Assembly (NCBI RefSeq): GCF_000772945.1
Contig: NZ_JPVN01000002.1
Coordinates: forward strand, 124,001 to 188,000
Length of the DNA stretch: 64,000 bases
Origin: Ureibacillus manganicus DSM 26584
Lineage (GTDB): Bacteria > Bacillota > Bacilli > Bacillales_A > Planococcaceae
Direction: 5' to 3'
In this document: positions 1 to 64,000 of the stretch, one piece after another
Layout: each line of letters opens with the position of its first letter
How positions within the stretch are numbered: the first letter of the stretch is position 1
Translations under genes and position numbers: made by a program
The notes under the pieces: model-generated
Databases searched by the model: none
What the model was told of the DNA's origin: nothing
Seen by the model: only the letters and a program-made list of their open reading frames with translations

Positions 1-595
1 CTTTTTTCCCAACTTTAAATCCTGGGAAGTTAGATTCAACAATAAAAGCACTTGTTCCTTTATGTTTTGAAGTTGGATCCGTTACAGCGAAAACAACGTA
101 AATTTCAGCTTCTCCACCGTTTGTAATGAAAATTTTCGATCCGTTAAGGACATATTCATCACCTTCAAGTTTTGCTGTTGTTCTCATACCACCAGCATCA
201 CTACCAGAACCTGATTCCGTTAAACAATAAGCACCCATTTTTTTACCTTCTGCCATTGGACGTAGATATTGTTGCTTTTGTTCTTCCGTTCCAAACTTAT
301 AAACTGGCCATCCAGCAAGTGAGGTATGGGCAGATAAAGTTACACCAGTAGAAGCGCAGACACGTGAAAGTTCTTCGACAGCAATACAATAAGCTAAATA
401 GTCAAAACCAGCTCCGCCATATTCTTCTGGCCAAGGAATCCCCGTTAAACCTAGTTCTGCCATTTTATCCCATATCGAACGATCAAAAGATTCATTTTCA
501 TCGCGTTCTGCTGCTGAAGGTGCTACTTCATTTACCGCAAAATCTCTTATCATTTCTCGTAATTGCTCATGTTCTTCAGAAAGTTGAAAGTTCAT
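1..595 (-). CDS. acdA: Acyl-CoA dehydrogenase, partial (3' end outside window)
   Basis: This is the N-terminal ~198 residues of an FAD-dependent acyl-CoA dehydrogenase that catalyses the first oxidation of fatty-acyl-CoA in beta-oxidation. The gene runs off the left edge. Visible are the family start [18 protein letters not shown], the flavin/substrate signature [19 protein letters not shown] and the beta-domain stretch [15 protein letters not shown]. Two ATG codons lie in tandem (598 and 595); 595 is preferred because the G-rich ribosome site at 602-607 is then about 7 nt away. It lies 35 bp downstream of mmgC and is probably the fourth gene of the mmgA-mmgB-mmgC-acdA operon. By sequence it resembles the AcdA of Bacillus, distinct from the next, shorter-chain type enzyme. 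Confidence 0.93.
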
Positions 596-630
596 CATTT
601 TCCCCCCGATTGTTTAAATGCCTAGTACTA

Positions 631-1761
631 TTAAAGATTTTTGCTTATAACAATTCTTTGAATCTCACTTGTACCTTCATATATTTCGGTTATTTTGGCA
701 TCTCTGAAGTATCGTTCTACTGGATAGTCTTTTGTGTAACCGTAACCTCCGAATACTTGTATTGCTTCTGTCGTCACCTGTACTGCAGCTCTAGAAGCTA
801 ACAGTTTCGCCATTGATGCTTCTTTACTACAATCTTTACCCCTATTATTTAAATCAGTCGCCTTATAAACTAGTAATTTAGCAGCCTCGACCATCGTAGC
901 CATATCTGCTAATTTAAAGCCTACACCTTGTTGTTGTGCAATTGGCTTTCCAAACTGGACGCGCTGTTTAGCATATTCGATTGAAGCATCTAAAGCCGCC
1001 TCTGCAATGCCAAGCGCTTGAGCAGCAATACCGATCCGTCCAACGTCAAGGTTAGCCATTGCAATTTTAAATCCGTGGTTTTCCTCACCTAACAATTGAC
1101 TAGCTGGTATTTTCATATTTTCAAAGGTAATTTGCACCGTTTTTGAGCCGTGAAGTCCCATCTTTTCTTCATTCTTACCTACAATAAAACCAGGTGTATC
1201 CTTTTCTACGATAAAAGCGGAAATGCCACGTGCGCCTTTTTCAGGATTCGTGGAAGCAAACACGATATTAACCTCAGCCTCACCACCATTAGTAATAAAT
1301 ACTTTTGAACCATTTAATACATAATTGTCTGCTGATTTTACAGCTCGTGTTCTAATAGATGCTGCATCTGACCCAGCTTCTGCCTCCGTTAAACAAAATG
1401 CACCTAAATACTCCCCACGAGCTAACTTAGGAATATATTTTTTCTTTTGCTCATCCGTTCCAAAATAGAGTATGGGATTAGTTCCAACAGAGGTGTGAAC
1501 AGCTAAAATGACAGCCACAACTGGGCTTACTTTTGAAAGCTCATTGATCGCTAATATATAGGATGTAAAATCCATTCCGGCACCACCTAATTCTTCTGGT
1601 GTCGTCATCCCCATTAGACCTAAATCTCCCATTTTCTTTAAGATTTCTCTTGGAAATTCGCCTTCTTCCATCTTTTCGATGAATGGTGTAATTTCAGATT
1701 GAGCAAAGTCTCTAACCATGTCTTGAACCATCAGTTGTTCTTCAGTAAATTGCAAGTTCAT
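631..1761 (-). CDS. mmgC: Short-chain-type acyl-CoA dehydrogenase
   Basis: Complete 376-aa acyl-CoA dehydrogenase. It oxidises acyl-CoA to trans-2-enoyl-CoA and passes electrons through FAD, presumably to electron-transfer flavoprotein. The N-terminal helical domain is followed by the signature AFCLTEAEAGSDAASIRT (around residue 121), [15 protein letters not shown], and a C-terminal helical domain ending in GGYGYTKDYPVERYFRDAK and IYEGTSEIQR. The Glu of YEGTSE (about residue 362) is the catalytic base position of the butyryl-CoA dehydrogenase branch. The start is well supported by AGGGGAG upstream of ATG. It sits between mmgB and acdA on the same strand with gaps of 15 and 35 bp. Chain-length preference is inferred from the mmg context. 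Confidence 0.95.
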   Translation of the reverse strand: MNLQFTEEQLMVQDMVRDFAQSEITPFIEKMEEGEFPREILKKMGDLGLMGMTTPEELGGAGMDFTSYILAINELSKVSPVVAVILAVHTSVGTNPILYFGTDEQKKKYIPKLARGEYLGAFCLTEAEAGSDAASIRTRAVKSADNYVLNGSKVFITNGGEAEVNIVFASTNPEKGARGISAFIVEKDTPGFIVGKNEEKMGLHGSKTVQITFENMKIPASQLLGEENHGFKIAMANLDVGRIGIAAQALGIAEAALDASIEYAKQRVQFGKPIAQQQGVGFKLADMATMVEAAKLLVYKATDLNNRGKDCSKEASMAKLLASRAAVQVTTEAIQVFGGYGYTKDYPVERYFRDAKITEIYEGTSEIQRIVISKNL

Positions 1762-1776
1762 CGGAAATCTCCCCTT

Positions 1777-2628
1777 TTAGTCATACACATAGAAGCCGCG
1801 ACCTGATTTCTTTCCTAACCAACCTGCCGCTACATACTTACGAAGCAAAGGACATGGACGGTATTTACTATCTCCAAATCCTTCATATAAAATTTCCATT
1901 ATAGATAAACAAGTATCTAGACCGATAAAATCGGCTAAAGTTAAAGGACCCATTGGATGATTCATTCCTAGCTTCATCACACTATCAATGGCTTCCTTAG
2001 AGGCAACCCCTTCATACAATGTATAGATTGCTTCGTTAATCATTGGCATTAATATTCTGTTTGATACAAATCCTGGAAAGTCATTTACTTCAACTGGTGT
2101 TTTTGCTAATGTAACTGTCATATCTTCAACTGCTTTATATACTTCATCAGTTGTGGCAAGGCCTCGAATAATTTCTACAAGCTTCATTACAGGAACCGGA
2201 TTCATAAAGTGCATACCTATAACTTGTTCCGGTCTTTCTGTCACAGCTGCAATCTCAGTAATAGGTAATGAAGAAGTATTCGTTGCTAGAATTGCATCTT
2301 TTGGCGCGATTGCATCAATTTCTCTAAATATAGATTGTTTAATATCCATATTTTCAGTAGCAGCTTCGATAATTATATCAACGTCAACTGCATCCTTTAT
2401 ATCAAGTGATTGAGTAATTCTGCTTAGTGTAGCAACTTTTTCTTCCTCTGATTTTCTACCTTTCTCAACATCTCTTGAAAGATTTTGAGTGATTACCTGT
2501 ATCCCTCGATCTAAAAATTCTTGTTTAATATCATTTAAAATGACATCATATCCTGACTGGGCACACACTTGGGCAATACCCGATCCCATCTGTCCTGCAC
2601 CAATTACCATTACTTTTTGGATTGCCAT
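1777..2628 (-). CDS. mmgB: 3-hydroxybutyryl-CoA dehydrogenase
   Basis: 283-aa NAD-dependent 3-hydroxyacyl-CoA dehydrogenase, which converts 3-hydroxybutyryl-CoA to acetoacetyl-CoA. The N-terminal Rossmann fold shows VMVIGAGQMGSGIAQ (GxGxxG at residues 10-15). The catalytic His is at residue 140 in GMHFMNPVPVMKLVEII, and the C-terminal dimerisation domain ends in the usual KKSGRGFYVYD. Length is typical for the single-function bacterial enzyme (no enoyl-CoA hydratase fusion). It lies between the thiolase (58 bp upstream) and mmgC (15 bp downstream), matching the mmgABC order of Bacillus, where the operon is linked to sporulation and catabolite control. Confidence 0.96.
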   Translation of the reverse strand: MAIQKVMVIGAGQMGSGIAQVCAQSGYDVILNDIKQEFLDRGIQVITQNLSRDVEKGRKSEEEKVATLSRITQSLDIKDAVDVDIIIEAATENMDIKQSIFREIDAIAPKDAILATNTSSLPITEIAAVTERPEQVIGMHFMNPVPVMKLVEIIRGLATTDEVYKAVEDMTVTLAKTPVEVNDFPGFVSNRILMPMINEAIYTLYEGVASKEAIDSVMKLGMNHPMGPLTLADFIGLDTCLSIMEILYEGFGDSKYRPCPLLRKYVAAGWLGKKSGRGFYVYD

Positions 2629-2686
2629 AATATTTTCCTCCTATATTTTGCTATTCATTAGTAAATAGTTGGATTCTACAGCTCTT

Positions 2687-3880
2687 TTATTGTTTTGGTA
2701 CTTCAATCATGATTGCATCTCCTTGGCCACCACCAGAACAGATTGCAGCAATACCTATGCCACCACCACGGCGTTTTAACTCGTAAGCAAGTGTTAAAAT
2801 AATTCTTGCACCTGAAGCTCCAATCGGATGACCTAAAGCGACTGCACCACCGTTAACGTTAACTTTTTCAGGATTTATGCCAGCGATTTTGTTACTAACT
2901 AAAGCAACAGTAGCAAATGCTTCATTGATCTCCACTAAATCGATTTCTTCTGCTGATTTACCAGTTTTATTTAACAATTCATTGATAACTAATCCAGGAG
3001 TTTGCGGGAAATCCTTTGGCTCTACTCCAATTTCTGCATGCCCTAAAATATAAGCAAGTGGTTTGCGTCCTTCTCTATCTGCACGTTCTTCACTCATTAA
3101 TACCATTGCACAAGCTCCATCATTGACACCTGGTGCATTTCCGGCTGTAATAGTGCCGTCCTTATCGAAGGCTGGTTTTAATTTTGATAACGCTTCCAAT
3201 GAAGTTTCTTTTCGAGGAGCTTCATCTTGATCTACTACCGTGATATCTCCTTTTCGGCCTTTAATTTCTACAGGTACTATTTCTTCTGAAAACTTTCCTG
3301 CTTCGATTGCTTGTAAAGCTAGTTGGTGACTGCGTAGGGACCATTCATCTTGTGCTTCTCTGGAGATTTCGAACTCACTTGAAGTACTATTTCCGTACGT
3401 TCCCATGTGTACATGATTCGGATCAAAGGCACAAGATAACCCGTCAAAAATCATTCCATCAATTAGTTGTGCATCTCCCATACGAAGACCCCATCGTCCT
3501 TTTGGTAAAAGGTAAGGTGCGTTCGACATAGACTCCATACCACCTGCTACAATCACTTCTTCGTCCCCTAATCGAATTAATTGATCTGCAAGAGTAACAC
3601 TTCTCATACCAGAAGCACATACTTTATTGATTGTTTCTGTTTTTACGTTAAATGGAATAGCAGCTTTAGTTGCTGCTTGACGAGAAGGTATTTGGCCTTG
3701 GCCAGCTTGTAGGACTGTCCCCATAATGACTTCGTTTACATCTTCTGGTTTAATATTAGCTTTTTCTAACGCCCCTTTTATAGCTATACCTCCAAGGTCG
3801 CTAGCTGATAGTGAAGATAAACCCCCACCAAATTTCCCAAATGCTGTTCTTGCTCCATCTAAAATAACCGTTTTTCTCAT
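2687..3880 (-). CDS. mmgA: Acetyl-CoA C-acetyltransferase (thiolase II)
   Basis: 397-aa thiolase catalysing thiolytic cleavage of acetoacetyl-CoA or the reverse condensation. The nucleophilic Cys is at residue 88 ([17 protein letters not shown]). The second catalytic set lies in [17 protein letters not shown] (His near 350) and [12 protein letters not shown] (Cys near 381). The ATG is preceded by GGGTGGGAAA at normal spacing. It appears to be the first gene of the beta-oxidation operon: a repeat-filled 600-bp gap and a terminator separate it from fadF upstream. No obvious sigma-A promoter was found in the AT-rich 100 bp before it. Confidence 0.95.
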
Positions 3881-3980
3881 TTTCCCACCCCTATTGTTTT
3901 TGTTTAAAACTATTAAACTCTTAAGATTTCTAAAGTTAATTAATTATTAATGTTCCCCTTTGATGAATTAATTCGTACGG

Positions 3981-4305
3981 CGTCGCTTCGCTATCCTCGG
4001 CGCAAATTTATGTGCTTCTGCGGTGGTCACAACGAGTTGTCACCATCCTCGAAGCAAACATGTCGTCTCATTGTTGCTGAGCAAACGTCACTTCAGTACA
4101 ATTATCCATTTCTAGATTTTTGCTTCTGCGTCGCTTCGCTATCCTCGGCGCAAATTATTGTGTTTCTGCGGTGGTCACAACGAGTTGTCACCATCCTCGA
4201 AGCAAACATGTCGTCTCATTTTTTCTTAGCAAATGTCACTAAGTACAATTATCCATTTCTAGATTTTTGCTTCTGCGTCGCTTCGCTATCCTCGGCGCAA
4301 ATTTA
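3981..4305. repeat. 147/148-bp direct repeat, two full copies plus a 30-bp third start
   Basis: Units begin at 3981, 4129 and 4276 with CGTCGCTTCGCTATCCTCGG. Each full copy also has a near-palindrome (TGGTCACAACGAGTTGTCACCA, one mismatch, in two parts) and the shared tail ATTATCCATTTCTAGATTTT. The two full copies differ at only a few positions, so the duplication is recent or homogenised. The third copy stops after about 30 bp and runs into a perfect inverted repeat. The repeat fills most of the 614-bp gap between mmgA and fadF. An open frame through it (3950-4306, plus) simply reads the repeat and is not called a gene. Confidence 0.9.
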
Positions 4306-4334
4306 ATGAAACAACAAAGTTGTTTCATTAAATT
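4300..4334. repeat. Perfect 16-bp inverted repeat with 3-nt loop
   Basis: Arms AATTTAATGAAACAAC (4300-4315) and its exact complement (4319-4334) are separated by AAA. It directly abuts the truncated third copy of the 147-bp repeat. It lacks the G+C-rich stem and T-run of a usual terminator, so it may be the end of a mobile or palindromic repeat. Confidence 0.85.
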
Positions 4335-4359
4335 GACTGAACGCTCGCTCGGTTTATTC

Positions 4360-4392
4360 ATATGAAAAGAGGGAGTCGCTTAGAACTCCCTT
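4360..4392 (-). terminator. Rho-independent terminator of fadF
   Basis: On the minus strand, GGGAGT and ACTCCC arms are separated by 8 nt and followed by CTCTTTTC, about 100 bp after the fadF stop. Confidence 0.65.
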
Positions 4393-4494
4393 ATCTTCAT
4401 TCATTTTACTCCATAATCACATTTCATTCAATTCTGATATTTCTATCAAATAAATATTTTCTCTATTACTCTTATATTTTCTGCTTTTAGTCAA

Positions 4495-6633
4495 TTATTC
4501 AGCAACGACAGCTACTTCTTCTTTCACACTTTCTCCGAAGACAGATTGTTCTAGTAACTCAACAACATCATACGTGCCGACCTTATCTTCTACTTCTTTT
4601 GCTTTTGTTCCGTCTGAAAGCATTGTTAAGCAGAATGGGCAGCCTGAAGAAATGACGGATGCATTTGTTGCTAATGCTTGTTCTGTTCGAGCTACGTTAA
4701 TGCGATTTCCTACATGTTCTTCCATCCACATTAACCCTCCACCAGCACCACAGCACATAGCTTCTTCACGGTTACGTTCCATCTCTACAAGTTTCACACC
4801 AGGAATGGCTTTTAATATTTCACGTGGTGGATCGTAGACATCATTGTATCGACCTAAGTAACATGAATCATGGAATACAATCGTTTCATCTACACGGTGA
4901 TTTAATGTTAATCGTCCTTCATTCACTAAATCATAAAGAAGCTCTGTATGGTGATACACTTCGCCTTCCCAACCAAAATCTTTATATTCATTTTTAAAGA
5001 TATTGTATGCATGTGGGTCGATTGTGACGATTTTCTTTACATCATTTTTCTCAAATTCTTCAATATTTGCTGTCGCTAATTCTTGGAATAAAAACTCATT
5101 ACCTAAACGACGAGGCGTATCCCCCGAGTTCTTTTCTTTATTTCCTAAAATTGCAAATTTGACACCAGCCTCATTCATTAAACGAGCAAAGGATAGAGCA
5201 ATTTTTTGTGAGCGACTGTCAAATGCCCCCATAGATCCTACCCAGAGTAAGTATTCGAAGCCTTCACCAGATTTAGTTGCCTCTTTCACAGTAGGAATTT
5301 TCACTGTTGGATCAAGATCACGCCAGTTTTCCTTTTCTTTACGGTTAATTCCCCATGGATTTCCTTGTCGTTCGATATTGTTCATCGCACGTTGCGCATC
5401 TGGGTTTACTTTCCCTTCAGTCATCGTTAAATAACGACGAAGATCGATAATTTTATCAACATGTTCATTCATAACTGGACATTGGTCTTCACAGTTACGG
5501 CAAGTTGTACAAGCCCAAATTTCTTCTTCTGTAATGATGTCTCCAATTAAGGAAGGATTATAGATATTTTCAATAACAGCACCTTCTGCTCCAGCAGCGA
5601 GAGCCAATTGATTGCCTTTTGAATTATTAAAGAAATAAGCTGGTACCCACGGTTTTTTCTTTGTTACAACAGCACCTGTATTTGTTAAGTGGTCTCTTAA
5701 CTTTACGATTAAATCCATTGGAGACAACATTTTTCCTGTTCCAGTTGCCGGACACATATTTGTACAGCGACCACACTCTACACATGCATATAAGTCTATT
5801 AACTGTTTCTGTGTAAAGTCTTGAATCTTCCCTACACCGAATGTTGGCATTTCATCTTCATCTTCTGCTTCTTCCATTGCCGAAAAATCAATTGGACGAG
5901 GTGTTCCAGCACGATCAAGGCGATGGAAATAGACGTTGACAGGTCCGGAAATTAAATGGAAGTGCTTCGATTGTGGAACGTATACTAAGAATGTTAATAA
6001 AATCAGTAAGTGTACCCACCACATAACATAAAAGACTACTGCTGCAATAGTAGGAGATAAAAAACCTAAAATTGCTGCTATGCTTGATGCGATTGGCTCA
6101 CTAGCAGTAAATTCATGACCTTGCCAAATTAAGCTCATTCCATTTCCTATTAAAGTGGAAACCATTAATCCACCAATAAAAATAAGAACAAGTCCATTTT
6201 TCCAGCCGCGTTTTAAGCGGACAAGCTTTTCTATATAACGACGATAAAATGCCCAAACTACGGCAAATAAAATAACTAGTGCAACAACTTCTTCAAAAAG
6301 TGTAAAAATCGAATATACCGGACCTAATGGCATATGTGATCCCGGAGCTAGTCCCTTCCATATAAAATCAATCGCTCCAAGTTGGACAAGTATAAAGCCA
6401 TAGAAAAATAAAACATGAATTAATCCACTTTTTGGATCTTTTAAAAGCTTCGATTGGCCGAATACATTCACCCAAATTTTCTCTAGTCGTTCTTTTACAC
6501 TGTCATTAAATTCTTCCTTTTTACCGAGTTTCACATATGCGTATCTTGTTTTTAAAAGATAGACAAATAATCCAACCCCGTAGAGCACTACCGCAATGAA
6601 GAATATCCAATTGGCAATTAACAATGGACTCAT
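4495..6633 (-). CDS. fadF: Membrane Fe-S oxidoreductase, heterodisulfide-reductase-like
   Basis: 712-aa membrane iron-sulfur protein of the YwjF/FadF type, thought to link beta-oxidation electrons (via electron-transfer flavoprotein) to the respiratory chain. About six hydrophobic helices lie in residues 5-220 (nitrate-reductase-gamma-like). Two 4Fe-4S motifs follow: CVECGRCTNMCP (Cys 284, 287, 290, 294) and CTTCRNCEDQCP (near 375). Two CCG-type cysteine domains follow (HDSCYLGRYND and MCCGAGGGLMWMEEH). The start has AGGGGGAAAC in front. It is transcribed alone, ending at its own terminator, upstream of mmgA on the same strand. The promoter carries a FadR-like and a cre-like site (separate entries), fitting induction by long-chain acyl-CoA and repression by glucose. 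Confidence 0.94.
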   Translation of the reverse strand: MSPLLIANWIFFIAVVLYGVGLFVYLLKTRYAYVKLGKKEEFNDSVKERLEKIWVNVFGQSKLLKDPKSGLIHVLFFYGFILVQLGAIDFIWKGLAPGSHMPLGPVYSIFTLFEEVVALVILFAVVWAFYRRYIEKLVRLKRGWKNGLVLIFIGGLMVSTLIGNGMSLIWQGHEFTASEPIASSIAAILGFLSPTIAAVVFYVMWWVHLLILLTFLVYVPQSKHFHLISGPVNVYFHRLDRAGTPRPIDFSAMEEAEDEDEMPTFGVGKIQDFTQKQLIDLYACVECGRCTNMCPATGTGKMLSPMDLIVKLRDHLTNTGAVVTKKKPWVPAYFFNNSKGNQLALAAGAEGAVIENIYNPSLIGDIITEEEIWACTTCRNCEDQCPVMNEHVDKIIDLRRYLTMTEGKVNPDAQRAMNNIERQGNPWGINRKEKENWRDLDPTVKIPTVKEATKSGEGFEYLLWVGSMGAFDSRSQKIALSFARLMNEAGVKFAILGNKEKNSGDTPRRLGNEFLFQELATANIEEFEKNDVKKIVTIDPHAYNIFKNEYKDFGWEGEVYHHTELLYDLVNEGRLTLNHRVDETIVFHDSCYLGRYNDVYDPPREILKAIPGVKLVEMERNREEAMCCGAGGGLMWMEEHVGNRINVARTEQALATNASVISSGCPFCLTMLSDGTKAKEVEDKVGTYDVVELLEQSVFGESVKEEVAVVAE

Positions 6634-6699
6634 ACCGTTTCCCCCTAGTCTCCCTGTAATACGTTCTTATTCCTACTAAACCTTAAATATGTTACGAGA

Positions 6700-6713
6700 T
6701 TTAAGCGTTTACA
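6700..6713 (-). promoter_or_regulatory. Candidate CcpA cre site downstream of the fadF promoter
   Basis: Minus-strand TGTAAACGCTTAAA fits the cre pattern TGWAANCGNTWWCA except at the last C. It lies about 20-30 bp after the expected transcription start, a roadblock position. Confidence 0.6.
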
Positions 6714-6738
6714 TCCAAAATTCTTCGTTTATGCATTT

Positions 6739-6768
6739 ATTTTAATTTATGAATGAGCATTCAGTCAA
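6739..6768 (-). promoter_or_regulatory. fadF promoter with FadR-like operator in its spacer
   Basis: On the minus strand TTGACT (6768-6763), an 18-bp spacer and TAAAAT (6744-6739) make a sigma-A promoter. The perfect palindrome TGAATGAGCATTCA (6750-6763) fills most of the spacer and resembles the TGAATGA/TCATTCA operators of the acyl-CoA-responsive repressor FadR. The gap 6769-7021 otherwise holds only two degenerate repeats (TTGTCTAGTAAATCGCTT near 6911 and TTGTCCAGTAAACCGCTT near 6962). Confidence 0.75.
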
Positions 6769-7021
6769 TGAGTAGTTTACAATTTTCTAAATATTATAAA
6801 GAATGCTATTGAAATTATAGTATATTACTAATTTAGCAATCTGATGTGCATTCTTTTAATAAAAATTTTGATCCTTTATATTAGACTCTTACTTGGCGTT
6901 TCACTAAATATTGTCTAGTAAATCGCTTTTACTAGACACTTTCATGGTATTTCGCCAAATTTTGTCCAGTAAACCGCTTCAAATATACACTTGCCATCTC
7001 CCACCCTGCTTCAATCCTTAA

Positions 7022-7062
7022 AAATAAAAAAGCCTAGATATCTTCAGTAAGATACTAGGCTC
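7022..7062 (-). terminator. Terminator of the cobalamin adenosyltransferase gene
   Basis: On the minus strand a GCCTAGTATCTT stem pairs (one mismatch) across a short loop and is followed by TTTTTTATTTT, immediately after the stop. Confidence 0.85.
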
Positions 7063-7068
7063 ATTACA

Positions 7069-7629
7069 TTATTTAAACACATCTCCGCCACGAACATATT
7101 CAACGTCTTTCACATTAAGACGGTGGTTCACTGCTCTTGCTGCTGCAAAGAAATAGTCTGATAAGCGGTTCAAATATTTTTGTACAATGGTTGGTACATC
7201 TTCAGTTGAGTTCATTAGCGTAACGACACGTCGTTCTGCACGTCGACACACTGTTCTTGCTATATGCAGGGTTGCGGAGGCTTCTGATCCCCCAGGTAAA
7301 ATAAAACGTTTCAAAGGTGGAACCTCATCTGACAATACATCAATGCGTTTTTCTAACACTTCAATCGATGCCTCTTGCAGTTTGTACTTTCTCTCCTTCA
7401 TCACATTTGCTAAGTCACCACCACAATCAAACAACTCATGTTGAATTGCCTCTAAGTCCTCTATCAGATCTTTAAACACCTTTTGATCGAGTTCCGTCAC
7501 TGCTTTTCCGATAAATGAATTTAGTTCATCAATCGTACCATACGCTTCAACACGTAGATCATCTTTACTCACCCGACCACCTAATAAACCAGTTTTCCCT
7601 TTATCCCCTGTTTTTGTATATAATTTCAT
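7069..7629 (-). CDS. Cob(I)yrinic acid a,c-diamide adenosyltransferase (PduO type)
   Basis: 186-aa PduO-type ATP:corrinoid adenosyltransferase, which makes the Co-adenosyl bond of adenosylcobalamin. Family landmarks are the N-terminus KLYTKTGDKGKTGLLGG (ATP-binding loop), RVEAYGTIDELNSFIG, the RRAERRVVTL helix and YLNRLSDYFFAAAR near the C-terminus. It is a single gene on the minus strand with its own terminator. Nearby cobalamin-dependent enzymes are not visible, but acyl-CoA mutases often accompany the acd/mmg cluster of Bacillus relatives, which continues beyond the left edge. The B. subtilis counterpart is YvqK. Confidence 0.93.
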   Translation of the reverse strand: MKLYTKTGDKGKTGLLGGRVSKDDLRVEAYGTIDELNSFIGKAVTELDQKVFKDLIEDLEAIQHELFDCGGDLANVMKERKYKLQEASIEVLEKRIDVLSDEVPPLKRFILPGGSEASATLHIARTVCRRAERRVVTLMNSTEDVPTIVQKYLNRLSDYFFAAARAVNHRLNVKDVEYVRGGDVFK

Positions 7630-7817
7630 TTTTCTTCTCCCCTTAATAATTACTTCATACTTTAACGTAAAAACCTAACCCATTATTTATAATATATAGC
7701 AAATGATCAGTAATTACATAAAAAGCTGTTTCAAAAAAGATTTCCTCTCTGATCGTGAAAGTTTAATATTAAGGGATCCGCGAATTCACCTCGCCACCTA
7801 CATTTACTATTACATAT

Positions 7818-7848
7818 AAAAAAACACCAGCCCTTTTAAGGACTGGTT
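7818..7848 (-). terminator. Terminator of the amino-acid ABC operon
   Basis: On the minus strand ACCAGTCCTT pairs with AAGGGCTGGT and is followed by GTTTTTTT; the stem starts at the stop codon of the ATPase gene. Confidence 0.85.
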
Positions 7849-8602
7849 AAATTTGAAAATCATATTCTCCTGGCAGTACTCGACGTAAAAATCTACGTGT
7901 TCGTTCTTCCTTAGGGGTAACAAAGATTTCATGAGGTGTTCCTTCCTCTACAATGTTACCACCATCCATAAAGATCACTTTTTTTGCTACATCCTTAGCA
8001 AATTGCATCTCGTGTGTTACAACAATCATGGTTGTTCCTTCACGTGCAATTTCTTTCATTACTTCAAGCACTTCACCAACTAGCTCAGGGTCTAGGGCTG
8101 AAGTTGGCTCATCGAAAAGTATGACATCTGGATTTAGAGCCACCGCACGCGCAATCCCGACACGTTGCTGTTGACCACCTGATAATTGGCTTGGATAAGA
8201 ATCATATTTTTCAGATAACCCTACTTTATCTAGAGCTTCACGTGCAATTTTGTATGCTTCTACTTTCGGGATTTTTCGACCAACAATCAATCCCTCTGCT
8301 ACATTTTCTATTGCAGTTTTATTGTTAAATAGATTGTAGTTTTGGAATACAAATGCTGACCTTTTGCGAACATCTAACACTTCTTTTTTGGAAGCGGAAT
8401 GTAAATCAACAGTCAGCTCCCCAAATTTTGCTGTCCCCTGATCTGCTCTTTCTAAAAAGTTAATGCATCGTAAGAGTGTCGTTTTCCCTGATCCACTTGG
8501 CCCAAGAATGACAACTACATCGCCTTTATCTACGGTAAGATTTACGCCTTTTAATATTTCATTTTTCCCAAAAGATTTATGGACATTTTGGATATCTAAC
8601 AT
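7847..8602 (-). CDS. Polar amino-acid/sulfur compound ABC transporter ATPase
   Basis: 251-aa ATP-binding subunit of a polar-amino-acid (PAAT) type importer, closest in look to TcyN/TcyC/GlnQ. Walker [10 protein letters not shown] lies near residue 35, signature LSGGQQQR near 142 and Walker [13 protein letters not shown] near 161, with the H-loop VVTHEMQFA after it. It is the last gene of an operon: oxidoreductase, binding protein, two permeases, ATPase. Gaps are 11-15 bp among the last three. The likely substrates (cystine, S-methyl-cysteine or another sulfur amino acid) are inferred from the monooxygenase-like first gene, not from the ATPase. Confidence 0.93.
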
Positions 8603-8613
8603 TATACAACCCC

Positions 8614-9333
8614 CTATGCAGTAGCTACAGCCTTATATCGACTTAACCGTTTTTCAAACACTTTAAATAAGTATTCAACTGTAATACACAAAATTAAGTA
8701 AACTATAAAAATATCAATATATGCTTCCAAATAGTTGTACCCTACATTTGCCGCTACTTTCGCTTTTAACGTAATTTCTTGCAATGATATTGCATACCCC
8801 AATGATGTTGCTTTGATCAAATTTATCGTTGCGGTACAAAGGTTTGGCATGGCAGATACTAGCATTTGCGGTATAACAATACGGCGATAAGCCTGGGCAG
8901 TTGTTAAGCCGACCGAATAGGCCGCTTCTAATTGGCCAGCATGAACCGTTTTAAGTGCCGAGCGAAAAACTTCAACTAAAACTGCTGCTGTATTAAATGA
9001 AAAGATAATAAATGCATACCATAATGGATTTACATCGTAAATTGGGAAATCAATATTATATCGTTCAAAGATCCCCGCTAATATTAACGGTAAAATACTG
9101 TATAAAACAAAAATTTGGATAATAATTGGCGTTCCTCGCACAAAGGAAACATACACCTTCGTAAAACCATTCACAATTGGCACTTCAGTGATGCGTGATA
9201 ATGCTAGAAAAAACCCAATAGGCATAGCTATCAAAAGAGCAACAACTGTTACTAGAAGCGCAATTGGAACGCCACTTAGAGCGACGAAAAATGTATCAAT
9301 GAGAAATTCCATATTAATAAAACTAGAATCCAT
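8614..9333 (-). CDS. Amino-acid ABC transporter permease
   Basis: 239-aa integral membrane permease of the His/Glu/Gln/Arg/opine family. It has about five hydrophobic segments and the cytoplasmic EAA loop in [20 protein letters not shown], which docks on the ATPase. [15 protein letters not shown] is the usual start of the transport core. It pairs with the permease encoded just upstream (15-bp gap); the two would form a heterodimer like TcyL/TcyM. Confidence 0.92.
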
Positions 9334-9348
9334 CTTAAATGCGCCTCC

Positions 9349-10059
9349 TTAACTAGTTTTTAACGTGCGTTGCCCTTTACTAAATACTTTTTCCAGTTTC
9401 CCAAAGATTTTTGCTATAGCAACGGATAATACCCAATAAAAAACTGCTAGAGCAATATAAATTTCTAGAGCATGTGTGTTGTAGTTATTAGCAATTATGA
9501 GATTTGCTTTTCCAACAATATCGATAAATCCAATTGTATAAGCAAGTGCTCCTTCTTGTAGAACAGAAATTAACCCGTTACCGAAGTTTGGTAAAGCAAC
9601 GACTACTGCTTGTGGGAATATGATACGGGCATAAGATTGGAATGGAGTTAACCCAACGCTAACTGCTGCCTCATATTGACCTTTATCTATTGATAAATAA
9701 GCTGATCTAATCACTTCTGCCATCATTGCAGCAAATTGTAAACTAAATGTGATGACTACGAACACTCCTGTATGAACATCTTGTAAATAGATACCAAAAA
9801 AGCGTTCCGAAAAAGCTGGAATACCATAATAAACTAGGAATAATAGTACGATGGATGGAGTACAACGCATTATAGTAATATAGCTATTTGCTAAGAAACT
9901 TAAAAACTTATTCTTTGATAACTTGAAGACGGCAATTATTAAACCTAACAAAGAACCAAAGATGACGGCTAATGCAGCAACAAACAATGTAATCCAAAGA
10001 TATGGTAATAATTGAGGGAGTGCCGTCCAAAGGTAGTTTATATCAAAATATTTCTCCAT
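9349..10059 (-). CDS. Amino-acid ABC transporter permease
   Basis: 236-aa partner permease of the same PAAT family, with hydrophobic segments throughout and the EAA-type loop VGLTPFQSYARIIFPQAVVV near residues 150-170. MRCTPSIVLLFLVYYG corresponds to the RGTP core motif, with C in place of G. It follows the binding-protein gene across 133 bp that contain a hairpin terminator, so the membrane genes are probably expressed at a lower level than the binding protein. Confidence 0.92.
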   Translation of the reverse strand: MEKYFDINYLWTALPQLLPYLWITLFVAALAVIFGSLLGLIIAVFKLSKNKFLSFLANSYITIMRCTPSIVLLFLVYYGIPAFSERFFGIYLQDVHTGVFVVITFSLQFAAMMAEVIRSAYLSIDKGQYEAAVSVGLTPFQSYARIIFPQAVVVALPNFGNGLISVLQEGALAYTIGFIDIVGKANLIIANNYNTHALEIYIALAVFYWVLSVAIAKIFGKLEKVFSKGQRTLKTS

Positions 10060-10144
10060 TTACTCACCACTTTCTTTATCAAGAATCCTTCGACAAAGAT
10101 CATTTTCCGAAACAAAAGCATTTTCATAGATTTTATTAAAGTGA

Positions 10145-10182
10145 CAAAAGGGCTCTAAATAACTGACTACTAAGAGCCCTTC
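10145..10182 (-). terminator. Partial terminator between binding protein and permease genes
   Basis: On the minus strand AAGGGCTCT pairs with AGAGCCCTT and is followed by TTGTC, ten bases after the binding-protein stop. The T-run is short, so partial read-through into the permeases is expected. Confidence 0.7.
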
Positions 10183-10192
10183 GATTGACATA

Positions 10193-11062
10193 TTAACGTT
10201 TTACTTGATCTAAAACTTCAAATAAATCTCTGCCATAAAATTCAACGCTTAATTCACGTAATTTCCCTTCTTCTTTTAATTGCGCTACAGCTTTATCATA
10301 AGCATCTGCAAATTCTTGTTCTTTTTTGTTAAATAATGGCCATGTTTTAATTACCGCGAATTCGCTATAAACGACTTCATCTTTTAAGTTGTAATATGGA
10401 CCACCTTCTGTAAGTACTTGCCCTTTGAATGAGCCCTCGATGATTACTCCTCCATCAACACGACCTTCATTTACCCATTGAACTACGTCAACAGTGAATT
10501 CTTCACCAGCTTTTAATTTCACTGGGTTATCTGGATTAGCCTCATTGTATTCTGCAATTACTGTATACTGTGCATTGTTAGCCGCAATCGGAGCAAGCGT
10601 CATACCAGCTGAAGCAAAATCACTCAAATTTTTAATATGTTCATTTTCTTTTTTCAAAACAAGTCCCGCACTACTTAGACCTAAGAATTCTTGAGGGAAG
10701 ACGAATTTCTCTGAACGTTCTTGTGTCCAGAATGCGTTTTTAACACCTGCATGATATTTTCCTTGTTCAATTCCAATTAATAAATCGTCACTTGTTGTTC
10801 CAACATATTGAAATTCGTATTCTGGTAACAGTTCATCTACTAGTTTCATAACTTCTACATCGTAGCCAGTTGGATTACCATTTTCATCGTTATAGGACAT
10901 CGGTTTACTCGCTTGATCGTAAGCTACTTTAACAACACGAACTTCAGTACCATCCTCAGTTGTTTTTGTTCCGCCCGATTGTTCTCCATTTCCACAAGCA
11001 GCTAAAATTGAAATCGATGCAAAACCTACAGCAGCAAATTTAAGTAATTTAGTGAATTTCAT
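10193..11062 (-). CDS. ABC transporter substrate-binding lipoprotein
   Basis: 289-aa periplasmic-type binding protein, family 3. The signal peptide ends in a lipobox ISILAACGNG (lipidated Cys 23), so the mature protein is anchored to the membrane. YDQASKPMSYNDENGNPTGYDVEVMK is the first ligand-binding lobe and WTQERSEKFVFPQEF the usual family-3 segment. It is translated 2 bp after the upstream oxidoreductase stop, indicating translational coupling. The cognate substrate cannot be read from the sequence; TcyJ/TcyK-like sulfur amino acids are the best guess. Confidence 0.92.
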   Translation of the reverse strand: MKFTKLLKFAAVGFASISILAACGNGEQSGGTKTTEDGTEVRVVKVAYDQASKPMSYNDENGNPTGYDVEVMKLVDELLPEYEFQYVGTTSDDLLIGIEQGKYHAGVKNAFWTQERSEKFVFPQEFLGLSSAGLVLKKENEHIKNLSDFASAGMTLAPIAANNAQYTVIAEYNEANPDNPVKLKAGEEFTVDVVQWVNEGRVDGGVIIEGSFKGQVLTEGGPYYNLKDEVVYSEFAVIKTWPLFNKKEQEFADAYDKAVAQLKEEGKLRELSVEFYGRDLFEVLDQVKR

Positions 11063-11064
11063 AA

Positions 11065-12270
11065 TTATTGATCCCCTTTGTTTTCATCTTGTTTTAATGC
11101 AAATTCCGCTAACTTTTTTATCGTTAAATCATCCATCGGCGGGTTATGAAGTCCAGCACGAACATCTCGATAATAACGTTGTAATGGGTTTTGTCTTTGT
11201 AAACTTTTCGCTCCCACCACTCGCATTGCTTTGTCGACCACATTAATCGCTGCATTTGTGACAACATGCTTAGCAGTATTTACAGCGTTCACAATCATCG
11301 TTCCTTCATCTTCCGATAATTCGTGGCCATCGTTTTCTTTTCGTTTTAACTCAACATAAGTTTGTGCTGCACCATATAATGAGAATCTTGCAGTTGAAAG
11401 TTCTAATTCAATTTCGCCTAGTAAACTTTGAACGTTTGGTAAACTCCCAATCGTTCCTTGAATACTATTTGGTGAATGAGTATTGGCAAACCTTAACGCA
11501 TAGTCACGTGCAGCCTGTGCAATCCCTAAATAGGTGGCAGGAACTAATAATAACCAACCGTTTAATTTAAAACCTGTATTATAATTAGGCAGTTCAACTA
11601 AATCGAACTCATCTACTACCACATTTTCAAGTACTAAATCATGACTACCTGTTCCACGCATCGAAACCACATCCCAAGTCTCGTCTATCGATAAACCAGG
11701 TGTATCTTTGTGAATTAAGAAAAATCCTACTTTCTCTTTTTCTTCAATCCACGCAGATGTGAGGAAATAATCTAACTCTGGTGAGCCCGTTGTGTAGCTT
11801 TTACGACCATTGATAACCCACTTTTGTCCTTCGCGTACAGCTTGCGTTCCAGGACGCCCGCCTCTTATAGGACTGCCCGTTGCAACTTCACTAACCGCAC
11901 GATTAATAATTGCTCCCTGTTTAACTGCCTTTGCAAAGGATTCTAATTTCGCCGGTTCCCAGTATTTATTTTCAAATAGCTCACCCACCGTTAGAAGTGT
12001 CCAAGTAGTGGCAAGTGCTGTACTTCCGTCATAGCTACCTAGTGTTTCTTGTAATGCGATTGCCTCATATACATTAAATCCTTCTCCCCCAAGTTCTTTT
12101 GGCAATGTTAATTTTGTGTAGCCAATATCCCGTAATGCTTGTATGTGCTCTCGTGGAAAACTTGAGTCTTCATCGATTTGTCTAGCATTCTTCTTAAACG
12201 TTTGTTCTAAAGTCGAAAGCTTATCAATCCAAAGTTTTTGTTGTTCTGTTTTTATAAATAGATCTTTCAT
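11065..12270 (-). CDS. Acyl-CoA dehydrogenase-fold oxidoreductase, SfnB/DszC-like
   Basis: 401-aa flavoprotein of the acyl-CoA dehydrogenase fold, but of the branch used as FMNH2-dependent monooxygenases in sulfur acquisition (SfnB, DszC and related). The N-terminal helical domain is followed by AVSEVATGSPIRGGRPGTQA in place of the CoA-dehydrogenase signature, then NGRKSYTTGSPELDYFLTSAW and a helical C-terminal domain with LQRQNPLQRYYRDVRAGLHNPP. The YEGTSE catalytic segment of true acyl-CoA dehydrogenases is missing. It is the first gene of the ABC operon, two bases before the binding protein, which argues that the imported compound is its substrate. The exact reaction is unknown. Confidence 0.85.
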   Translation of the reverse strand: MKDLFIKTEQQKLWIDKLSTLEQTFKKNARQIDEDSSFPREHIQALRDIGYTKLTLPKELGGEGFNVYEAIALQETLGSYDGSTALATTWTLLTVGELFENKYWEPAKLESFAKAVKQGAIINRAVSEVATGSPIRGGRPGTQAVREGQKWVINGRKSYTTGSPELDYFLTSAWIEEKEKVGFFLIHKDTPGLSIDETWDVVSMRGTGSHDLVLENVVVDEFDLVELPNYNTGFKLNGWLLLVPATYLGIAQAARDYALRFANTHSPNSIQGTIGSLPNVQSLLGEIELELSTARFSLYGAAQTYVELKRKENDGHELSEDEGTMIVNAVNTAKHVVTNAAINVVDKAMRVVGAKSLQRQNPLQRYYRDVRAGLHNPPMDDLTIKKLAEFALKQDENKGDQ

Positions 12271-12507
12271 ACAGATCTAAGCCCCCCCTAGTTAATCAAA
12301 CTACTTTTATAGGTTAATCCCTACTTCACCACTTAGTTAAGTCGGTTAAATGTTAAAATTGATTTTACTTCCAGTTTATTCTTTCGTCAATAGGTAATTC
12401 TGAGTTTTCTTGTAGGAATTGTAAAAATAAGCATATAACGCTGAAATATTAACTATTTGCAGAAAAAATTTACTTTCTAAGTATTGCAATGTAACTTTAG
12501 GGACCTT

Positions 12508-12537
12508 TATACCATTTGTATATGTAAATGGTATAAT
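12508..12537. promoter_or_regulatory. Perfect palindrome overlapping a TATAAT box, possible operator
   Basis: TATACCATTT (12508-12517) and AAATGGTATA (12526-12535) flank an 8-bp centre. TATAAT (12532-12537) overlaps the right arm. It lies in the 367-bp divergent gap between the oxidoreductase operon and the DUF2325 gene; the rest of this gap holds no other feature I can support. Confidence 0.5.
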
Positions 12538-12637
12538 TTAATAGATTCTCTGCTTCTTTAAGGGGAACTTATTTCCCTATACATTTTTCTTTTATCTAGT
12601 AAAACAGTACCAACAATTATAAAAGGGGTTTTTGAAA

Positions 12638-15157
12638 ATGACAGAATTTACTTATATGTATCCAACAAAAAAAATTGAAGGAATTTCAATAGCTGAAGGC
12701 GTCTCATTTTTTCAGTTTGACATTGAATATGACCTCTTGTTTAAAGAATTATCAACTGTCGAACTCGCCATTTTCTCTCACTTTATAGATCTGTTTGAGG
12801 AACAACACGAAGATTTTTTCACAACATTAAATGACCAGAAAAAGTTCGAAGCGTTAGTGAAAAATTTTGCGGTTCTTTATAAAAAGAGTTCAATCTCCCA
12901 ACAGCAAGATCTACTTGCAAAGGTCACACAATTCTACTCTAAGATTAAGAGTAGTGAGTTAACTTTTGAATTATCTAACTTTTTTGACTACTCTACTTAC
13001 AAATACCTTCAAAGTTCTTATTTTTTTACCTTTGAAGGTTATGAACAAGAGCTAGTACCTTTTACAAAAGAGCGACTACTAAAAGATAAAATTGTATTCC
13101 AACAAAATGAGGAAACCTATACTATTTCACCGCAATCATTAATGGTCATTCGCGTTTTAGAATTCCGATTAAAAATGCGCCTAGATCCGTTAAAATTAAA
13201 CTGCAAGTACAATGAAGATTTCCAAGACTATCCACACATTCAGCTACTTTTAGCTTTACTAACTAACGAAACAACATTTGTTAAAATATTTATGAAAAAC
13301 ACTGCCCCTCTAACTTCAATGTTAGAAAGTGTTATTCTTTATAGTCAATTACGGAGATTCTTATTTGATATTTCAGGCAGTTTAGAAGATAAGGATTTTG
13401 AATTAATAATTGAAAATCAACGTTCTATAACATCAAATAAATTTATTCATGTTTTATATCTTTGCTACACAGAACACTTAAAATCTAATGCAAAAAAAGA
13501 TAAAACAACCATACAAACATTAAAGAAAAAGAATGATGAGAACAATGTGAAGTTAGAAAAACAGAAGGAAAAATTCAACGAACAAAAAACTAAATTAAAC
13601 GAGCTAAAGGAACAATTGAAAGAATCTAAACAGTCGGCAACTACAACGATTGTAAAAGATATACATCTTGAAGACAGTGTAAAAAAGCTGACCGCCGAGC
13701 GTGACCAACTATTAATACAAATTCAATCGTTAACATCTGAAAGTGAACGTAAAGTTTTTGCGAGGGATGCCCAAATTGATCATCTAAAAAATGAAAATAG
13801 TCAACTACAGAGGAAATTACAACCTTTACTAAAAGCCGCTGCTATACCAAAAGTAGAAACAGTTACAGATTGGCTAGAGATTGGTCATAAAATAATTCAA
13901 AATGTTTCGGATGAAGATGAAGCTAATATAAAGCAATTTTTTGAAATGTTTTTAATTGCTTGTGATGAGAAAAATGCAAAAAGGCCTAAGAGCGAGTTAC
14001 CTACAAACTTATTCGGTTACTGTACAATTACTTCTAACGGGCATTATCTAAACCTACCAAATGGAGATAAACATAAAATAATTGCAATACCAGAAAATAT
14101 ATATTTAGGTGAGGGGCAATTCGTACAAGTAACGAAAGATTACGAGTTTGTGCAGGTGTATAACAATTTTTTTGACGAATCTCCAATCGACCATAACATT
14201 CGGTTTTTCTGTACAGTAAAATTTTCAGATGGAAAACCTCATGTGAACGTGAATGGAATACTTGAACAAGTAACTCACGATCAAAACATTACATTAATAG
14301 ATGGACAAATAATATCAGTTACATCCCAGTTAGAGCTTGTAAGGTTTTATAAGCAAAAGCGGATGACTTTAGATTATTTTGATGAATCTATGAAGTTGAA
14401 AGGCCATACACCTTATTTCATTCAGAAATTAGTAGCAAATGGTGCAATTGTTGAAAACGTATTTACAAATGAGGAAAAATACATTGTGTTTGAACAGAAT
14501 GAGGATGGTTTATATGAAAATAGTTTAGTAACAGCCATAGAAAATAGAATGATTCGTACTTTTCGTAATCCACTATTTTATAAACTATCAAAATATTATA
14601 AACATACGCAATTCGCTACAATTTACGAGATTGATGGAGATTGCTTTGCAAAGAAAGCAAATCGTGAAATAGTAATTATTAAAAATATTTCTGATAGCTA
14701 TGAACCACAAGTAGATGATGTAATTATTATAGATGAACATCATTCGTTTCTAGATGTGATAGATAATAAACAAATTTCAGAGGAAGAAACATTGGAACAA
14801 AGATTGGCAAGAAGACCGGTACAAAAATCACAAACAGTGTTTACGTACTCTACTCCAAAAGATTTAACACCGATATTAATTGTTGGAAATATTGCTCTTT
14901 CTGAAAACTATAAACAACAACTTGGCCGTAATGGCTATGATGTAACAACTGTTGACGGCTTTGGTCCAATAGCAAAAATTAAACAAAATGCAAAAGATAA
15001 AGACTTCATTGTTGTATGTCTAGAAAGACTGTCCCATGGGAATATGTATGCTATCAAAGATGAGTTCCCTGAAAACAAAGTAATTTATGCAGAGCGTGAT
15101 GGCGTTACCCAAATTAAAATGAAGTTATTGGAGTTGAGCATGAGTAATTCTCACTAA
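12638..15157 (+). CDS. Large coiled-coil protein with C-terminal DUF2325 domain
   Basis: 839-aa protein, not recognised as any characterised family. Residues 1-280 are a mostly helical, lysine- and aromatic-rich region. Roughly 280-395 is a strong coiled coil rich in K, E and Q. Residues 430-730 contain at least three beta-rich modules of similar pattern (near LFGYCTITSNGHYLNLPNG, RFFCTVKFSDGKPHVNVNG and FATIYEIDGDCFAKKANRE), each ending in a short hydrophobic strand. The last ~95 residues (PILIVGNIALSENYKQQLG through GYDVTTVDGFG and IVVCLERLSHGNMYAIKDEF) look like a DUF2325 Rossmann-like domain. The ATG at 12638 is preferred over an in-frame TTG at 12632 because of spacing from the GGGG at 12625. 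Single gene with its own terminator; function unknown. Confidence 0.85.
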   Translation: MTEFTYMYPTKKIEGISIAEGVSFFQFDIEYDLLFKELSTVELAIFSHFIDLFEEQHEDFFTTLNDQKKFEALVKNFAVLYKKSSISQQQDLLAKVTQFYSKIKSSELTFELSNFFDYSTYKYLQSSYFFTFEGYEQELVPFTKERLLKDKIVFQQNEETYTISPQSLMVIRVLEFRLKMRLDPLKLNCKYNEDFQDYPHIQLLLALLTNETTFVKIFMKNTAPLTSMLESVILYSQLRRFLFDISGSLEDKDFELIIENQRSITSNKFIHVLYLCYTEHLKSNAKKDKTTIQTLKKKNDENNVKLEKQKEKFNEQKTKLNELKEQLKESKQSATTTIVKDIHLEDSVKKLTAERDQLLIQIQSLTSESERKVFARDAQIDHLKNENSQLQRKLQPLLKAAAIPKVETVTDWLEIGHKIIQNVSDEDEANIKQFFEMFLIACDEKNAKRPKSELPTNLFGYCTITSNGHYLNLPNGDKHKIIAIPENIYLGEGQFVQVTKDYEFVQVYNNFFDESPIDHNIRFFCTVKFSDGKPHVNVNGILEQVTHDQNITLIDGQIISVTSQLELVRFYKQKRMTLDYFDESMKLKGHTPYFIQKLVANGAIVENVFTNEEKYIVFEQNEDGLYENSLVTAIENRMIRTFRNPLFYKLSKYYKHTQFATIYEIDGDCFAKKANREIVIIKNISDSYEPQVDDVIIIDEHHSFLDVIDNKQISEEETLEQRLARRPVQKSQTVFTYSTPKDLTPILIVGNIALSENYKQQLGRNGYDVTTVDGFGPIAKIKQNAKDKDFIVVCLERLSHGNMYAIKDEFPENKVIYAERDGVTQIKMKLLELSMSNSH

Positions 15158-15184
15158 TAATGTGTTAACTCATATTTTGGAACG

Positions 15185-15241
15185 AAAAAGCTCCCTACGA
15201 GGCATGATGATTTTTTCATCTACCTAATAGGGAGCTATTTT
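15185..15241. terminator. Bidirectional terminator between the DUF2325 gene and argS
   Basis: AGCTCCCTA (15189-15197) pairs with TAGGGAGCT (15228-15236), with A-rich sequence on the left and ATTTTTT on the right. It serves the convergent genes on both sides. Confidence 0.85.
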
Positions 15242-15281
15242 TTAAGTAATGCCCTTTACAGGAAAGTTTAAATTGATCTTT

Positions 15282-16949
15282 TTACATTTTCTCTGGAGCA
15301 CTAACTCCGATTAGTTGTAATGCATTAGCAAGTGTAACGCGAACAGCGTTTATTAGAGCTAAACGAGCTTCTGTTAACTCTTTATTTTCAGGGTTTAATA
15401 CTTTTTCTGCATTGTAGAAGCTGTGGAAGCTTGCTGCTAGTTCTTGGATGTAGTTCGCCACTCTATGCGGTGTGCGGTGTTTTGCTGCGTCTGCCACAAC
15501 TTGTGGGAATGAACCAACTTTCTTTAATACTTCTTCTTCTTTTTCAGCAGTTAGTAAATTTAAGTTCTCTAGTGATGCTGCAAAGCCTTGTTCTTGGGCT
15601 GATCGTAAAATCGAACTAATACGAGCATGAGCATATTGTGCATAGTAAACTGGATTTTCATTCGATTGTGATACAGCTAAGTCTAAATCGAAGTCCATGT
15701 GCGAATCACATGCAGTTTTCACAAAGTAGTATCGAACAGCATCTAATCCAACTTCTTCTACAAGATCACGCATTGTTACTGCGTTCCCTGTACGCTTACT
15801 CATTTTGTACTTCTCACCATTTTTATATAGCTGAACCATTTGAATGACTTCTACTTCTAATTTTTCACGGTCATAACCAAGTGCTTGAATTGCCGCTTTC
15901 ATACGAGGTATGTAACCATGGTGGTCAGCACCCCAGATGTTGATTAATTTATCAAAGCCACGTTGAATTTTATCTTCGTGGTATGCGATATCTGGTGTTA
16001 AGTATGTGAAAGAACCATCTGATTTTTTTAATACACGGTCCTTATCGTCACCGAACGTTGTGGAACGGAACCATGTTGCACCTTCTTCTTCAAACACATG
16101 ACCATTTGCCTTCAATTTATCTAAAGCAACATCAATTTTTCCATTTTGGTATAAAGAAGTTTCTGAGTACCAAACATCAAAGTTTACACGGAAGTTTGCT
16201 AAGTCATTTTTTAATTTATCTAACTCAAGTTTTAAGCCGTTTTCACGGAAGAAATTAAAACGTTCTTCATCAGATTTTTCTAAAATGGAGTTACCGTATT
16301 GCTCTACAATTTTACCTGCAATATCAATGATATCTTGGCCGTGGTAACCATCTTCCGGCATTTCTGCTTCCATTCCTAGTGCTTGTTTATAGCGTGCTTC
16401 TAAAGAATACGCAAGGTTATTGATTTGATTACCCGCATCGTTAATGTAATATTCACGAGATACAGCATAGCCCGCAAAATCTAAAACATTACATAATGAA
16501 TCTCCAAATGCCGCTCCACGAGCATGACCTAGGTGAAGATCTCCTGTTGGGTTCGCCGATACAAACTCAACCTGAACTTTTTCACCGCCACCAGCTGTTG
16601 AACGCCCGTAGTTTTCGCCTTGATCTATTACAGCTTTAATAACTTGTGCTAAGAAGTCTTTACGTACAGTTATATTAATAAATCCAGGTCCAGCAATTTC
16701 TAGTTTTTCAATGTCTGTTCCTTCTGTTTCAAGATTCTCTAGTATGCTTTCTGCAATAGCACGAGGCGGCTTTTTTGCTAGTTTCGTTAATTGCATAGCA
16801 AGGTTTGTTGCATAGTCACCATTTGCTTTATCTTTTGGTGTTTCTAAATGAATGTTAAGTTCAGTCGCATTATCAATTAAGCCAGCTTTTGTTACAGCTT
16901 GTGCTAACGCATTTTTAATCGATTGTTGTAATTGTTCTACTGCGTTCAT
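15282..16949 (-). CDS. argS: Arginyl-tRNA synthetase
   Basis: 555-aa class I aminoacyl-tRNA synthetase charging tRNA-Arg. An N-terminal Arg-S additional domain (residues 1-90) precedes the catalytic core with [19 protein letters not shown] (HIGH-type signature near residue 138) and the late [15 protein letters not shown] loop (KMSK). The C-terminal DALR anticodon domain includes [18 protein letters not shown]. It starts two bases after the ywiB stop, as in the ywiB-argS pair of B. subtilis. No T-box or other leader was seen in front of the pair. Confidence 0.97.
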
Positions 16950-16951
16950 GC

Positions 16952-17386
16952 TTATCCCTCCGAATATTTTATCTCTAAATTATATTCTCCAACGGCTTGG
17001 CCACCAACCATTAAATCATAGGTTACATGAAACCTTCCTTTTATAGAGGCTTCTTCATTATTTTTATGAGTTAATGATTTTGTATTTGTTAGTATTGGTA
17101 GTGTACCGTACTGCGTTTCATAATGTCCGTTTTCTTGTTGATCCAAATTCAATGGAAGCCTCATGTTCACGCCACCACTTCGTAAGATAAGAGCATTTTC
17201 CGTATTCATCCTTACTGTTGTACGAATACGCTGTCCATCTAACACTTCTTCATAACGTAAATACATTTTATCTGTTTTTTGAATAAAGGATCCTTGTAAC
17301 CAAAGCTCATATGATTCGCTTTCTCCGCCCTCTGGAACTATTGTTGATTTAAGTTTAATTTTTACTTGTTTTTCAACATTGCTCAT
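16952..17386 (-). CDS. ywiB: DUF1934 family beta-barrel protein
   Basis: 144-aa protein of the YwiB/DUF1934 family. It is predicted all-beta with a lipocalin-like barrel, judged from alternating strands such as [39 protein letters not shown] and [17 protein letters not shown]. There is no signal peptide or membrane segment. It is conserved next to argS in Bacillus relatives and almost certainly co-transcribed with it (2-bp gap). Its function is not established. Confidence 0.88.
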
Positions 17387-17517
17387 ATGTGGTCACTTCC
17401 TTCCTTTTATAACCTTTTTATTATAGGACGATTGAATGATATTAATCAAGAAGTAACTTGGCAACTCGAATTTTTAGATAGTTTTGTTAATTCATCATTC
17501 TTTGCTGTTATTAGGGA

Positions 17518-17601
17518 CCTCTTTTGTGAAAATTTCAGCCTCTTTTGTGAAAATATCAGCCTCTTTTGTGTCAGTATCGCCAACCTTTTTGACAATATCG
17601 C
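17518..17601. repeat. Tandem array of four ~21-bp units
   Basis: Units begin at 17518, 17539, 17560 and 17581, an exact 21-bp period: CCTCTTTTGTGAAAATTTCAG twice with small changes, then versions ending in TCAGTATCGC and ACAATATCGC. It lies between ywiB and the speB terminator. The wording of the units is related to the array at 39010. Confidence 0.85.
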
Positions 17602-17610
17602 ACTACCACT

Positions 17611-17642
17611 AAAAAAAGCACGAGGCAGATTCAGCCCCGTGC
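17611..17642 (-). terminator. Terminator downstream of speB and the speB-like fossil
   Basis: On the minus strand GCACGGGGC pairs with GCCTCGTGC and is followed by TTTTTTTAG. Confidence 0.88.
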
Positions 17643-17652
17643 AGATTTTCTA

Positions 17653-17736
17653 TTATTTTATCCAACCTAAATTCATTTCACGAATAAACTTGGCAGCTGC
17701 ATTTGCACCTGTCGCTTCTCTTTCGGTGCAGAATAG
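17653..17736 (-). pseudogene. Fossil 3' end of a second agmatinase-like gene
   Basis: Read on the minus strand, this stretch ends in ANAAAKFIREMNLGWIK-stop, almost the same as the true SpeB end ANAAAKFIREMILGWVK-stop. The two copies share 34 identical bases (17674-17707 and 17781-17814) at an offset of 107 bp, with coding-type changes outside. The frame preceding it reads EREATG, which does not match SpeB. It sits between the speB stop and the terminator, so it is the remains of a tandem copy or of recombination at the speB 3' end. Confidence 0.75.
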
Positions 17737-17759
17737 ATGATTTTTTATGCTTTAAGTTA

Positions 17760-18632
17760 TTACTTTACCCAACCTAATATCATTTCACGAATAAACTTGG
17801 CAGCTGCATTTGCAGTCATCTCTGAATGATCATAAATTGGTGCAACTTCAACTAAGTCAAATCCTACGACATTTACACCACTACCAGCAATTGCATGAAT
17901 TGATGCTAATAATTCTTTAGAAGTAATCCCACCAGCATCTACAGTACCTGTTCCCGGAGCATGTGCTGGATCAAGTACGTCAATATCAATTGTGACATAA
18001 ACATTTCGGCCAGATAGTGTTGGTAATACCTCTTTTAACGGTTCTAACACTTCAAATGGTGAAATGTGCATACCATTTTCTTTTGCCCATTCAAATTCTT
18101 CTTTTAACCCTGAACGGATACCAAACGAATACACATTATTTGGCCCAATGTGTTCAGCGATTTTACGGATTGGTGTTGCATGTGAGTATGGTTCACCTTC
18201 ATAATCTGTACGTAAATCTGTATGAGCATCAAAGTGAATAACGGCTAAGTCATTATATTTTTCATAAACAGCTTCCATAACTGGTAGAGAAACTAAGTGC
18301 TCTCCTCCCATTCCAATCGGAACTTTTCCATCCGCTAATACTTTTCTCACGAAATCTTTTATTTCCTTTAGTGATTTTTCTGGATTTCCGAATGGAAGTG
18401 GAATATCACCCGCATCAAAGAATTTCACATCATCTAATTCACGGTCTAAATATAAGCTATATTCCTCTAATCCGATTGATACTTCACGGATACGGCCAGG
18501 ACCAAAACGTGAACCTGGACGATAGCTTACTGTCCAGTCCATTGGCATCCCGTAAAGAACTGCTTTTGATTCCTCGTAATTTGGATGACTTTTAATAAAT
18601 ACATTTCCTGAATATGTTTCATCAAATCTCAT
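17760..18632 (-). CDS. speB: Agmatinase (arginase family)
   Basis: 290-aa Mn-dependent ureohydrolase converting agmatine to putrescine and urea for polyamine synthesis. Metal-binding motifs are GMGGEHLVSLP, IHFDAHTDLR and VTIDIDVLDPAHAPGTGT; the C-terminus is GFDLVEVAPIYDHSEMTANAAAKF. AGGTGATGAAAAATG gives a good start. In B. subtilis speE precedes speB; here no speE is present and the gene stands alone, divergent from pbpG. A fossil copy of its 3' end lies downstream. Confidence 0.95.
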   Translation of the reverse strand: MRFDETYSGNVFIKSHPNYEESKAVLYGMPMDWTVSYRPGSRFGPGRIREVSIGLEEYSLYLDRELDDVKFFDAGDIPLPFGNPEKSLKEIKDFVRKVLADGKVPIGMGGEHLVSLPVMEAVYEKYNDLAVIHFDAHTDLRTDYEGEPYSHATPIRKIAEHIGPNNVYSFGIRSGLKEEFEWAKENGMHISPFEVLEPLKEVLPTLSGRNVYVTIDIDVLDPAHAPGTGTVDAGGITSKELLASIHAIAGSGVNVVGFDLVEVAPIYDHSEMTANAAAKFIREMILGWVK

Positions 18633-19057
18633 TTTTCATCACCTGCTAATAAGTTTTTAATTGAATATAATCTACAACAAATAACTTTTTAATAAAGCTC
18701 ACATTTAAAAATGCACTCTAACCTATCTACCAATGCTAATCTTCCCATTTTTCAACGCTTCTATATTAGTGAAAACTATCTCCACTAAAAAAATTTGCCG
18801 AAAATTATGAATAAATCTTGCTTTGAAACTTTTTTTAATCATATTCGTATTAAATTGTATACAAAGTTACCATTATTTCTTTAAGACGGTCACATTTGTA
18901 ATCTTTACCTAAAACACTAATAACATGAAACTATTATCCATCAAAAAAGTATAGAGCTTTTCTGTCATAGTGCAATACTTTTTTCAAAAAAGAACAGATT
19001 AAACGAAACATTTCACGTCTATACTATAGTAAATTGGAAAGAATGGGGTGAATATGG

Positions 19058-21109
19058 TTGAAAAGACGAAGCTATTTTCGTAAAAAGAGACGACAAAAAT
19101 GGTTAAAGATTGCAGTTTTAACAGTTGTCGGGTTTGTTTGTGCCATGGCTGTAGGGCTTTTGTCATTACGTATTTACGCCCAAATTGCAGGAGCACCTCC
19201 ACTAATCATACCTAAAGCATCAGTGTTTTTAGACAATAATGGAAATAAAATTGGTGATTATTATACCGAGGAAAGACGATATTGGATCGAGCTTGAAGAA
19301 ATATCACCATATTTACTAGATGCAACTATTGCTGTTGAAGATAAGGATTTTTATTCACATAATGGATTCGATTTTTCTCGAATTGCTAGTGCCATTCTTA
19401 TTGATATAAAAACTCAAAGTATGGCGGAAGGTGCAAGTACACTTACACAACAACTAGCACGTAACCTTTACTTAACACTAGATAAAAATTGGTCGCGAAA
19501 AATTAATGAGGCGCTCTATGCTTATCGATTAGAAATTTTCTATTCAAAAGACGAAATCCTTGAAGGCTATTTAAATACTGTCAACTACGGACATGGTATG
19601 TATGGGGTTGAAGCAGCCAGTCAGTATTACTTTAGTAAATCCGCAAGTGAGTTAACTTTAGCCGAGGCTGCTATGTTAGCAGGTATTCCAAAAGGTCCTA
19701 GCATTTATTCGCCATTAAATAATTTTGAAAAGGCATCAAACCGTCAAAAACTAATCTTAAGTTTAATGGAAGATCAACAAATGATTAGTGTAACAGAAAA
19801 AGAGCGTGCACTTTCTCAACAGATTGTATTAAAAAATGATGAGTGGATTGCTTCTCATAAGATTGCGCCATACTTTTTAGATACAGTTTGGCAAGAAGTT
19901 ACACAAATCCTAGAACAAAAAGGGTTAAATATTCGAGAAGGCGGTTGGACAATTCGAACAACACTGAATCAGGCACATCAACAAGCCGCAGAAGCTGCCA
20001 TTGAGAAAAATATGCCAGAGAACGAATTACAAGTTGGTTTTGTGAGCATGGATGTAGAAAATGGATTTGTGACAGCATTGGTTGGTGGACGAGACTACCG
20101 ATCTAGTTCGTTTAACCGTGTAACACAAGCAGCAAGACAACCCGGTTCAACAATTAAGCCTATTCTCTATACCGCTGCATTAGAAAATGATTTTTCACCT
20201 TTAACTTATTTAGATGTTAGCGAAACGATTTTTACTTATGACGATGGCAGGTCCACATATCAACCAAAAAACGTCAATGGGCAATTTGCTGATAGCGCTA
20301 TGTCTCTAGCACAAGCGATTGCTATTTCAGATAACATTTATGCGGTAAAAACGTTACAAGAAATTGGCCATAATGATTTCCGAGATATGCTTAAGCGTTT
20401 TAATTTATCCTATTCATCAGGTGATAACCCATCAGCTGCTCTAGGAACAATTGAAACATCTTTATATGATATGACGAATGCTTATAATATGATTGCAGCA
20501 TATGGTCAAAAACGTAACCCAACAACAATCATTTCAATTCACAATGCTAAGGGCGAAGTTATATACGAATATAGTCCACCTGCAGCAGAACAAGTAGTAT
20601 CTGAACAGGATGCTTTTATAATGACTCAGTTAATGACTGGGATATTTGACCCAGTATTCAATGACTACTCACCTGCGACAGGAGTATCCTTAAGAGCTCG
20701 TATGACGCATACTTATGCGGCAAAATCAGGCTCAACAGTTAGTGATAACTGGTTAATTGGTTATACTCCAAGTTTGACTGCTGGTGTATGGAATGGATAT
20801 GACCAAGGGAAAACATTAACTAATTCAGAAGATAAAGGTGCAACAAAACTAATTTGGATTGAATTTATGGAGGCAATTCATAAAGGTACTGAAAACGAAT
20901 CGTTTAAAGTTCCAAGTGGGGTTGAAAGTGTCGTAGTGGACATTGAATCAGGAAAGATTGCTACAGATGCATGTCCAAAACAACGTCTTGTCTATGTAAA
21001 AACAGAAGATGTACCTACAGAAAAATGTTCACTCTTTGAAAATGACGATTGGAATCAATTCTTTAACTTATTTGATATAGAAGGCTTTACAGATATTTTT
21101 GGTTTCTAA
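19058..21109 (+). CDS. pbpG: Class A penicillin-binding protein (PBP 1A family)
   Basis: 683-aa bifunctional peptidoglycan glycosyltransferase/transpeptidase. A basic N-terminus is followed by one membrane anchor (about residues 17-37). The GT51 domain shows AVEDKDFYSHNGFDFSRI (catalytic Glu near 92) and GASTLTQQLARNLYL. The transpeptidase domain has S364-T-I-K, S424-D-N and K556-S-G. The TTG start at 19058 is 9 nt from a GGGG at 19045; the ATG at 19053 is out of frame and stops at once. Placement next to speB matches the B. subtilis pbpG locus, where the protein acts in spore cortex synthesis; the spore role is inferred. The 425-bp divergent gap 18633-19057 showed no clear promoter of a specific sigma factor. 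Confidence 0.9.
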   Translation: MKRRSYFRKKRRQKWLKIAVLTVVGFVCAMAVGLLSLRIYAQIAGAPPLIIPKASVFLDNNGNKIGDYYTEERRYWIELEEISPYLLDATIAVEDKDFYSHNGFDFSRIASAILIDIKTQSMAEGASTLTQQLARNLYLTLDKNWSRKINEALYAYRLEIFYSKDEILEGYLNTVNYGHGMYGVEAASQYYFSKSASELTLAEAAMLAGIPKGPSIYSPLNNFEKASNRQKLILSLMEDQQMISVTEKERALSQQIVLKNDEWIASHKIAPYFLDTVWQEVTQILEQKGLNIREGGWTIRTTLNQAHQQAAEAAIEKNMPENELQVGFVSMDVENGFVTALVGGRDYRSSSFNRVTQAARQPGSTIKPILYTAALENDFSPLTYLDVSETIFTYDDGRSTYQPKNVNGQFADSAMSLAQAIAISDNIYAVKTLQEIGHNDFRDMLKRFNLSYSSGDNPSAALGTIETSLYDMTNAYNMIAAYGQKRNPTTIISIHNAKGEVIYEYSPPAAEQVVSEQDAFIMTQLMTGIFDPVFNDYSPATGVSLRARMTHTYAAKSGSTVSDNWLIGYTPSLTAGVWNGYDQGKTLTNSEDKGATKLIWIEFMEAIHKGTENESFKVPSGVESVVVDIESGKIATDACPKQRLVYVKTEDVPTEKCSLFENDDWNQFFNLFDIEGFTDIFGF

Positions 21110-21126
21110 ACGGTAAATAATTTAAA

Positions 21127-21180
21127 AAAGCTCTCTCTTATATGGAAATAATACTTTCCAATACAAGAGAGAGCTTTTTT
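21127..21180 (+). terminator. Terminator of pbpG
   Basis: AAGCTCTCTCTT pairs with AAGAGAGAGCTT across an imperfect arm and is followed by TTTT. The remaining gap 21181-21447 shows no supported feature. Confidence 0.85.
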
Positions 21181-21447
21181 GGGCCTTCGAAAGCATGAAA
21201 ATTATGGGGCATTCGGCTTGGGAATGTTACAAATGCCGCATAGTTTTCATAGCCTTCTATTGCCACTGTGTCCTAGCTCATTATTTGAACTATAATGTTA
21301 ATGTACCTTTTTTCACCAGTAGTTTCAATAAAGGATTAATTGGTAACCTCAACTGTCACACTTTGTTCATAAATACAATGCAATCCATTCCATTATCATT
21401 GACAAAAGCGCTTACAACAGTTAGCGAATTATTGTAAAATAATTTCA

Positions 21448-21966
21448 TTAATTGGAATTTAAATCCACTTTTAGCTGTCCATCACTTCGTTCCCACATTT
21501 CTTTATTATGAGTTTGTAAGAAATCGACTAATACTTCTTTAGATGCATCATCCATATAATCAACCATAATTTTTCGCTTTAAGGATTTATCCATTCTATT
21601 TACATGGTCAGCTAAAATCTTATACCCGCGCCTCTTTTCACGGTTAACTACCATTTCGCATGCTGTCACACCAGCATAATAAGGGCCATCTTCTTTAAAA
21701 TCAATGGTTACCCACACAAGCCAATAAGGTTTACCACCTTCTGAATCAGCGCGATCTGTTGTGAATTTAATTCCCTTTTCTACTGCACTTTTCGCATGCA
21801 TTGCTCCAATATCAATAAATGCACTTTTTTCCTCAATATCGATAAATAATGGTGTTACATTTTCTAAAGACAAAGATCCAATACCAAAGCCTTTATGTCC
21901 ATCAATTGGGTCGTCTTTTATAATCGTGAATCCTATTTTTTGTTTTGGTTTTTCTCCACTAGTCAT
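21448..21966 (-). CDS. ywhD: YwhD family protein
   Basis: 172-aa protein of the YwhD family, conserved in Bacillales without known function. It starts TSGEKPKQKIGFTIIKDDP and contains GHKGFGIGSLSLENVTPLFID and KIMVDYMDDASKEVLVDFLQ. A longer frame would start five codons earlier at 21981, but those codons cover the GGAGG ribosome site, so ATG at 21966 is chosen. It is divergent from the small tautomerase gene, as at the B. subtilis ywhD-ywhB locus. Confidence 0.87.
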   Translation of the reverse strand: MTSGEKPKQKIGFTIIKDDPIDGHKGFGIGSLSLENVTPLFIDIEEKSAFIDIGAMHAKSAVEKGIKFTTDRADSEGGKPYWLVWVTIDFKEDGPYYAGVTACEMVVNREKRRGYKILADHVNRMDKSLKRKIMVDYMDDASKEVLVDFLQTHNKEMWERSDGQLKVDLNSN

Positions 21967-22035
21967 TGTAAATCCCTCCATCTACAACTATTATAATGAA
22001 TATACACTAATTATATCCACTAAGGAGGATGCAAC

Positions 22036-22221
22036 ATGCCAATTGTAACTGTAAAAATGATTGAAGGTCGTACAGATGAACAAAAGAAAGCTCTAGTTGA
22101 AAGAGTAACTGAAGCCGTTGTAGAAACTGTAAATGCGCCACCAGAAGCAGTAACTATTGTGATTGAAGAAATGTCTAAAAATCATTATGCAACTGCTGGT
22201 GTACGAGCTAGCGATAAATAA
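22036..22221 (+). CDS. 4-oxalocrotonate tautomerase family protein
   Basis: 61-aa small tautomerase. After removal of Met the catalytic Pro1 is exposed (PIVTVKMIEGRTDEQKKALV), with the usual Arg near residues 11-12 and the body TEAVVETVNAPPEAVTIVIEEM. The chain assembles into a hexamer in known relatives. AAGGAGG precedes the ATG. Orthologue of B. subtilis YwhB by position; the natural substrate is unknown. Confidence 0.93.
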   Translation: MPIVTVKMIEGRTDEQKKALVERVTEAVVETVNAPPEAVTIVIEEMSKNHYATAGVRASDK

Positions 22222-22230
22222 GCTCCATTT

Positions 22231-22262
22231 AAAAGAGAATCCCGGAGGGTTCTCTTTTTTTA
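22231..22262 (+). terminator. Terminator of the tautomerase gene
   Basis: AAGAGAATCC and GGGTTCTCTT form a stem around CGGA-type loop bases, followed by TTTTT. Confidence 0.88.
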
Positions 22263-22266
22263 ACTC

Positions 22267-22311
22267 AAAAACCTACAAACTCATAACTTATGCTTAGAGT
22301 TTGTAGGTTCG
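22267..22311 (-). terminator. Terminator of ywfO
   Basis: On the minus strand AACCTACAAACTC pairs with GAGTTTGTAGGTT and is followed by TTTGAG, just after the ywfO stop. Confidence 0.8.
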
Positions 22312-22318
22312 CTTTAAA

Positions 22319-23569
22319 TTATATAAATAATATTTCCTTTGGATAATACACTTTATAATCTACTTTAATATTATTTGCCATAGCTGAAACAATATGAGAC
22401 TGTTCGGATAGTTCTCTTATTTCACCGCTCGGCATTTCAAGGTAGATTGGTTTTTTCGTTGATTTATCACCAGGGCGATAAAAATCATAAGGTAAATCTG
22501 ATGTTGAATCTGGTTTCACATAATACTCTGGGTCTAAGCCTTGTGCTCTCACCTGCTCAATTAACCACGCATAACGTTCCGGTTCTTCTTCAGGATTTAA
22601 ATCTACATGGGCAAATAGATCTCGGTTTAAAAATCTTCTACATAAATCTTTTAATATGGCATCTTCTTCACCCATCCAAAATTGGAAGTACGCAAGTAAA
22701 ATATTCTCATCAAGAGCTAAATAGTCTTCTAGCGAAACAACATTGTTAAAGAACGCATGGAAATGAACTGGCTCAAACTTAAACTGATACCCTTCTTCAT
22801 ATAACTTTTTGGCCCTCTTTAAAATATGATTGAGAACGGCTTCAGCACTTCTTGAGACAGGGTGAAAATAGATTTGTAGATACATTTGGTATCTCGACAT
22901 AATATAATCTTCAATGGCATGCATTCCTGACGCTTTAAAGACAATTTGACCTTGTCTTGGACGTATTACTCTTAAAATTCTTTCCATATCAAAATGACCA
23001 TAGCTTACACCTGTAAAATAAGCATCACGTTGTAAATAATCCATTCGATCTGCATCAATTTGACTTGAAATAAGACTGACTACGATATTATTTGTGTAAT
23101 TTTTTTCAATAACTAATGCAACTCTTTCTGCAAAATCTCCAGACACTTTCCTCAAAATCGCGTTGACTTCTGTGTTTCCTAATAATATTTGTCTTGTATA
23201 ATATTCGTGATCTGTATGAAAAACATTTTCAAATGCATGGGAAAATGGTCCATGGCCAAGATCATGAAGTAAAGCCGCACAAAGTACTACTAAACGTTCA
23301 CTATCATCCCACTCTGGACGACCACGAAACACATCATCTACAATTCGACGTACTATTTCATAGACACCTAAGGAATGGTTAAAACGGCTGTGTTCTGCAC
23401 CATGAAATACCAAATAGGCAGTACCTAGCTGTTTAATACGACGTAAACGTTGAAATTCCTTTGTTCCAATTAAATCCCAAATCACTTGATCGCGCACATG
23501 AACATAGCGGTGCACAGGATCCTTAAATACTTTTTCTTCTACTAACTTAGAATTAGCGTAATTACTCAC
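22319..23569 (-). CDS. ywfO: HD-domain phosphohydrolase, dGTPase-like
   Basis: 416-aa metal-dependent phosphohydrolase related to dGTP triphosphohydrolases and SAMHD1. The HD metal site is in FNHSLGVYEIVRR plus AALLHDLGHGPFSHAFE; the later Asp is in SSQIDADRMDYLQRDAYFTG. The N-terminus FKDPVHRYVHVRDQVIWDLI is typical of the YwfO group. Nucleotide or nucleotide-phosphate hydrolysis is expected; the physiological substrate is not clear. Gene order with rsfA is as in B. subtilis. Confidence 0.92.
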   Translation of the reverse strand: MSNYANSKLVEEKVFKDPVHRYVHVRDQVIWDLIGTKEFQRLRRIKQLGTAYLVFHGAEHSRFNHSLGVYEIVRRIVDDVFRGRPEWDDSERLVVLCAALLHDLGHGPFSHAFENVFHTDHEYYTRQILLGNTEVNAILRKVSGDFAERVALVIEKNYTNNIVVSLISSQIDADRMDYLQRDAYFTGVSYGHFDMERILRVIRPRQGQIVFKASGMHAIEDYIMSRYQMYLQIYFHPVSRSAEAVLNHILKRAKKLYEEGYQFKFEPVHFHAFFNNVVSLEDYLALDENILLAYFQFWMGEEDAILKDLCRRFLNRDLFAHVDLNPEEEPERYAWLIEQVRAQGLDPEYYVKPDSTSDLPYDFYRPGDKSTKKPIYLEMPSGEIRELSEQSHIVSAMANNIKVDYKVYYPKEILFI

Positions 23570-23660
23570 TGTTCACACCTCACTCCCACAATCTTACTTT
23601 CTATTATATGTGAGTTTCAAACAATTTACATTAAACTCTACTGATTTCATTGTACAATAG

Positions 23661-23692
23661 AAAAACACATCTCGAACCAAATAGGTCGAGAT
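23661..23692 (-). terminator. Second terminator-like hairpin between DUF1450 gene and ywfO
   Basis: On the minus strand CATCTCGA pairs with TCGAGATG and is followed by TGTTTTTC. It lies 50 bp beyond the main terminator of the DUF1450 gene. Confidence 0.6.
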
Positions 23693-23745
23693 GATGTCTT
23701 TTCTTATGCGGATTTCCTTAAAAACTTATAATTTCTTATCCGCAA

Positions 23746-23777
23746 ATAAAAAGCTATCTCTATTTTGAGATAGCTTC
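23746..23777 (-). terminator. Terminator of the DUF1450 gene
   Basis: On the minus strand AAGCTATCTC pairs with GAGATAGCTT and is followed by TTTATTT. Confidence 0.88.
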
Positions 23778-23781
23778 ATCA

Positions 23782-24009
23782 TTATTTTCCTTTTAACTTT
23801 ACTTTTACTTTTTCCATTAACTCATCTTCAGTTAATGCATTAAGGGGTCTTCCATTTACAAATGTAAATGTTTTTTTACGACCTGGTCCACAATATGAAT
23901 GACAGCCTATTTCAATCGTTGCTTCTGGATCTAGTTCTTTTAACTTTGGAATTAACGTTTTTAAATTAACGGCCTGACATTCATCGCAAACTTTAAATTC
24001 GTTTGCCAT
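23782..24009 (-). CDS. DUF1450 family small cysteine protein
   Basis: 75-aa protein of the DUF1450/YuzB-like group with a thioredoxin-like ferredoxin look. It has CDECQAVN near the N-terminus and [14 protein letters not shown] in the middle, i.e. four cysteines in two pairs that could bind metal or form disulfides, followed by [19 protein letters not shown]. The ribosome site AAAGGGTTG is upstream of the ATG. Monocistronic; two hairpin terminators follow. Function unknown. Confidence 0.85.
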
Positions 24010-24265
24010 ATTGTCTACAACCCTTTCTATTTGTATATTTTCTTTTAATCATTAGTTTAATTATTACGAGTCTAAAAGCTATTTTAAACTAAAAAAGATG
24101 TAGCATTCAAGCAAAAGCAGACATTTCCGTCAAAGGTCTGAATGTATATATTAAATCAACACATTTTTTTTACTATTAAGTTAATAATTATGAATATTAT
24201 TCTAAAATTTTGGCGATGATTCATATTGAACAAATAAAACTATTAACATCACAGGAGGTTAAACA

Positions 24266-24946
24266 ATGGTCAAAATTAGACAAGATGCTTGGCTAAAAGA
24301 AAACGATGAATTATTAGCTGAAGCGGTTTTGCGTCACGTTAAAGAAGGTAGTACTCAATTAAATGCTTTTGAGGAAGCAGGAGATGCACTAAATCGTACG
24401 GCAGCTGCATGTGGTTTTCGTTGGAATGCCGTTGTCCGTCGTTTATATGAAAAAGAATTAGCAGAAGCAAAAAAAGAGCGAAAAGAGAGAATGAGAGTAT
24501 TAGGAATGAACGGTAGACGTCGTAGCCAAGGTGTATATTTACTACCTACTACAACTACTGCCTCTCAGACTACTGAAGAAGTAAAATCTATTCCTCTTTC
24601 AGCTCTTAATCTAGATATAGTGATTGCTTACTTACTACGTTTGCAACATAACGGCGGTTCTGACAATGAAGCTACTAAATGGCGTCAAGTTGCAAATGCA
24701 GCAACAGAGAAAATGAAAGAGCTAGAGAAAAAGATTACTTTACTTGAGTCAGAGAACCGTGCGATTCGTGAAGATTATGAGCAATTTGTACAAATTATGA
24801 ATCGTGCTCGAAGACTCGTAACATTAGAAGAAGATGAACAACGTATTGCACCCGTATTTAAGATGGAGAAAAACGGGAACCTAGTTGCCAACTATGCTAC
24901 TAATAGTAGCGAGATTGGAAAAGAAAACGCGGATGTGTCTCACTAA
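24266..24946 (+). CDS. rsfA: RsfA family prespore transcription factor
   Basis: 226-aa DNA-binding regulator of the RsfA family. In B. subtilis RsfA is made in the forespore under sigma-F and tunes sigma-F-dependent genes. The N-terminal 80 residues form a Myb/SANT-like domain (RQDAWLKENDELLAEAVLRHV and RTAAACGFRWNAVVRRLYEKEL). Then comes a Ser/Thr-rich linker and a C-terminal coiled coil (AATEKMKELEKKITLLESEN). Strong AGGAGG before the ATG. Synteny with lipL and hemQ supports the rsfA assignment over other family members. The 256-bp gap upstream has no promoter I can assign confidently. Confidence 0.88.
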   Translation: MVKIRQDAWLKENDELLAEAVLRHVKEGSTQLNAFEEAGDALNRTAAACGFRWNAVVRRLYEKELAEAKKERKERMRVLGMNGRRRSQGVYLLPTTTTASQTTEEVKSIPLSALNLDIVIAYLLRLQHNGGSDNEATKWRQVANAATEKMKELEKKITLLESENRAIREDYEQFVQIMNRARRLVTLEEDEQRIAPVFKMEKNGNLVANYATNSSEIGKENADVSH

Positions 24947-24966
24947 GCACATCCGTGCTTTTATTT
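24930..24966. terminator. Terminator between convergent rsfA and lipL
   Basis: CGGATGTG (24930-24937) pairs with CACATCCG (24948-24955) and is followed by TGCTTTTATTTTC; the stem overlaps the rsfA stop. T-rich sequence also follows on the other strand. Confidence 0.75.
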
Positions 24967-24967
24967 T

Positions 24968-25801
24968 CTAGTCATTTGAGTTAAGCATTTTTTTATTTCT
25001 CTCGAATACTCTATTTAAATAATATGAATAGTATTCTGTTTCTTCACTACTGAGATTTTGCAGTTTCATATCACCATTGAATTTTATAAGTTTTTGTAAG
25101 TTTAACACAGTTTCATAAACTGTTATCTCTCTATTCAATATCTCACTTAAACTTGCCATAACAGTTGGATTAATGTCTGGATATACGAATTTTGTTTTCT
25201 CACCTTTTAAACTTAATTGATAAAACTCTCTAATTAGCTCTGCCCTCTCACTGCCACTACCTTCAATACAAAGATAGATTTGCACAGCGATCCCTTGTCT
25301 AATTCGACGTTGTGATATCCCTGCAAATTTCTTACCTTCAACACTTAAATCATATGAGCCTGGACAATATGAACCAACTATTTCATAGGCTTTTATATCA
25401 TCTTGAATTTCTGGATATAGTGATTTAACTAAATCTACCATTGCATCATAGCCAGCATTAATACTAATGGCATTGTCTTTTTCAGGTAATACTAACGAAA
25501 TATTTAATACACCTGAATCTAGTACAACTGCTAACCCACCTGAGTTACGTACGATTGCTTGATAGCCACGTTGTTCTAAAAAGTTAATACCTTCTTGAAC
25601 GTATGGTAATCTATGGTCTTGAATGCCTAAGACGATTGTTTCATTATGCACCCATGTTCGAATGGTTGGATCACTCATACCTTGACCAACTAAATGACAA
25701 AGGGTATCGTCCATTGCGAAGGATTCTAATGGTGTTCGATTTAATGCAACTATTGATTGATCGATAAAGCGCCAACTTTTTTGATTTAGTAAATGATTCA
25801 T
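24968..25801 (-). CDS. lipL: Octanoyl-[GcvH]:protein N-octanoyltransferase
   Basis: 277-aa lipoate-ligase-fold amidotransferase that moves octanoyl from GcvH to E2 subunits in Firmicute lipoate assembly. The catalytic Cys is in YEIVGSYCPGSYDLSVEGKK, with the conserved Lys in GKKFAGISQRR. Typical N-terminal NSGGLAVVLDSGVLNISLVLP. TTTAGGAG precedes the ATG. In B. subtilis pta lies between lipL (ywfL) and hemQ (ywfI); here pta is absent and lipL and hemQ are divergent neighbours. Confidence 0.92.
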   Translation of the reverse strand: MNHLLNQKSWRFIDQSIVALNRTPLESFAMDDTLCHLVGQGMSDPTIRTWVHNETIVLGIQDHRLPYVQEGINFLEQRGYQAIVRNSGGLAVVLDSGVLNISLVLPEKDNAISINAGYDAMVDLVKSLYPEIQDDIKAYEIVGSYCPGSYDLSVEGKKFAGISQRRIRQGIAVQIYLCIEGSGSERAELIREFYQLSLKGEKTKFVYPDINPTVMASLSEILNREITVYETVLNLQKLIKFNGDMKLQNLSSEETEYYSYYLNRVFERNKKMLNSND

Positions 25802-25966
25802 TATTAAAAACTCCTAAATATCCATTTTAACATTTGCTTCACTTTTTAAGCATACACGTTTTAGTTTTTGAAGAAAAGTGGGCACACTAGTGACGAAATC
25901 ATGAATTTCAACATTCTAAAGCATTCATTTCAAGGAAAAATTTTTGTTTTTATGCTAATATTGTAA

Positions 25967-25983
25967 TTGATAATGTTAATCAA
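25967..25983. promoter_or_regulatory. Candidate Fur/PerR-type operator before hemQ
   Basis: TTGATAATGTTAATCAA is an imperfect 7-1-7-type inverted repeat with two mismatches to TGATAATNATTATCA. It lies about 20 bp before the hemQ start, next to TAATAT, a possible -10. Identity of the regulator is inference. Confidence 0.45.
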
Positions 25984-26002
25984 TTAAGGGAGTGTTCAAC
26001 CA

Positions 26003-26758
26003 ATGAATGAAGCAGCTATTACATTAGACGGCTGGTACTGTTTACACGATTTCCGTGCAATTGACTGGACTTCTTGGAAATTAGTTTCTGAAGAAGAACG
26101 TACAAAAGCGACAGAAGAATTTCTTCAATACTTAGAAAAAATAAACGAAGCACATGTGGCTAAAACAGGTTCCCATGCTTTTTACTCTATTCTTGGTCAA
26201 AAAGCTGACTTTATGTTAATGATTCTTCGTGAAACTCCAGAAGAACTACAAGAACTTGAAGCAGAGTTCAATAAACTTGCGATTGCTGATTTTACTGTCC
26301 CAACATATTCATACGTTTCAGTAGTAGAACTTTCAAACTATCTATCAAAAGAATCAAATGAAGATCCATACCAAAACCCACATGTTCGTGCACGTCTATA
26401 TCCAGAACTACCAAGCACGAAATATGTTTGCTTCTATCCAATGGACAAGCGCCGTGAAGGTAATGACAACTGGTATATGCTTTCTATGGATGAGCGTCGT
26501 AAATTAATGCATTCTCACGGATTAATTGGGCGATCATATGCTGGTAAAATAAAACAAATTATTACAGGCTCTGTCGGTTTAGATGATCATGAATGGGGCG
26601 TTACTTTATTCTCAGACGATATGCTACAATTCAAAAAAATCGTTTATGAAATGCGTTTTGATGAAGTATCAGCACGTTACGGAGAATTCGGTGAGTTTTT
26701 AGTTGGTAACCTGCTTGATCAAGAACGTTTACTAAAATTCTTATCTGTATCTAAATAA
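26003..26758 (+). CDS. hemQ: Coproheme decarboxylase (chlorite dismutase-like)
   Basis: 251-aa HemQ, which oxidatively decarboxylates two propionates of coproheme to make haem b in the Gram-positive coproporphyrin route. Sequence markers are [35 protein letters not shown] and the proximal-His region [18 protein letters not shown] (His near 172). [23 protein letters not shown] completes the second ferredoxin-like half. GGGAG precedes the ATG. It is followed by a nest of palindromic repeats and an IS element instead of a simple terminator. Confidence 0.95.
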
Positions 26759-26838
26759 AAGAGGCTGGACAAAAGATAAATTTTACAGAAAGTCAGTTCT
26801 ATTTATAATAAAAATCTGCTAACTTAATTTTAGAAAAT

Positions 26839-26965
26839 CGTTCGTTGGAGAGGCATGCGAAGACTCCTGCAGGACGTAGAAGCAGTCATGAGACCCCGGA
26901 GAGCTTTAGCTCCCGGAGGCTCATGGCTTCCCTGCGGAAAGCGAAGCATGCATCGGAAACGAACG
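26839..26965. repeat. GC-rich palindromic repeat (about 127 bp)
   Basis: Outer arms CGTTCGTT and AACGAACG (26839-26846, 26958-26965) enclose GGCATGC/GCATGC and an inner stem CATGAG...CTCATG around CCGGAG/CTCCCGG. G+C is clearly above the surroundings. It resembles the dispersed palindromic repeats of Bacillus-type genomes (by memory of the GACTCCTGCAGGA / CCCCGGAG wording); it is non-coding. Confidence 0.7.
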
Positions 26966-27050
26966 TCACTATATCAAAAAGGTACAATCCATTTGAATGA
27001 ACTGCACCCCAATTGTTAGACACGTCTAACAATGGAGGTGCAGCTTTTTT

Positions 27051-27563
27051 ATGGCGAAATATACATCTGAAGGAAAATTACAAGCAGCTCTACGCTACTT
27101 AGATGGAAAAGAAAGTTCAACTGAAATCGCTGAATCAATGGGAACTAATCACGCAGCGATTCTAAAGTGGGCGAGACTATATGAACATCATGGTGTAGAA
27201 GCTTTTATTAAACGGTATACAAATTATACTGTACAGTTTAAACTAGACGTACTAAATTACATGATTGAACACGGTACGTCCTCACGTGAAACAGCAGCTA
27301 TCTTTAACATACCTACTCCCTCTACACTTGATAGCTGGAAAAAACAATTTGAAACAAAAGGACCTGATGCCCTTCAATCAAGGAAAAAGGGGCGTCTATC
27401 CATGAAAAAAGAAACGAAAAGACAACTAAAACAAGCACCAGTAGAAGGTTCATCTGAAGCACTCCAAGCACGCATCAAACAACTTGAAATGGAAAATGAG
27501 TATTTAAAAAAGTTGAACGCCTTAGTTCAAGACAAGGAAATATCACCAAAAAAGACAAGGTAA
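27051..27563 (+). CDS. IS3-family transposase OrfA (helix-turn-helix)
   Basis: 170-aa DNA-binding subunit. It carries two helix-turn-helix units (KLQAALRYLDGKESSTEIAE and FKLDVLNYMIEHGTSSRETA) and a C-terminal leucine-zipper-like helix (ALQARIKQLEMENEYLKKLN) used for multimerisation. The slippery heptamer A-AAA-AAG at 27548-27554 lies four codons before the stop. Slipping one base back leads into the frame of OrfB, giving the OrfAB fusion that acts as transposase; OrfA alone normally represses. Confidence 0.93.
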   Translation: MAKYTSEGKLQAALRYLDGKESSTEIAESMGTNHAAILKWARLYEHHGVEAFIKRYTNYTVQFKLDVLNYMIEHGTSSRETAAIFNIPTPSTLDSWKKQFETKGPDALQSRKKGRLSMKKETKRQLKQAPVEGSSEALQARIKQLEMENEYLKKLNALVQDKEISPKKTR

Positions 27564-27595
27564 GAGTCATCTTTGAATTAAGGCATAAATACTCG

Positions 27596-28405
27596 GTGAA
27601 GGCGCTTGTGGCATTCGCAGGAATCAAACGTAGCTCATATTACGATTTAGTAAAAAAGATGAATCGACCAGATCCAGATGCCGAGTTAAAGGCTGAAATT
27701 CAAGCCATTTATAACGAACACGAAGGCCGTTATGGATACCGTCGCATTCGAGATGAGCTAGCGAATCGTGGGAAAAAAGTTAATCATAAGAAAGTGCAAC
27801 GTATCATGAAAGCCCTAGGCTTAAAGTGCTTAGTTCGAATGAAAAAGTATAAATCTTATAAAGGAACAGTTGGTAAAATTGCCCCGAATATTTTAAATCG
27901 CAATTTTAAAGCTGAAGCGCCAAATGAGAAGTGGGTAACGGATATTACGGAGTTTAAGTTATTTGGAGAAAAGCTGTATTTATCACCGATTTTAGATTTA
28001 TTTAACGGAGAAATTATTACATATACAATTGGTTCAAGACCTACATATTCTTTAGTTTCTGAAATGGTAGAGAAGGCTTTAATGAGATTACCAGAAGAAC
28101 ACAAGCTACTGATGCACTCTGATCAAGGCTGGCATTATCAAATGAAGCAATATCGTCATGCCCTTGAATCAAGAGGTATTGTTCAAAGTATGTCCCGTAA
28201 GGGAAACTGTTACGACAACTCGGTAATGGAGAATTTTTTCGGTATCATGAAGTCAGAATTCCTCTATTTAAAAGAATTTCAAAGTGTCGAACATTTTAAA
28301 TTGGAACTTGAAAACTATATAAATTATTACAACACGAAACGCTTGAAGGCAAAATTAAAAATGAGTCCGGTTCAATACCGAACTCATTTTATCCTAGTTG
28401 CTTAA
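27596..28405 (+). CDS. IS3-family transposase OrfB (DDE integrase)
   Basis: At least 269 aa in the -1 frame relative to OrfA; the frame is open back to the slippery site at 27548, so the working protein is an OrfAB fusion covering 27051-28405. An HTH_21 region (HEGRYGYRRIRDELANRG) precedes the rve integrase core with catalytic residues in WVTDITEFKLFG (D), LMHSDQGWHYQ (D) and CYDNSVMENFFGIMKSEF (E). The GTG at 27596 may or may not serve as a separate start. Confidence 0.93.
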   Translation: MKALVAFAGIKRSSYYDLVKKMNRPDPDAELKAEIQAIYNEHEGRYGYRRIRDELANRGKKVNHKKVQRIMKALGLKCLVRMKKYKSYKGTVGKIAPNILNRNFKAEAPNEKWVTDITEFKLFGEKLYLSPILDLFNGEIITYTIGSRPTYSLVSEMVEKALMRLPEEHKLLMHSDQGWHYQMKQYRHALESRGIVQSMSRKGNCYDNSVMENFFGIMKSEFLYLKEFQSVEHFKLELENYINYYNTKRLKAKLKMSPVQYRTHFILVA

Positions 28406-28481
28406 ATGAAATAACCGTGTCTAACTTTTAGGGGTCACTTCAATTGAATGGATTGTACCTTTTCACGTATGTCCTAGCCTG

Positions 28482-28652
28482 TTATTTACTTTCATCATTT
28501 GCCTTTAATATTAATATGATTGTATTAATGAAAAATCCAATAAATATAATCAATATAAACAAATACCAATGCAAAGGTTGATCATATAAGGAACCAACGA
28601 TAAATGCGATTACTGCACTAATGACAATAGCGATCCAAGGTCCTAATTGCAT
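28482..28652 (-). CDS. Small two-helix membrane protein
   Basis: 56-aa hypothetical protein starting MQLGPWIAIVISAVIAFIVG and ending in ILILKANDESK. Two hydrophobic segments (about residues 5-21 and 29-49) are joined by a short loop, and the C-terminal tail is charged. TAAGGGG stands about 7 nt before the ATG. Its stop lies two bases beyond the outer arm of the palindromic repeat. I do not recognise the family; the frame is supported by ribosome site and hydrophobic pattern only. Confidence 0.7.
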   Translation of the reverse strand: MQLGPWIAIVISAVIAFIVGSLYDQPLHWYLFILIIFIGFFINTIILILKANDESK

Positions 28653-28863
28653 TTTACCAACCCCTTAAGTTAAGTTATAATCCACTCTTCTTACTCTTTA
28701 GTTATTCCGAAAACATTTCCTAGTATTTTACACACCCTTTTTACTAGTATATTTACGAACTGATTAAATTCTTACTCATTTTGTTACTTGGATTAAAATT
28801 CTTGCCATTGTAATACAATTTTCTACATTTTTATCATTTTTTATTCTGAAATGATTACAGATG

Positions 28864-28871
28864 CATACATT
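28864..28871 (+). promoter_or_regulatory. Possible sigma-E -10 element upstream of gerQ
   Basis: CATACATT matches the sigma-E -10 consensus, but the -35 region (around 28843) is poor. A strong AGGAGGT follows at 28879 in front of an 8-codon frame only. The gap 28653-29082 holds nothing else I can support. Confidence 0.35.
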
Positions 28872-29082
28872 GTTTAGAGGAGGTATGGATGATCGAAAAT
28901 ATTTGCAATGAATAAACCTTATTGGCAAAAGATTTGTTAATGTTCACTTCGGTTTTCATACCTGCAGTTGTAGCGCTCAATTCGATTGGAGATCATGGGG
29001 TGCTATAATTCCCATTGTGGTTTAGCGCCAAGTCCAGGAATTACCCCTGGAATTAAAATTTAAATTGAAAGGATGTTTTTGA

Positions 29083-29541
29083 TTGGCTTATTATTATTGG
29101 AACCCTAGCAATCAGCAACAACCCTATTCACCCTACACACAATTCCAATCCCAAAATCAATCACCTACTCAATCACAACAAATGATGCCTCCAACATACT
29201 CTGGTGGAGCATTATTCACACCAGCAGGAGGAGCTGGCATTCCAGCTGCCGCAATTCGCGGTGAAGAATCTTACATCGAAAATATACTTAGATTAAATCG
29301 TGGAAAAGAAGCTGTATTTTCCTTCACAATTCCATCAGCTACAGGAACTGAAGAAGCTGGTAATACAATACTAGTTCGAGGTGCTGTTGTAGAAGCAGGA
29401 CGTGACCATGCTGTTATTCACGAGTTTGGAACGGATCATTATTTCTTATTCCCAATGATTTACTTTGACTATGCAAGATTTGAAGAACCAATTACTTATT
29501 TACGTGGCGGTTCAGTTGTTAACTCAAACCCAAGACAGTAA
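29083..29541 (+). CDS. gerQ: Spore coat protein GerQ
   Basis: 152-aa inner-coat protein needed for CwlJ localisation and Ca-DPA-triggered germination. The first 45 residues are rich in Tyr, Pro and Gln (YYWNPSNQQQPYSPYTQFQ), the part cross-linked by transglutaminase. The conserved C-terminal domain has GEESYIENILRLNRGKEAVF, RGAVVEAGRDHAVIHEFGT and YFDYARFEEPITY. The start is TTG, 8-11 nt after GAAAGGATG; the nearby ATG is out of frame. In B. subtilis cwlJ lies immediately upstream; it is not present here. Confidence 0.93.
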   Translation: MAYYYWNPSNQQQPYSPYTQFQSQNQSPTQSQQMMPPTYSGGALFTPAGGAGIPAAAIRGEESYIENILRLNRGKEAVFSFTIPSATGTEEAGNTILVRGAVVEAGRDHAVIHEFGTDHYFLFPMIYFDYARFEEPITYLRGGSVVNSNPRQ

Positions 29542-29546
29542 AAATA

Positions 29547-29596
29547 GAAACCCACTACATTTCCAATTTTGGTAAATGAAGTGGGTTTCTTTGTTT
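29547..29596. terminator. Bidirectional terminator of gerQ and the chemoreceptor gene
   Basis: GAAACCCACT (29547-29556) pairs with AGTGGGTTTC (29580-29589), followed by TTTGTTT, and preceded by A-rich sequence for the other strand. Confidence 0.82.
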
Positions 29597-31280
29597 AAAG
29601 TTTAAATTGTTGAACTTCCGTTTTTAAGGATAGCGCTTTATCACTTAAATCGACAGCAATGGTATTTACTTGTTCCATTGTTGCAGCTTGTTCTTCAATG
29701 GCAGCTGCAATTATATCTACATCTGTTGATGATTTAGACGAACTGTTTGAAATTTCGGTAACAGATGCTGAAACTTCTTCAGCACTTGCAGAAATTTGCT
29801 CTGCTGTTGCGGAGATTTCTGCAATTTGAACATTCATTTTTTCAACTGCTTGTACGATATTTGAAAATGCTACTCCTGCATTCCCAATAATATTCACACC
29901 ATCTGTTACACATGAGATGGAGTTTGTTACTGCATGAGTAACATTTTCTGTATCTTTTTTTATTTCTACTGTTAAGCCTACGATTTGACCAGCTGATTCT
30001 TTTGATTGTTCTGCAAGTTTACGAACCTCATCTGCTACAACCGCAAAGCCTTTACCATGCTCGCCTGCCCGTGCAGCCTCAATCGCCGCATTTAACGCAA
30101 GTAAATTGGTTTGTTCTGTAATTTCGGTAATGACTCTCGAAATTTTTTCAATTTCATTTGTTTGTTGACTTAGTTTTTGCACAAGGTCATTCACCAAGTT
30201 GGTTGAATGATTAATTTCATCCATTTGTTGTTTTGCGGTAAGTATAATAGCACCACCATTTTTTGCAGTTTCACTTGCTTCTACAGAACTTGAATGTAAG
30301 TTTTGTGTCGATTCTGCAATACGCGAAACTCCAGCAGCCGTTTCATCCATTGCCACAGCACTATCAATGGCCGCCTTGGCACTAACTCCCGAGCTTTTTG
30401 CTGTATCGCTTACCCGAGCTGTAATATCTTCAGTTGTTGCGGTAATTTCTTCTGTACTAGCTGACAGTTCTTCTGAAGCTGCACTAAGATGTTCCGCATT
30501 TTCTTGAACTCTGTTAATAAGGGATTTCAAGTTGTTTTTCATCATGTTAAATGAATTTGCAAGTTGACCAATTTCATCTTTTGAATGATGCTTTATATCC
30601 TCTAAAGTTAAATCTCCAGAAGCAATTGTTTCTAAATTTTCAACAGATTTTTTCAGTGGTAGAGAAATAGTCTTCCTTACATAAAGAACAAAGAAGACAC
30701 TGATTATTAAACTGATGATTAGAATGACAATCGATGTAGATTTTGAATTGACCATGGCTGCATCTGAGTCTTCATTTATTTGTGTGAGTTGTCCATTTTG
30801 ATAGACATGTATTTGATCGATTGTTTCTGTTAAACCTTCAAATGCGACTGATAAGTCTGTAGACATAATTCTTTTAGATTCTTCTACTTGACCTTTACGA
30901 TAAGTTGATAAAACTAGATTGAGATTTGTTTCATAATCATTCTTATATTGTTCGATTTGTGAAAGGTAGGTTTTCATCGTATCACTATCGGATAAGCTAT
31001 CTAGTTCTACAAGCTTGTTAGTTAAATTATCGCTATCAGATCTTAATTCTTCTTGGGCTTTTGTAGAACCTGTTAACATAACTTGACGTAAATTTAGCCC
31101 TAACATAGAAGCATAATATCGAATATCTTCCGTTAATTGAATTTGTACAATTCTATCATCTAATGCTTCTTCTAACTTACTTTCAATATTATTTAAGTTG
31201 TAGAAATTAACACCAATAATAATACATATTAGCGCAATAAATGTATAAAACGCTGTATTGAGTTTTTTCCCAATGCTCAT
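29595..31280 (-). CDS. Methyl-accepting chemotaxis protein
   Basis: 561-aa transmembrane chemoreceptor. TM1 is residues 9-29. A four-helix-bundle extracytoplasmic sensor spans ~30-180, TM2 lies near 181-201, and HAMP follows ([19 protein letters not shown]). A long signalling coiled coil carries the hairpin tip [19 protein letters not shown] and [19 protein letters not shown], which binds CheA/CheW. The ligand cannot be deduced. Monocistronic; a palindrome ATGTATA-N6-TATACAT (31308-31327) sits in its upstream region and no sigma-D promoter was recognised. Confidence 0.93.
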
Positions 31281-31364
31281 AGAATCACTCTTTCTCTTTT
31301 ATCGTAGATGTATACTCTATTATACATGTAATTTACTCATAAGATTATCATACTAGTTTTGTAT

Positions 31365-32543
31365 TTAGTTGCTGTTATTCAAATACTCTAATGCTGCTAA
31401 ACCTAAAGTCTTTGCTGCTATCAGCATAGCTCTTTCGTCAAAATTGAACTGCGCGTGGTGATGTGGATATGCTGTTTCCCAAGATGGATCTTTTGCCCCT
31501 GTGATGAAAAATGTTCCCGGAACCTTTTCAAGATAATAAGCAAAATCTTCTCCTATCATGAATGGATCGCATTCTATCACCTGCTTCACTTCATGAATTT
31601 GACTAGATATATTAGACAAAAACTTTGTTTCATTAGGATGATTAACAACTGGTGGATATCCTCTCACATACTTATATTCATAGGTTGCATGAGAACCCTC
31701 ACAAACAGTTTTTAACAGTAATTCGAGTTCATTTTCAATGAGTGTACGTAAATCTTCATCAAATGTTCTAACTGTCCCTTTTAATTCAACTTTACCGGCA
31801 ATCACGTTAAATGGATTAATGGCTTCAAAATGTCCCACTGAAATAACCGCAGATTTTAACGGATTTACTCTTCTTGAAATTATTGATTGGAGTTGTGTTA
31901 CAAACTGGGAAGCAGTTAGTATGGCATCTACGGAATGATGTGGTTCGGCACCGTGTCCCCCCATCCCGTGAATCGTTATTTCAAATCGATCAGCGGCAGC
32001 CATAATCGGACCGTTTCGGACCCAAATTTCACCTAAAGGTGTAGGAGCCCATAAATGTGTACCAAAGATTACATCTACGCCATCTAAGCAGCCGTCTTCT
32101 ATCATCGGTTTAGCCCCACCTGGTGCAACTTCTTCAGCAAATTGGTGAATAAAGACAATATTTCCCGCAATTTCATCCTTTTTATCATTTAATACCTTTG
32201 CAAGAACTAGTAATGTTGCTGTATGGCCATCATGACCACAAGCATGCATGACACCATCTACTTTTGATTTGTATGGAATATCGTTTAATTCTTGTATAGC
32301 TAGCGCATCAAAATCTGCCCGTAATGCAACCGTTTTACCAGGTCTTGCACCACGGAGAGTAGCTACCACACCTCTACCACCTACTCCTTCGCGAACCTCG
32401 AGTCCAAGTTCCCGATGATAGCTTGCAATATATGCAGGCGTATGAACCTCTTGAAAAGAAAGTTCAGGATTCGCATGTAAGAAGCGTCTGATTGACACCA
32501 TTTCTTCAAACTCTTTATCTAACGTAGTTAATAAATGTTCCAT
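31365..32543 (-). CDS. M20 family amidohydrolase (N-acyl-amino-acid/hippurate hydrolase type)
   Basis: 392-aa zinc-dependent amidohydrolase of peptidase family M20D. Metal/catalytic motifs are MHACGHDGHTATLL, QFAEEVAPGGAKPM and the C-terminal EDFAYYLEKVPGTFF, with the dimerisation lid starting GHGAEPHHSVDAILTASQFV. Full length and typical. Relatives hydrolyse N-acyl amino acids, hippurate or IAA conjugates; the substrate here is not predictable. AGAGGGGGG precedes the ATG. Confidence 0.9.
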   Translation of the reverse strand: MEHLLTTLDKEFEEMVSIRRFLHANPELSFQEVHTPAYIASYHRELGLEVREGVGGRGVVATLRGARPGKTVALRADFDALAIQELNDIPYKSKVDGVMHACGHDGHTATLLVLAKVLNDKKDEIAGNIVFIHQFAEEVAPGGAKPMIEDGCLDGVDVIFGTHLWAPTPLGEIWVRNGPIMAAADRFEITIHGMGGHGAEPHHSVDAILTASQFVTQLQSIISRRVNPLKSAVISVGHFEAINPFNVIAGKVELKGTVRTFDEDLRTLIENELELLLKTVCEGSHATYEYKYVRGYPPVVNHPNETKFLSNISSQIHEVKQVIECDPFMIGEDFAYYLEKVPGTFFITGAKDPSWETAYPHHHAQFNFDERAMLIAAKTLGLAALEYLNNSN

Positions 32544-32580
32544 ATAAAAGCCCCCCTCTAGTTATATTTCTATCTATTCA

Positions 32581-32765
32581 AATGCGCCTTGGCGTATTTG
32601 CGCCCAGATTTTATCGAGCTCGCTCGATAATTACCTCTAAAAATCTGTGGCATCCGCCGGAGGCTTTTACTTCATTCAGTTGGATTATGAACCTTACTGA
32701 AGCATAAACTGATTGCATTCATCACACCACTTATAGAAGTGGGAGACCTCTGCTGAATGAAGTAA
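32581..32765. repeat. Inverted repeats in the gap before the M20 gene
   Basis: TTATCGAG and CTCGATAA (32611-32630) form a perfect hairpin with a 4-nt loop. TTACTTCATTCAG (32667-32679) is complementary to CTGAATGAAGTAA (32753-32765). The block between has higher G+C (GCATCCGCCGGAGG). It has no open frame and looks like a dispersed palindromic element. It fills most of the 387-bp gap. Confidence 0.7.
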
Positions 32766-32870
32766 ATAAGTTCTTAAAGTTATACTTCCATATTATGATA
32801 CTCTATTTTATTTACTTTCTGTGAGAATTGAATGATTTTTTTCCAAATTGGGTTCATTATGGAAAAGATA

Positions 32871-32918
32871 AAAGAGGTTATCTAGAAATTTTTGCTTTCT
32901 AGATAACCTCTTTTTTGG
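32871..32918. terminator. Terminator downstream of ywdK
   Basis: AAAAGAGGTTATCTAGAAA pairs with TTTCTAGATAACCTCTTTT across a 7-nt loop; 19-bp perfect stem with T-run on both strands. Confidence 0.85.
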
Positions 32919-32930
32919 AACCTAATTCAT

Positions 32931-33317
32931 TTATTTTGCATGTTTTAAAACAGAAACTATTACTAAAATCCATGCTGTGAGGAACAGTACCCCGCCAATC
33001 GGTGTGATTGCACCTAAGATTTTTATCCCTGAAATTGCAAGTACGTATAAACTACCTGCGAAAATTATAATTCCTAGGTTCATTAAAATAGCAGCCCATT
33101 TTAATGTAGCAACATTTCCCATTAATCTTGTACTCATTAAGACTCCAATAATTAGAATAGCTGTTGCGTGAAACATTTGATATTGGACTGCAGTGTCCCA
33201 AATTCCTACTCCATAATCATCGAGGACTGCCTTTAATGCATGAGCACCAAATGCGCCAAGTGCAACTGCAAGAAACCCGTGAATACTACCTGATATAATT
33301 GAACCTTTCATCGTCAT
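32931..33317 (-). CDS. ywdK: DUF423 membrane protein
   Basis: 128-aa protein with four hydrophobic helices (GSIHGFLAVALGAFGAHALK at the start, MFHATAILIIGVLM, LNLGIIIFAGSLYVLAISG-type third helix and the last one before LKHAK). It matches the DUF423/YwdK family by the GAFGAHALK and PIGGVLFL motifs. Location near ywdI and ung agrees with B. subtilis. Function unknown. Confidence 0.88.
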   Translation of the reverse strand: MTMKGSIISGSIHGFLAVALGAFGAHALKAVLDDYGVGIWDTAVQYQMFHATAILIIGVLMSTRLMGNVATLKWAAILMNLGIIIFAGSLYVLAISGIKILGAITPIGGVLFLTAWILVIVSVLKHAK

Positions 33318-33360
33318 TCCTCAATTTCTTTAAATTTATTTTATCAAACTAATCAAACTA

Positions 33361-33645
33361 TTAAAAATCAAATAACGAGCTCCCATTTGCTCCATCTTGT
33401 TCTTTCAGTGGATTAGATGACAATGAGCTTTGTGTTGTGCTATTTAATTGTACTGTTTGGGGGATAATTTGTTGTTCAAATTGTTGCTTTGTCACAGAAA
33501 TGTTAGAACCTTGTTCCGTTAGAGCGAGTTCACAAATTGTCCGAATGGCTATGAATTGCTCGCGAATTTCTTGTTCATTTTCTGTATTTTGAGCTAGTTT
33601 AGTATGTTTTTCGATTGTTTGTAACAGTGTTTGAAAAGTGATCAT
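33361..33645 (-). CDS. ywdI: DUF5327/YwdI family protein
   Basis: 94-aa soluble protein, helical at the N-terminus (MITFQTLLQTIEKHTKLAQN) and low-complexity with Ser, Gln and Asn toward the C-terminus, ending in GSSLFDF. A longer frame starts at 33684 but its extra 13 codons lie inside the preceding gene and contain the GGAGGG ribosome site; ATG at 33645 is preferred. The ATG overlaps the stop of the upstream small gene by one base (TAATG). Function unknown. Confidence 0.8.
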   Translation of the reverse strand: MITFQTLLQTIEKHTKLAQNTENEQEIREQFIAIRTICELALTEQGSNISVTKQQFEQQIIPQTVQLNSTTQSSLSSNPLKEQDGANGSSLFDF

Positions 33646-33818
33646 TATTTTCCCTCCTGCTTTTTTGGTTTGAAATGCAAACAATCCATACCAGAGGATT
33701 GCTTTACGACTACTGAAGGAAGTTTTTTAGTTTTAAATCCGTAAGCAGCACAGCCTCTTGGGTTGTTTTGATCCCATGTAACTTTAAAATACTGACATTG
33801 AAAACAATTGATTCTCAA
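33645..33818 (-). CDS. Small cysteine-rich (zinc-ribbon-like) protein upstream of ywdI
   Basis: 57-aa protein starting at TTG (33818) behind GGGAG. The sequence begins (L/M)RINCFQCQYFKVTWDQ, then RGCAAYGFKTKKLP and SSGMDCLHFKP. Cys 5, 8, 23 and 46 are arranged to bind one metal ion. Stop and ywdI start overlap as TAATG, so translation is coupled. The pattern resembles small proteins seen next to ung/ywdI in related genomes, but the function is unknown. Confidence 0.8.
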   Translation of the reverse strand: MRINCFQCQYFKVTWDQNNPRGCAAYGFKTKKLPSVVVKQSSGMDCLHFKPKKQEGK

Positions 33819-33893
33819 AGTGACTCCCTTTCTTTCTATAACAAAAGATTGTGCTATTAAAATTGTACTGTTTTTTCAAATTCTCTATGTAGA

Positions 33894-34571
33894 TTAATTG
33901 AGACACCAGTTGATAGGCTGTTTCTCCCACTGTCTAAGCTGGTCATTTATTTTTGAAAATGGTTTGCTTCCAAAAAAACCTCGATGGGCACTTAATGGGC
34001 TTGGATGTGGTGCTTTAATAATTGCATGGTGTGAACCAAGTTTATGGATAATTGATTCCTTTGTTTGAGCAGGCCTTCCCCATAGGACAAAAATTATTGG
34101 GTCTTGTCTTTGTGCAAGTTTTTCAATTACTACATCGGTAAACAGTTCCCACCCTATACCTTTATGGGAATTAGCTTCTCCTTTACGAACAGTTAGTACC
34201 GTATTAAGTAAAAATACTCCTTGCTCTGCCCATTTCATTAAAGAGCCATCTGTTGGCGCAGAACACCCTAAGTCATTGTGCAATTCTAAAAAAATATTAC
34301 GGAGACTCGGAGGATGGGGCACTCCTTTTCTAACAGAAAAACTCATTCCGTGGGCTTGTCCCGGTCCATGGTATGGGTCCTGTCCTAATATTACTACTTT
34401 CACATCTTTATAGGAAACGCTATTGAAGGCATTCATGACATCCTCTAACTGTGGATAAATTGTAGCTATCTTAAATTCTTGTGCAACTTTCTTTCTTAGT
34501 TGCTCGTAATATGGTTTGTCAAATTCTTCAGCGAGTATTTGTTGCCAGTCGTTGTTGAACACATTTTTCAT
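33894..34571 (-). CDS. ung: Uracil-DNA glycosylase
   Basis: 225-aa family-1 uracil-DNA glycosylase, which removes uracil from DNA at the start of base excision repair. The water-activating motif VVILGQDPYHGPGQAHGMSF is present (catalytic Asp in GQDPYH). The DNA-intercalation motif is HPSPLSAHRGFFGSKPFSK. Full-length and canonical. It starts the ung-small Cys protein-ywdI-ywdK group on the minus strand. Confidence 0.97.
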   Translation of the reverse strand: MKNVFNNDWQQILAEEFDKPYYEQLRKKVAQEFKIATIYPQLEDVMNAFNSVSYKDVKVVILGQDPYHGPGQAHGMSFSVRKGVPHPPSLRNIFLELHNDLGCSAPTDGSLMKWAEQGVFLLNTVLTVRKGEANSHKGIGWELFTDVVIEKLAQRQDPIIFVLWGRPAQTKESIIHKLGSHHAIIKAPHPSPLSAHRGFFGSKPFSKINDQLRQWEKQPINWCLN

Positions 34572-34808
34572 CTATTAACACCTCATATTATTTACGGTAC
34601 TTGATTGGGCGATGATTTTCAATGTAATTTGTGCGGAAGATATCCTCATATATTAGGTTGTATATGTTAAAAGGAGAAACATTCTTGTGCAGTTGCTATA
34701 CATCTAACAGTTCCATGCTGCTTTTTCAATTTGAATTGCATTTTAATATCATTAAATAGAAATTTTTACTATACTATTAACTACATATACGTGGAAAGGA
34801 GAATTAGG

Positions 34809-35159
34809 ATGAAGGAAATAAACGTGAATGAACTCCAAACATTGCTAAATTCTTTTGCGAACAAAGACGTCTTTATTCACCTCGAAACCACTAATGGTTC
34901 CTATGCTTCTCATTATGATGAAAAGTTTTTTAATGCTGGTGCTTTCATTCGAAATGTTAAAATTCGTTATGAATTAGGTAAAGTTGTTGGTGAATCCCCT
35001 CACCGGGTTGGATTGAAAATGGAACACGGATGGGTTTATGCTCAAGGAATTACCCATTATCAGTCAGATGAACAAGGGCGCCTATTGATGGCGGGACTAG
35101 ACTATACTGGAAAACTTGCTGTTGCACTAGAAATTAGTGAAACGCCATTTTCTTATTAA
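34809..35159 (+). CDS. yojF: YojF family protein
   Basis: 116-aa DUF1806/YojF protein, always found just before bshB2. It starts MKEINVNELQTLLNSF behind GGAAAGGAG; a longer frame from 34731 reads leader sequence. AFIRNVKIRYELGKVVGESPHRVGLKMEHG is the conserved core. Role in bacillithiol metabolism is inferred from its partner, 14 bp downstream. Confidence 0.9.
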   Translation: MKEINVNELQTLLNSFANKDVFIHLETTNGSYASHYDEKFFNAGAFIRNVKIRYELGKVVGESPHRVGLKMEHGWVYAQGITHYQSDEQGRLLMAGLDYTGKLAVALEISETPFSY

Positions 35160-35173
35160 GGAGAGATGAACCA

Positions 35174-35851
35174 ATGACATTACAACCTGAACGTCATGTA
35201 CTAGTTATTTTTCCTCATCCAGATGACGAGGCCTTCTCCTCTGCAGGAACAATACGACTTTATCGAAACATGGGAGTTCCAGTTACATATGCATGTTTAA
35301 CATTAGGAGAAATGGGACGAAATCTTGGAAATCCACCATTTGCAACTCGTGAATCGCTCCCTGAAATTCGTCGTAAAGAATTAATTGCCGCTTGTGAAGC
35401 TATGGGGATTGAAGATCTCCGTATGATGGGATTACGCGATAAAACCGTTGAATTTGAAGATGATGAGAAAATGGTTAACCTTGTAACAGACTTAATTAGT
35501 GAATTAAATCCTTCCTTAATCATCACCTTCTATCCTGGTTTTGCAGTCCATCCAGATCACGAGGCAACGGGTCGAGCTGTTATGGAAGCAGTTCGCCGTA
35601 TTCCAAAAGAAGCTAGACCAAGAATTTATGCAGTAGGTTTTGCTAATAACACAATGGCGAAGCTAGGTGTTCCAACAATCGTTCACGATGTAAGTAGCGT
35701 GAGAAAAGAGAAAGAAGCAGCACTCCGAGCACATAGTTCTCAAACTGGTTGGATGATGCAAGAAACAAAGCATCGTACTGAAGAAGAAACTACAAAGCTT
35801 GATAGTTGGTTTAATGTAGAATCGTATTACCTTTATTCATTCGAAGATTAA
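35174..35851 (+). CDS. bshB2: Bacillithiol biosynthesis deacetylase BshB2
   Basis: 225-aa LmbE/PIG-L fold zinc deacetylase that hydrolyses GlcNAc-malate to GlcN-malate in bacillithiol synthesis. The zinc motifs are FPHPDDEAFSSAGTI and FAVHPDHEATGRAVMEA. The start follows AAGGAGAGATGAACC. It is co-transcribed with yojF. The paralogue BshB1 and BshA/BshC are not in the window. Confidence 0.95.
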   Translation: MTLQPERHVLVIFPHPDDEAFSSAGTIRLYRNMGVPVTYACLTLGEMGRNLGNPPFATRESLPEIRRKELIAACEAMGIEDLRMMGLRDKTVEFEDDEKMVNLVTDLISELNPSLIITFYPGFAVHPDHEATGRAVMEAVRRIPKEARPRIYAVGFANNTMAKLGVPTIVHDVSSVRKEKEAALRAHSSQTGWMMQETKHRTEEETTKLDSWFNVESYYLYSFED

Positions 35852-35860
35852 TAAATATGC

Positions 35861-35897
35861 AATGGCAGGAAAACACTTCCTGTCATTTTTCTTTTTT
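35861..35897 (+). terminator. Terminator of bshB2
   Basis: ATGGCAGGAA and TTCCTGTCAT pair with one wobble, followed by TTTTCTTTTTT. Confidence 0.82.
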
Positions 35898-36032
35898 CGA
35901 CAACTAGATTTCGCTGCCTTACCCACTTTAATTTTCTTGAGTATGATTTCCTAATTTCCCCACAAAATAGAGAACGAACACTATTTTAATAAGTTCAAAA
36001 GTTTCAGAATAATATTACTTTTTATATACATA

Positions 36033-36061
36033 TAGACAAATGAATATTCAGCTATTATAGT
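36033..36061 (+). promoter_or_regulatory. Sigma-A promoter of the YjiH-type gene
   Basis: TAGACA (36033-36038), 17-bp spacer, TATAGT (36056-36061), about 45 bp before the ATG. Confidence 0.7.
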
Positions 36062-36106
36062 GTATAAATATTCAATCATACATTTTACATCTGAGAGGGA
36101 AAGAAC

Positions 36107-37459
36107 ATGACTACAAAATTCACACCTTATACATGGTTCTTATTTATCGTTTTATCTGTAGTAGGTGTTTTCTTATTTATTACACCAATTGATACAGGGG
36201 ACGGTTTAAAAGTACCAATCGCTATATTAGCAAATATTTTATCGGCTAATGTCGTTTCATTTATACATTGGTTTGCATTTATAGTATTTATTATTGCAGC
36301 TGTAGGATCGATCATTATGCACTTTGTTCCAGAGAAAAAAGAGCGTACGCTAGTAGATTCACTGTTCCGTGTTCACTGGTTTTGGACAATCATGCGTATT
36401 CTAGCTGTTATTTTCGCAGCGATGTATTTATTCCAAATTGGACCTGAAGCTTTCACTAGTGACTACACATCTGGATTATTAATTACACCAGATGGCGGAT
36501 TAGTAACGATGATGTTCTCATTATTCTTATTTGCAGGCTTACTTTTACCTTTATTAACAGACTTTGGTTTACTAGAATTTTTCGGATCAATGATGGTTAA
36601 AATTATGCGACCATTATTTAAAATTCCCGGTCGCGCTGCCATTGACTGTTTAGCATCATTTGTAGGTGACGGTACAATCGGGGTTTTACTAACAAATAGA
36701 CAATATGAAGAAGGCAACTATACTGCACGTGAGGCAGCAACAATCGCCACTACATTCTCAGTAGTATCAATTACTTTCTGTTTCGTAGTTCTTGAAACAA
36801 TTGATATAAGTAATTATTTTGTACCATTTTATGTATCTGTAATTTTAGTAAGTATTATTTTAGCAGTAATTATGCCACGTATATTCCCATTAAGTCGTAT
36901 TGATGATACAAATATCGATGGGACAACACCACCTGCTAATCGTGAAGATGTACCAGAGGGCTTTAGCGTAGTTTCATTCGGATTAAAAAATGCTTTAACT
37001 AAAGCTGAAAGCAATAAAAATTTAGGACAAGTAATTGGTTCAGGTTTTAAAAACGTTCTTGAAATGTGGTTTGCTATTACACCAATAATTATGGCATTCG
37101 GTACAATCGCCCTTGTTCTTGCAGAATACACAAGCTTCTTTAAAATTTTAGGTATGCCTTTTGAGCCAATCTTAGCTCTACTTCAAATTCCTGAAGCTAG
37201 TGCAGCTGCACAAACAATGATCGTTGGTTTTGCTGACATGCTTTTACCTGCAGTATTAGGTGCTGGCATAGAATCAGAATTAACGCGTTTCTTTATTGCA
37301 ACAGTTTCAGTTACGCAATTAATTTACATGTCTGAAGTTGGGGGATTAATCTTAGGTACGAAGCTTCCATTAAATATTTGGAAATTATTCTCTATCTTCT
37401 TAATCCGTACTATTATCTCAATCCCAATTGTTGCAGCAATTGCTCATATTTTATTCTAA
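36107..37459 (+). CDS. YjiH family membrane protein (nucleoside-recognition Gate domains)
   Basis: 450-aa polytopic protein with about ten hydrophobic helices. The two Gate-type segments begin near FSLFLFAGLLLPLLTDFGLL and FVGDGTIGVLLTNRQYEEG in the first half, and near GFADMLLPAVLGAGIESELT in the second, as in YjiH/SpmA-like and nucleoside-transporter proteins. A small-molecule transport role is likely; no substrate is known. AGAGGG precedes the ATG, and promoter and terminator show a single-gene unit. Confidence 0.87.
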   Translation: MTTKFTPYTWFLFIVLSVVGVFLFITPIDTGDGLKVPIAILANILSANVVSFIHWFAFIVFIIAAVGSIIMHFVPEKKERTLVDSLFRVHWFWTIMRILAVIFAAMYLFQIGPEAFTSDYTSGLLITPDGGLVTMMFSLFLFAGLLLPLLTDFGLLEFFGSMMVKIMRPLFKIPGRAAIDCLASFVGDGTIGVLLTNRQYEEGNYTAREAATIATTFSVVSITFCFVVLETIDISNYFVPFYVSVILVSIILAVIMPRIFPLSRIDDTNIDGTTPPANREDVPEGFSVVSFGLKNALTKAESNKNLGQVIGSGFKNVLEMWFAITPIIMAFGTIALVLAEYTSFFKILGMPFEPILALLQIPEASAAAQTMIVGFADMLLPAVLGAGIESELTRFFIATVSVTQLIYMSEVGGLILGTKLPLNIWKLFSIFLIRTIISIPIVAAIAHILF

Positions 37460-37469
37460 TAATTTTCAG

Positions 37470-37500
37470 AGAAGCTAGCTTAAATGCTAGCTTCTTTTTT
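37470..37500 (+). terminator. Terminator of the YjiH-type gene
   Basis: AGAAGCTAGC pairs with GCTAGCTTCT, loop TTAAAT, followed by TTTTT. Confidence 0.9.
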
Positions 37501-37552
37501 TGAATCACGTCAATTAGAGAGGTTGAAAAAATGGGAAAAATTTATTTTCATT

Positions 37553-37566
37553 TAAAAGCGTTTTCA
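37553..37566 (+). promoter_or_regulatory. Candidate cre site upstream of ilvA
   Basis: TAAAAGCGTTTTCA differs from the cre consensus TGAAARCGYTTTCA at one position. It lies about 80 bp before the ilvA ATG, next to AT-rich CodY-like wording. Function not proven. Confidence 0.45.
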
Positions 37567-37644
37567 TTTTGAAAATTTCGAAAAAACCATTAGTTTTTAT
37601 GTTAAAATGATAAAATGTTCTAACAATAACGGAGGTACATAACG

Positions 37645-38907
37645 ATGGAAGTTACTGGTGCTAAATCATATGCAGTAGAAAATATATTAAAAGCCTATCA
37701 TCTTTTGAAAGATGTTGTTGTACATACACCACTTCAAAAAAATGACTATTTATCTGAAAAATATGGTGCGAATATTTATTTAAAACGTGAAGATTTACAA
37801 TCGGTTCGTTCGTTTAAGTTACGTGGCGCGTACTATAAAATTAAGAAAATTGAGACTGAAGCACGTAATAGCGGAGTTGTTTGCGCAAGTGCGGGCAATC
37901 ACGCACAAGGCGTAGCATATTCCTGTGCCCATTTAGGAATTAAAGGTGCTATTTTCATGCCTTTAACGACTCCAAAACAAAAGGTTGACCAAGTTCGTAT
38001 GTTCGGTCGCAACCAAGTTGAAATCATATTAACAGGCGACACATTCGATGATTCTGTTGTGGCTGCTCAAGAATATTGTAAAGAGCATGAGATGATCTTC
38101 ATCCACCCATTTGATGATTTAGATATCGTTGCTGGTCAAGGTACTGTAGCGGTTGAAGTATTAAATGATATCGATGAACCACTAGATTTTATTTTTGGTG
38201 GAATCGGCGGTGGTGGCCTAATGTCCGGAGTTTCTGCTTATGTGAAAAGCATCTCACCTAGCACTAAGGTTATCGGTGTCGAACCAACAGGTGCTGCCAG
38301 TATGAAAGCCGCATTCGAAAACGGAGGCCCTACTCACCTTCCTAAAATTGATAAATTCTGTGATGGTACCGCAGTTCAACTTGTAGGCAATACAACTTAC
38401 GAAGTTTGTCATCAGTATTTAGATGATATTGTTGTTGTACCTGAAGGAAAAGTAAGTACTACAATTCTTGATTTGTACAACAAACATGCCATTGTAGCTG
38501 AGCCATCTGGAGCCCTTCCTGTATCTGCACTTGATCTTTATGCAGATCAAATTAAAGGAAAATCTGCAGTTGTGATCATTACTGGTGGGAACAATGACAT
38601 TAGTCGCATGGCAGAAATTCGAGAGAAATCTTTGCTGTTTGAAGGATTGTTATATTACTTCATTGTCAACTTCCCTCAACGTGCGGGTGCGTTACGCCAA
38701 TTCTTAACTGTGGTTCTTGGACCAAATGATGATATTACTCATTTCGAATATACAAAGAAAAACAATAAAGAAAGCGGCCCAGCTTTAGTTGGAATCGAAG
38801 TTAGTAAGCCTGAAGACTACCAAGGTTTAATCGATCGTATGCGTGTCAATGGCTTTGAGTTCACAGAGGTTAATAAGGATAGCCAGCTGTTTGGGTTGTT
38901 GGTGTAG
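37645..38907 (+). CDS. ilvA: Threonine ammonia-lyase (threonine deaminase)
   Basis: 420-aa PLP enzyme that deaminates threonine to 2-oxobutyrate for isoleucine synthesis. The PLP Lys is residue 58 in VRSFKLRGAYYKI; the phosphate-binding loop is FGGIGGGGLMSG; the Asn loop is ASAGNHAQGVAY. The C-terminal 85 residues form a single ACT-like regulatory domain (YYFIVNFPQRAGALRQFL, ending VNKDSQLFGLLV), the short B. subtilis type. GGAGG precedes the ATG. Confidence 0.96.
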   Translation: MEVTGAKSYAVENILKAYHLLKDVVVHTPLQKNDYLSEKYGANIYLKREDLQSVRSFKLRGAYYKIKKIETEARNSGVVCASAGNHAQGVAYSCAHLGIKGAIFMPLTTPKQKVDQVRMFGRNQVEIILTGDTFDDSVVAAQEYCKEHEMIFIHPFDDLDIVAGQGTVAVEVLNDIDEPLDFIFGGIGGGGLMSGVSAYVKSISPSTKVIGVEPTGAASMKAAFENGGPTHLPKIDKFCDGTAVQLVGNTTYEVCHQYLDDIVVVPEGKVSTTILDLYNKHAIVAEPSGALPVSALDLYADQIKGKSAVVIITGGNNDISRMAEIREKSLLFEGLLYYFIVNFPQRAGALRQFLTVVLGPNDDITHFEYTKKNNKESGPALVGIEVSKPEDYQGLIDRMRVNGFEFTEVNKDSQLFGLLV

Positions 38908-38929
38908 CTGGTGTAGTGATTTTGATAGG

Positions 38930-38962
38930 CCCCCCGCACTTTTATGAGGTGCGGGGGTTTTG
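38930..38962 (+). terminator. Terminator of ilvA
   Basis: CCCCCGCAC pairs with GTGCGGGGG, followed by TTTTG. Confidence 0.9.
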
Positions 38963-39009
38963 TATGTGTTGTTGTTGTTGATATAGATCTATTTTGTGTC
39001 AGAGTTGCC

Positions 39010-39240
39010 CTACTTTGTTGCAGATTCGCCCTACTTTGTGACAAAATCGATCAACTTTTTGGCAGTATCGCCCCCTTGCTTAGCAATAGTTCTACTTTGT
39101 GACAGATTCGCCCTACTTTGTGACAAAATCGATCAACTTTATGGCAGTATCGCTCTCTTGCTTAGCAATAGATCTACTTTGTGACAGATTCACCCTACTT
39201 TGTGTCTTAATCGATCTTCTTTTTGGCAGTTTCTCCCCTC
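39010..39240. repeat. Tandem array of 21-bp units with an 82-bp super-period
   Basis: Units of the form CTACTTTGTGACAGATTCGCC start at 39010, 39031, 39052 and again at 39092, 39113, 39134 and 39174. The whole block repeats every 82 bp (three 21-mers plus a 19-mer CCCTTGCTTAGCAATAGTT). About 2.8 blocks are present between the ilvA terminator and the NERD gene stop. Open frames through it are heptapeptide repeats and not called genes. Confidence 0.88.
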
Positions 39241-39254
39241 ACATTTACCTTCAC

Positions 39255-40217
39255 CTACTTTATTTTTATATTATTAGGAATATAGTAAATTCTTGAACGA
39301 TCGTTCCCTTTAGAATCTAGATTCAATGATTTTAATAATTTATAGGATGTTTTAACTGAAGAAATAGAGAAGAATTGTTTAAATTCATTATTTGATATCC
39401 AGGGGTTAAAGAGAACCCGATAATCAAGTAAACTTTCTAACAAGATGTCCTTACTCATTGATTTACATTTTTGGCAAATAAACCTTCCATAGTAGTATTT
39501 CATCGGCGAATGATCATTGCAATTTTCGCATATAGCACCTTTTTTCAATTTACTTTTATCTATATTAGGTTTCCAGTTATCTCTTTCTAATATTTCTAAC
39601 AAATAATCTTTTAGTAGATTCAATTCATTGAGAGTTATTACTTGTTTAGAATATTTGTGAAATAAGGAGTTTACATGAGAGTTCAACCCACTTAAATGAA
39701 ATGCTGGAATCCTTTTCGGTGGTTCTCCGATAATAGTAGAGGTATTGCTAAATACTATTGCTCCTAAAATTGGTAGATGGATATTAAGCATTTTCATGAT
39801 TTTATAAATCATTCGCATGTGTCTTTCAATTTGATCTTCTGGATTCGTGTAAACTTCTATATTATTATCACCTTTAAAATTGGTGAACTGTCTTTTTTCA
39901 TCATCGAAATCAATTTTTCCTGTAATATTTTTTACCTCCATTATGAAAAGAAAATAACGACTTAGCATAAGGGTGTCAATCTGATTAATATTTCCTACTT
40001 CATTCACAGTTTCATAATTGAAGAGTAAATAATGATCATCGGGCATTCGAATTTCATTCCATTCACGATCACTTCGCAGCTCCCCTAAGTATCCTTTCCT
40101 TAATTGGAAAAAGCTTTTTTGAAATTTAGGATAATCACAATCTTCAACTGGTAATCTGCGCAATAGCGCTTCTAAAACTTGTAATCTATTTGACTTTACA
40201 CGCTTAAGAACAATCAA
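39255..40217 (-). CDS. NERD-domain protein with C-terminal zinc ribbon
   Basis: 320-aa protein. Residues ~40-150 form a nuclease-related domain (ELRSDREWNEIRMPDDHYLLFNYE is its start; QIDTLMLSRYFLFIMEVKNITG carries the D...E-x-K set of the restriction-endonuclease-like fold). Residues ~230-260 form a zinc ribbon (GAICENCNDHSPMKYY, FICQKCKS). NERD proteins are found with DNA-processing domains, but no partner gene stands next to this one. It looks like an accessory gene: it lies between repeats and is low in G+C. Function unknown. Confidence 0.82.
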   Translation of the reverse strand: MIVLKRVKSNRLQVLEALLRRLPVEDCDYPKFQKSFFQLRKGYLGELRSDREWNEIRMPDDHYLLFNYETVNEVGNINQIDTLMLSRYFLFIMEVKNITGKIDFDDEKRQFTNFKGDNNIEVYTNPEDQIERHMRMIYKIMKMLNIHLPILGAIVFSNTSTIIGEPPKRIPAFHLSGLNSHVNSLFHKYSKQVITLNELNLLKDYLLEILERDNWKPNIDKSKLKKGAICENCNDHSPMKYYYGRFICQKCKSMSKDILLESLLDYRVLFNPWISNNEFKQFFSISSVKTSYKLLKSLNLDSKGNDRSRIYYIPNNIKIK

Positions 40218-40340
40218 AGTTTAGCTCCTCCTTTTTTGACAATTTTAATTTGTTTTGTTTCATAAAACGAATTCTTAAAAGTATAATTTCACTTGATTTT
40301 TGAAACAGAAATCTTGTTTTCAAGCTGTAAGAAAGGCAAA

Positions 40341-40379
40341 TAAAAAGGAAGAAACCCCTGAGGTAGGAGGTTTCTTCCT
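40341..40379 (-). terminator. Hairpin between NERD gene and ABC operon
   Basis: AGGAAGAAACC pairs with GGTTTCTTCC; on the minus strand it is followed by TTTTTATTT, so it terminates the upstream ABC transporter operon. Confidence 0.8.
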
Positions 40380-40430
40380 GAATCACAACAATTATGAAAT
40401 GATTATTTTCGTATATTCATATCTTTTTCA

Positions 40431-41228
40431 TTAACTTCCCAACAACGCCTTATCAGACGCCATTTTTTCGCCGCGGATGTGTTCGAATTCGGTCATCAAA
40501 TCGGGAATTGTTAAGGTTGGTTTCTTCGATTCATCAACTTCTAAAATGATTTGGCCTTTATCCATCATAATCAGTCGGTTCCCTAAATCGATGGCTTGTT
40601 GCATGTTGTGCGTTACCATCAAAGTCGTTAAGTTATTTTCTTCAACGAGTTGTTTCGTTAAGTTTGTTATTAACTCAGCACGGGATGGATCAAGGGCAGC
40701 TGTATGTTCATCCAACAAAAGAATTGCAGGACGAGTAAAAGTCGCCATTAATAAAGATAATGCCTGGCGTTCCCCACCTGACAACAATCCAACTTTTGCA
40801 TTTAAACGATTTTCTAAATTTAAACCCAATTTCTCTAACGATGTTCTGAAAAAATCTTTTCGCTCACGGTTTACGCCGAATCGTAAACCGCGTTTTTTAT
40901 TGCGCGAATAAGCAATCGCCAAATTTTCTTCTATCGTCATCGTTGGTGCTGTTCCAGCCATTGGATCTTGGAACACACGGCCTATATATTGTGACCGTTT
41001 GAACTCAGGTAATTTTGTAACTTCTTTCCCATCAATTGTAATGGCTCCGAAGTCGGGTGTTAATGCACCTGAAATCATATTTAGCATTGTCGATTTCCCT
41101 GCACCATTACTCCCAATTACAGTAACAAAATCGCCAGGTGCTAAATGTAAATTGATATTGTTTAAAGCTACTTTTTCATCCATAGTACCTTCGTTAAAAA
41201 TCTTATTGATTCCTTCTAATTTAAGCAA
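40431..41228 (-). CDS. ABC transporter ATPase (TrpXYZ-type importer)
   Basis: 265-aa ATP-binding subunit. Walker A is GSNGAGKST (near residue 39), signature LLSGGERQALSLL, Walker B ILLLDEHTAALDPS with His after the Glu as in this subfamily, then VTHNMQQAIDLG. Third gene of a binding protein-permease-ATPase operon (2-bp gap to the permease). Confidence 0.92.
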   Translation of the reverse strand: MLKLEGINKIFNEGTMDEKVALNNINLHLAPGDFVTVIGSNGAGKSTMLNMISGALTPDFGAITIDGKEVTKLPEFKRSQYIGRVFQDPMAGTAPTMTIEENLAIAYSRNKKRGLRFGVNRERKDFFRTSLEKLGLNLENRLNAKVGLLSGGERQALSLLMATFTRPAILLLDEHTAALDPSRAELITNLTKQLVEENNLTTLMVTHNMQQAIDLGNRLIMMDKGQIILEVDESKKPTLTIPDLMTEFEHIRGEKMASDKALLGS

Positions 41229-41230
41229 GG

Positions 41231-42256
41231 TTATTCCCCTCCCTGCGTCACTAATTCTCGTTGCTGTGCTAGTCGTTCTAAACGTCTCTTTTCTTTACGC
41301 TTTTTATCACGTTGTTTGCTCACTAGCTGAGGAATTACAAGAGCTAATACGACAATAATAGCCGTAATTAGTTTCATATCACTAGAATCTAACCAAGGAA
41401 CACGTAATGCTAGTGCGTAAATGATGCGGTAAATTATCGCACCAAAAACTACTGCTAGTGTTGCTCTAAAGATTGTTTTCGTACCGAAAATAGCTTCACC
41501 GATAATTACGGAAGCAAGACCAATTACAATCATCCCGATTCCCATATTTACATCGGAGAATTTAGAGTATTGTGCGATTAATGCTCCAGAAAATGCAACT
41601 AAAGCGTTGGATATCCCAAGACCTAATATAGTATAACGGTCTGTATTTGCCGAAAAGCTTCGAATCATTCTTTTGTTATCACCAGTTGCACGAATGGCTA
41701 AACCAACCTCTGTTTTTAAGAACCAATCAGCAACGAACTTAATAATTACAGTAATGATTAGTACGATCAAAACAGTTCCCCAAGTATTTGGAGCTACAGC
41801 AGCTCCTAAAGATTTCACAAAATTTGATAACGTATCATCAATGCCTAAAGGACTCCAAAAACTTTGAAACTGTGAAAAAATTGTTTCATTACTTTGTAAT
41901 TGTATATTTGGTTTTACAATTGCATTTTCTGCAGATAACCCCATGATTCTTAAATTGATTGAGTACAATGCAATCATCATTAAGATTCCTGATAATAACG
42001 GGTTTATTTTTCCTTTTGTGTGTAATAGACCAGTCATACATCCTGCAACGAATCCAGCAACGATTGCTATCAATGTAGCTATAATCGGGTGATAGCCTAA
42101 AACAATCATCATTGCTGCTGTTGCTGCTCCCGTTACAAAGCTCCCGTCAACCGTTAAATCTGGAAAATCCAACACTCGGAATGTTAAATACACTCCGAGT
42201 GCCATAATTGCATAGATGATTCCTTGCTCGACTGAACCAAAGATTGATAAAAACAT
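41231..42256 (-). CDS. ABC transporter permease (TrpXYZ-type, branched-chain-type fold)
   Basis: 341-aa permease with about nine membrane helices (MALGVYLTFRVLDFPDLTVDG near the N-terminus is the typical start, and GVLVVLALVIPQLVSKQR-like at the end), followed by a basic tail. It belongs to the LivH/BPD_transp_2 superfamily. The operon type is that of the predicted tryptophan/tyrosine transporter of Firmicutes. Confidence 0.9.
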   Translation of the reverse strand: MFLSIFGSVEQGIIYAIMALGVYLTFRVLDFPDLTVDGSFVTGAATAAMMIVLGYHPIIATLIAIVAGFVAGCMTGLLHTKGKINPLLSGILMMIALYSINLRIMGLSAENAIVKPNIQLQSNETIFSQFQSFWSPLGIDDTLSNFVKSLGAAVAPNTWGTVLIVLIITVIIKFVADWFLKTEVGLAIRATGDNKRMIRSFSANTDRYTILGLGISNALVAFSGALIAQYSKFSDVNMGIGMIVIGLASVIIGEAIFGTKTIFRATLAVVFGAIIYRIIYALALRVPWLDSSDMKLITAIIVVLALVIPQLVSKQRDKKRKEKRRLERLAQQRELVTQGGE

Positions 42257-42296
42257 ATTGAATCATCTCCTAGCTTCTTAATTATTCTAAGTTGTT

Positions 42297-42340
42297 ATAA
42301 AAACTCACTTTGCCACTTCACATTGGCAAAGTGAGAAGTT
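42297..42340 (-). terminator. Attenuating hairpin between binding protein and permease genes
   Basis: CTCACTTTGCCA (42304-42315) pairs with TGGCAAAGTGAG (42324-42335), followed on the minus strand by TTTTTATAAC. Confidence 0.75.
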
Positions 42341-42362
42341 TATAAAAAAATGACTTTTTCTA

Positions 42363-43376
42363 TTATTCTACTAATTCTGCATTCCAAGAATCTTTAATTT
42401 CAACACCGATTGTATCAGCAGTGTTTTTATTTACTACTAATTTTAAGTTCGCTGGGTATGCTGAAGGAATATCAGATGGAGTTGCTTCACCTTTTAAAAT
42501 TTTAACAGCCATTTCACCAGCTTCATACCCGATATCATAGTAAGAGAATCCAAATGCAGCTAAACCGCCACCAGCTACAGAATCTAATTCACCTACGATT
42601 AGTGGTAATTTGTTTGAATTTGCAACATCCACTACTGTAGGAAGTGCTGATACAACTGTATTGTCAGTAATAATGTAAATTGCATCTACTTTACCTAATA
42701 ATGATTCTGTTGCTTGTTTTACTTCTGCTGAAGTTGTTACAGCAGCTTCTTCTAATTGGCCGCCTTTTGCTTCTAATTGCGCTCTCACTTGATCCACTTG
42801 AACAACTGAGTTTTGTTCACCAGTGTTATATACCGTACCAACTTTTTTAATACCTAGTTCATCGACAATAAAGTTAACAGTGTTTGCAATTGTCTCTGGA
42901 TGTAAATCAACTGTACCAGTTACGTTTGCTCCAGGAGCTTCCATAGAACTTACTAACTCAGCACTTACAGGATCTGTTACAGATGTAAAGATGATTGGAA
43001 TATCACCTGTTGCATTTTTAGCAGCTTGTGCTGATGGTGTAGAGTTTGCAAAAATTAAATCTACGTTTTGACTTACTAAATCTTGGGCAATTGTTACGTT
43101 CATACTTTGATCGTTTTGTGCATTGTTTTTCACGAACTCAACATTTAAGCCAGAATCTTTAACTGCAGCAATAAATCCTTCTGTTGCAGCATCTAATGAT
43201 GGATGTTCTACGATTTGTGTAATCCCAACTTTATAAGACTTTGTTTCCTCAGATGTTTCTCCTGCATTTGAACCACTTGTATTTTCTTTAGGTTCGTTAG
43301 ACGCATTATTGTTTCCGCCGCCACAAGCAGCAAGAAGTAAAATTAGTCCAATTAATAAAAATGACAATTTTTTCAT
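42363..43376 (-). CDS. ABC transporter substrate-binding lipoprotein (TrpX/DUF534 type)
   Basis: 337-aa type-I periplasmic-binding-like lipoprotein. Signal peptide with lipobox ILLLAACGGG (Cys 18). Core motifs KVGITQIVEHPSLDAATEGF, DLIFANSTPSAQAAKNATGD and VDAIYIITDNTVVSALPTVV identify the ABC_sub_bind family often annotated as TrpX. Tryptophan as ligand is an inference from family lore and the nearby trp operon; no T-box is seen on its own leader. Confidence 0.9.
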   Translation of the reverse strand: MKKLSFLLIGLILLLAACGGGNNNASNEPKENTSGSNAGETSEETKSYKVGITQIVEHPSLDAATEGFIAAVKDSGLNVEFVKNNAQNDQSMNVTIAQDLVSQNVDLIFANSTPSAQAAKNATGDIPIIFTSVTDPVSAELVSSMEAPGANVTGTVDLHPETIANTVNFIVDELGIKKVGTVYNTGEQNSVVQVDQVRAQLEAKGGQLEEAAVTTSAEVKQATESLLGKVDAIYIITDNTVVSALPTVVDVANSNKLPLIVGELDSVAGGGLAAFGFSYYDIGYEAGEMAVKILKGEATPSDIPSAYPANLKLVVNKNTADTIGVEIKDSWNAELVE

Positions 43377-43682
43377 ATTTTCTTCCTCCGTTTTTATCTT
43401 TCACACTCCACGATAATAGATGGTGTGTTTTGAATATTCTGAATCTAGTGAGATTATGCTATTCTACAATCAGAACATTTGTTAGTCAATAAGATTTAGA
43501 TGCGGGTAATTTCACTAGTAATTCTACTATTCATTCTAGCATATTAATTTAGCGCTTTAAAGTGCTAAATTTAGTTAAAATTTTGACTTTTCACACGAAA
43601 AGTTCGTTCTTTAGTTTCTTCTCCTTAATTATATTGACCTATTTCTATGGTTCTGTTAATATACTTTATTGTGCGTTTTCCT

Positions 43683-43712
43683 TTTACAGCATGAAATGAA
43701 TTTTCATATAAT
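43683..43712 (+). promoter_or_regulatory. Sigma-A promoter of queT
   Basis: TTTACA (43683-43688), 18-bp spacer, TATAAT (43707-43712). The transcript would begin near 43719, leaving room for the riboswitch. Confidence 0.75.
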
Positions 43713-43761
43713 ACTATTTTGCACTTAAAATAACAATATAGATGCGACATTTGACTACGCG

Positions 43762-43802
43762 CACCGTGGTTCGTAACCATCCCACGAAAAAAAACTAAGG
43801 AG
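43762..43802 (+). ncRNA. PreQ1-I riboswitch
   Basis: CGTGG (43765-43769) pairs with CCACG (43782-43786) to form P1. The loop is TTCGTAACCATC, and the tail is A-rich and ends in ACTAAGG. The pseudoknot would pair ACC in the loop with GG of the tail, hiding the AAGGAG ribosome site when preQ1 is bound, so control is at translation. The next gene is a queuosine-precursor transporter, which agrees. Confidence 0.93.
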
Positions 43803-43810
43803 AAATGAAT

Positions 43811-44302
43811 ATGAAAGCAAAATTTATTGCAACTACAGGGATTATTGCAGCTCTTTATGTTGCTGTTACCTTACTTGTTGCACCGTTTGGATTTACAGAA
43901 ATTCAATTTAGAGTTTCTGAAATGTTTAACCATCTAGTTGCATTTAGCCCCAGCTTTATGCCTGGGGTTGTCATTGGTGTATTTATTGCAAATTTATTTT
44001 CACCACTTGGCATGTATGATTTAGTATTTGGTGTTGCCCACTCAATTATTACCCTTACACTTTTCATCATCATTTGTAAGTTTGTGAAAAATATTTGGGC
44101 ACGCTTGATCATTAACTCATTTTTATTCACTTTTACAATGTTCATCATCGCATTTGAGTTACACTTAGCATTCGAGATTCCGTGGTCATTGTTCTTATGG
44201 ACATGGTTTACTTGTGCAGTTGGTGAATTTGTCGTATTAACCGTAGGTGCACCAATAATGTACCTTTTAAATAAACGTTTGAATTTTAAAGATTTAATTT
44301 AA
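43811..44302 (+). CDS. queT: Queuosine precursor transporter QueT
   Basis: 163-aa membrane protein of the QueT (DUF988) family, an S-component-like transporter for preQ0/preQ1 uptake. Hydrophobic helices with the signature EIQFRVSEMFNHLVAFSPSFMPG and VIGVFIANLFSPLGMYDLVFG. Start: ATG 43811 is 8 nt from AAGGAG; the ATG at 43805 is only 2 nt away and is rejected. Controlled by the preQ1-I riboswitch directly upstream. Confidence 0.93.
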   Translation: MKAKFIATTGIIAALYVAVTLLVAPFGFTEIQFRVSEMFNHLVAFSPSFMPGVVIGVFIANLFSPLGMYDLVFGVAHSIITLTLFIIICKFVKNIWARLIINSFLFTFTMFIIAFELHLAFEIPWSLFLWTWFTCAVGEFVVLTVGAPIMYLLNKRLNFKDLI

Positions 44303-44309
44303 TCGTTAT

Positions 44310-44342
44310 AACCGGTAGGATCTAAGCCTACCGGTTTTTTTA
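44310..44342 (+). terminator. Terminator of queT
   Basis: AACCGGTAGG pairs with CCTACCGGTT, followed by TTTTT. Confidence 0.92.
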
Positions 44343-44376
44343 TTTCTAAAGGTATCGACCGACTTTTCTGAAAACA

Positions 44377-44405
44377 TTGACAAGTAATAAAATTAAGACT
44401 ACAAT
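44377..44405 (+). promoter_or_regulatory. Sigma-A promoter of the trp operon
   Basis: Consensus TTGACA (44377-44382), 17-bp spacer and TACAAT (44400-44405). Expected start of transcription about 44412, some 400 nt before trpD. Confidence 0.88.
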
Positions 44406-44509
44406 ACTAGTTAACTAATTGTTCGGATACGGAGAAAGGTTGCGGTAGCGCGACCACCGTCAGAGCAGAGCCTAGATTAGAGTTTAGATGAGAATAGCCG
44501 AGTAAAATT

Positions 44510-44778
44510 GATGAATAAGAATAGTAACGAAAATCGTATGGTTTAGAGAGCTAGTGGTTGGTGTGAACTAGTGCATACCTTTCGTGAATGGGTCTTATGA
44601 GAGCAGCTGGCGTTAGTCTGCTGACGTTTTTCCTACGTTATAAGGAAGTGTTTATTTCGTTTTTAGTTAAATAAACACGCCAAGTGGAAGTAATTCGTAT
44701 ACTTCAACAGAGGTGGCAACGCGGTATTTATCGTCCTCTACAAAAGGGTTTTCTCTTTTGTAGAGGGCTTTTTTATTT
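44510..44778 (+). ncRNA. Tryptophan T-box leader with terminator
   Basis: AATAAGA pairs with TCTTATG to close stem I. The GA motif AGAGAGCTAGTGGTTGGTG is followed by the specifier TGG (Trp codon, 44589-44591) in GTGAATGGGTC. The conserved T-box AGAGGTGGCAACGCGG lies at 44709-44724. The terminator stem CCTCTACAAAAG (44735-44746) pairs with 44754-44765 and is followed by GCTTTTTT. Uncharged tRNA-Trp should stabilise the antiterminator and switch on trpDCFBA. The leader also has about 100 nt upstream of stem I with a GC-rich hairpin (GGTTGCGGTAGCGCGACC). Confidence 0.93.
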
Positions 44779-44819
44779 TCCATCTAAACCTCCATTAAAA
44801 CATTAGGAGGAATATAAAT

Positions 44820-45857
44820 ATGTCTATTTTGGAATTTACAAAACGAGTTAGAAACGACCAAGATCTACCTTTTGAAGAAATGATTCAAGCTGTTGAACTT
44901 GTATTTAATGAAGAAACACCTAAAGACGATATTGCGGACTTCCTGATTGCACTTAGCAAGAAGGGTGAAACGGCACAAGAGATAGCTGCACTTGCAACGG
45001 TTATGAAATCAAATGCTATCACTGTCCCTGTTCCAGAGGGTTCGTATATCGATAACTGTGGGACTGGTGGAGATGGTCTAAAGAGCTTTAACATCAGTAC
45101 AACATCTGCATTCGTGTTAGCTTCTGCAGGTGTTCAAGTAACTAAACATGGAAACCGTAAAATCTCAAGTGCATCTGGTAGCACAGATGTTTTACAGGCA
45201 TTAGGCATTCACACTGATTTTTCAATTAAAGATTCTGTTGACATGTTAAAGCAAGAAGGAATCACATTTCTTTACGCTCCAAATGTTCATCCAAAATTAA
45301 AACGTATCGGTGAAGTGCGACGTGCTATTGGAAAGCCTACTATTTTCAATATGACCGGACCCTTAACAAACCCTGTTAATTTAAAAACTCAAATTATCGG
45401 TATTAACCGTCCTGAATTTGTTACGGAATATGCAGAAGTACTTAAAATTTTAGGACGTAAACGTGCCATTGTTGTCTCTGGAACACAAGGGATGGATGAG
45501 GCATCCCTTTCAAACGATAACACATTTGCATTGTTAGAAAATGGTGAAATTACTCCATTTGAACTTCGTATAGAAGACTTAGGACTATCCCCTGTACCTG
45601 TAACTGCCTTACGTGGTGGTACACCTGATGAGAATGCAATTATCCTATTGGACTTATTAAAAGGTAAGCAAAGTGCTTATTTTGATGCAGTGTTATTAAA
45701 TTCAGCAATTGGCTTTTATGCTTCCGGTTCTGTCGGTTCGATTAAAGACGGTGTGGAATTAGCACGTGAATCAATCCTATCTGGCCGTGCTTTAGCAAAA
45801 GTAGAATCCATAGTTGAGTTTAGCGAAAGTATCCTAAAGGAGCGAGTAATACAATGA
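44820..45857 (+). CDS. trpD: Anthranilate phosphoribosyltransferase
   Basis: 345-aa enzyme that joins anthranilate and PRPP. The PRPP-binding loop is NCGTGGDGLKSFNIST; further KHGNRKISSASGSTDVL and GVRRAIGKPTIFNMTGPLTNP-type segments are canonical. First gene of the operon here, behind AGGAGG and the T-box. Its stop overlaps trpC by 4 bp. Confidence 0.97.
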   Translation: MSILEFTKRVRNDQDLPFEEMIQAVELVFNEETPKDDIADFLIALSKKGETAQEIAALATVMKSNAITVPVPEGSYIDNCGTGGDGLKSFNISTTSAFVLASAGVQVTKHGNRKISSASGSTDVLQALGIHTDFSIKDSVDMLKQEGITFLYAPNVHPKLKRIGEVRRAIGKPTIFNMTGPLTNPVNLKTQIIGINRPEFVTEYAEVLKILGRKRAIVVSGTQGMDEASLSNDNTFALLENGEITPFELRIEDLGLSPVPVTALRGGTPDENAIILLDLLKGKQSAYFDAVLLNSAIGFYASGSVGSIKDGVELARESILSGRALAKVESIVEFSESILKERVIQ

Positions 45858-46645
45858 CCATCCTACAAAAAATTATTGATTACAAAGAAACACTAATTCC
45901 AACTTTACTTGCAAATAAACCACAGTTTGACGTAGTGGAAAAGGTTCGTCCCTCTTTATATAACGAATTGCGTAAGTCTGATACAATGCAGGTTATTTCT
46001 GAAATGAAGCGCGCTTCCCCTTCAAAAGGTTTAATTAACGAAGGCGCAGATCCAGTTGAACAAGCGAAAAAATATGAATCTGCCGGTGCCGTTTGTATTT
46101 CCGTTTTAACTGAAGACAAATATTTCAAAGGTTCTTACCAAGATTTAACGGATATTGCAAATAACGTAGATATCCCTATTTTGAATAAAGACTTTATTAT
46201 TCATGAAGTTCAAATTGATTATGCAAAAGCTGCTGGCGCTTCAGTGATCCTCTTAATCGTTGCAGCCCTTTCTGATGAAAATCTAAAAGCATTCTACAAT
46301 TATGCAACTGATTTAGGACTTGATGTTTTAGTCGAAGTTCACAACGATGAAGAACTTGATCGCGCATTAGCGATTAATCCTAAAATTCTTGGTGTGAATA
46401 ACCGTGATCTAAAAACGTTTAATCTTGATTTAGTACAAACAGAAAAACTCGCTGAAAAAATAAATGCGATTCCTGATATTGCATTTATTAGTGAAAGTGG
46501 GATTTGGACTAGTGAAGATGCAGAACGTGTAGCAAATGCTGGCGCTCGTGGCGTTTTAGTTGGTGAATCATTAATGAGAAGTGGAAATGTAGAAGATGCA
46601 CTAAAATCATTGCAAGTTTCCCTTCCAACGAAGGTTGTGAAGTAA
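45854..46645 (+). CDS. trpC: Indole-3-glycerol phosphate synthase
   Basis: 263-aa TIM-barrel enzyme converting CdRP to indole-3-glycerol phosphate. Visible are VISEMKRASPSKGLINEG (catalytic Lys), SVLTEDKYFKGSYQDL, NKDFIIHEVQI, LGVNNRDLKTF and ISESGIWTSEDAERVANAG. Start overlaps trpD by 4 bp (ATGA); the stop abuts the trpF ATG. Confidence 0.97.
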   Translation: MTILQKIIDYKETLIPTLLANKPQFDVVEKVRPSLYNELRKSDTMQVISEMKRASPSKGLINEGADPVEQAKKYESAGAVCISVLTEDKYFKGSYQDLTDIANNVDIPILNKDFIIHEVQIDYAKAAGASVILLIVAALSDENLKAFYNYATDLGLDVLVEVHNDEELDRALAINPKILGVNNRDLKTFNLDLVQTEKLAEKINAIPDIAFISESGIWTSEDAERVANAGARGVLVGESLMRSGNVEDALKSLQVSLPTKVVK

Positions 46646-47272
46646 ATGGTAAAAGTAAAAATTTGTGGGCTGAAAGAAATTGAACATGTTCAAGTAGCTG
46701 CCGAAGCAGGTGCAAGTTTTATTGGGTTTATGTTTGCACCAAGTAAACGTCGGATCACAATTGAACACGCTGCAAAACTTGCAAAAATCGTTCCCCCTCA
46801 TGTTAAAAAAGTCGGAGTTTTCGTTAACCCAACTGAAGATGATGTACGTGAAGCCGTTGAAACAGTTGGTCTTGATTACGTTCAATATCATGGGAATGAA
46901 AGTGCCGATTTCATTAAGACGCTTGGCTACCCTTCCATTAAAGCTTTTTCGATTCGTGGGTATGAAGATGTAGAGAAAGCTAGCAAATATCATGTAGATT
47001 ACTATTTATTTGACGCACCAGGAACTGATTTTGCCGGTGGGAGTGGGCGTGTATTTGACTGGTCATTGCTTGACCAACTTTCAATCTCAAAAGATCGAGT
47101 CATTTTAGCAGGTGGACTAAATAGCGGCAACGTTCAACAAGCCATTAAACAATTATCCCCCTTTGGTGTAGATGTTTCTAGTGGTGTTGAACGCGACGGT
47201 GTAAAAGATTCAAATTTAATAAAAGAATTCATTAAAATAGCAACTCAAAATAAGGGAGTGTATTCAATATGA
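46646..47272 (+). CDS. trpF: Phosphoribosylanthranilate isomerase
   Basis: 208-aa TIM-barrel isomerase of the tryptophan pathway. [20 protein letters not shown] carries the catalytic Cys; [15 protein letters not shown] and [13 protein letters not shown] follow, and [16 protein letters not shown] closes the barrel. Directly adjacent to trpC and overlapping trpB by 4 bp. Confidence 0.97.
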
Positions 47273-48462
47273 CAACGACAGAAGTTAAAGGTCGCTTTGG
47301 CCGTTTTGGAGGACAATTCGTCCCTGAAACATTAATGACAGCCTTACAAGAGCTTGAGGAAGCTTATGACAAATATAAAATTGATGAAGATTTTCAAAAC
47401 GAACTTAGCTATTACTTAAAAAATTATGTTGGACGTGAAACTCCTCTTTATTTCGCTGAACGACTAACAGCCCATGTAGGTGGAGCAAAAATTTATCTAA
47501 AACGTGAAGATTTAAACCATACGGGTGCTCATAAAATTAATAATGCTTTAGGTCAGGCGCTTCTTGCAAAACGTATGGGTAAAAAGAAAATCGTTGCAGA
47601 AACTGGTGCTGGTCAACACGGTGTCGCGACGGCTACTGCATGTGCTCTACTTGGTTTAGAATGTATCGTTTATATGGGTGCTGAAGACGTAAAGCGTCAA
47701 GCATTAAACGTATTCCGTATGGAGCTACTTGGCACAAAAGTAGTTGGGGTTGAAAAAGGTTCAGCTACATTAAAAGATGCCGTGAATGAAGCACTTCGCC
47801 ACTGGGTTACAAATATTGAAGACACACATTATATTTTAGGTTCAGCTATGGGTCCTCACCCATTCCCTACAATTGTACGTGACTTTCAACGTGTTATTGG
47901 GGATGAAACACGTAAGCAAATAATAGAAGTAGAAAACCGCCTTCCAAATGCTGTTGTTGCATGTATTGGCGGAGGTAGTAATTCCATTGGGATGTTCTAT
48001 CCATTCGTGGAAGATCAAGATGTTGCATTATATGGTGTAGAAGCCGCTGGTCTGGGCATTGAAACAGGTAAACATGCTGCTGCCATTAATGGTGGGCAAA
48101 CAGGTGTATTACACGGTGCCTTTATGTATCTATTACAAGATGAAAATGGCTTTGTTCAAGAAGCACATTCTATTTCAGCTGGCCTAGATTATCCAGGGGT
48201 TGGTCCTGAACATTGCTATCTAAATGACATCGGCCGCGCAACTTACGTCAATGCAACAGATGCAGAAGCCCTTGAAGGTGTTCAACTACTTTGCCGTACA
48301 GAAGGAATCCTACCTGCTCTAGAAAGTGCTCATGCTATTGCCTATGCTTCAAAGCTTGCAAAAACGATGTCTCCAGATGAAATTCTTGTAATTTGTCTAT
48401 CTGGACGTGGCGATAAAGACGTTCATACCATTTCTTCTGCACTTGGAGGTGATTTAGCATGA
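47269..48462 (+). CDS. trpB: Tryptophan synthase beta chain
   Basis: 397-aa PLP enzyme joining indole and serine. The PLP Lys is in [39 protein letters not shown] and [15 protein letters not shown] bind substrate and phosphate. [11 protein letters not shown]-type and GRGDKDVHT segments near the end are typical. Overlaps both neighbours by 4 bp, as usual for coupled TrpB/TrpA synthesis. Confidence 0.98.
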
Positions 48463-49241
48463 GTCAATTAAAAGAAACGATTTTAAAAACAACTGCCAAT
48501 GGAGATAAAGCTTTTGTTCCCTACATCATGGCTGGTGATGGTGGATTAGATAAACTACAATCGACTATTTTAAAATTGCAAGAACTTGGGGTTACAGCGA
48601 TTGAAGTTGGGATTCCATTCACTGATCCAGTTGCAGATGGTCCAACGATTGAGCGTGCAGGTGAACGCGCTTTAGCTAATGGTGCTACGTTACGTAAAAT
48701 TATTGAAACACTACGCAGTTTTGCAGAGCAAATTACGGTTCCACTTGTGGCTATGACTTACTTAAATCCAATTTTAGCTTACGGTGTGGAGGAATTTGCA
48801 CGTGACGCAAAGGCAGCTGGGATTCGTGGTGTAATTATTCCTGATATGCCATTAGAAGAAAGTAGCGTTGTACACCCTCCATTGAAAGATGAAGGCATTG
48901 CGCTCGTCCAATTGGTTTCACTAGCAAGTTCACCAGAACGAATCGAACGTCTGACGAAAGCAAGTGAAGGTTTTATTTATGCTGTAACGGTGAACGGTAT
49001 TACCGGTGCCCGTCAAAGCTTTGCTGATGAATTAGGTGAACATTTTAAAATGCTCCAATCTTCTACAGATACTCCTGTATTAGCAGGTTTCGGGATTTCA
49101 ACTCCAGATCACGTAAGAAACTTCGGTGCGATTTGTGATGGTGTGATTGTTGGTAGTAAAATTGTTGATAGTTTAGCTAACGATGATTGGGCTACGATTG
49201 AGGATTTAGTGAAGGTTTCTAAAGTAGCTCCTGTGAAATAA
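48459..49241 (+). CDS. trpA: Tryptophan synthase alpha chain
   Basis: 260-aa TIM-barrel lyase releasing indole from indole-3-glycerol phosphate. Catalytic Glu is in [20 protein letters not shown]; the catalytic Asp is in [22 protein letters not shown] and [11 protein letters not shown] form the phosphate site. Last gene of the operon. Confidence 0.97.
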
Positions 49242-49282
49242 AAATAATCTTTCAAATTAATCTATTCTGAAATTCGAAAAGT

Positions 49283-49405
49283 TGCTTCAAGGACACTTTT
49301 TTGAAGATTTTATTTTTTGTCCTTGAGAAGCGCTCTCGAGAACACTTTTCTGGAAAATCTGCTTTTCTTGTCCTTGAGAAGCGCTCTCGAGGATATTTTT
49401 CCAAA
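49283..49405. repeat. Two-and-a-half copies of a ~50-bp repeat after trpA
   Basis: TGTCCTTGAGAAGCGCTCTC begins at 49319 and 49369 (50-bp spacing), each followed by a GAGRAYAYTTTTCYRRAAAA-like stretch. A degenerate earlier copy starts near 49283 (GCTTCAAGGACACTTTTTTG). Placed between the trpA stop and its terminator; no coding potential. Confidence 0.75.
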
Positions 49406-49427
49406 AACTATAATCTCCTTTATATTA

Positions 49428-49463
49428 AAGAACCTAAATTTCTAGTGAATTTAGGTTCCTTTC
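49428..49463. terminator. Terminator between trpA and the convergent tdh-like gene
   Basis: GAACCTAAATT pairs with AATTTAGGTTC, followed by CTTTC; the other strand has TCTTTAATAT. Shared by the two convergent units. Confidence 0.78.
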
Positions 49464-49477
49464 AGATTCTGCTATTT

Positions 49478-50419
49478 TTACATTCTTAATTTTACTCTTA
49501 ATTTCTCCAACATATCCACCGTCATCTTTTCCAAATCATACTCCACTTTAAAGCCCCACTCTTCAATCGCTGCAGTTGAATCAATAGAATTCGGCCAACT
49601 ATTCGCTATTGATTGTCGTATTGGATCCACATCATAGGTCATTTCAAATGTAGGTATATGCTTTTTAATTTCCCCGGCAATTTGTGAAGGTTCAAAGCTC
49701 ATAGCTGATATGTTAAATGCATTACGATGTTTTAACTTCGCGGGATCTGCTTCCATTAAATCTACAATTGCCTGTAGTGCGTCTGGCATATACATCATAT
49801 CCATAAAGGTTCCTTCTGCTATATATGAAGAATATTGTCCTTCTTCGATTGCCTTATAATAGATTTCCACTGCATAATCGGTGGTCCCTCCGCCTGGGGG
49901 TGTTACATACGAGATTAGGCCTGGAAATCGAACGCTACGCGTATCCAAACCGAAACGTGTAAAGTAGTAATCACACAATAATTCCCCTGCTACTTTATTC
50001 ACTCCGTACATTGTTGTCGGCCTTTGCAATGTATCTTGTGGCGTGTTGTCTTTTGGTGTTGTAGGACCAAAAGCACCAATTGAACTTGGTGTAAAAAATT
50101 GCATATTTAATTCCCTTGAGACTTCAAGGGCATTAATCAGTCCACCCATATTTAAGTTCCATGCAAAGTACGGATTTTTCTCAGCCGTAGCAGAAAGTAA
50201 TGCAGCTAAATGAATAAATGTATCTGCCTCAAACTCTTTAGCAAGTTCATACATTCTCTTTGAGTCCATTACGTCTAGTACTTCAAAAGGACCTTCAATT
50301 TCATTAGGTTCTCTTATATCTGTTGATAAAACGTTGTCTTTTCCATAAAGATTGCCTAATTTTTCAACTAATTCTGAGCCAATTTGCCCAAGGGCTCCCG
50401 TAACAATTATTTTTTTCAC
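49478..50419 (-). CDS. SDR-type L-threonine 3-dehydrogenase
   Basis: 313-aa extended short-chain dehydrogenase. NAD-binding [16 protein letters not shown] at the N-terminus, the Tyr-Lys pair YGVNKVAGE, and the marker [20 protein letters not shown] specific to UDP-galactose-epimerase-like L-threonine dehydrogenases. It would oxidise threonine to 2-amino-3-oxobutyrate, the substrate of Kbl, encoded 9.3 kb away at 59752. GGAGGCGACGGTG precedes the ATG. Substrate is inferred from the family motif. Confidence 0.87.
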
Positions 50420-50596
50420 ACCGTCGCCTCCTAGATTGAGAATGATGGAAATTATAAGTAAATTTCACGTTCATAAAAACTCAATCTATCTTATGCGACT
50501 AACTTGTAGATGTACTACAATTGCAGTACATCGAAAACATTATTCCATCGTTTTAAATAATAGAATTTCTTATTTAGGCTAGGCGATTGTTTCGTT

Positions 50597-50932
50597 TTAT
50601 TCAGCGATTATGAAGGAAATTCCGAAGATAGACTGAAATGGAAATGCCCGGCCGTCTTCAAAATAGAGCGTTGCATTCTTTTCGTTTAATTTCTCAATCG
50701 TACCTGTTGCTTTATAAATCTGTTTTTCTTCCCAGACTTTTAGTTCCACTTCTCTTTTTTGATCGTATGCGAGTTGTAGTTGTTCACTTAACTCCTGGAG
50801 TGCCCATTCATCCAACTCCGGTTTTTTCACGTACTGATCTTGTTCTTGCCATTCCCGTAGTAGCTTCACATGTTCAGGAAGCATCATCGCGGTCCATTTA
50901 ATATTTCCCCGGTCTCGAATCAATTTAATCAC
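50597..50932 (-). CDS. YolD-like family protein
   Basis: 111-aa YolD-like protein (IRDRGNIKWTAMMLPEHVKLLREW). Commonly encoded with Y-family polymerases of the UvrX/YqjW type; the beta-rich C-terminus is YFEDGRAFPFQSIFGI. 27 bp downstream of uvrX and under the same LexA site. Role in SOS mutagenesis or polymerase control is inferred. Confidence 0.88.
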   Translation of the reverse strand: MIKLIRDRGNIKWTAMMLPEHVKLLREWQEQDQYVKKPELDEWALQELSEQLQLAYDQKREVELKVWEEKQIYKATGTIEKLNEKNATLYFEDGRAFPFQSIFGISFIIAE

Positions 50933-50959
50933 CTCCTTTTAGTAAGATGATCTAAAACA

Positions 50960-52273
50960 TTACTTTTTGTGCCCTCCTAATAATTGTGCACGTTTAACCG
51001 CTGTCCCAGCTGCCGTATAAGATACTGCGCGCAATACCGATGTCGTTCCATATTTTGAACGTAATCTGTCCATCGTTGCACCTAGTTTTCGTTTTCTCCA
51101 CCTAGATTTATCAAACAAACTAAGCTGCATAGAGCGCTCTGATTCTAACTTTGTGAGGCTAATATCAATATGTCTTACAGGCCGTTCTGCATAAAACTCA
51201 TCTAATAGCTGGGTACATACTTTAAAAATCTTCATCGTGTCATTGGTTGGCTCATCGATAGTCCGTGCACGGTGAAAGCCGCCACCAAAGGCATCTTTAC
51301 TATAAGTCACACCAAGGGTAATCGTTCTTCCTACTTGATATGTCTCTCTTGCTCGTCTTGCCACATCTTCACACATTTCTAACATTACTGTCAGAATCTC
51401 ATCGCGATTGCGATAGTCGCGCATAAGCATCTGACCTTTTCCAAAGCTAATTTGTCCTTGTACAAGCAGGGCACCAAGAGGTGATAAATCTATTCCCCAT
51501 GCATGGTGATAAAGCTGATTGCCCATAATACCGAACCGTTTTTCAAGCATTGGCAAACTAGCATGTGCTAAATCCCCTATTTTAAAAATCCCCATATTGT
51601 TTAACGTTCGTTCTGTTCGTCTACCAATCCCCCACATTTCGGATAACGGTGCAATCGGCCACAACTTCTTCGGAACGTCTTCATAAGTCCATTTAGCAAA
51701 CCCATCTTTCTTTGCTTCTAAATCAAGGGCTAGTTTTGCCATTAACATATTCGGCCCCATTCCAACCGCACTTGGAATTTGAAACTGATTATAAATACTT
51801 TCTTGAATATATTTCGCTGTTTCTTCTGGCGGTCCCCAAAGATTTTCAGTACCTGTTAAATCTACAAAGCTTTCATCCACGCTATATACATGAATCGCTT
51901 CTTTTGGGACAAACTGATTAATTAAATTTGTTATTTCCATCGAAGTACGAACGAAGAATTCCATTTTTGGCTCAAATAATTTAATATCCGGGTGCTTCGG
52001 TATTTCATAAAGTCGTGATCCTGTTTTAATGCCAAAACGCTTTTTCATCGGCGGCGATGCAGCAAGCACAACACTTCCTTTTTGCTGAAAGTTCCCAACC
52101 ACAGCAATGGGCACTTCCATTGGATCCAGATTTTCAAGCATTGCCATACAGCTTGCATAAAAGCATCGCATATCGATACAAATAATCGAACGGTTTGGCA
52201 AATCTTTGTATATAGAAGACATTTCTGTTCGGTTTAGTTCAACATCATATTCACTTAGGCTACTTGCTAGCAT
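50960..52273 (-). CDS. uvrX: Y-family DNA polymerase, UvrX/YqjW type
   Basis: 437-aa translesion polymerase of the DinB/UmuC superfamily. Palm motifs are IICIDMRCFYASCMAMLE and VYSVDESFVDLTG (catalytic Asp/Glu), followed by AVGMGPNMLMAKLALD and MWGIGRRTERTLNNMGIF (HhH thumb). A longer frame starts at 52300, but GGAGGTG lies inside it just before the ATG at 52273, so the latter is used. The LexA box at 52319 makes it an SOS gene. Confidence 0.92.
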   Translation of the reverse strand: MLASSLSEYDVELNRTEMSSIYKDLPNRSIICIDMRCFYASCMAMLENLDPMEVPIAVVGNFQQKGSVVLAASPPMKKRFGIKTGSRLYEIPKHPDIKLFEPKMEFFVRTSMEITNLINQFVPKEAIHVYSVDESFVDLTGTENLWGPPEETAKYIQESIYNQFQIPSAVGMGPNMLMAKLALDLEAKKDGFAKWTYEDVPKKLWPIAPLSEMWGIGRRTERTLNNMGIFKIGDLAHASLPMLEKRFGIMGNQLYHHAWGIDLSPLGALLVQGQISFGKGQMLMRDYRNRDEILTVMLEMCEDVARRARETYQVGRTITLGVTYSKDAFGGGFHRARTIDEPTNDTMKIFKVCTQLLDEFYAERPVRHIDISLTKLESERSMQLSLFDKSRWRKRKLGATMDRLRSKYGTTSVLRAVSYTAAGTAVKRAQLLGGHKK

Positions 52274-52318
52274 CTCAAAACACCTCCAAAGAGACATCAA
52301 TTCACCAATTAGTATATG

Positions 52319-52332
52319 CGAACATTTGTTCT
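52319..52332. promoter_or_regulatory. LexA (SOS) operator of uvrX-yolD
   Basis: CGAACATTTGTTCT matches CGAAC-N4-GTTCG at 13 of 14 positions of the Bacillus LexA box. It lies 46 bp upstream of the uvrX start and next to TATACT, a possible -10 on the minus strand. Confidence 0.88.
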
Positions 52333-52395
52333 TTAATTCATTTTAGAATGAGACGTTTTGAGACGCAAGTGGGATTTTTTGGGGATTATAATAAA

Positions 52396-52425
52396 TTGAC
52401 ATTTCTCTAAGCCTTCACTTACAAT
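52396..52425 (+). promoter_or_regulatory. Sigma-A promoter of the coiled-coil gene
   Basis: TTGACA (52396-52401), 18-bp spacer, TACAAT (52420-52425), about 78 nt before the ATG. Confidence 0.75.
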
Positions 52426-52502
52426 AGGAACATAAGTTCTTTTTGTTTTATTATTCCTTTGAAATGTACAAATTATTATTTTGAACAGGAGTGGTGAAGA
52501 AA

Positions 52503-52856
52503 ATGGAACAACATGAATTAAATGCAGTGTTAAGTGCATTAGAAGTGCATTCTAAAAGGATTGATGAAAGGTTTGACTCTTTAGAAAAGCGATTTGATAG
52601 TCGAATGGACGGATTAGAAAATCGTATGGTTGGATTGGAAACTCGTATGGTTGGATTGGAAACTCGTATGGACAAACTCGAAACACGAGTAGAAAGTTTA
52701 GAAAACAAGATGGACGAGCGTTTCGAACGTCTAGAAAAAAAGCTAGATGGTTTACGAGTTGAATTAATTGAAACTCAAGAAACGGTTGACTATCTCGCAA
52801 GTAAAAACCTACAACATGAAAAGAAGTTACGATCTATTGTAATAAAAGAAGATTAA
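52503..52856 (+). CDS. Short coiled-coil protein with heptad/21-bp repeats
   Basis: 117-aa charged helical protein starting MEQHELNAVLSALEVHSKRIDE. Residues ~15-90 consist of near-identical seven-residue units (SLEKRFD, GLENRMV, GLETRMV, GLETRMD, KLETRVE, SLENKMD), some identical at DNA level over 21 bp. A parallel coiled coil is expected, as in phage/Bacillus DUF-type coiled-coil proteins of unknown role. ATG at 52503 is preferred over GTG 52491/52494 because the AGGAG is at 52487-52491. Confidence 0.8.
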   Translation: MEQHELNAVLSALEVHSKRIDERFDSLEKRFDSRMDGLENRMVGLETRMVGLETRMDKLETRVESLENKMDERFERLEKKLDGLRVELIETQETVDYLASKNLQHEKKLRSIVIKED

Positions 52857-52866
52857 AATATATATT

Positions 52867-52896
52867 ACGGCTGGCATAAAATCAGCCGCTTTTTTA
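52867..52896 (+). terminator. Terminator of the coiled-coil gene
   Basis: CGGCTG pairs with CAGCCG, followed by CTTTTTTA. Confidence 0.85.
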
Positions 52897-52950
52897 TGGT
52901 TAAGAAAATGTTTACAAAAAAAAGAAAGAGGACGCCATAGAAACGTCATA

Positions 52951-52980
52951 GAAAAGGACCTCCATTTTGAAGGTCCTTCT
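52951..52980 (-). terminator. Terminator of pncA
   Basis: On the minus strand AAGGACCT pairs with AGGTCCTT, followed by TTCTATG. Confidence 0.72.
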
Positions 52981-52988
52981 CATTTCAT

Positions 52989-53531
52989 TTATTCAATAAT
53001 TTCCGTATAGAAACATCTTTTCATTTGGTTGATAAATGTTTCTCCTAGATCTGTAAATGTTGCTGATCCTCGTTTGTGGATAGCTGTTTTAAATCCTTCA
53101 GCATCAGCACCTGCAATTGTTAAGTAGTTACAAATGTCCGTACATACTCCCGCAACATGCACTTTTTCTACACCCATTTCACGGAGCTTCTCTGCTAAGC
53201 CTGTTTTAAAGAAAGCATTGTAATTCTCTTTTGGCTGCATGATCACATTTGGATTTGCCTCATTTTCTCTATACCAATTCATTAAATCACCGTATAGCTC
53301 TTGACCTTTTGTTCCAGCAACATTATGTGCTGGCCAAAGCTCAAAATGTGGGTCATTTTCTTGGTGGGCATCCATTCCCACAACAACCACTTGATCGCGG
53401 TTAATAAAGTCCTTTGCCAGATCAACAATATAAGGGACAATTTCTTGCGCAGGTTTTCCTGCAGTTAAAGTACCTTCATCTGCTACAAAATCATTACTCA
53501 TATCAACGATAATTAAAGCTTCTTTCGTCAT
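52989..53531 (-). CDS. pncA: Nicotinamidase/isochorismatase family hydrolase
   Basis: 180-aa cysteine hydrolase. Catalytic Asp in ALIIVDMSNDFVADEG, Lys in FKTGLAEKLREMG region and Cys in VAGVCTDICNYLTIAGAD; metal-binding His in GMDAHQENDPHFELWPAH. It fits nicotinamide deamidation for NAD salvage (YueJ-like). The frame from 53549 includes the GGGGGAG ribosome site; ATG at 53531 is the start. Confidence 0.9.
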   Translation of the reverse strand: MTKEALIIVDMSNDFVADEGTLTAGKPAQEIVPYIVDLAKDFINRDQVVVVGMDAHQENDPHFELWPAHNVAGTKGQELYGDLMNWYRENEANPNVIMQPKENYNAFFKTGLAEKLREMGVEKVHVAGVCTDICNYLTIAGADAEGFKTAIHKRGSATFTDLGETFINQMKRCFYTEIIE

Positions 53532-53679
53532 TAAAATCTCCCCCTTCACTCCTTATATATTTATTTTAAATCAAAAAATGAGCAAGGGTAAATAAAACCC
53601 TCACTCATTTGTTTTTACTATATATATCGCATGATCAGGTCCTTCACCATTTACTACTAAAGTACCTTAACTAGCAAAA

Positions 53680-53712
53680 ATAAAAACCCCCCGAAGCGCC
53701 AGCCCCAAGAGG
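53680..53712 (-). terminator. Probable terminator of the rRNA methyltransferase gene
   Basis: On the minus strand ACCTC pairs with GGGGGT-type bases around a GC-rich loop, followed by TTTTTATTTTT. The stem is imperfect. Confidence 0.5.
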
Positions 53713-53753
53713 TAATTTTATATTATGTGAAGATATTAATTTGTTGCGGGATA

Positions 53754-55145
53754 CTATGAGGATTTTGATAAAATATTGTTCCCCATCCATCTTAATCCTT
53801 TAGGATAGTGGTTCTTCATGCAGTTTCCAGCTAGTTTCCCCCAGCCGATTGAATGCCCATCAACTTCAATTAAATACCAACCTTTTTCACCAGATGCTTG
53901 TATCGTTTCACCTCTCAAGTAAGAGATAATCTCCTCAGAACCTACAGACAGGTTCCAACTTTTTTTAGCGTCGGCACTTTTTAGTGATACTGCAAGGGCG
54001 TGGGATGGCTCAAAGCGATTTTTTTTGCAAGTACCCAAATGCCAGCCTGGGCGAACGACTTTCAGCTTTTCCAATGACAACATTTCATCAGGTAAAAGAT
54101 AGAGCTGGTCGTTAAAGGAAACGAACTTGCCTGTTGGAACGATATTTAATGATTGCATTGCAAATTCTTTATAATGCTTTAAAATGATCGAATCAACTTT
54201 TGCTTGAGGTTGCTTCAAACAAGGCGTAATGTCACCTTCTAGCTTTTTTAAAACAGCGATAAAATGCCCCTCACCTTTCATTTTATGTGGCCATAATCTG
54301 ATTGACTTTTCTATATCATCTGCCGAATTCGTTACCCACTCTTTTCTACCATGGCTGAAATCTTTATAAGTTTGTACTTCTTCAATTTCAAAATATGGAT
54401 GCTGCTCTAGGAAACTACTAATTGTGCCTTCGTTTTCTTCAGGTGAAAACGTACATGTAGAATATACTAGGCGTCCGCCAGGTTTTAGCATCGCCGCAGC
54501 CGATTTCAATATATTCACTTGACGCACATGGCAAATTTCTACATTACCTAAACTCCAATGTTCTCTTGCTTCCTCATCCTTTCGGAACATGCCTTCACCC
54601 GAACACGGAGCATCGACCAATATTCGGTCAAAAAAGCTTGGAAATCTTTCGGCTAGACGGTCTGGCGTTTCATTTGTCACGACTGCATTTTTTATGCCCA
54701 TTCGCTCCACATTTTGCGATAAGATCTTTGCCCGCGCAGGTTGAATTTCATTAGACAACAAAAAACCTTCGCCATTCATCTTTGAAGCAAGATGAGTCGT
54801 TTTTCCACCAGGTGCCGCGCATAAATCTAGCACCTTCTCACCGGGTTTTGGATCCACAAATTCTCCTACCACCATCGCACTTGGTTCCTGAATATAATAC
54901 AATCCCGCCTCATGAAAGGGATGCTTTCCAGGTCGGTCCTTTCCATGAAAAAAGAATCCTGTTTCAACCCAAGGTATTTGTTCTAAGCAAAATGGACTCT
55001 TTTGCAAAAAATCGTCCGTTTCGATTTTCAAATTATTTACACGTAGTGCCTGACTTTTTTCTTCACCAAAACTACGAATAAATACATCATATTCTTCGTG
55101 TAGTAGTTGTTTCATTTTCGTTAAAAATTGTTCTGGAAGATTCAA
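53754..55145 (-). CDS. RsmF/NOP2-type rRNA cytosine-C5 methyltransferase
   Basis: 463-aa SAM-dependent RNA m5C methyltransferase. The SAM site is VLDLCAAPGGKTTHLASKM; VDAPCSGEGMFRKDEEA and YSTCTFSPEENEG carry the two catalytic cysteines. The N-terminal PUA-like/RsmF domain and a C-terminal SH3-like part (IISYLRGETIQA) give the length of the YebU/RsmF group, longer than RsmB. Target presumably a 16S rRNA cytosine; this is inference. RBS AAGAGGTG precedes the ATG. Confidence 0.88.
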   Translation of the reverse strand: MNLPEQFLTKMKQLLHEEYDVFIRSFGEEKSQALRVNNLKIETDDFLQKSPFCLEQIPWVETGFFFHGKDRPGKHPFHEAGLYYIQEPSAMVVGEFVDPKPGEKVLDLCAAPGGKTTHLASKMNGEGFLLSNEIQPARAKILSQNVERMGIKNAVVTNETPDRLAERFPSFFDRILVDAPCSGEGMFRKDEEAREHWSLGNVEICHVRQVNILKSAAAMLKPGGRLVYSTCTFSPEENEGTISSFLEQHPYFEIEEVQTYKDFSHGRKEWVTNSADDIEKSIRLWPHKMKGEGHFIAVLKKLEGDITPCLKQPQAKVDSIILKHYKEFAMQSLNIVPTGKFVSFNDQLYLLPDEMLSLEKLKVVRPGWHLGTCKKNRFEPSHALAVSLKSADAKKSWNLSVGSEEIISYLRGETIQASGEKGWYLIEVDGHSIGWGKLAGNCMKNHYPKGLRWMGNNILSKSS

Positions 55146-55230
55146 GTTGGTTCACCTCTTAAAAATATAAATAGTTTCTAACTAATTAACATAAAAATCC
55201 TTTTTCATAGAATAATAGTTTTTTTTTATG

Positions 55231-55267
55231 AAAAAAAGACTTTTTAGCAACCCGCTAAAAAGTCTTT
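55231..55267 (-). terminator. Terminator of mtnU
   Basis: AAAGACTTTTTAGC pairs with GCTAAAAAGTCTTT; on the minus strand it is followed by TTTTTC and more T. It lies 185 bp after the mtnU stop, so the 3' UTR is long. Confidence 0.82.
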
Positions 55268-55328
55268 ATGTTTAAAAAATTCGATACAAAATTTGTCCCA
55301 TACTTTTTAGATACTAAAAGTCCCAACG

Positions 55329-55395
55329 ACTGGATATCATATACGACTTAATCAAAATTATGCGCAAACCGCACATAATTCCAGTTATGTCGTAT
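55329..55395. other. Structured, possibly pseudoknotted segment after mtnU
   Basis: ATACGAC (55341-55347) pairs with GTCGTAT (55389-55395). AATTATG (55356-55362) pairs with CATAATT (55374-55380). ACTGGA (55329-55334) pairs with TCCAGT (55380-55385), which crosses the first pair. It is located between the mtnU stop and its terminator. No known family was recognised. Confidence 0.55.
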
Positions 55396-55450
55396 CTCAT
55401 TTCCTCTAATGGAAGAAATGCCGTATTTTAATACACTGATAAAATTTTAT

Positions 55451-56242
55451 TTATTCTTTTACCACACGTGCATACAAACTAGGTCTACGATCATCGTAAA
55501 CTGGTATTCTTGTACGCACTTCATCTACTTTTGAGAAATCTACATCTATAATAGCAAGTTCTTCATCCTCAGCACCTGTCCACAATACTTCACCCCAAGG
55601 TTCAATGATCATAGATTGACCATTGAAGTTTTCAGGCCTTTTTGAAATTCGATTGACTGCGACGATATAGCATTGATTTTCGATGGCACGAGCTTGCAAT
55701 AATGTTTTCCAATGGTCAATTCGTGGTGTTGGCCATTGGGCAGAAACGAATAATACTTTCGCACCCGCTAATGCATGTGCACGTAGCCATTCTGGGAATC
55801 GAATATCATAACAAATTACAGCGCCAGCTTCGAGATCATCAAATGCAAAGCGGTTCATTTGATCTCCAGCTTCTAAATATTTTTCTTCATCCATTAATCT
55901 AAATAAATGAACTTTGCTATATTCGCTTAATAGTTCGCCTTCTTTACCCACTATATACATTGTGTTATAGTATTTTCCTTCACGTTCTATAGCGACTGAA
56001 CCGCCCACGATATGTATACTGAGTTCATTTGCTAGTTTTTGAAGAAACACTTTCGTGCGTTCTCCTTCTTTATCTGCTAAATCAGGTAGTTTTTCTAAAG
56101 CGAACCCTGTGTTCCACAATTCAGGTAGAACAACGATATCAGCACCTTTACTTGCTGCTTCACGAATGAAATGCTCCGCTCGTTCGTAGTTTTCATCTAC
56201 TTTTCCATATCTCACATTTAACTGAACACACCCAATTTTCAA
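55451..56242 (-). CDS. mtnU: Carbon-nitrogen hydrolase, probable omega-amidase of methionine salvage
   Basis: 263-aa nitrilase-superfamily amidase. The Glu-Lys-Cys triad is in IVVLPELWNTGF, EYSKVHLFRLM and GAVICYDIRFPEWLRA. The protein resembles B. subtilis MtnU (YkrU), which hydrolyses 2-oxo-4-methylthiobutyramide made by the MtnE transaminase. The mtnE-like gene lies divergently 172 bp away. No S-box or other riboswitch is seen in the shared gap. Confidence 0.9.
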   Translation of the reverse strand: MKIGCVQLNVRYGKVDENYERAEHFIREAASKGADIVVLPELWNTGFALEKLPDLADKEGERTKVFLQKLANELSIHIVGGSVAIEREGKYYNTMYIVGKEGELLSEYSKVHLFRLMDEEKYLEAGDQMNRFAFDDLEAGAVICYDIRFPEWLRAHALAGAKVLFVSAQWPTPRIDHWKTLLQARAIENQCYIVAVNRISKRPENFNGQSMIIEPWGEVLWTGAEDEELAIIDVDFSKVDEVRTRIPVYDDRRPSLYARVVKE

Positions 56243-56420
56243 AACATCATCTCCCCTGTATTTCTATTAAAAAGTTAAAAAGATTGCTATACTAATTTTA
56301 ATTATATTCTGAATAGTATGCAAAAGAGACGATTAAAAAGTTATTTAGCAGGATCCTTTTAATCCTAGAATTAGCCATATTTATTTAAACCAACTATTCT
56401 TATAGAAAAGAGGTATGTAT

Positions 56421-57602
56421 ATGGAAATATCAAAAAAACTTCAAAACCTTCCAACTCAATTTTTTGCTTCTCTAGTACAAAAGGTAAATGCTGCGATTGC
56501 CCAAGGTCGTGATGTTATCAATTTAGGTCAAGGAAATCCAGACCAACCCACACCTGAGTATATTGTAAAAGCCCTCCAAACAGCAGTAACTGATCCTAAA
56601 ACACATAGATACTCACCTTTCAGAGGATTACCAGAGTTAAAAAATGCAATTTCACACTTTTATCAACGTGAATATGGTGTTGCTATTGACCCAGAGACAG
56701 AAGTAGCAGTAATGGGTGGAGCAAAAATTGGTTTAGTCGAACTACCAATGGCGATTCTGAACCCTGGAGATTATGTGTTACTACCCGATCCAGGATACCC
56801 TGATTATTTGTCAGGTATCGTTTTAGGGGATGTACATTTTGATACAATGCCTTTGCTTAGCGAAAACTCATTTTTACCTGACTACAATGCTCTTTCCAAT
56901 GAAGTTAAGACTAGAGCAAAATTGATGTACTTAAATTACCCAAACAATCCAACAGGCGCTACAGCAAACTTAGATTTTTTCAACGAAACTGTGGATTTTG
57001 CTAAGAAAAACAATATCGCAGTCGTGCATGATTTTGCTTATGGTGCATTTGGCTTCGATAATGAAAAACCTGTTAGTTTCTTGAAAGCTAAAGGGGCAAA
57101 AGAAATTGGCGTTGAACTTTATACACTTTCAAAAACTTACAATATGGCTGGATGGCGAATTGGCTTTGCAGTTGGTAATGCAACAATTATTGAAGCCATT
57201 AATTTGATTCAAGATCATTTATTCGTAAGTCAGTTCTCTGCTATTCAACTAGCAGCGACTGAAGCTTTAAAAGGAGATCAGCAATGTGTTGAAGAACAAG
57301 GTGCTATTTACGAAAGCCGCCGTAATGCATTGATTGATGAAGCTCATCGTATTGGTTGGGATGTGACTGCTCCAAAAGGCTCCTTTTTCGCATGGTTGAA
57401 AGTTCCTGAAGGTTTTACAAGTGAGGAATTTGCAGACTTACTCTTGCATAAAGCTGATGTAGCCGTAGCAGCTGGAAATGGATTTGGAGAATACGGTGAA
57501 GGTTATATTCGAGTTGGTTTATTAGTTAGTGAAGACCGATTAAGAGAAGCAATTCAACGTGTGGAGAAGCTTGGGATTTTTAAAGAACCGGTGAAAATTT
57601 AA
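56421..57602 (+). CDS. mtnE: PLP aminotransferase MtnE-like (methionine salvage)
   Basis: 393-aa class I aminotransferase. The PLP Lys is in YTLSKTYNMAGWRIGFAVG; NYPNNPTGATANLDFF and DFAYGAFGFDNEKPVSF are typical. The N-terminus MEISKKLQNLPTQFFASLVQKV and GQGNPDQPTPEYIV match B. subtilis MtnE closely. Start: ATG 56421 is 7 nt from AAAGAGG; the ATG at 56415 is only 1 nt away. The reaction is transamination of 2-oxo-4-methylthiobutyrate to methionine with glutamine, inferred from MtnE. Confidence 0.9.
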   Translation: MEISKKLQNLPTQFFASLVQKVNAAIAQGRDVINLGQGNPDQPTPEYIVKALQTAVTDPKTHRYSPFRGLPELKNAISHFYQREYGVAIDPETEVAVMGGAKIGLVELPMAILNPGDYVLLPDPGYPDYLSGIVLGDVHFDTMPLLSENSFLPDYNALSNEVKTRAKLMYLNYPNNPTGATANLDFFNETVDFAKKNNIAVVHDFAYGAFGFDNEKPVSFLKAKGAKEIGVELYTLSKTYNMAGWRIGFAVGNATIIEAINLIQDHLFVSQFSAIQLAATEALKGDQQCVEEQGAIYESRRNALIDEAHRIGWDVTAPKGSFFAWLKVPEGFTSEEFADLLLHKADVAVAAGNGFGEYGEGYIRVGLLVSEDRLREAIQRVEKLGIFKEPVKI

Positions 57603-57615
57603 TTTCTAGCGGAAT

Positions 57616-57690
57616 TGTCCGATAAACTTCAAAAAATGTCCGATAAATCACCGAAACTGTCCGATAAAACTAAGGATCTGTCCGATAAAT
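57616..57690. repeat. Four tandem copies of a 21-bp unit after mtnE
   Basis: TGTCCGATAAA begins at 57616, 57637, 57658 and 57679, an exact 21-bp period; the other 10 bases vary. It starts 13 bp after the mtnE stop. Confidence 0.9.
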
Positions 57691-57815
57691 AAAAATTCGC
57701 AGCAATAAATCAAAGAGAATTTATCCCAATTAATATTTCTAAAATTCTAAACCTGTAAGTGTATGTAACTTTTCTCCATTGAACATCTTTAAATAAGAAA
57801 GGATGTGACGAAATA

Positions 57816-57971
57816 ATGGAGGAATTGAAATTTGCGGAATTGGATGTAGAACAATTAGAAAGAATTAATATGTTACAAGAAGAACTAGGCGTGGTCTTAA
57901 TTGCTTACGATAAGCGAATGAGTACTTTGCCAGACGAAGAATTAGCTAATCATGATGATCAATTATCATAA
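57816..57971 (+). CDS. Small acidic protein of unknown function
   Basis: 51-aa protein beginning MEELKFAELDVEQLERINMLQ and ending in EELANHDDQLS. Helical, acidic, no Cys, no membrane segment. AAAGGATG stands about 11 nt before the ATG. A terminator follows. I do not recognise a named family; coding status rests on start signal, composition and its tight terminator. Confidence 0.72.
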   Translation: MEELKFAELDVEQLERINMLQEELGVVLIAYDKRMSTLPDEELANHDDQLS

Positions 57972-57976
57972 GTACA

Positions 57977-58020
57977 AAAAAGCTTGAGAAGTAGGTGATT
58001 CCAACTTCTCAAGCTTTCAT
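57977..58020. terminator. Bidirectional terminator between the 51-aa gene and the ATPase gene
   Basis: AGCTTGAGAAGT (57981-57992) pairs with ACTTCTCAAGCT (58004-58015); the minus strand is followed by TTTTTTG. Confidence 0.88.
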
Positions 58021-58023
58021 TCA

Positions 58024-59091
58024 TTACGGAAATAATTTAGTTATACGCTCATTCCACTTTTCCTCAACAATACTACTATCCATTAACTGTCTTAACTCTC
58101 TTTCCGCTTCAGCATAAAGATTAACAAAAGCTACAGCATCATACATCGCTGAGCGGTATTTAGAGACAATCACCTTAATGTTTTCTTCCTCTAGTTCCGT
58201 TGGATGACAATGTTGTGCTATATCAAAGATTTGATCTCCACTTCGAGCTGGGTCTGGGAAGTATACATGTGGTTCAGTACTATCAAATATACAGAAATTC
58301 AATTCCGGAATAATGACCATATCGATGGAAGTGGCGTCAAGACCGCACCATACCTTTTGAACGTCATACCCTCGGTTCAATGCTTCTCCTGCTAATCTTT
58401 TCATCATGGAAGACTTTCCTGTTCCTGGATAGCCTTTAATGAAGAAGCGATTTTCTACGTTTTGTGTAATGCTTTGAAGAGTATCCCTAGCTCCAGCTGG
58501 TGTTAATGTTCCTAAAAGGCGATGGGTTTCATTTCCCCTTTTATTTAACTGGTTTTTACCAAATAGATTTTGAATAAGCTGTTCAATTTGCTGATTTAAA
58601 CCAGACCAGTCCATATGTCTTCTCGTTTCAATTTCCCAATCATCATGTATTTTTATCGCTCTTGCGAGTGCATGGAAGCATTTATCATGCCATTTTTCCT
58701 TATCCTTTGTTAGCTGAATAATTTTCTCGCTATGAGCCTTTAATTTTTCATCATCGATACATTCATATAATGAGATTACTTTGTCACGACTTCCATAAAA
58801 TTGTGGTTCAAATGATGGGCTTGTTGCTTGAAGAAATAAAATATTGTGAGGTTCTTTAACAAAAAGAGCTTCAAAAGTATTTTCAAACAAAGGATCATGG
58901 AAATACTCAATATCAACGTTTTGGCTATAATAATGCTTTCCAAGGTTTTGAAGTACTTCTGAAAGTTTAAACCCTTGGGCTCCTTTTAGAAAATATACGA
59001 TTTTTGCTTCGCTCATAACGTCTTTATATACATTTTTCATGCCTTGCCCAGTTAACGCTTTTCCAAAGAAATGTAAGATCGTGCTGTTCAA
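58024..59091 (-). CDS. P-loop ATPase, PRK06851-like
   Basis: 355-aa nucleotide-binding protein. Walker A is FFIKGYPGTGKSSMMKRLA (around residue 220); an upstream part holds LFLQATSPSFEPQFYGSRDK, and FCIFDSTEPHVYFPDPA is a characteristic downstream motif. A second, degenerate N-terminal P-loop-like half is suggested by the symmetric organisation of this family (YFLKGAQGFKLSEVLQNL). Function unknown. Monocistronic; AGGATG in front of the ATG is weak. Confidence 0.82.
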   Translation of the reverse strand: MNSTILHFFGKALTGQGMKNVYKDVMSEAKIVYFLKGAQGFKLSEVLQNLGKHYYSQNVDIEYFHDPLFENTFEALFVKEPHNILFLQATSPSFEPQFYGSRDKVISLYECIDDEKLKAHSEKIIQLTKDKEKWHDKCFHALARAIKIHDDWEIETRRHMDWSGLNQQIEQLIQNLFGKNQLNKRGNETHRLLGTLTPAGARDTLQSITQNVENRFFIKGYPGTGKSSMMKRLAGEALNRGYDVQKVWCGLDATSIDMVIIPELNFCIFDSTEPHVYFPDPARSGDQIFDIAQHCHPTELEEENIKVIVSKYRSAMYDAVAFVNLYAEAERELRQLMDSSIVEEKWNERITKLFP

Positions 59092-59210
59092 GATGTCATC
59101 CTTCCTAGAGTTTCTTACCTTATTTTTATGTGAACAAATGAAAAAAAGTGCCTAGGACAAATTAATTGCCATAAACACTTCTCCATTTTTATTTGGAGAT
59201 TTAAAATCTC

Positions 59211-59705
59211 TTAAACTACTTTCTGTAAATGGCGCACTAATTGGCCATAATGCCCCTCTACATGTTGAATGATTAATTGGTCAATTATAAATGATAGTGG
59301 TTTTCCGTCAAAATTCACATTATAGCTCGGAGCCGTCTTTTCTAAATCCTCAACGGACACTTTCGATAATGTTTTTTCAAATCTTTGAGCAAGCTGTTTT
59401 AGTTTAGCGATGACTTCATCCTTCTTAAGGTTTGCTACGACCCCTTCATCAACAGCAGCTAATCGACGAACATGCTCGTGATTGCGCCCCCATCTTGTAC
59501 CTGGAACAATAAGTAACCCTTCCAAATCAGTTAACCAAAAATCAACTGCTTCAAGTACGTGTGAAACAATTTGCATACCAGACCATTCTTCTGCAGAAGG
59601 TTTAACATATAGGGTAAGTTCCTCTGTTTCTTCTAATACCTTTACAATATCTTCAATACTTTTATGAAAGCGGACCACTCGTTCACTAATTACTTTTGTT
59701 AACAC
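59211..59705 (-). CDS. DinB-like family protein
   Basis: 164-aa four-helix-bundle protein of the DinB/YfiT superfamily. Metal-binding His positions are suggested by MQIVSHVLEAVDFWL and QHVEGHYGQLVRHLQ. Members are often thiol-dependent transferases, some using bacillithiol, but the substrate here is not known. GGAGGGG precedes the ATG. 46 bp downstream of the kbl end on the same strand. Confidence 0.85.
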   Translation of the reverse strand: MLTKVISERVVRFHKSIEDIVKVLEETEELTLYVKPSAEEWSGMQIVSHVLEAVDFWLTDLEGLLIVPGTRWGRNHEHVRRLAAVDEGVVANLKKDEVIAKLKQLAQRFEKTLSKVSVEDLEKTAPSYNVNFDGKPLSFIIDQLIIQHVEGHYGQLVRHLQKVV

Positions 59706-59751
59706 ATAAACCCCTCCTCTTGATTAAAGCCTGTATATCCTTATGATTATC

Positions 59752-60942
59752 TTAAATTACACCTAATTCCTTACCTATCTTTTCATATATCGCAATGCAA
59801 GAGTCTAACATTTCTTTTGTATGGGCTGCAGTTGGCATATTACGAATGCGGCCAGTTCCTTTTGGTACTGTTGGGAACACAATTGATTTTGCATATACAC
59901 CTTCTTCTATAAGTCTTTTTGAAAATTGTTGAGTTAATTTTTCATCCCCTATGATACATGGTGTAATAGGAGTCTCTGAATTACCAATGTTGAACCCAAG
60001 ATCTTTAAGACCAGCTTTTAAGTAATCGCCATTTGCCCAAAGCTTCTCAACAAGTTCTGAAGAATTTGCGATTAGTTCGATAGCTGCTGATGTTGCGGCA
60101 ACATCAGCAGGAGTTAAAGCAGTTGAAAATAAGAATGGTCGTGAGCGTACCTTTAGCCAATCGATTAAATTTCTTTTCCCTGCAACATAACCGCCCACAA
60201 CACCTACTGCTTTTGACAATGTACCAATTTGGAAATCCACTTCACTTTCAAGACTAAAATGTTTTACAGTTCCTTTACCCTTCCCTGTCACTCCAGAACC
60301 ATGAGCATCATCTACATAAGTGATTAGATCAAATTGTTTAGCAATCTCAATGATTTCAGGAAGTTTGGCGATATCCCCATCCATTGAAAATACACCATCT
60401 GTAATAACCATAACTTTTTTATATTGTCCTGAATTTACTGCATCCTCTGCTTTTCTTTTCAAGTCGTCCATATCTGAATGATTGTAGGCAATAATTTTAG
60501 CCTTTGACAATCGGCATCCGTCAATAATCGAAGCATGGTTCAACTGATCTGACAAAATGGCATCATGTTTGTCCATAACCGCTGAAATTGCAGCCATATT
60601 ACAGTTAAATCCTGACTGATAGGAAATGGCTGCTTCCGTTCCTTTAAATTCAGCAAGTTTTCTTTCAAGCTCTACATGCAAATCTAGCGTTCCATTGATC
60701 GTACGTACTGCTCCTGCCCCAACTCCATATTCATGAACTGCATCGACAGCTACTCTCTTAAGCTTTTCATTTGTTGCTAATCCTAAATAATTATTAGAAG
60801 ATAAGTTAATTAATTCTTTCCCTTTTATTTGAATGATTGTCCCATTCGCACCTTCGACAACATCTATTTCGTTATACAACCCCTGATCACGTAAAGCTTG
60901 CAAGTTTTCTTCTAAAAACCTATCTAAAATTTTCTCCAACAT
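59752..60942 (-). CDS. kbl: Glycine C-acetyltransferase (2-amino-3-ketobutyrate CoA ligase)
   Basis: 396-aa PLP-dependent alpha-oxoamine synthase that cleaves 2-amino-3-oxobutyrate with CoA to glycine and acetyl-CoA. [19 protein letters not shown] and the PLP Lys in [18 protein letters not shown] are plain; [19 protein letters not shown] is the N-terminal marker. In B. subtilis kbl directly accompanies tdh; here the Tdh-like gene is elsewhere in the window. GGAGGGG before the ATG. Confidence 0.93.
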
Positions 60943-60976
60943 AACCCCTCCTCATATAATGCGTGTACCTTAGTAC

Positions 60977-62062
60977 TTAATTTAAAAATGATTCAAGTGT
61001 GTTTTTATCCATTGGACCGACGATTTTTTGATAGATTTGCCCCTTCTCATCTATAATATATGTGGTCGGTATCGAGAAAATTTCATATGCATCGCCATAC
61101 TCTCCATTTACATCTAGTGGAATGGTGAATGTTAACCCGTTGTCGCCTACAAACTTCTCTACGGCTTCAACACCATTGTCCCTACTAGTTAAATTCACCG
61201 CAATTACCTCAATTTCATCCCCATGTTCTTCGTAGAATTTCTGCATATGTGGCATTTCTGCTTTACACGGCGGACACCAAGTAGCCCAAAAATTTAATAT
61301 TACTTTTTTGCCACGGTAATCTGATAATCTAACTGTTTCCCCAGAGATTGTCTGCAACTCAAAATCAGTTGCCTCTCCTATTACAATAGTTTTCTTGTCC
61401 TTCTCAAAATTTAATGCAACAGAGGCGGCTAATATGACAATGAACACCCAAGATAAAATATTTTTTAGAAGGTGTCGTTCTTTCAATACAATTAATAACA
61501 AAGCAATCGTACTTATACTAATGAACAGCCATCCTTCTAATGCAAAAAGTTTTTGATTATAAGCTAAAAAGATAGAATTTAATAGAATTAAAATAAAAAG
61601 CTTGGTTGAATTTTCCTTATTATTATTTCTAATTGCAACGTAAACATAAGCTATTATAATAACGGCTCCAGCAACCCATTCACTTGTAAGAAGGAATTCA
61701 CTCCCTTGGAATAATAGATAAAACTCTAAAAACGAATAGAGCCAGCCGTACCAATCTAAAATTTTCGACTGTATTTTAGTTCTATAAATTAGAATCATTG
61801 AAACTACTATTACTGCTAAAATATGTCCCCATACACCACCACTAAAATAAAGAGCAGATATTGGATTTTTAATAAACATCGGCCACTCAATGAGGATATA
61901 GCTTAGTTTCCACACAATTATGTAATAAAACAACGCATCTTGAAAAAAAGACTCCGATTTTTTATAAAATAATTTCTCCGCTAACATAAATAAAACAAGT
62001 GCTAATAGGAATGCAGCCCATTCAGTTTTAACAGAAATATTACCAACCTCAATATACGACAA
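60977..62062 (-). CDS. Membrane protein fused to a C-terminal TlpA-like thioredoxin domain
   Basis: 361-aa protein. Residues 1-215 contain about seven hydrophobic helices; the segment NPISALYFSGGVWGHILAVI resembles the core of prolipoprotein diacylglyceryl transferase (Lgt). Residues ~225-361 are a redoxin domain: DFELQTISGETVRLSDYRGK, FWATWCPPCKAEMPHM (CPPC active site) and IFSIPTTYIIDEKGQIYQK (cis-Pro). The thioredoxin domain should face outside. The fusion, and the Lgt likeness, are read by eye. Confidence 0.85.
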   Translation of the reverse strand: MSYIEVGNISVKTEWAAFLLALVLFMLAEKLFYKKSESFFQDALFYYIIVWKLSYILIEWPMFIKNPISALYFSGGVWGHILAVIVVSMILIYRTKIQSKILDWYGWLYSFLEFYLLFQGSEFLLTSEWVAGAVIIIAYVYVAIRNNNKENSTKLFILILLNSIFLAYNQKLFALEGWLFISISTIALLLIVLKERHLLKNILSWVFIVILAASVALNFEKDKKTIVIGEATDFELQTISGETVRLSDYRGKKVILNFWATWCPPCKAEMPHMQKFYEEHGDEIEVIAVNLTSRDNGVEAVEKFVGDNGLTFTIPLDVNGEYGDAYEIFSIPTTYIIDEKGQIYQKIVGPMDKNTLESFLN

Positions 62063-62138
62063 TTGTTTTCGCCTCCTTTAACTGACACCAACCTAAGTTG
62101 TTCCCAATTATACTTTAAATATTTTTTTGAAAATAATA

Positions 62139-62175
62139 AAAAAACTCGTAAAAGACTACGAATCTTTTACGAGAA
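62139..62175 (-). terminator. Terminator of the YczE-type gene
   Basis: CTCGTAAAAGA pairs with TCTTTTACGAG; on the minus strand it is followed by TTTTTTTATT. Confidence 0.88.
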
Positions 62176-62185
62176 TGAAAAGTGA

Positions 62186-62821
62186 TTAAAAAAATGGTTT
62201 CATTTCTTCCACATCACCAATTGCTTTTAGTAGCATTTTGCGGCAATATGGTAGTGAAAATTGTATAACATATCCTGAAAATACTGCGATAATAACTGTC
62301 CCTACCCCTAGTGGACCACCTAAAATCCAACCTATAAGGGCAACAGCTAACTCAACACTCATCCTAGCTACCCTGATTGAACCGCCAAATCTTTCGACAA
62401 TCCACATCATAAGTGAATCTCTCGGTCCAGCCCCTAAGTTCGGCGCAATGTACATTGCACATCCAAATCCTAAAACGAGTAATCCTAATAAATAATAAAT
62501 GATTGATGTTGTCAATGAAGTGGATGCTGGCAAAATCCAATAAAATAAGTCTATAAAAAATCCACATACTACCATATTAATCCAAGTTCCAATTTTCGGG
62601 AATTGACGTTTCATTATTGAAGTAAATCCTATTACAAGTAGACCTGTAATAATATTCCACGTGCCGATTGTTAATCCAAAGTTTTCAAATAGCGCAATAT
62701 GAAGAACATCCCAAGCACTCGTTCCTAATTCTGCACCTTTGATCACCATTGAAACCCCTAATGATAAAATGACGATTCCTACAAAAAAGAACGCCCATCG
62801 CCACGAATATACTTTTCTCAT
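62186..62821 (-). CDS. YczE/YyaS/YitT-type membrane protein
   Basis: 211-aa protein with five to six hydrophobic helices. Motifs KGAELGTSAWDVLHIALFENFGL and GAGPRDSLMMWIVERFGGSIRVARM mark the YczE/YyaS family. In B. subtilis YczE is linked to post-translational control of surfactin/polyketide systems, but no such partner is seen here. Function unknown. Confidence 0.88.
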   Translation of the reverse strand: MRKVYSWRWAFFFVGIVILSLGVSMVIKGAELGTSAWDVLHIALFENFGLTIGTWNIITGLLVIGFTSIMKRQFPKIGTWINMVVCGFFIDLFYWILPASTSLTTSIIYYLLGLLVLGFGCAMYIAPNLGAGPRDSLMMWIVERFGGSIRVARMSVELAVALIGWILGGPLGVGTVIIAVFSGYVIQFSLPYCRKMLLKAIGDVEEMKPFF

Positions 62822-62905
62822 TCCCTCTCATTTGCCTTCTTTCTATATATCTACCTATATGTAATCCTATGAATACTATTTTAATTAATGGTAATTGACT
62901 AGCTA

Positions 62906-63388
62906 TTATTTTATTATATCAGCAAATTGTCCTTTAGTAGTTTTCAGTAGATCATTTGGCGCTAGTTTAATTTGCATGCCTCTTTTTCCAGCACTTACGA
63001 TAAAGTAATCAAGGTCGCTTGCACCATCATGAACAAATGTAGGAAAGAGCTTCTTCATTCCAATAGGTGAACAACCTCCACGAATGTAACCAGTCGTTTT
63101 AAGCAAATCGTTAACGTGAATCATTTCAAGTTTCTTTTCACCAGCAACCTTTGCACATTTTTTCAGGTCAAGTTCATTTGAAACTGGAATGACAAATACA
63201 AAATATTTACCTGCTCCAGCCTCTGTAACAAGTGTTTTATAAACGTGAGAAACGGGTTGGCCTATTTTAGCAGCTGCAGAAACTCCGTCAATATGTTCAT
63301 CTACTTCATATTCAAACAAATCATAAGGAATTTTTCCTTGGTCTAACAATCGAACAGCATTTGTTTTTGATGTTTTCTGTTTTGCCAC
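62906..63388 (-). CDS. ybaK: Cys-tRNA(Pro)/aminoacyl-tRNA deacylase YbaK/EbsC
   Basis: 160-aa YbaK/ProX-type deacylase that hydrolyses mischarged Cys-tRNA(Pro). Family marks are VYKTLVTEAGAGKYFVFVIPV (substrate-binding Lys) and TTGYIRGGCSPIGMKKLFP. The frame opens back to 63466, but GGGGAAG stands 7 nt before GTG at 63388 and the upstream residues do not look like the family, so GTG is taken as start. Confidence 0.9.
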   Translation of the reverse strand: MAKQKTSKTNAVRLLDQGKIPYDLFEYEVDEHIDGVSAAAKIGQPVSHVYKTLVTEAGAGKYFVFVIPVSNELDLKKCAKVAGEKKLEMIHVNDLLKTTGYIRGGCSPIGMKKLFPTFVHDGASDLDYFIVSAGKRGMQIKLAPNDLLKTTKGQFADIIK

Positions 63389-63527
63389 GTGTTGACTTCC
63401 CCTTTGTTCATTACGAAATTTTGTATTGAATAAATGTATTCTATTATAAGATATACATCTTTCCAACTAAATTTTTTAACTGTATTTCAATTTATTTCCT
63501 CTAATAGGGATTTTAGAAATTAAAATA

Positions 63528-63550
63528 AACCCTCAGTATTACTGAGAGTT
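63528..63550 (-). terminator. Terminator of the partial right-edge gene
   Basis: On the minus strand CTCTCAGT pairs with ACTGAGGG across AAT, followed by TTTATTTT. Weak but well placed. Confidence 0.6.
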
Positions 63551-63557
63551 CAAATTT

Positions 63558-64000
63558 CTATGCAGTTATAATGTACTGTGATTTACCATTAACAAAAGTG
63601 TTGTGAGCCAAATTCATGTGAAATTTATAGGAAGAAATGGCTTTCTGAAATTTTCTGTACTTTAAATCATTTCTAAATATATTTTCTTTTATAGCTGTTT
63701 CATATGTTGTTGCAAGGTAATCTGTTTTTGTTTTTTCGTAACGATGTAATATATCATTTTTCAAATGATGAAATCGATTTAGTTCAAATTCTCCATCATC
63801 AAAATGGCTTGAACTTGCTACTTCTAACTCCGCAAGACTTATTTCAGTGTTTATGATTGGTTTTAACAATTGTTTTGGTAAGTCGATTTCAGATTTTAGT
63901 AAGTCATTGATTAAATTATTTACTGGATTTTTACTTGCTTCTATAAAAGTAGATGATCTTTTATAAGCTTTTGCCATCTCTTTACGTTGAGATTCAAATT
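63558..64000 (-). CDS. Hypothetical helical protein, 5' end outside window
   Basis: At least 147 aa. An ATG exists at 63977, but the frame stays open to the right edge (FESQRKE before it) and no ribosome site precedes that ATG, so the true start is probably outside. The sequence is mostly helical and charged (LINDLLKSEIDLPKQLLKPI, FELNRFHHLKNDILHRYEKTKTDYLATTY). No motif was recognised. Confidence 0.6.
   Translation of the reverse strand, partial: FESQRKEMAKAYKRSSTFIEASKNPVNNLINDLLKSEIDLPKQLLKPIINTEISLAELEVASSSHFDDGEFELNRFHHLKNDILHRYEKTKTDYLATTYETAIKENIFRNDLKYRKFQKAISSYKFHMNLAHNTFVNGKSQYIITA

What the first reader, a model, noticed from the sequence alone, without database searches (positions are those of the whole stretch)
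26761..28480. IS3 element in the exact centre of a perfect palindrome that itself lies in a larger palindromic repeat
Removing the IS rejoins GGTACAATCCATT-TG-AATGGATTGTACC, a 13-bp-arm perfect palindrome (17 bp with the A/T run), inside outer arms GAGGCTGGAC/GTCCTAGCCT, with another 127-bp GC-rich palindrome next to it. Insertion into the loop suggests hairpin targeting, an ability described for some ISs that choose terminators or REP elements.
Basis: partly seen in the sequence, partly recalled or inferred. Interest (0 to 1): 0.6.

Follow-up and report, generated by a model that had tools for sequence, protein, structure and literature searches.

The report
Mobile element that lands in terminators
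A type of bacterial jumping gene found in this group of soil bacteria and their relatives usually inserts into the loop of DNA hairpins, mostly ones that look like gene-ending signals, which probably gives it fairly harmless landing sites.

Summary
An IS3-family, IS150-subgroup element (26998-28442) sits at the centre of a 17-bp-arm palindrome inside one of 23 copies of a ~300-bp dispersed repeat. None of the other 22 carries an IS at that spot, so they serve as empty sites. Of 113 usable unique copies (Bacillales and one Vagococcus), 88 lie in a stable hairpin spanning the junction, against 91 of 904 control sites 45-90 bp away. In 39 of the 76 strongest hairpins the insertion is within 1 bp of the axis. 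Targets mostly look like intrinsic terminators (A-run, arm, loop, arm, T-run) near gene ends. A 3-4 bp duplication is usual (84 of 113). I saw no shared target sequence and no orientation bias. A minority of copies is not in hairpins, and the window copy lacks a duplication. Known relatives in behaviour are IS1397 and ISPsy8 (IS3 family, REP hairpins) and IS1272 (IS1182 family, terminators). The new part is an IS150-subgroup clade, in many Bacillales genera, that enters terminator-like loops of unrelated sequence and keeps a short duplication. My ten literature searches (open-licence papers only) did not find this described. It is a new variant of a known behaviour.

The parts
26998..28442 (+). 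IS3-family (IS150-subgroup) insertion sequence, 1445 bp, ends TGAACTGC...GTCACTTCA
   Evidence: homology boundaries of copies in other genomes; transposase family matches
26998..27024 (+). left terminal inverted repeat of the IS
   Evidence: part of inverted repeat I1; sequence read
28416..28442 (+). right terminal inverted repeat of the IS
   Evidence: part of inverted repeat I1
27002..27050 (+). terminator-like hairpin of the IS itself (27002-27043) followed by a T run (27045-27050), directly before orfA; it contains the GGAGG in front of orfA
   Evidence: I2; first 48 nt fold at -10 kcal/mol or lower in 110 of 113 copies, and a T run of 4 or more follows in 103 of 113
27051..27563 (+). orfA, helix-turn-helix protein
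   Evidence: PF13518, PF01527
27548..27554 (+). AAAAAAG, the place where a -1 frameshift would join orfA to orfB
   Evidence: sequence; frame positions; frameshifting not measured
27500..28405 (+). orfB frame, DD35E transposase, presumably expressed by frameshift
   Evidence: NF033516 330.7 bits; PF00665, PF13276, PF13333; DD35E spacing counted on the translation printed
26977..26993 (+). left arm of the target hairpin, AAAAGGTACAATCCATT
   Evidence: (L001)
28447..28463 (+). right arm of the target hairpin, AATGGATTGTACCTTTT
   Evidence: (L001)
26994..26997 (+). left half of the hairpin loop (TGAA)
28443..28446 (+). right half of the hairpin loop (ATTG); no duplication with the left half
26761..26997 (+). 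left part of a dispersed ~300-bp repeat (23 places in this genome by my count), starting GAGGCTGGAC
28443..28480 (+). right part of the same repeat, ending GTCCTAGCCT
26843..26961 (.). GC-rich imperfect palindrome of the repeat
   Evidence: fold z = -4.1
26003..26758 (+). gene upstream, chlorite-dismutase family (HemQ-like, the name hemQ is recalled), ending just before the repeat
   Evidence: PF06778 233.3 bits
28482..28652 (-). small convergent ORF (56 aa, membrane-like by eye) on the other side of the repeat
   Evidence: translation; similar sequence follows hemQ in L236

Best explanation
The IS belongs to an IS150-subgroup clade of the IS3 family, spread through Bacillales, whose transposase prefers DNA hairpins as targets and joins the IS into or next to the loop with a 3-bp stagger. 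Shown: position at or near the loop, 3-4 bp duplication in most copies, no shared target sequence, terminator-like make-up of most hairpin targets, gene-end context. Inferred: the transposase (OrfAB, or its HTH part) recognises the extruded hairpin or cruciform, or the symmetrical DNA that precedes it, and the usual targets are intrinsic terminators because these are the commonest short near-perfect hairpins in such genomes. The host probably pays little, because the IS lands between a gene's end and the next gene. In the window the target was the terminator-like hairpin at the end of a dispersed repeat, which lies in the gap where the nearest relative has a terminator-like hairpin after hemQ.
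For: 113 usable unique copies: 88 in a strong hairpin spanning the junction against 91 of 904 sites 45-90 bp away. With 116 copies: MFE mean -16.7 against -7.7 in 5077 distant sites, Mann-Whitney p = 2e-39; unbulged-stem score >= 22 in 74 of 116 against 111 of 3232 sites. Axis: 39 of the 76 copies with stem score >= 20 are within 1 bp of it, the duplication touches the loop in 67 of 76, and the distance scaled to hairpin half-length averages 0.12 against 0.5 for uniform placement. Duplication of 3 or 4 bp in 84 of 113, with varied triplets. Terminator make-up: 66 of 92 hairpin sites have 5 or more A before or T after the core within 8 bases, against 162 of 836 control hairpins; 56 of 92 have 4 or more on both sides, against 7.7%. 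Gene context where both sides could be called: convergent 24, tandem 31, divergent 2 of 57. By IS lineage: 66 of 82 have at least one copy in a hairpin. Empty sites: none of the other 22 copies of the repeat in the genome has an IS in the small hairpin. After hemQ in 24 genus genomes, by eye, 16 have a hairpin with A/T runs, 4 a hairpin without a clear T run, 2 are cut off and 2 show none. Wider family: 4 of 4 IS1397 copies read, and one Leuconostoc relative (39% OrfB identity), pass the same hairpin criterion.
Against: 25 of 113 copies miss the strict criterion and L006, L068 and L136 have a good duplication but no hairpin, so the preference is not absolute. The window copy has no duplication, and 28 of 113 copies show none, so some junctions have been altered or were made otherwise. 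Only 3 of 11 IS150 sites read in E. coli pass the same criterion; 8 of 11 lie beside hok genes, mostly at an imperfect GCCCC...GAGGC stem. ISLla3 lies inside a gene, and ISKpn8 and an E. coli plasmid relative fail the strict cut. The control is positional; no unrelated IS of the same genomes was scored. No step of the reaction was observed.
Confidence: 0.85

Rival explanations
1. Survivorship: the IS inserts widely and only copies in harmless terminator loops are kept.
For: Gene-end context (24 convergent, 31 tandem, 2 divergent of 57) is also what selection against gene damage would leave.
Against: Selection is hard to reconcile with copies within 1 bp of the hairpin axis (39 of 76) and with so few hairpins at positions 45-90 bp away (91 of 904), where an insertion should be about as harmless. 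Breaking a terminator is itself a cost.
Confidence: 0.08
2. The transposase follows RNA polymerase: it enters where transcription stops, and the hairpin matters only because it is a terminator.
For: 66 of 92 hairpin sites have an A or T run beside the core, against 162 of 836 control hairpins; sites are at gene 3' ends.
Against: No bias for the T-run side (stronger T side 29, stronger A side 34, ties 29). The insertion is at the loop, not at the T run. Hairpins without terminator make-up are used: GC-rich palindromes (L224-L226), AACGTTCCCAAA..TTTGGGAACGTT palindromes (L140, L141), and REP for IS1397.
Confidence: 0.1
3. The target is recognised by sequence: a conserved palindromic motif, as REP is for IS1397.
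For: Some genomes reuse one palindrome family several times (L140, L141 and others of genus g17; L147-L149).
Against: Within 9 bases of the centre no base exceeds 0.49; only the outer A and T runs reach 0.5-0.65 (84 copies). Arms differ freely between copies.
Confidence: 0.05
4. The palindrome is not the target but an extension of the IS's own inverted repeats.
For: In the window alone the arms and IS ends read as one 48-nt inverted repeat, 81% complementary.
Against: Homology between copies typically stops at TGAACTGC / TCACTTCA and flanks differ. Near-identical palindromes without an IS are present in other copies of the repeat.
Confidence: 0.01

Closest known systems
IS1397 / ISKpn1 / ISPsy8 (IS3 family, REP-targeting)
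   Same: IS3-family transposase and insertion in palindromic units; for ISPsy8 at the symmetry axis with a 3-bp repeat (PMC1525189, passages read). IS1397 has nearly the same ends (TGAACTGCACCCC), is the name on most of the 15 best E. coli rows (of 993 records), and 4 of 4 copies read sit in a hairpin that I recognise as REP from memory.
   Different: Those targets are one repeat family per host. Here the hairpins are unrelated in sequence and mostly terminator-like. OrfB identity to IS1397 is 54%, and IS1397 falls outside the Bacillales clade.
IS1272 / TnSha1 (IS1182 family)
   Same: Targets hairpins, several confirmed as transcription terminators, without sequence consensus and in both orientations (PMC4923244, passages read).
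   Different: Unrelated transposase; enters the stem, deletes part of the hairpin and makes no duplication. The present IS usually keeps both arms and duplicates 3-4 bp.
IS150 (E. coli)
   Same: Same subgroup; OrfB 51% identical; similar end sequence; AAAAAAG frameshift (recalled).
   Different: 8 of 11 copies read lie beside hok genes and only 3 of 11 pass the hairpin criterion. Ends are TGTACTGC / CAGTACA.
Class C group II introns
   Same: Recalled: they insert next to intrinsic terminators.
   Different: Retroelements that enter after the hairpin, not in its loop; recalled, not compared here.

Membership tests
IS3 family | IS3-type transposase with DD35E core | tested here: met
   NF033516 330.7 bits, cut-off 160; rve and HTH_21 domains; 35 residues between D and E counted on the translation
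IS3 family | two frames with a -1 slippery run | tested here: met
   orfA and orfB in -1 register with AAAAAAG at 27548; frameshifting itself not measured
IS3 family | TG...CA ends with inverted repeats | tested here: met
IS3 family | 3-4 bp target duplication | tested here: met
   84 of 113 copies; absent in the window copy
IS150 subgroup | transposase groups with IS150 and not with IS2/IS3 | tested here: met
   OrfB 51% identical to IS150 and 29% to the best hit in the K-12 IS2/IS3 region; tree, drawn with a midpoint root and with long, unsure distant rows
REP-targeting IS (IS1397 type) | insertion in REP sequences | tested here: not met
   targets are terminator-like and other hairpins of unrelated sequence
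REP-targeting IS (IS1397 type) | insertion at the axis of a palindrome with 3-bp duplication | tested here: met
   most copies, not the duplication in the window copy
IS1272/TnSha1 type | partial deletion of the hairpin and no duplication | tested here: not met
   both arms present and duplication usual
IS1272/TnSha1 type | IS1182-family transposase | tested here: not met
   IS3 model instead

The most novel reading that the evidence does not exclude
Hairpin recognition is an old trait of the whole IS150/IS1397 part of the IS3 family. REP for IS1397, hok-leader stems for IS150 and terminators for the Bacillales clade would then be lineage-specific tunings of one structure-guided targeting ability of a DD35E transposase, acting on extruded cruciform DNA. 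The clade would be a natural set of terminator-loop integrators.
Probability: 0.4. Interest if true: 0.7.

Novelty: new variant of a known kind. Interest (0 to 1): 0.55.

Why it matters
How DNA transposases choose targets is understood for few IS families (recalled). Here a diverse clade, with several near-identical copies in some genomes (equal alignment scores), appears to use one structural rule (hairpin loop) in many hosts, so the rule can be tested with natural variants. It would explain how such elements multiply without breaking genes, predict where they will be found, and make terminators readable as landing pads. The natural spread of duplication, loop size and offset gives direct hints on the geometry of the target complex.

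Tried and rejected
Orientation hypothesis: the IS carries its own conserved terminator-like hairpin at its left end (110 of 113 copies), so I expected it to land co-directionally with the terminator it breaks and to replace it. Rejected: T-run side stronger 29, A-run side stronger 34, ties 29; tandem gene pairs in IS direction 10, against it 21, p = 0.07. The hairpin covers the GGAGG before orfA and more likely protects the IS from outside transcripts (a recalled idea, not tested).

Dropped rows: one search took loci L001-L033 and L064-L234 (not the repeat copies L034-L063). 68 rows were dropped (28 with an incomplete end, 23 low-scoring fragments, 17 with a missing flank) and duplicates merged, leaving 116. 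Three (L104, L115, L146) were removed later, because an extra stretch before the right end had made me set the end wrongly, leaving 113. still include these three. Copies are not independent: some share a genome or lineage (82 lineages). In the family search 59 of 261 genomes had a match at E <= 1e-100, and it scored only two candidates per genome; 20 multi-copy genomes were searched more fully. The protein search kept the best 80 of at least 557 relatives. One kept copy is from Vagococcus (L179), the rest from Bacillales as far as named.

IS150 comparison: 10 E. coli copies, picked by hand from 24 listed, plus the K-12 one; several are at the same hokA site. Too few for statistics. Sister-strain empty sites: not testable. 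One search translated the small ORF in a wrong frame; one search is right.

Literature: ten searches gave no paper on IS3-family insertion into terminator loops in Bacillales. Only open-licence papers are held, so absence there proves little. PMC1525189, PMC4923244, PMC6211511 and PMC9208149 were read as passages (for PMC6211511 also abstract and outline); all others were seen as listings only. PMC6211511 and PMC9208149 did not bear on target choice.

Full report
What is there. The window lies in a 4.05-Mb genome close to Ureibacillus/Lysinibacillus: genus-mate G001 shares a contig length of 149808 with Ureibacillus acetophenoni. At 26998-28442 is an IS3-family element: OrfA with helix-turn-helix domains, a slippery AAAAAAG at 27548, OrfB with the DD35E integrase core. 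It is the only full copy in its own genome; the four other matches are partial or short.

The target. Rejoined, the site is AAAAGGTACAATCCATT-TGAAATTG-AATGGATTGTACCTTTT, 17-bp perfect arms with the IS at the middle of the 8-nt loop. It folds at -25.0 kcal/mol with 23 spanning pairs; the best of 44 control sites near it is -15.9. The hairpin is the right-hand end of a dispersed repeat of about 300 bp, with 34 matching pieces in the genome that I joined by hand into 23 places. Its ends are typically GAGGCTGGGACA / TGTCCCAGCCTC, slightly changed here. Loops in other copies read CCAAATTGAATGATGG or CCATTTGAATGATGG and the like; in two copies (L040, L049) the hairpin is degenerate; none of the 22 holds an IS in it. 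In 24 genus genomes the gap after hemQ holds other sequence: by eye 16 have a hairpin with A/T runs there, 4 a hairpin without a clear T run, 2 are cut off and 2 show none. In the nearest (L236) the hairpin AAAATAGACCAGTAGCC...GGTTACTGGTCATTTTT stands directly between hemQ and what looks like the same small convergent ORF as here. So the repeat seems to occupy the place of the hemQ terminator, and the IS broke its terminator-like hairpin. The window copy has no duplication (GAA left, ATT right). The left half fits one loop variant and the right half another, as if two copies had recombined; this is an inference.

Other copies. DNA searches of 25 genus and 261 family genomes, a fuller search of 20 of them, and a protein search of named genomes gave loci L001-L033, L064-L154 and L155-L234. 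After dropping fragments, missing flanks and duplicates, 116 unique copies with both flanks remained, and 113 after three mis-bounded ones were removed. The printed flanks show the pattern by eye, for instance AAAAAACGCTATC-ATT|IS|ATT-CGATAGCGTTTTTT (L027) and AAAAAACCTCGTTTACAA|IS|ACAAACGAGGTTTTTT (L008).

Statistics. Unbulged stems with score at least 22 span the junction in 74 of 116 copies, against 111 of 3232 control sites. MFE of the 60-nt site averages -16.7 against -7.7 in 5077 controls (Mann-Whitney p = 2e-39). MFE <= -12 with at least 7 spanning pairs: 88 of 113 against 91 of 904 sites only 45-90 bp away. Of the 76 copies with stem score at least 20, 39 have the insertion within 1 bp of the axis and 67 have the duplication touching the loop. 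Duplications of 3 (70) or 4 (14) bp are present in 84 of 113, absent in 28, and 2 bp in 1; the triplets are varied and A/T rich. The average target is A-run, C-rich arm, A/T centre, G-rich arm, T-run (84 copies). Among 92 hairpin sites, 66 have an A or T run of 5 or more in 8 beside the core, against 162 of 836 control hairpins; 56 of 92 have 4 or more on both sides, against 7.7%. That is the make-up of intrinsic, often bidirectional, terminators. Where both sides could be called, 24 sites are convergent, 31 tandem and 2 divergent.

Against the reading. 25 of 113 copies miss the strict criterion and 15 are weak even by a lax one. L006 lies in what looks like coding DNA with a TGA duplication, and L068 and L136 have duplications but no hairpin. 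No orientation bias exists, which ended my idea that the IS replaces the terminator it breaks with its own. The control is positional, not another IS family in the same genomes. IS150 in E. coli, a member of the same subgroup, behaves differently: of 11 copies read, 8 lie beside hok genes, one is inside an rhs gene, one between a permease and an usher gene, one in an unclear place, and only 3 of 11 pass the hairpin criterion, though many show an imperfect GCCCC...GAGGC stem.

How it works, most likely. The transposase prefers DNA that can form a hairpin and joins the IS with a 3-bp stagger in or beside the loop. This fits the axis clustering, the intact arms and the lack of a sequence consensus. 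That terminators are the main targets may follow from their number and quality as hairpins; other hairpins are used too (GC-rich palindromes of the Sediminibacillus copies L224-L226, the AACGTTCCCAAA palindromes of one genus). Whether the recognised form is a cruciform, a single-stranded hairpin during replication or only symmetrical duplex DNA is not shown.

Place among known elements. In an OrfB tree (midpoint root, for drawing only) the Bacillales elements group together, with ISEnfa3, IS150/ISKpn8, a Serratia/E. coli plasmid pair and IS1397 outside them; the long-branched ISLla3 and Leuconostoc rows fall inside, which is unsure. IS1397, known for REP insertion (PMC1525189, passages), is the name on most of the 15 best E. 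coli rows by DNA, with nearly the same left end. All 4 copies read pass the hairpin criterion, in what I recognise as REP from memory. In the same call a Leuconostoc relative (39% OrfB identity), ISEnfa3 and a Serratia relative (end placed by eye) pass too, while ISKpn8, ISLla3 and an E. coli plasmid relative do not. This hints that hairpin targeting is wider and older than the Bacillales clade, but single copies prove little. The terminator-targeting IS that my searches turned up, IS1272 of the IS1182 family, deletes part of the stem and makes no duplication (PMC4923244, passages). Hence the judgement: a new variant of a known kind.

A striking neighbour. Another copy of the same repeat (G000:C1, L288) holds an IS1182-family element (NF033551, 356.5 bits) at the loop of the big GC-rich palindrome, with a 9-bp duplication AGCTAAAGC. 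Two unrelated IS families thus use the two hairpins of one repeat family in one genome.

Noticed in passing
L288 (G000:C1:123852-125546): An IS1182-family element (490-aa transposase) sits at the loop of the GC-rich palindrome of another copy of the same dispersed repeat, with a 9-bp duplication.
   Followed up: partly
window 26761-26997 and 28443-28480, and 22 other places in the genome: A ~300-bp dispersed repeat with terminal inverted repeats and two hairpins; in the window it lies in the gap where the nearest relative has a terminator-like hairpin after hemQ, so it may serve, or spread, as a terminator.
   Followed up: partly
L104, L115, L146 (genome G189): Three copies of a related IS carry an extra stretch of about 330 bp before the right end, with what reads as a small membrane-protein-like ORF, i.e. 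perhaps an IS with a passenger gene.
   Followed up: no
L003 (G000:C5:47731-47787), L018, L020, L024: Solo left-end fragments of ~50-65 bp of such ISs, by eye terminator-like hairpins with a T run; L018 is followed at once by a right end, like a miniature element.
   Followed up: no
L011, L030, L029: Related ISs have an extra stretch of roughly 130-140 bp between the orfB part and the right end.
   Followed up: no
L278-L282, L285, L287, L270, L262: IS150 and ISKpn8 in E. coli and Klebsiella lie repeatedly beside hok genes, mostly at a GCCCC...GAGGC imperfect stem, a target of their own.
   Followed up: partly
window 43760-43804 and 44502-44741: A PreQ1 riboswitch and a T-box leader, ordinary cis-regulatory RNAs.
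   Followed up: no
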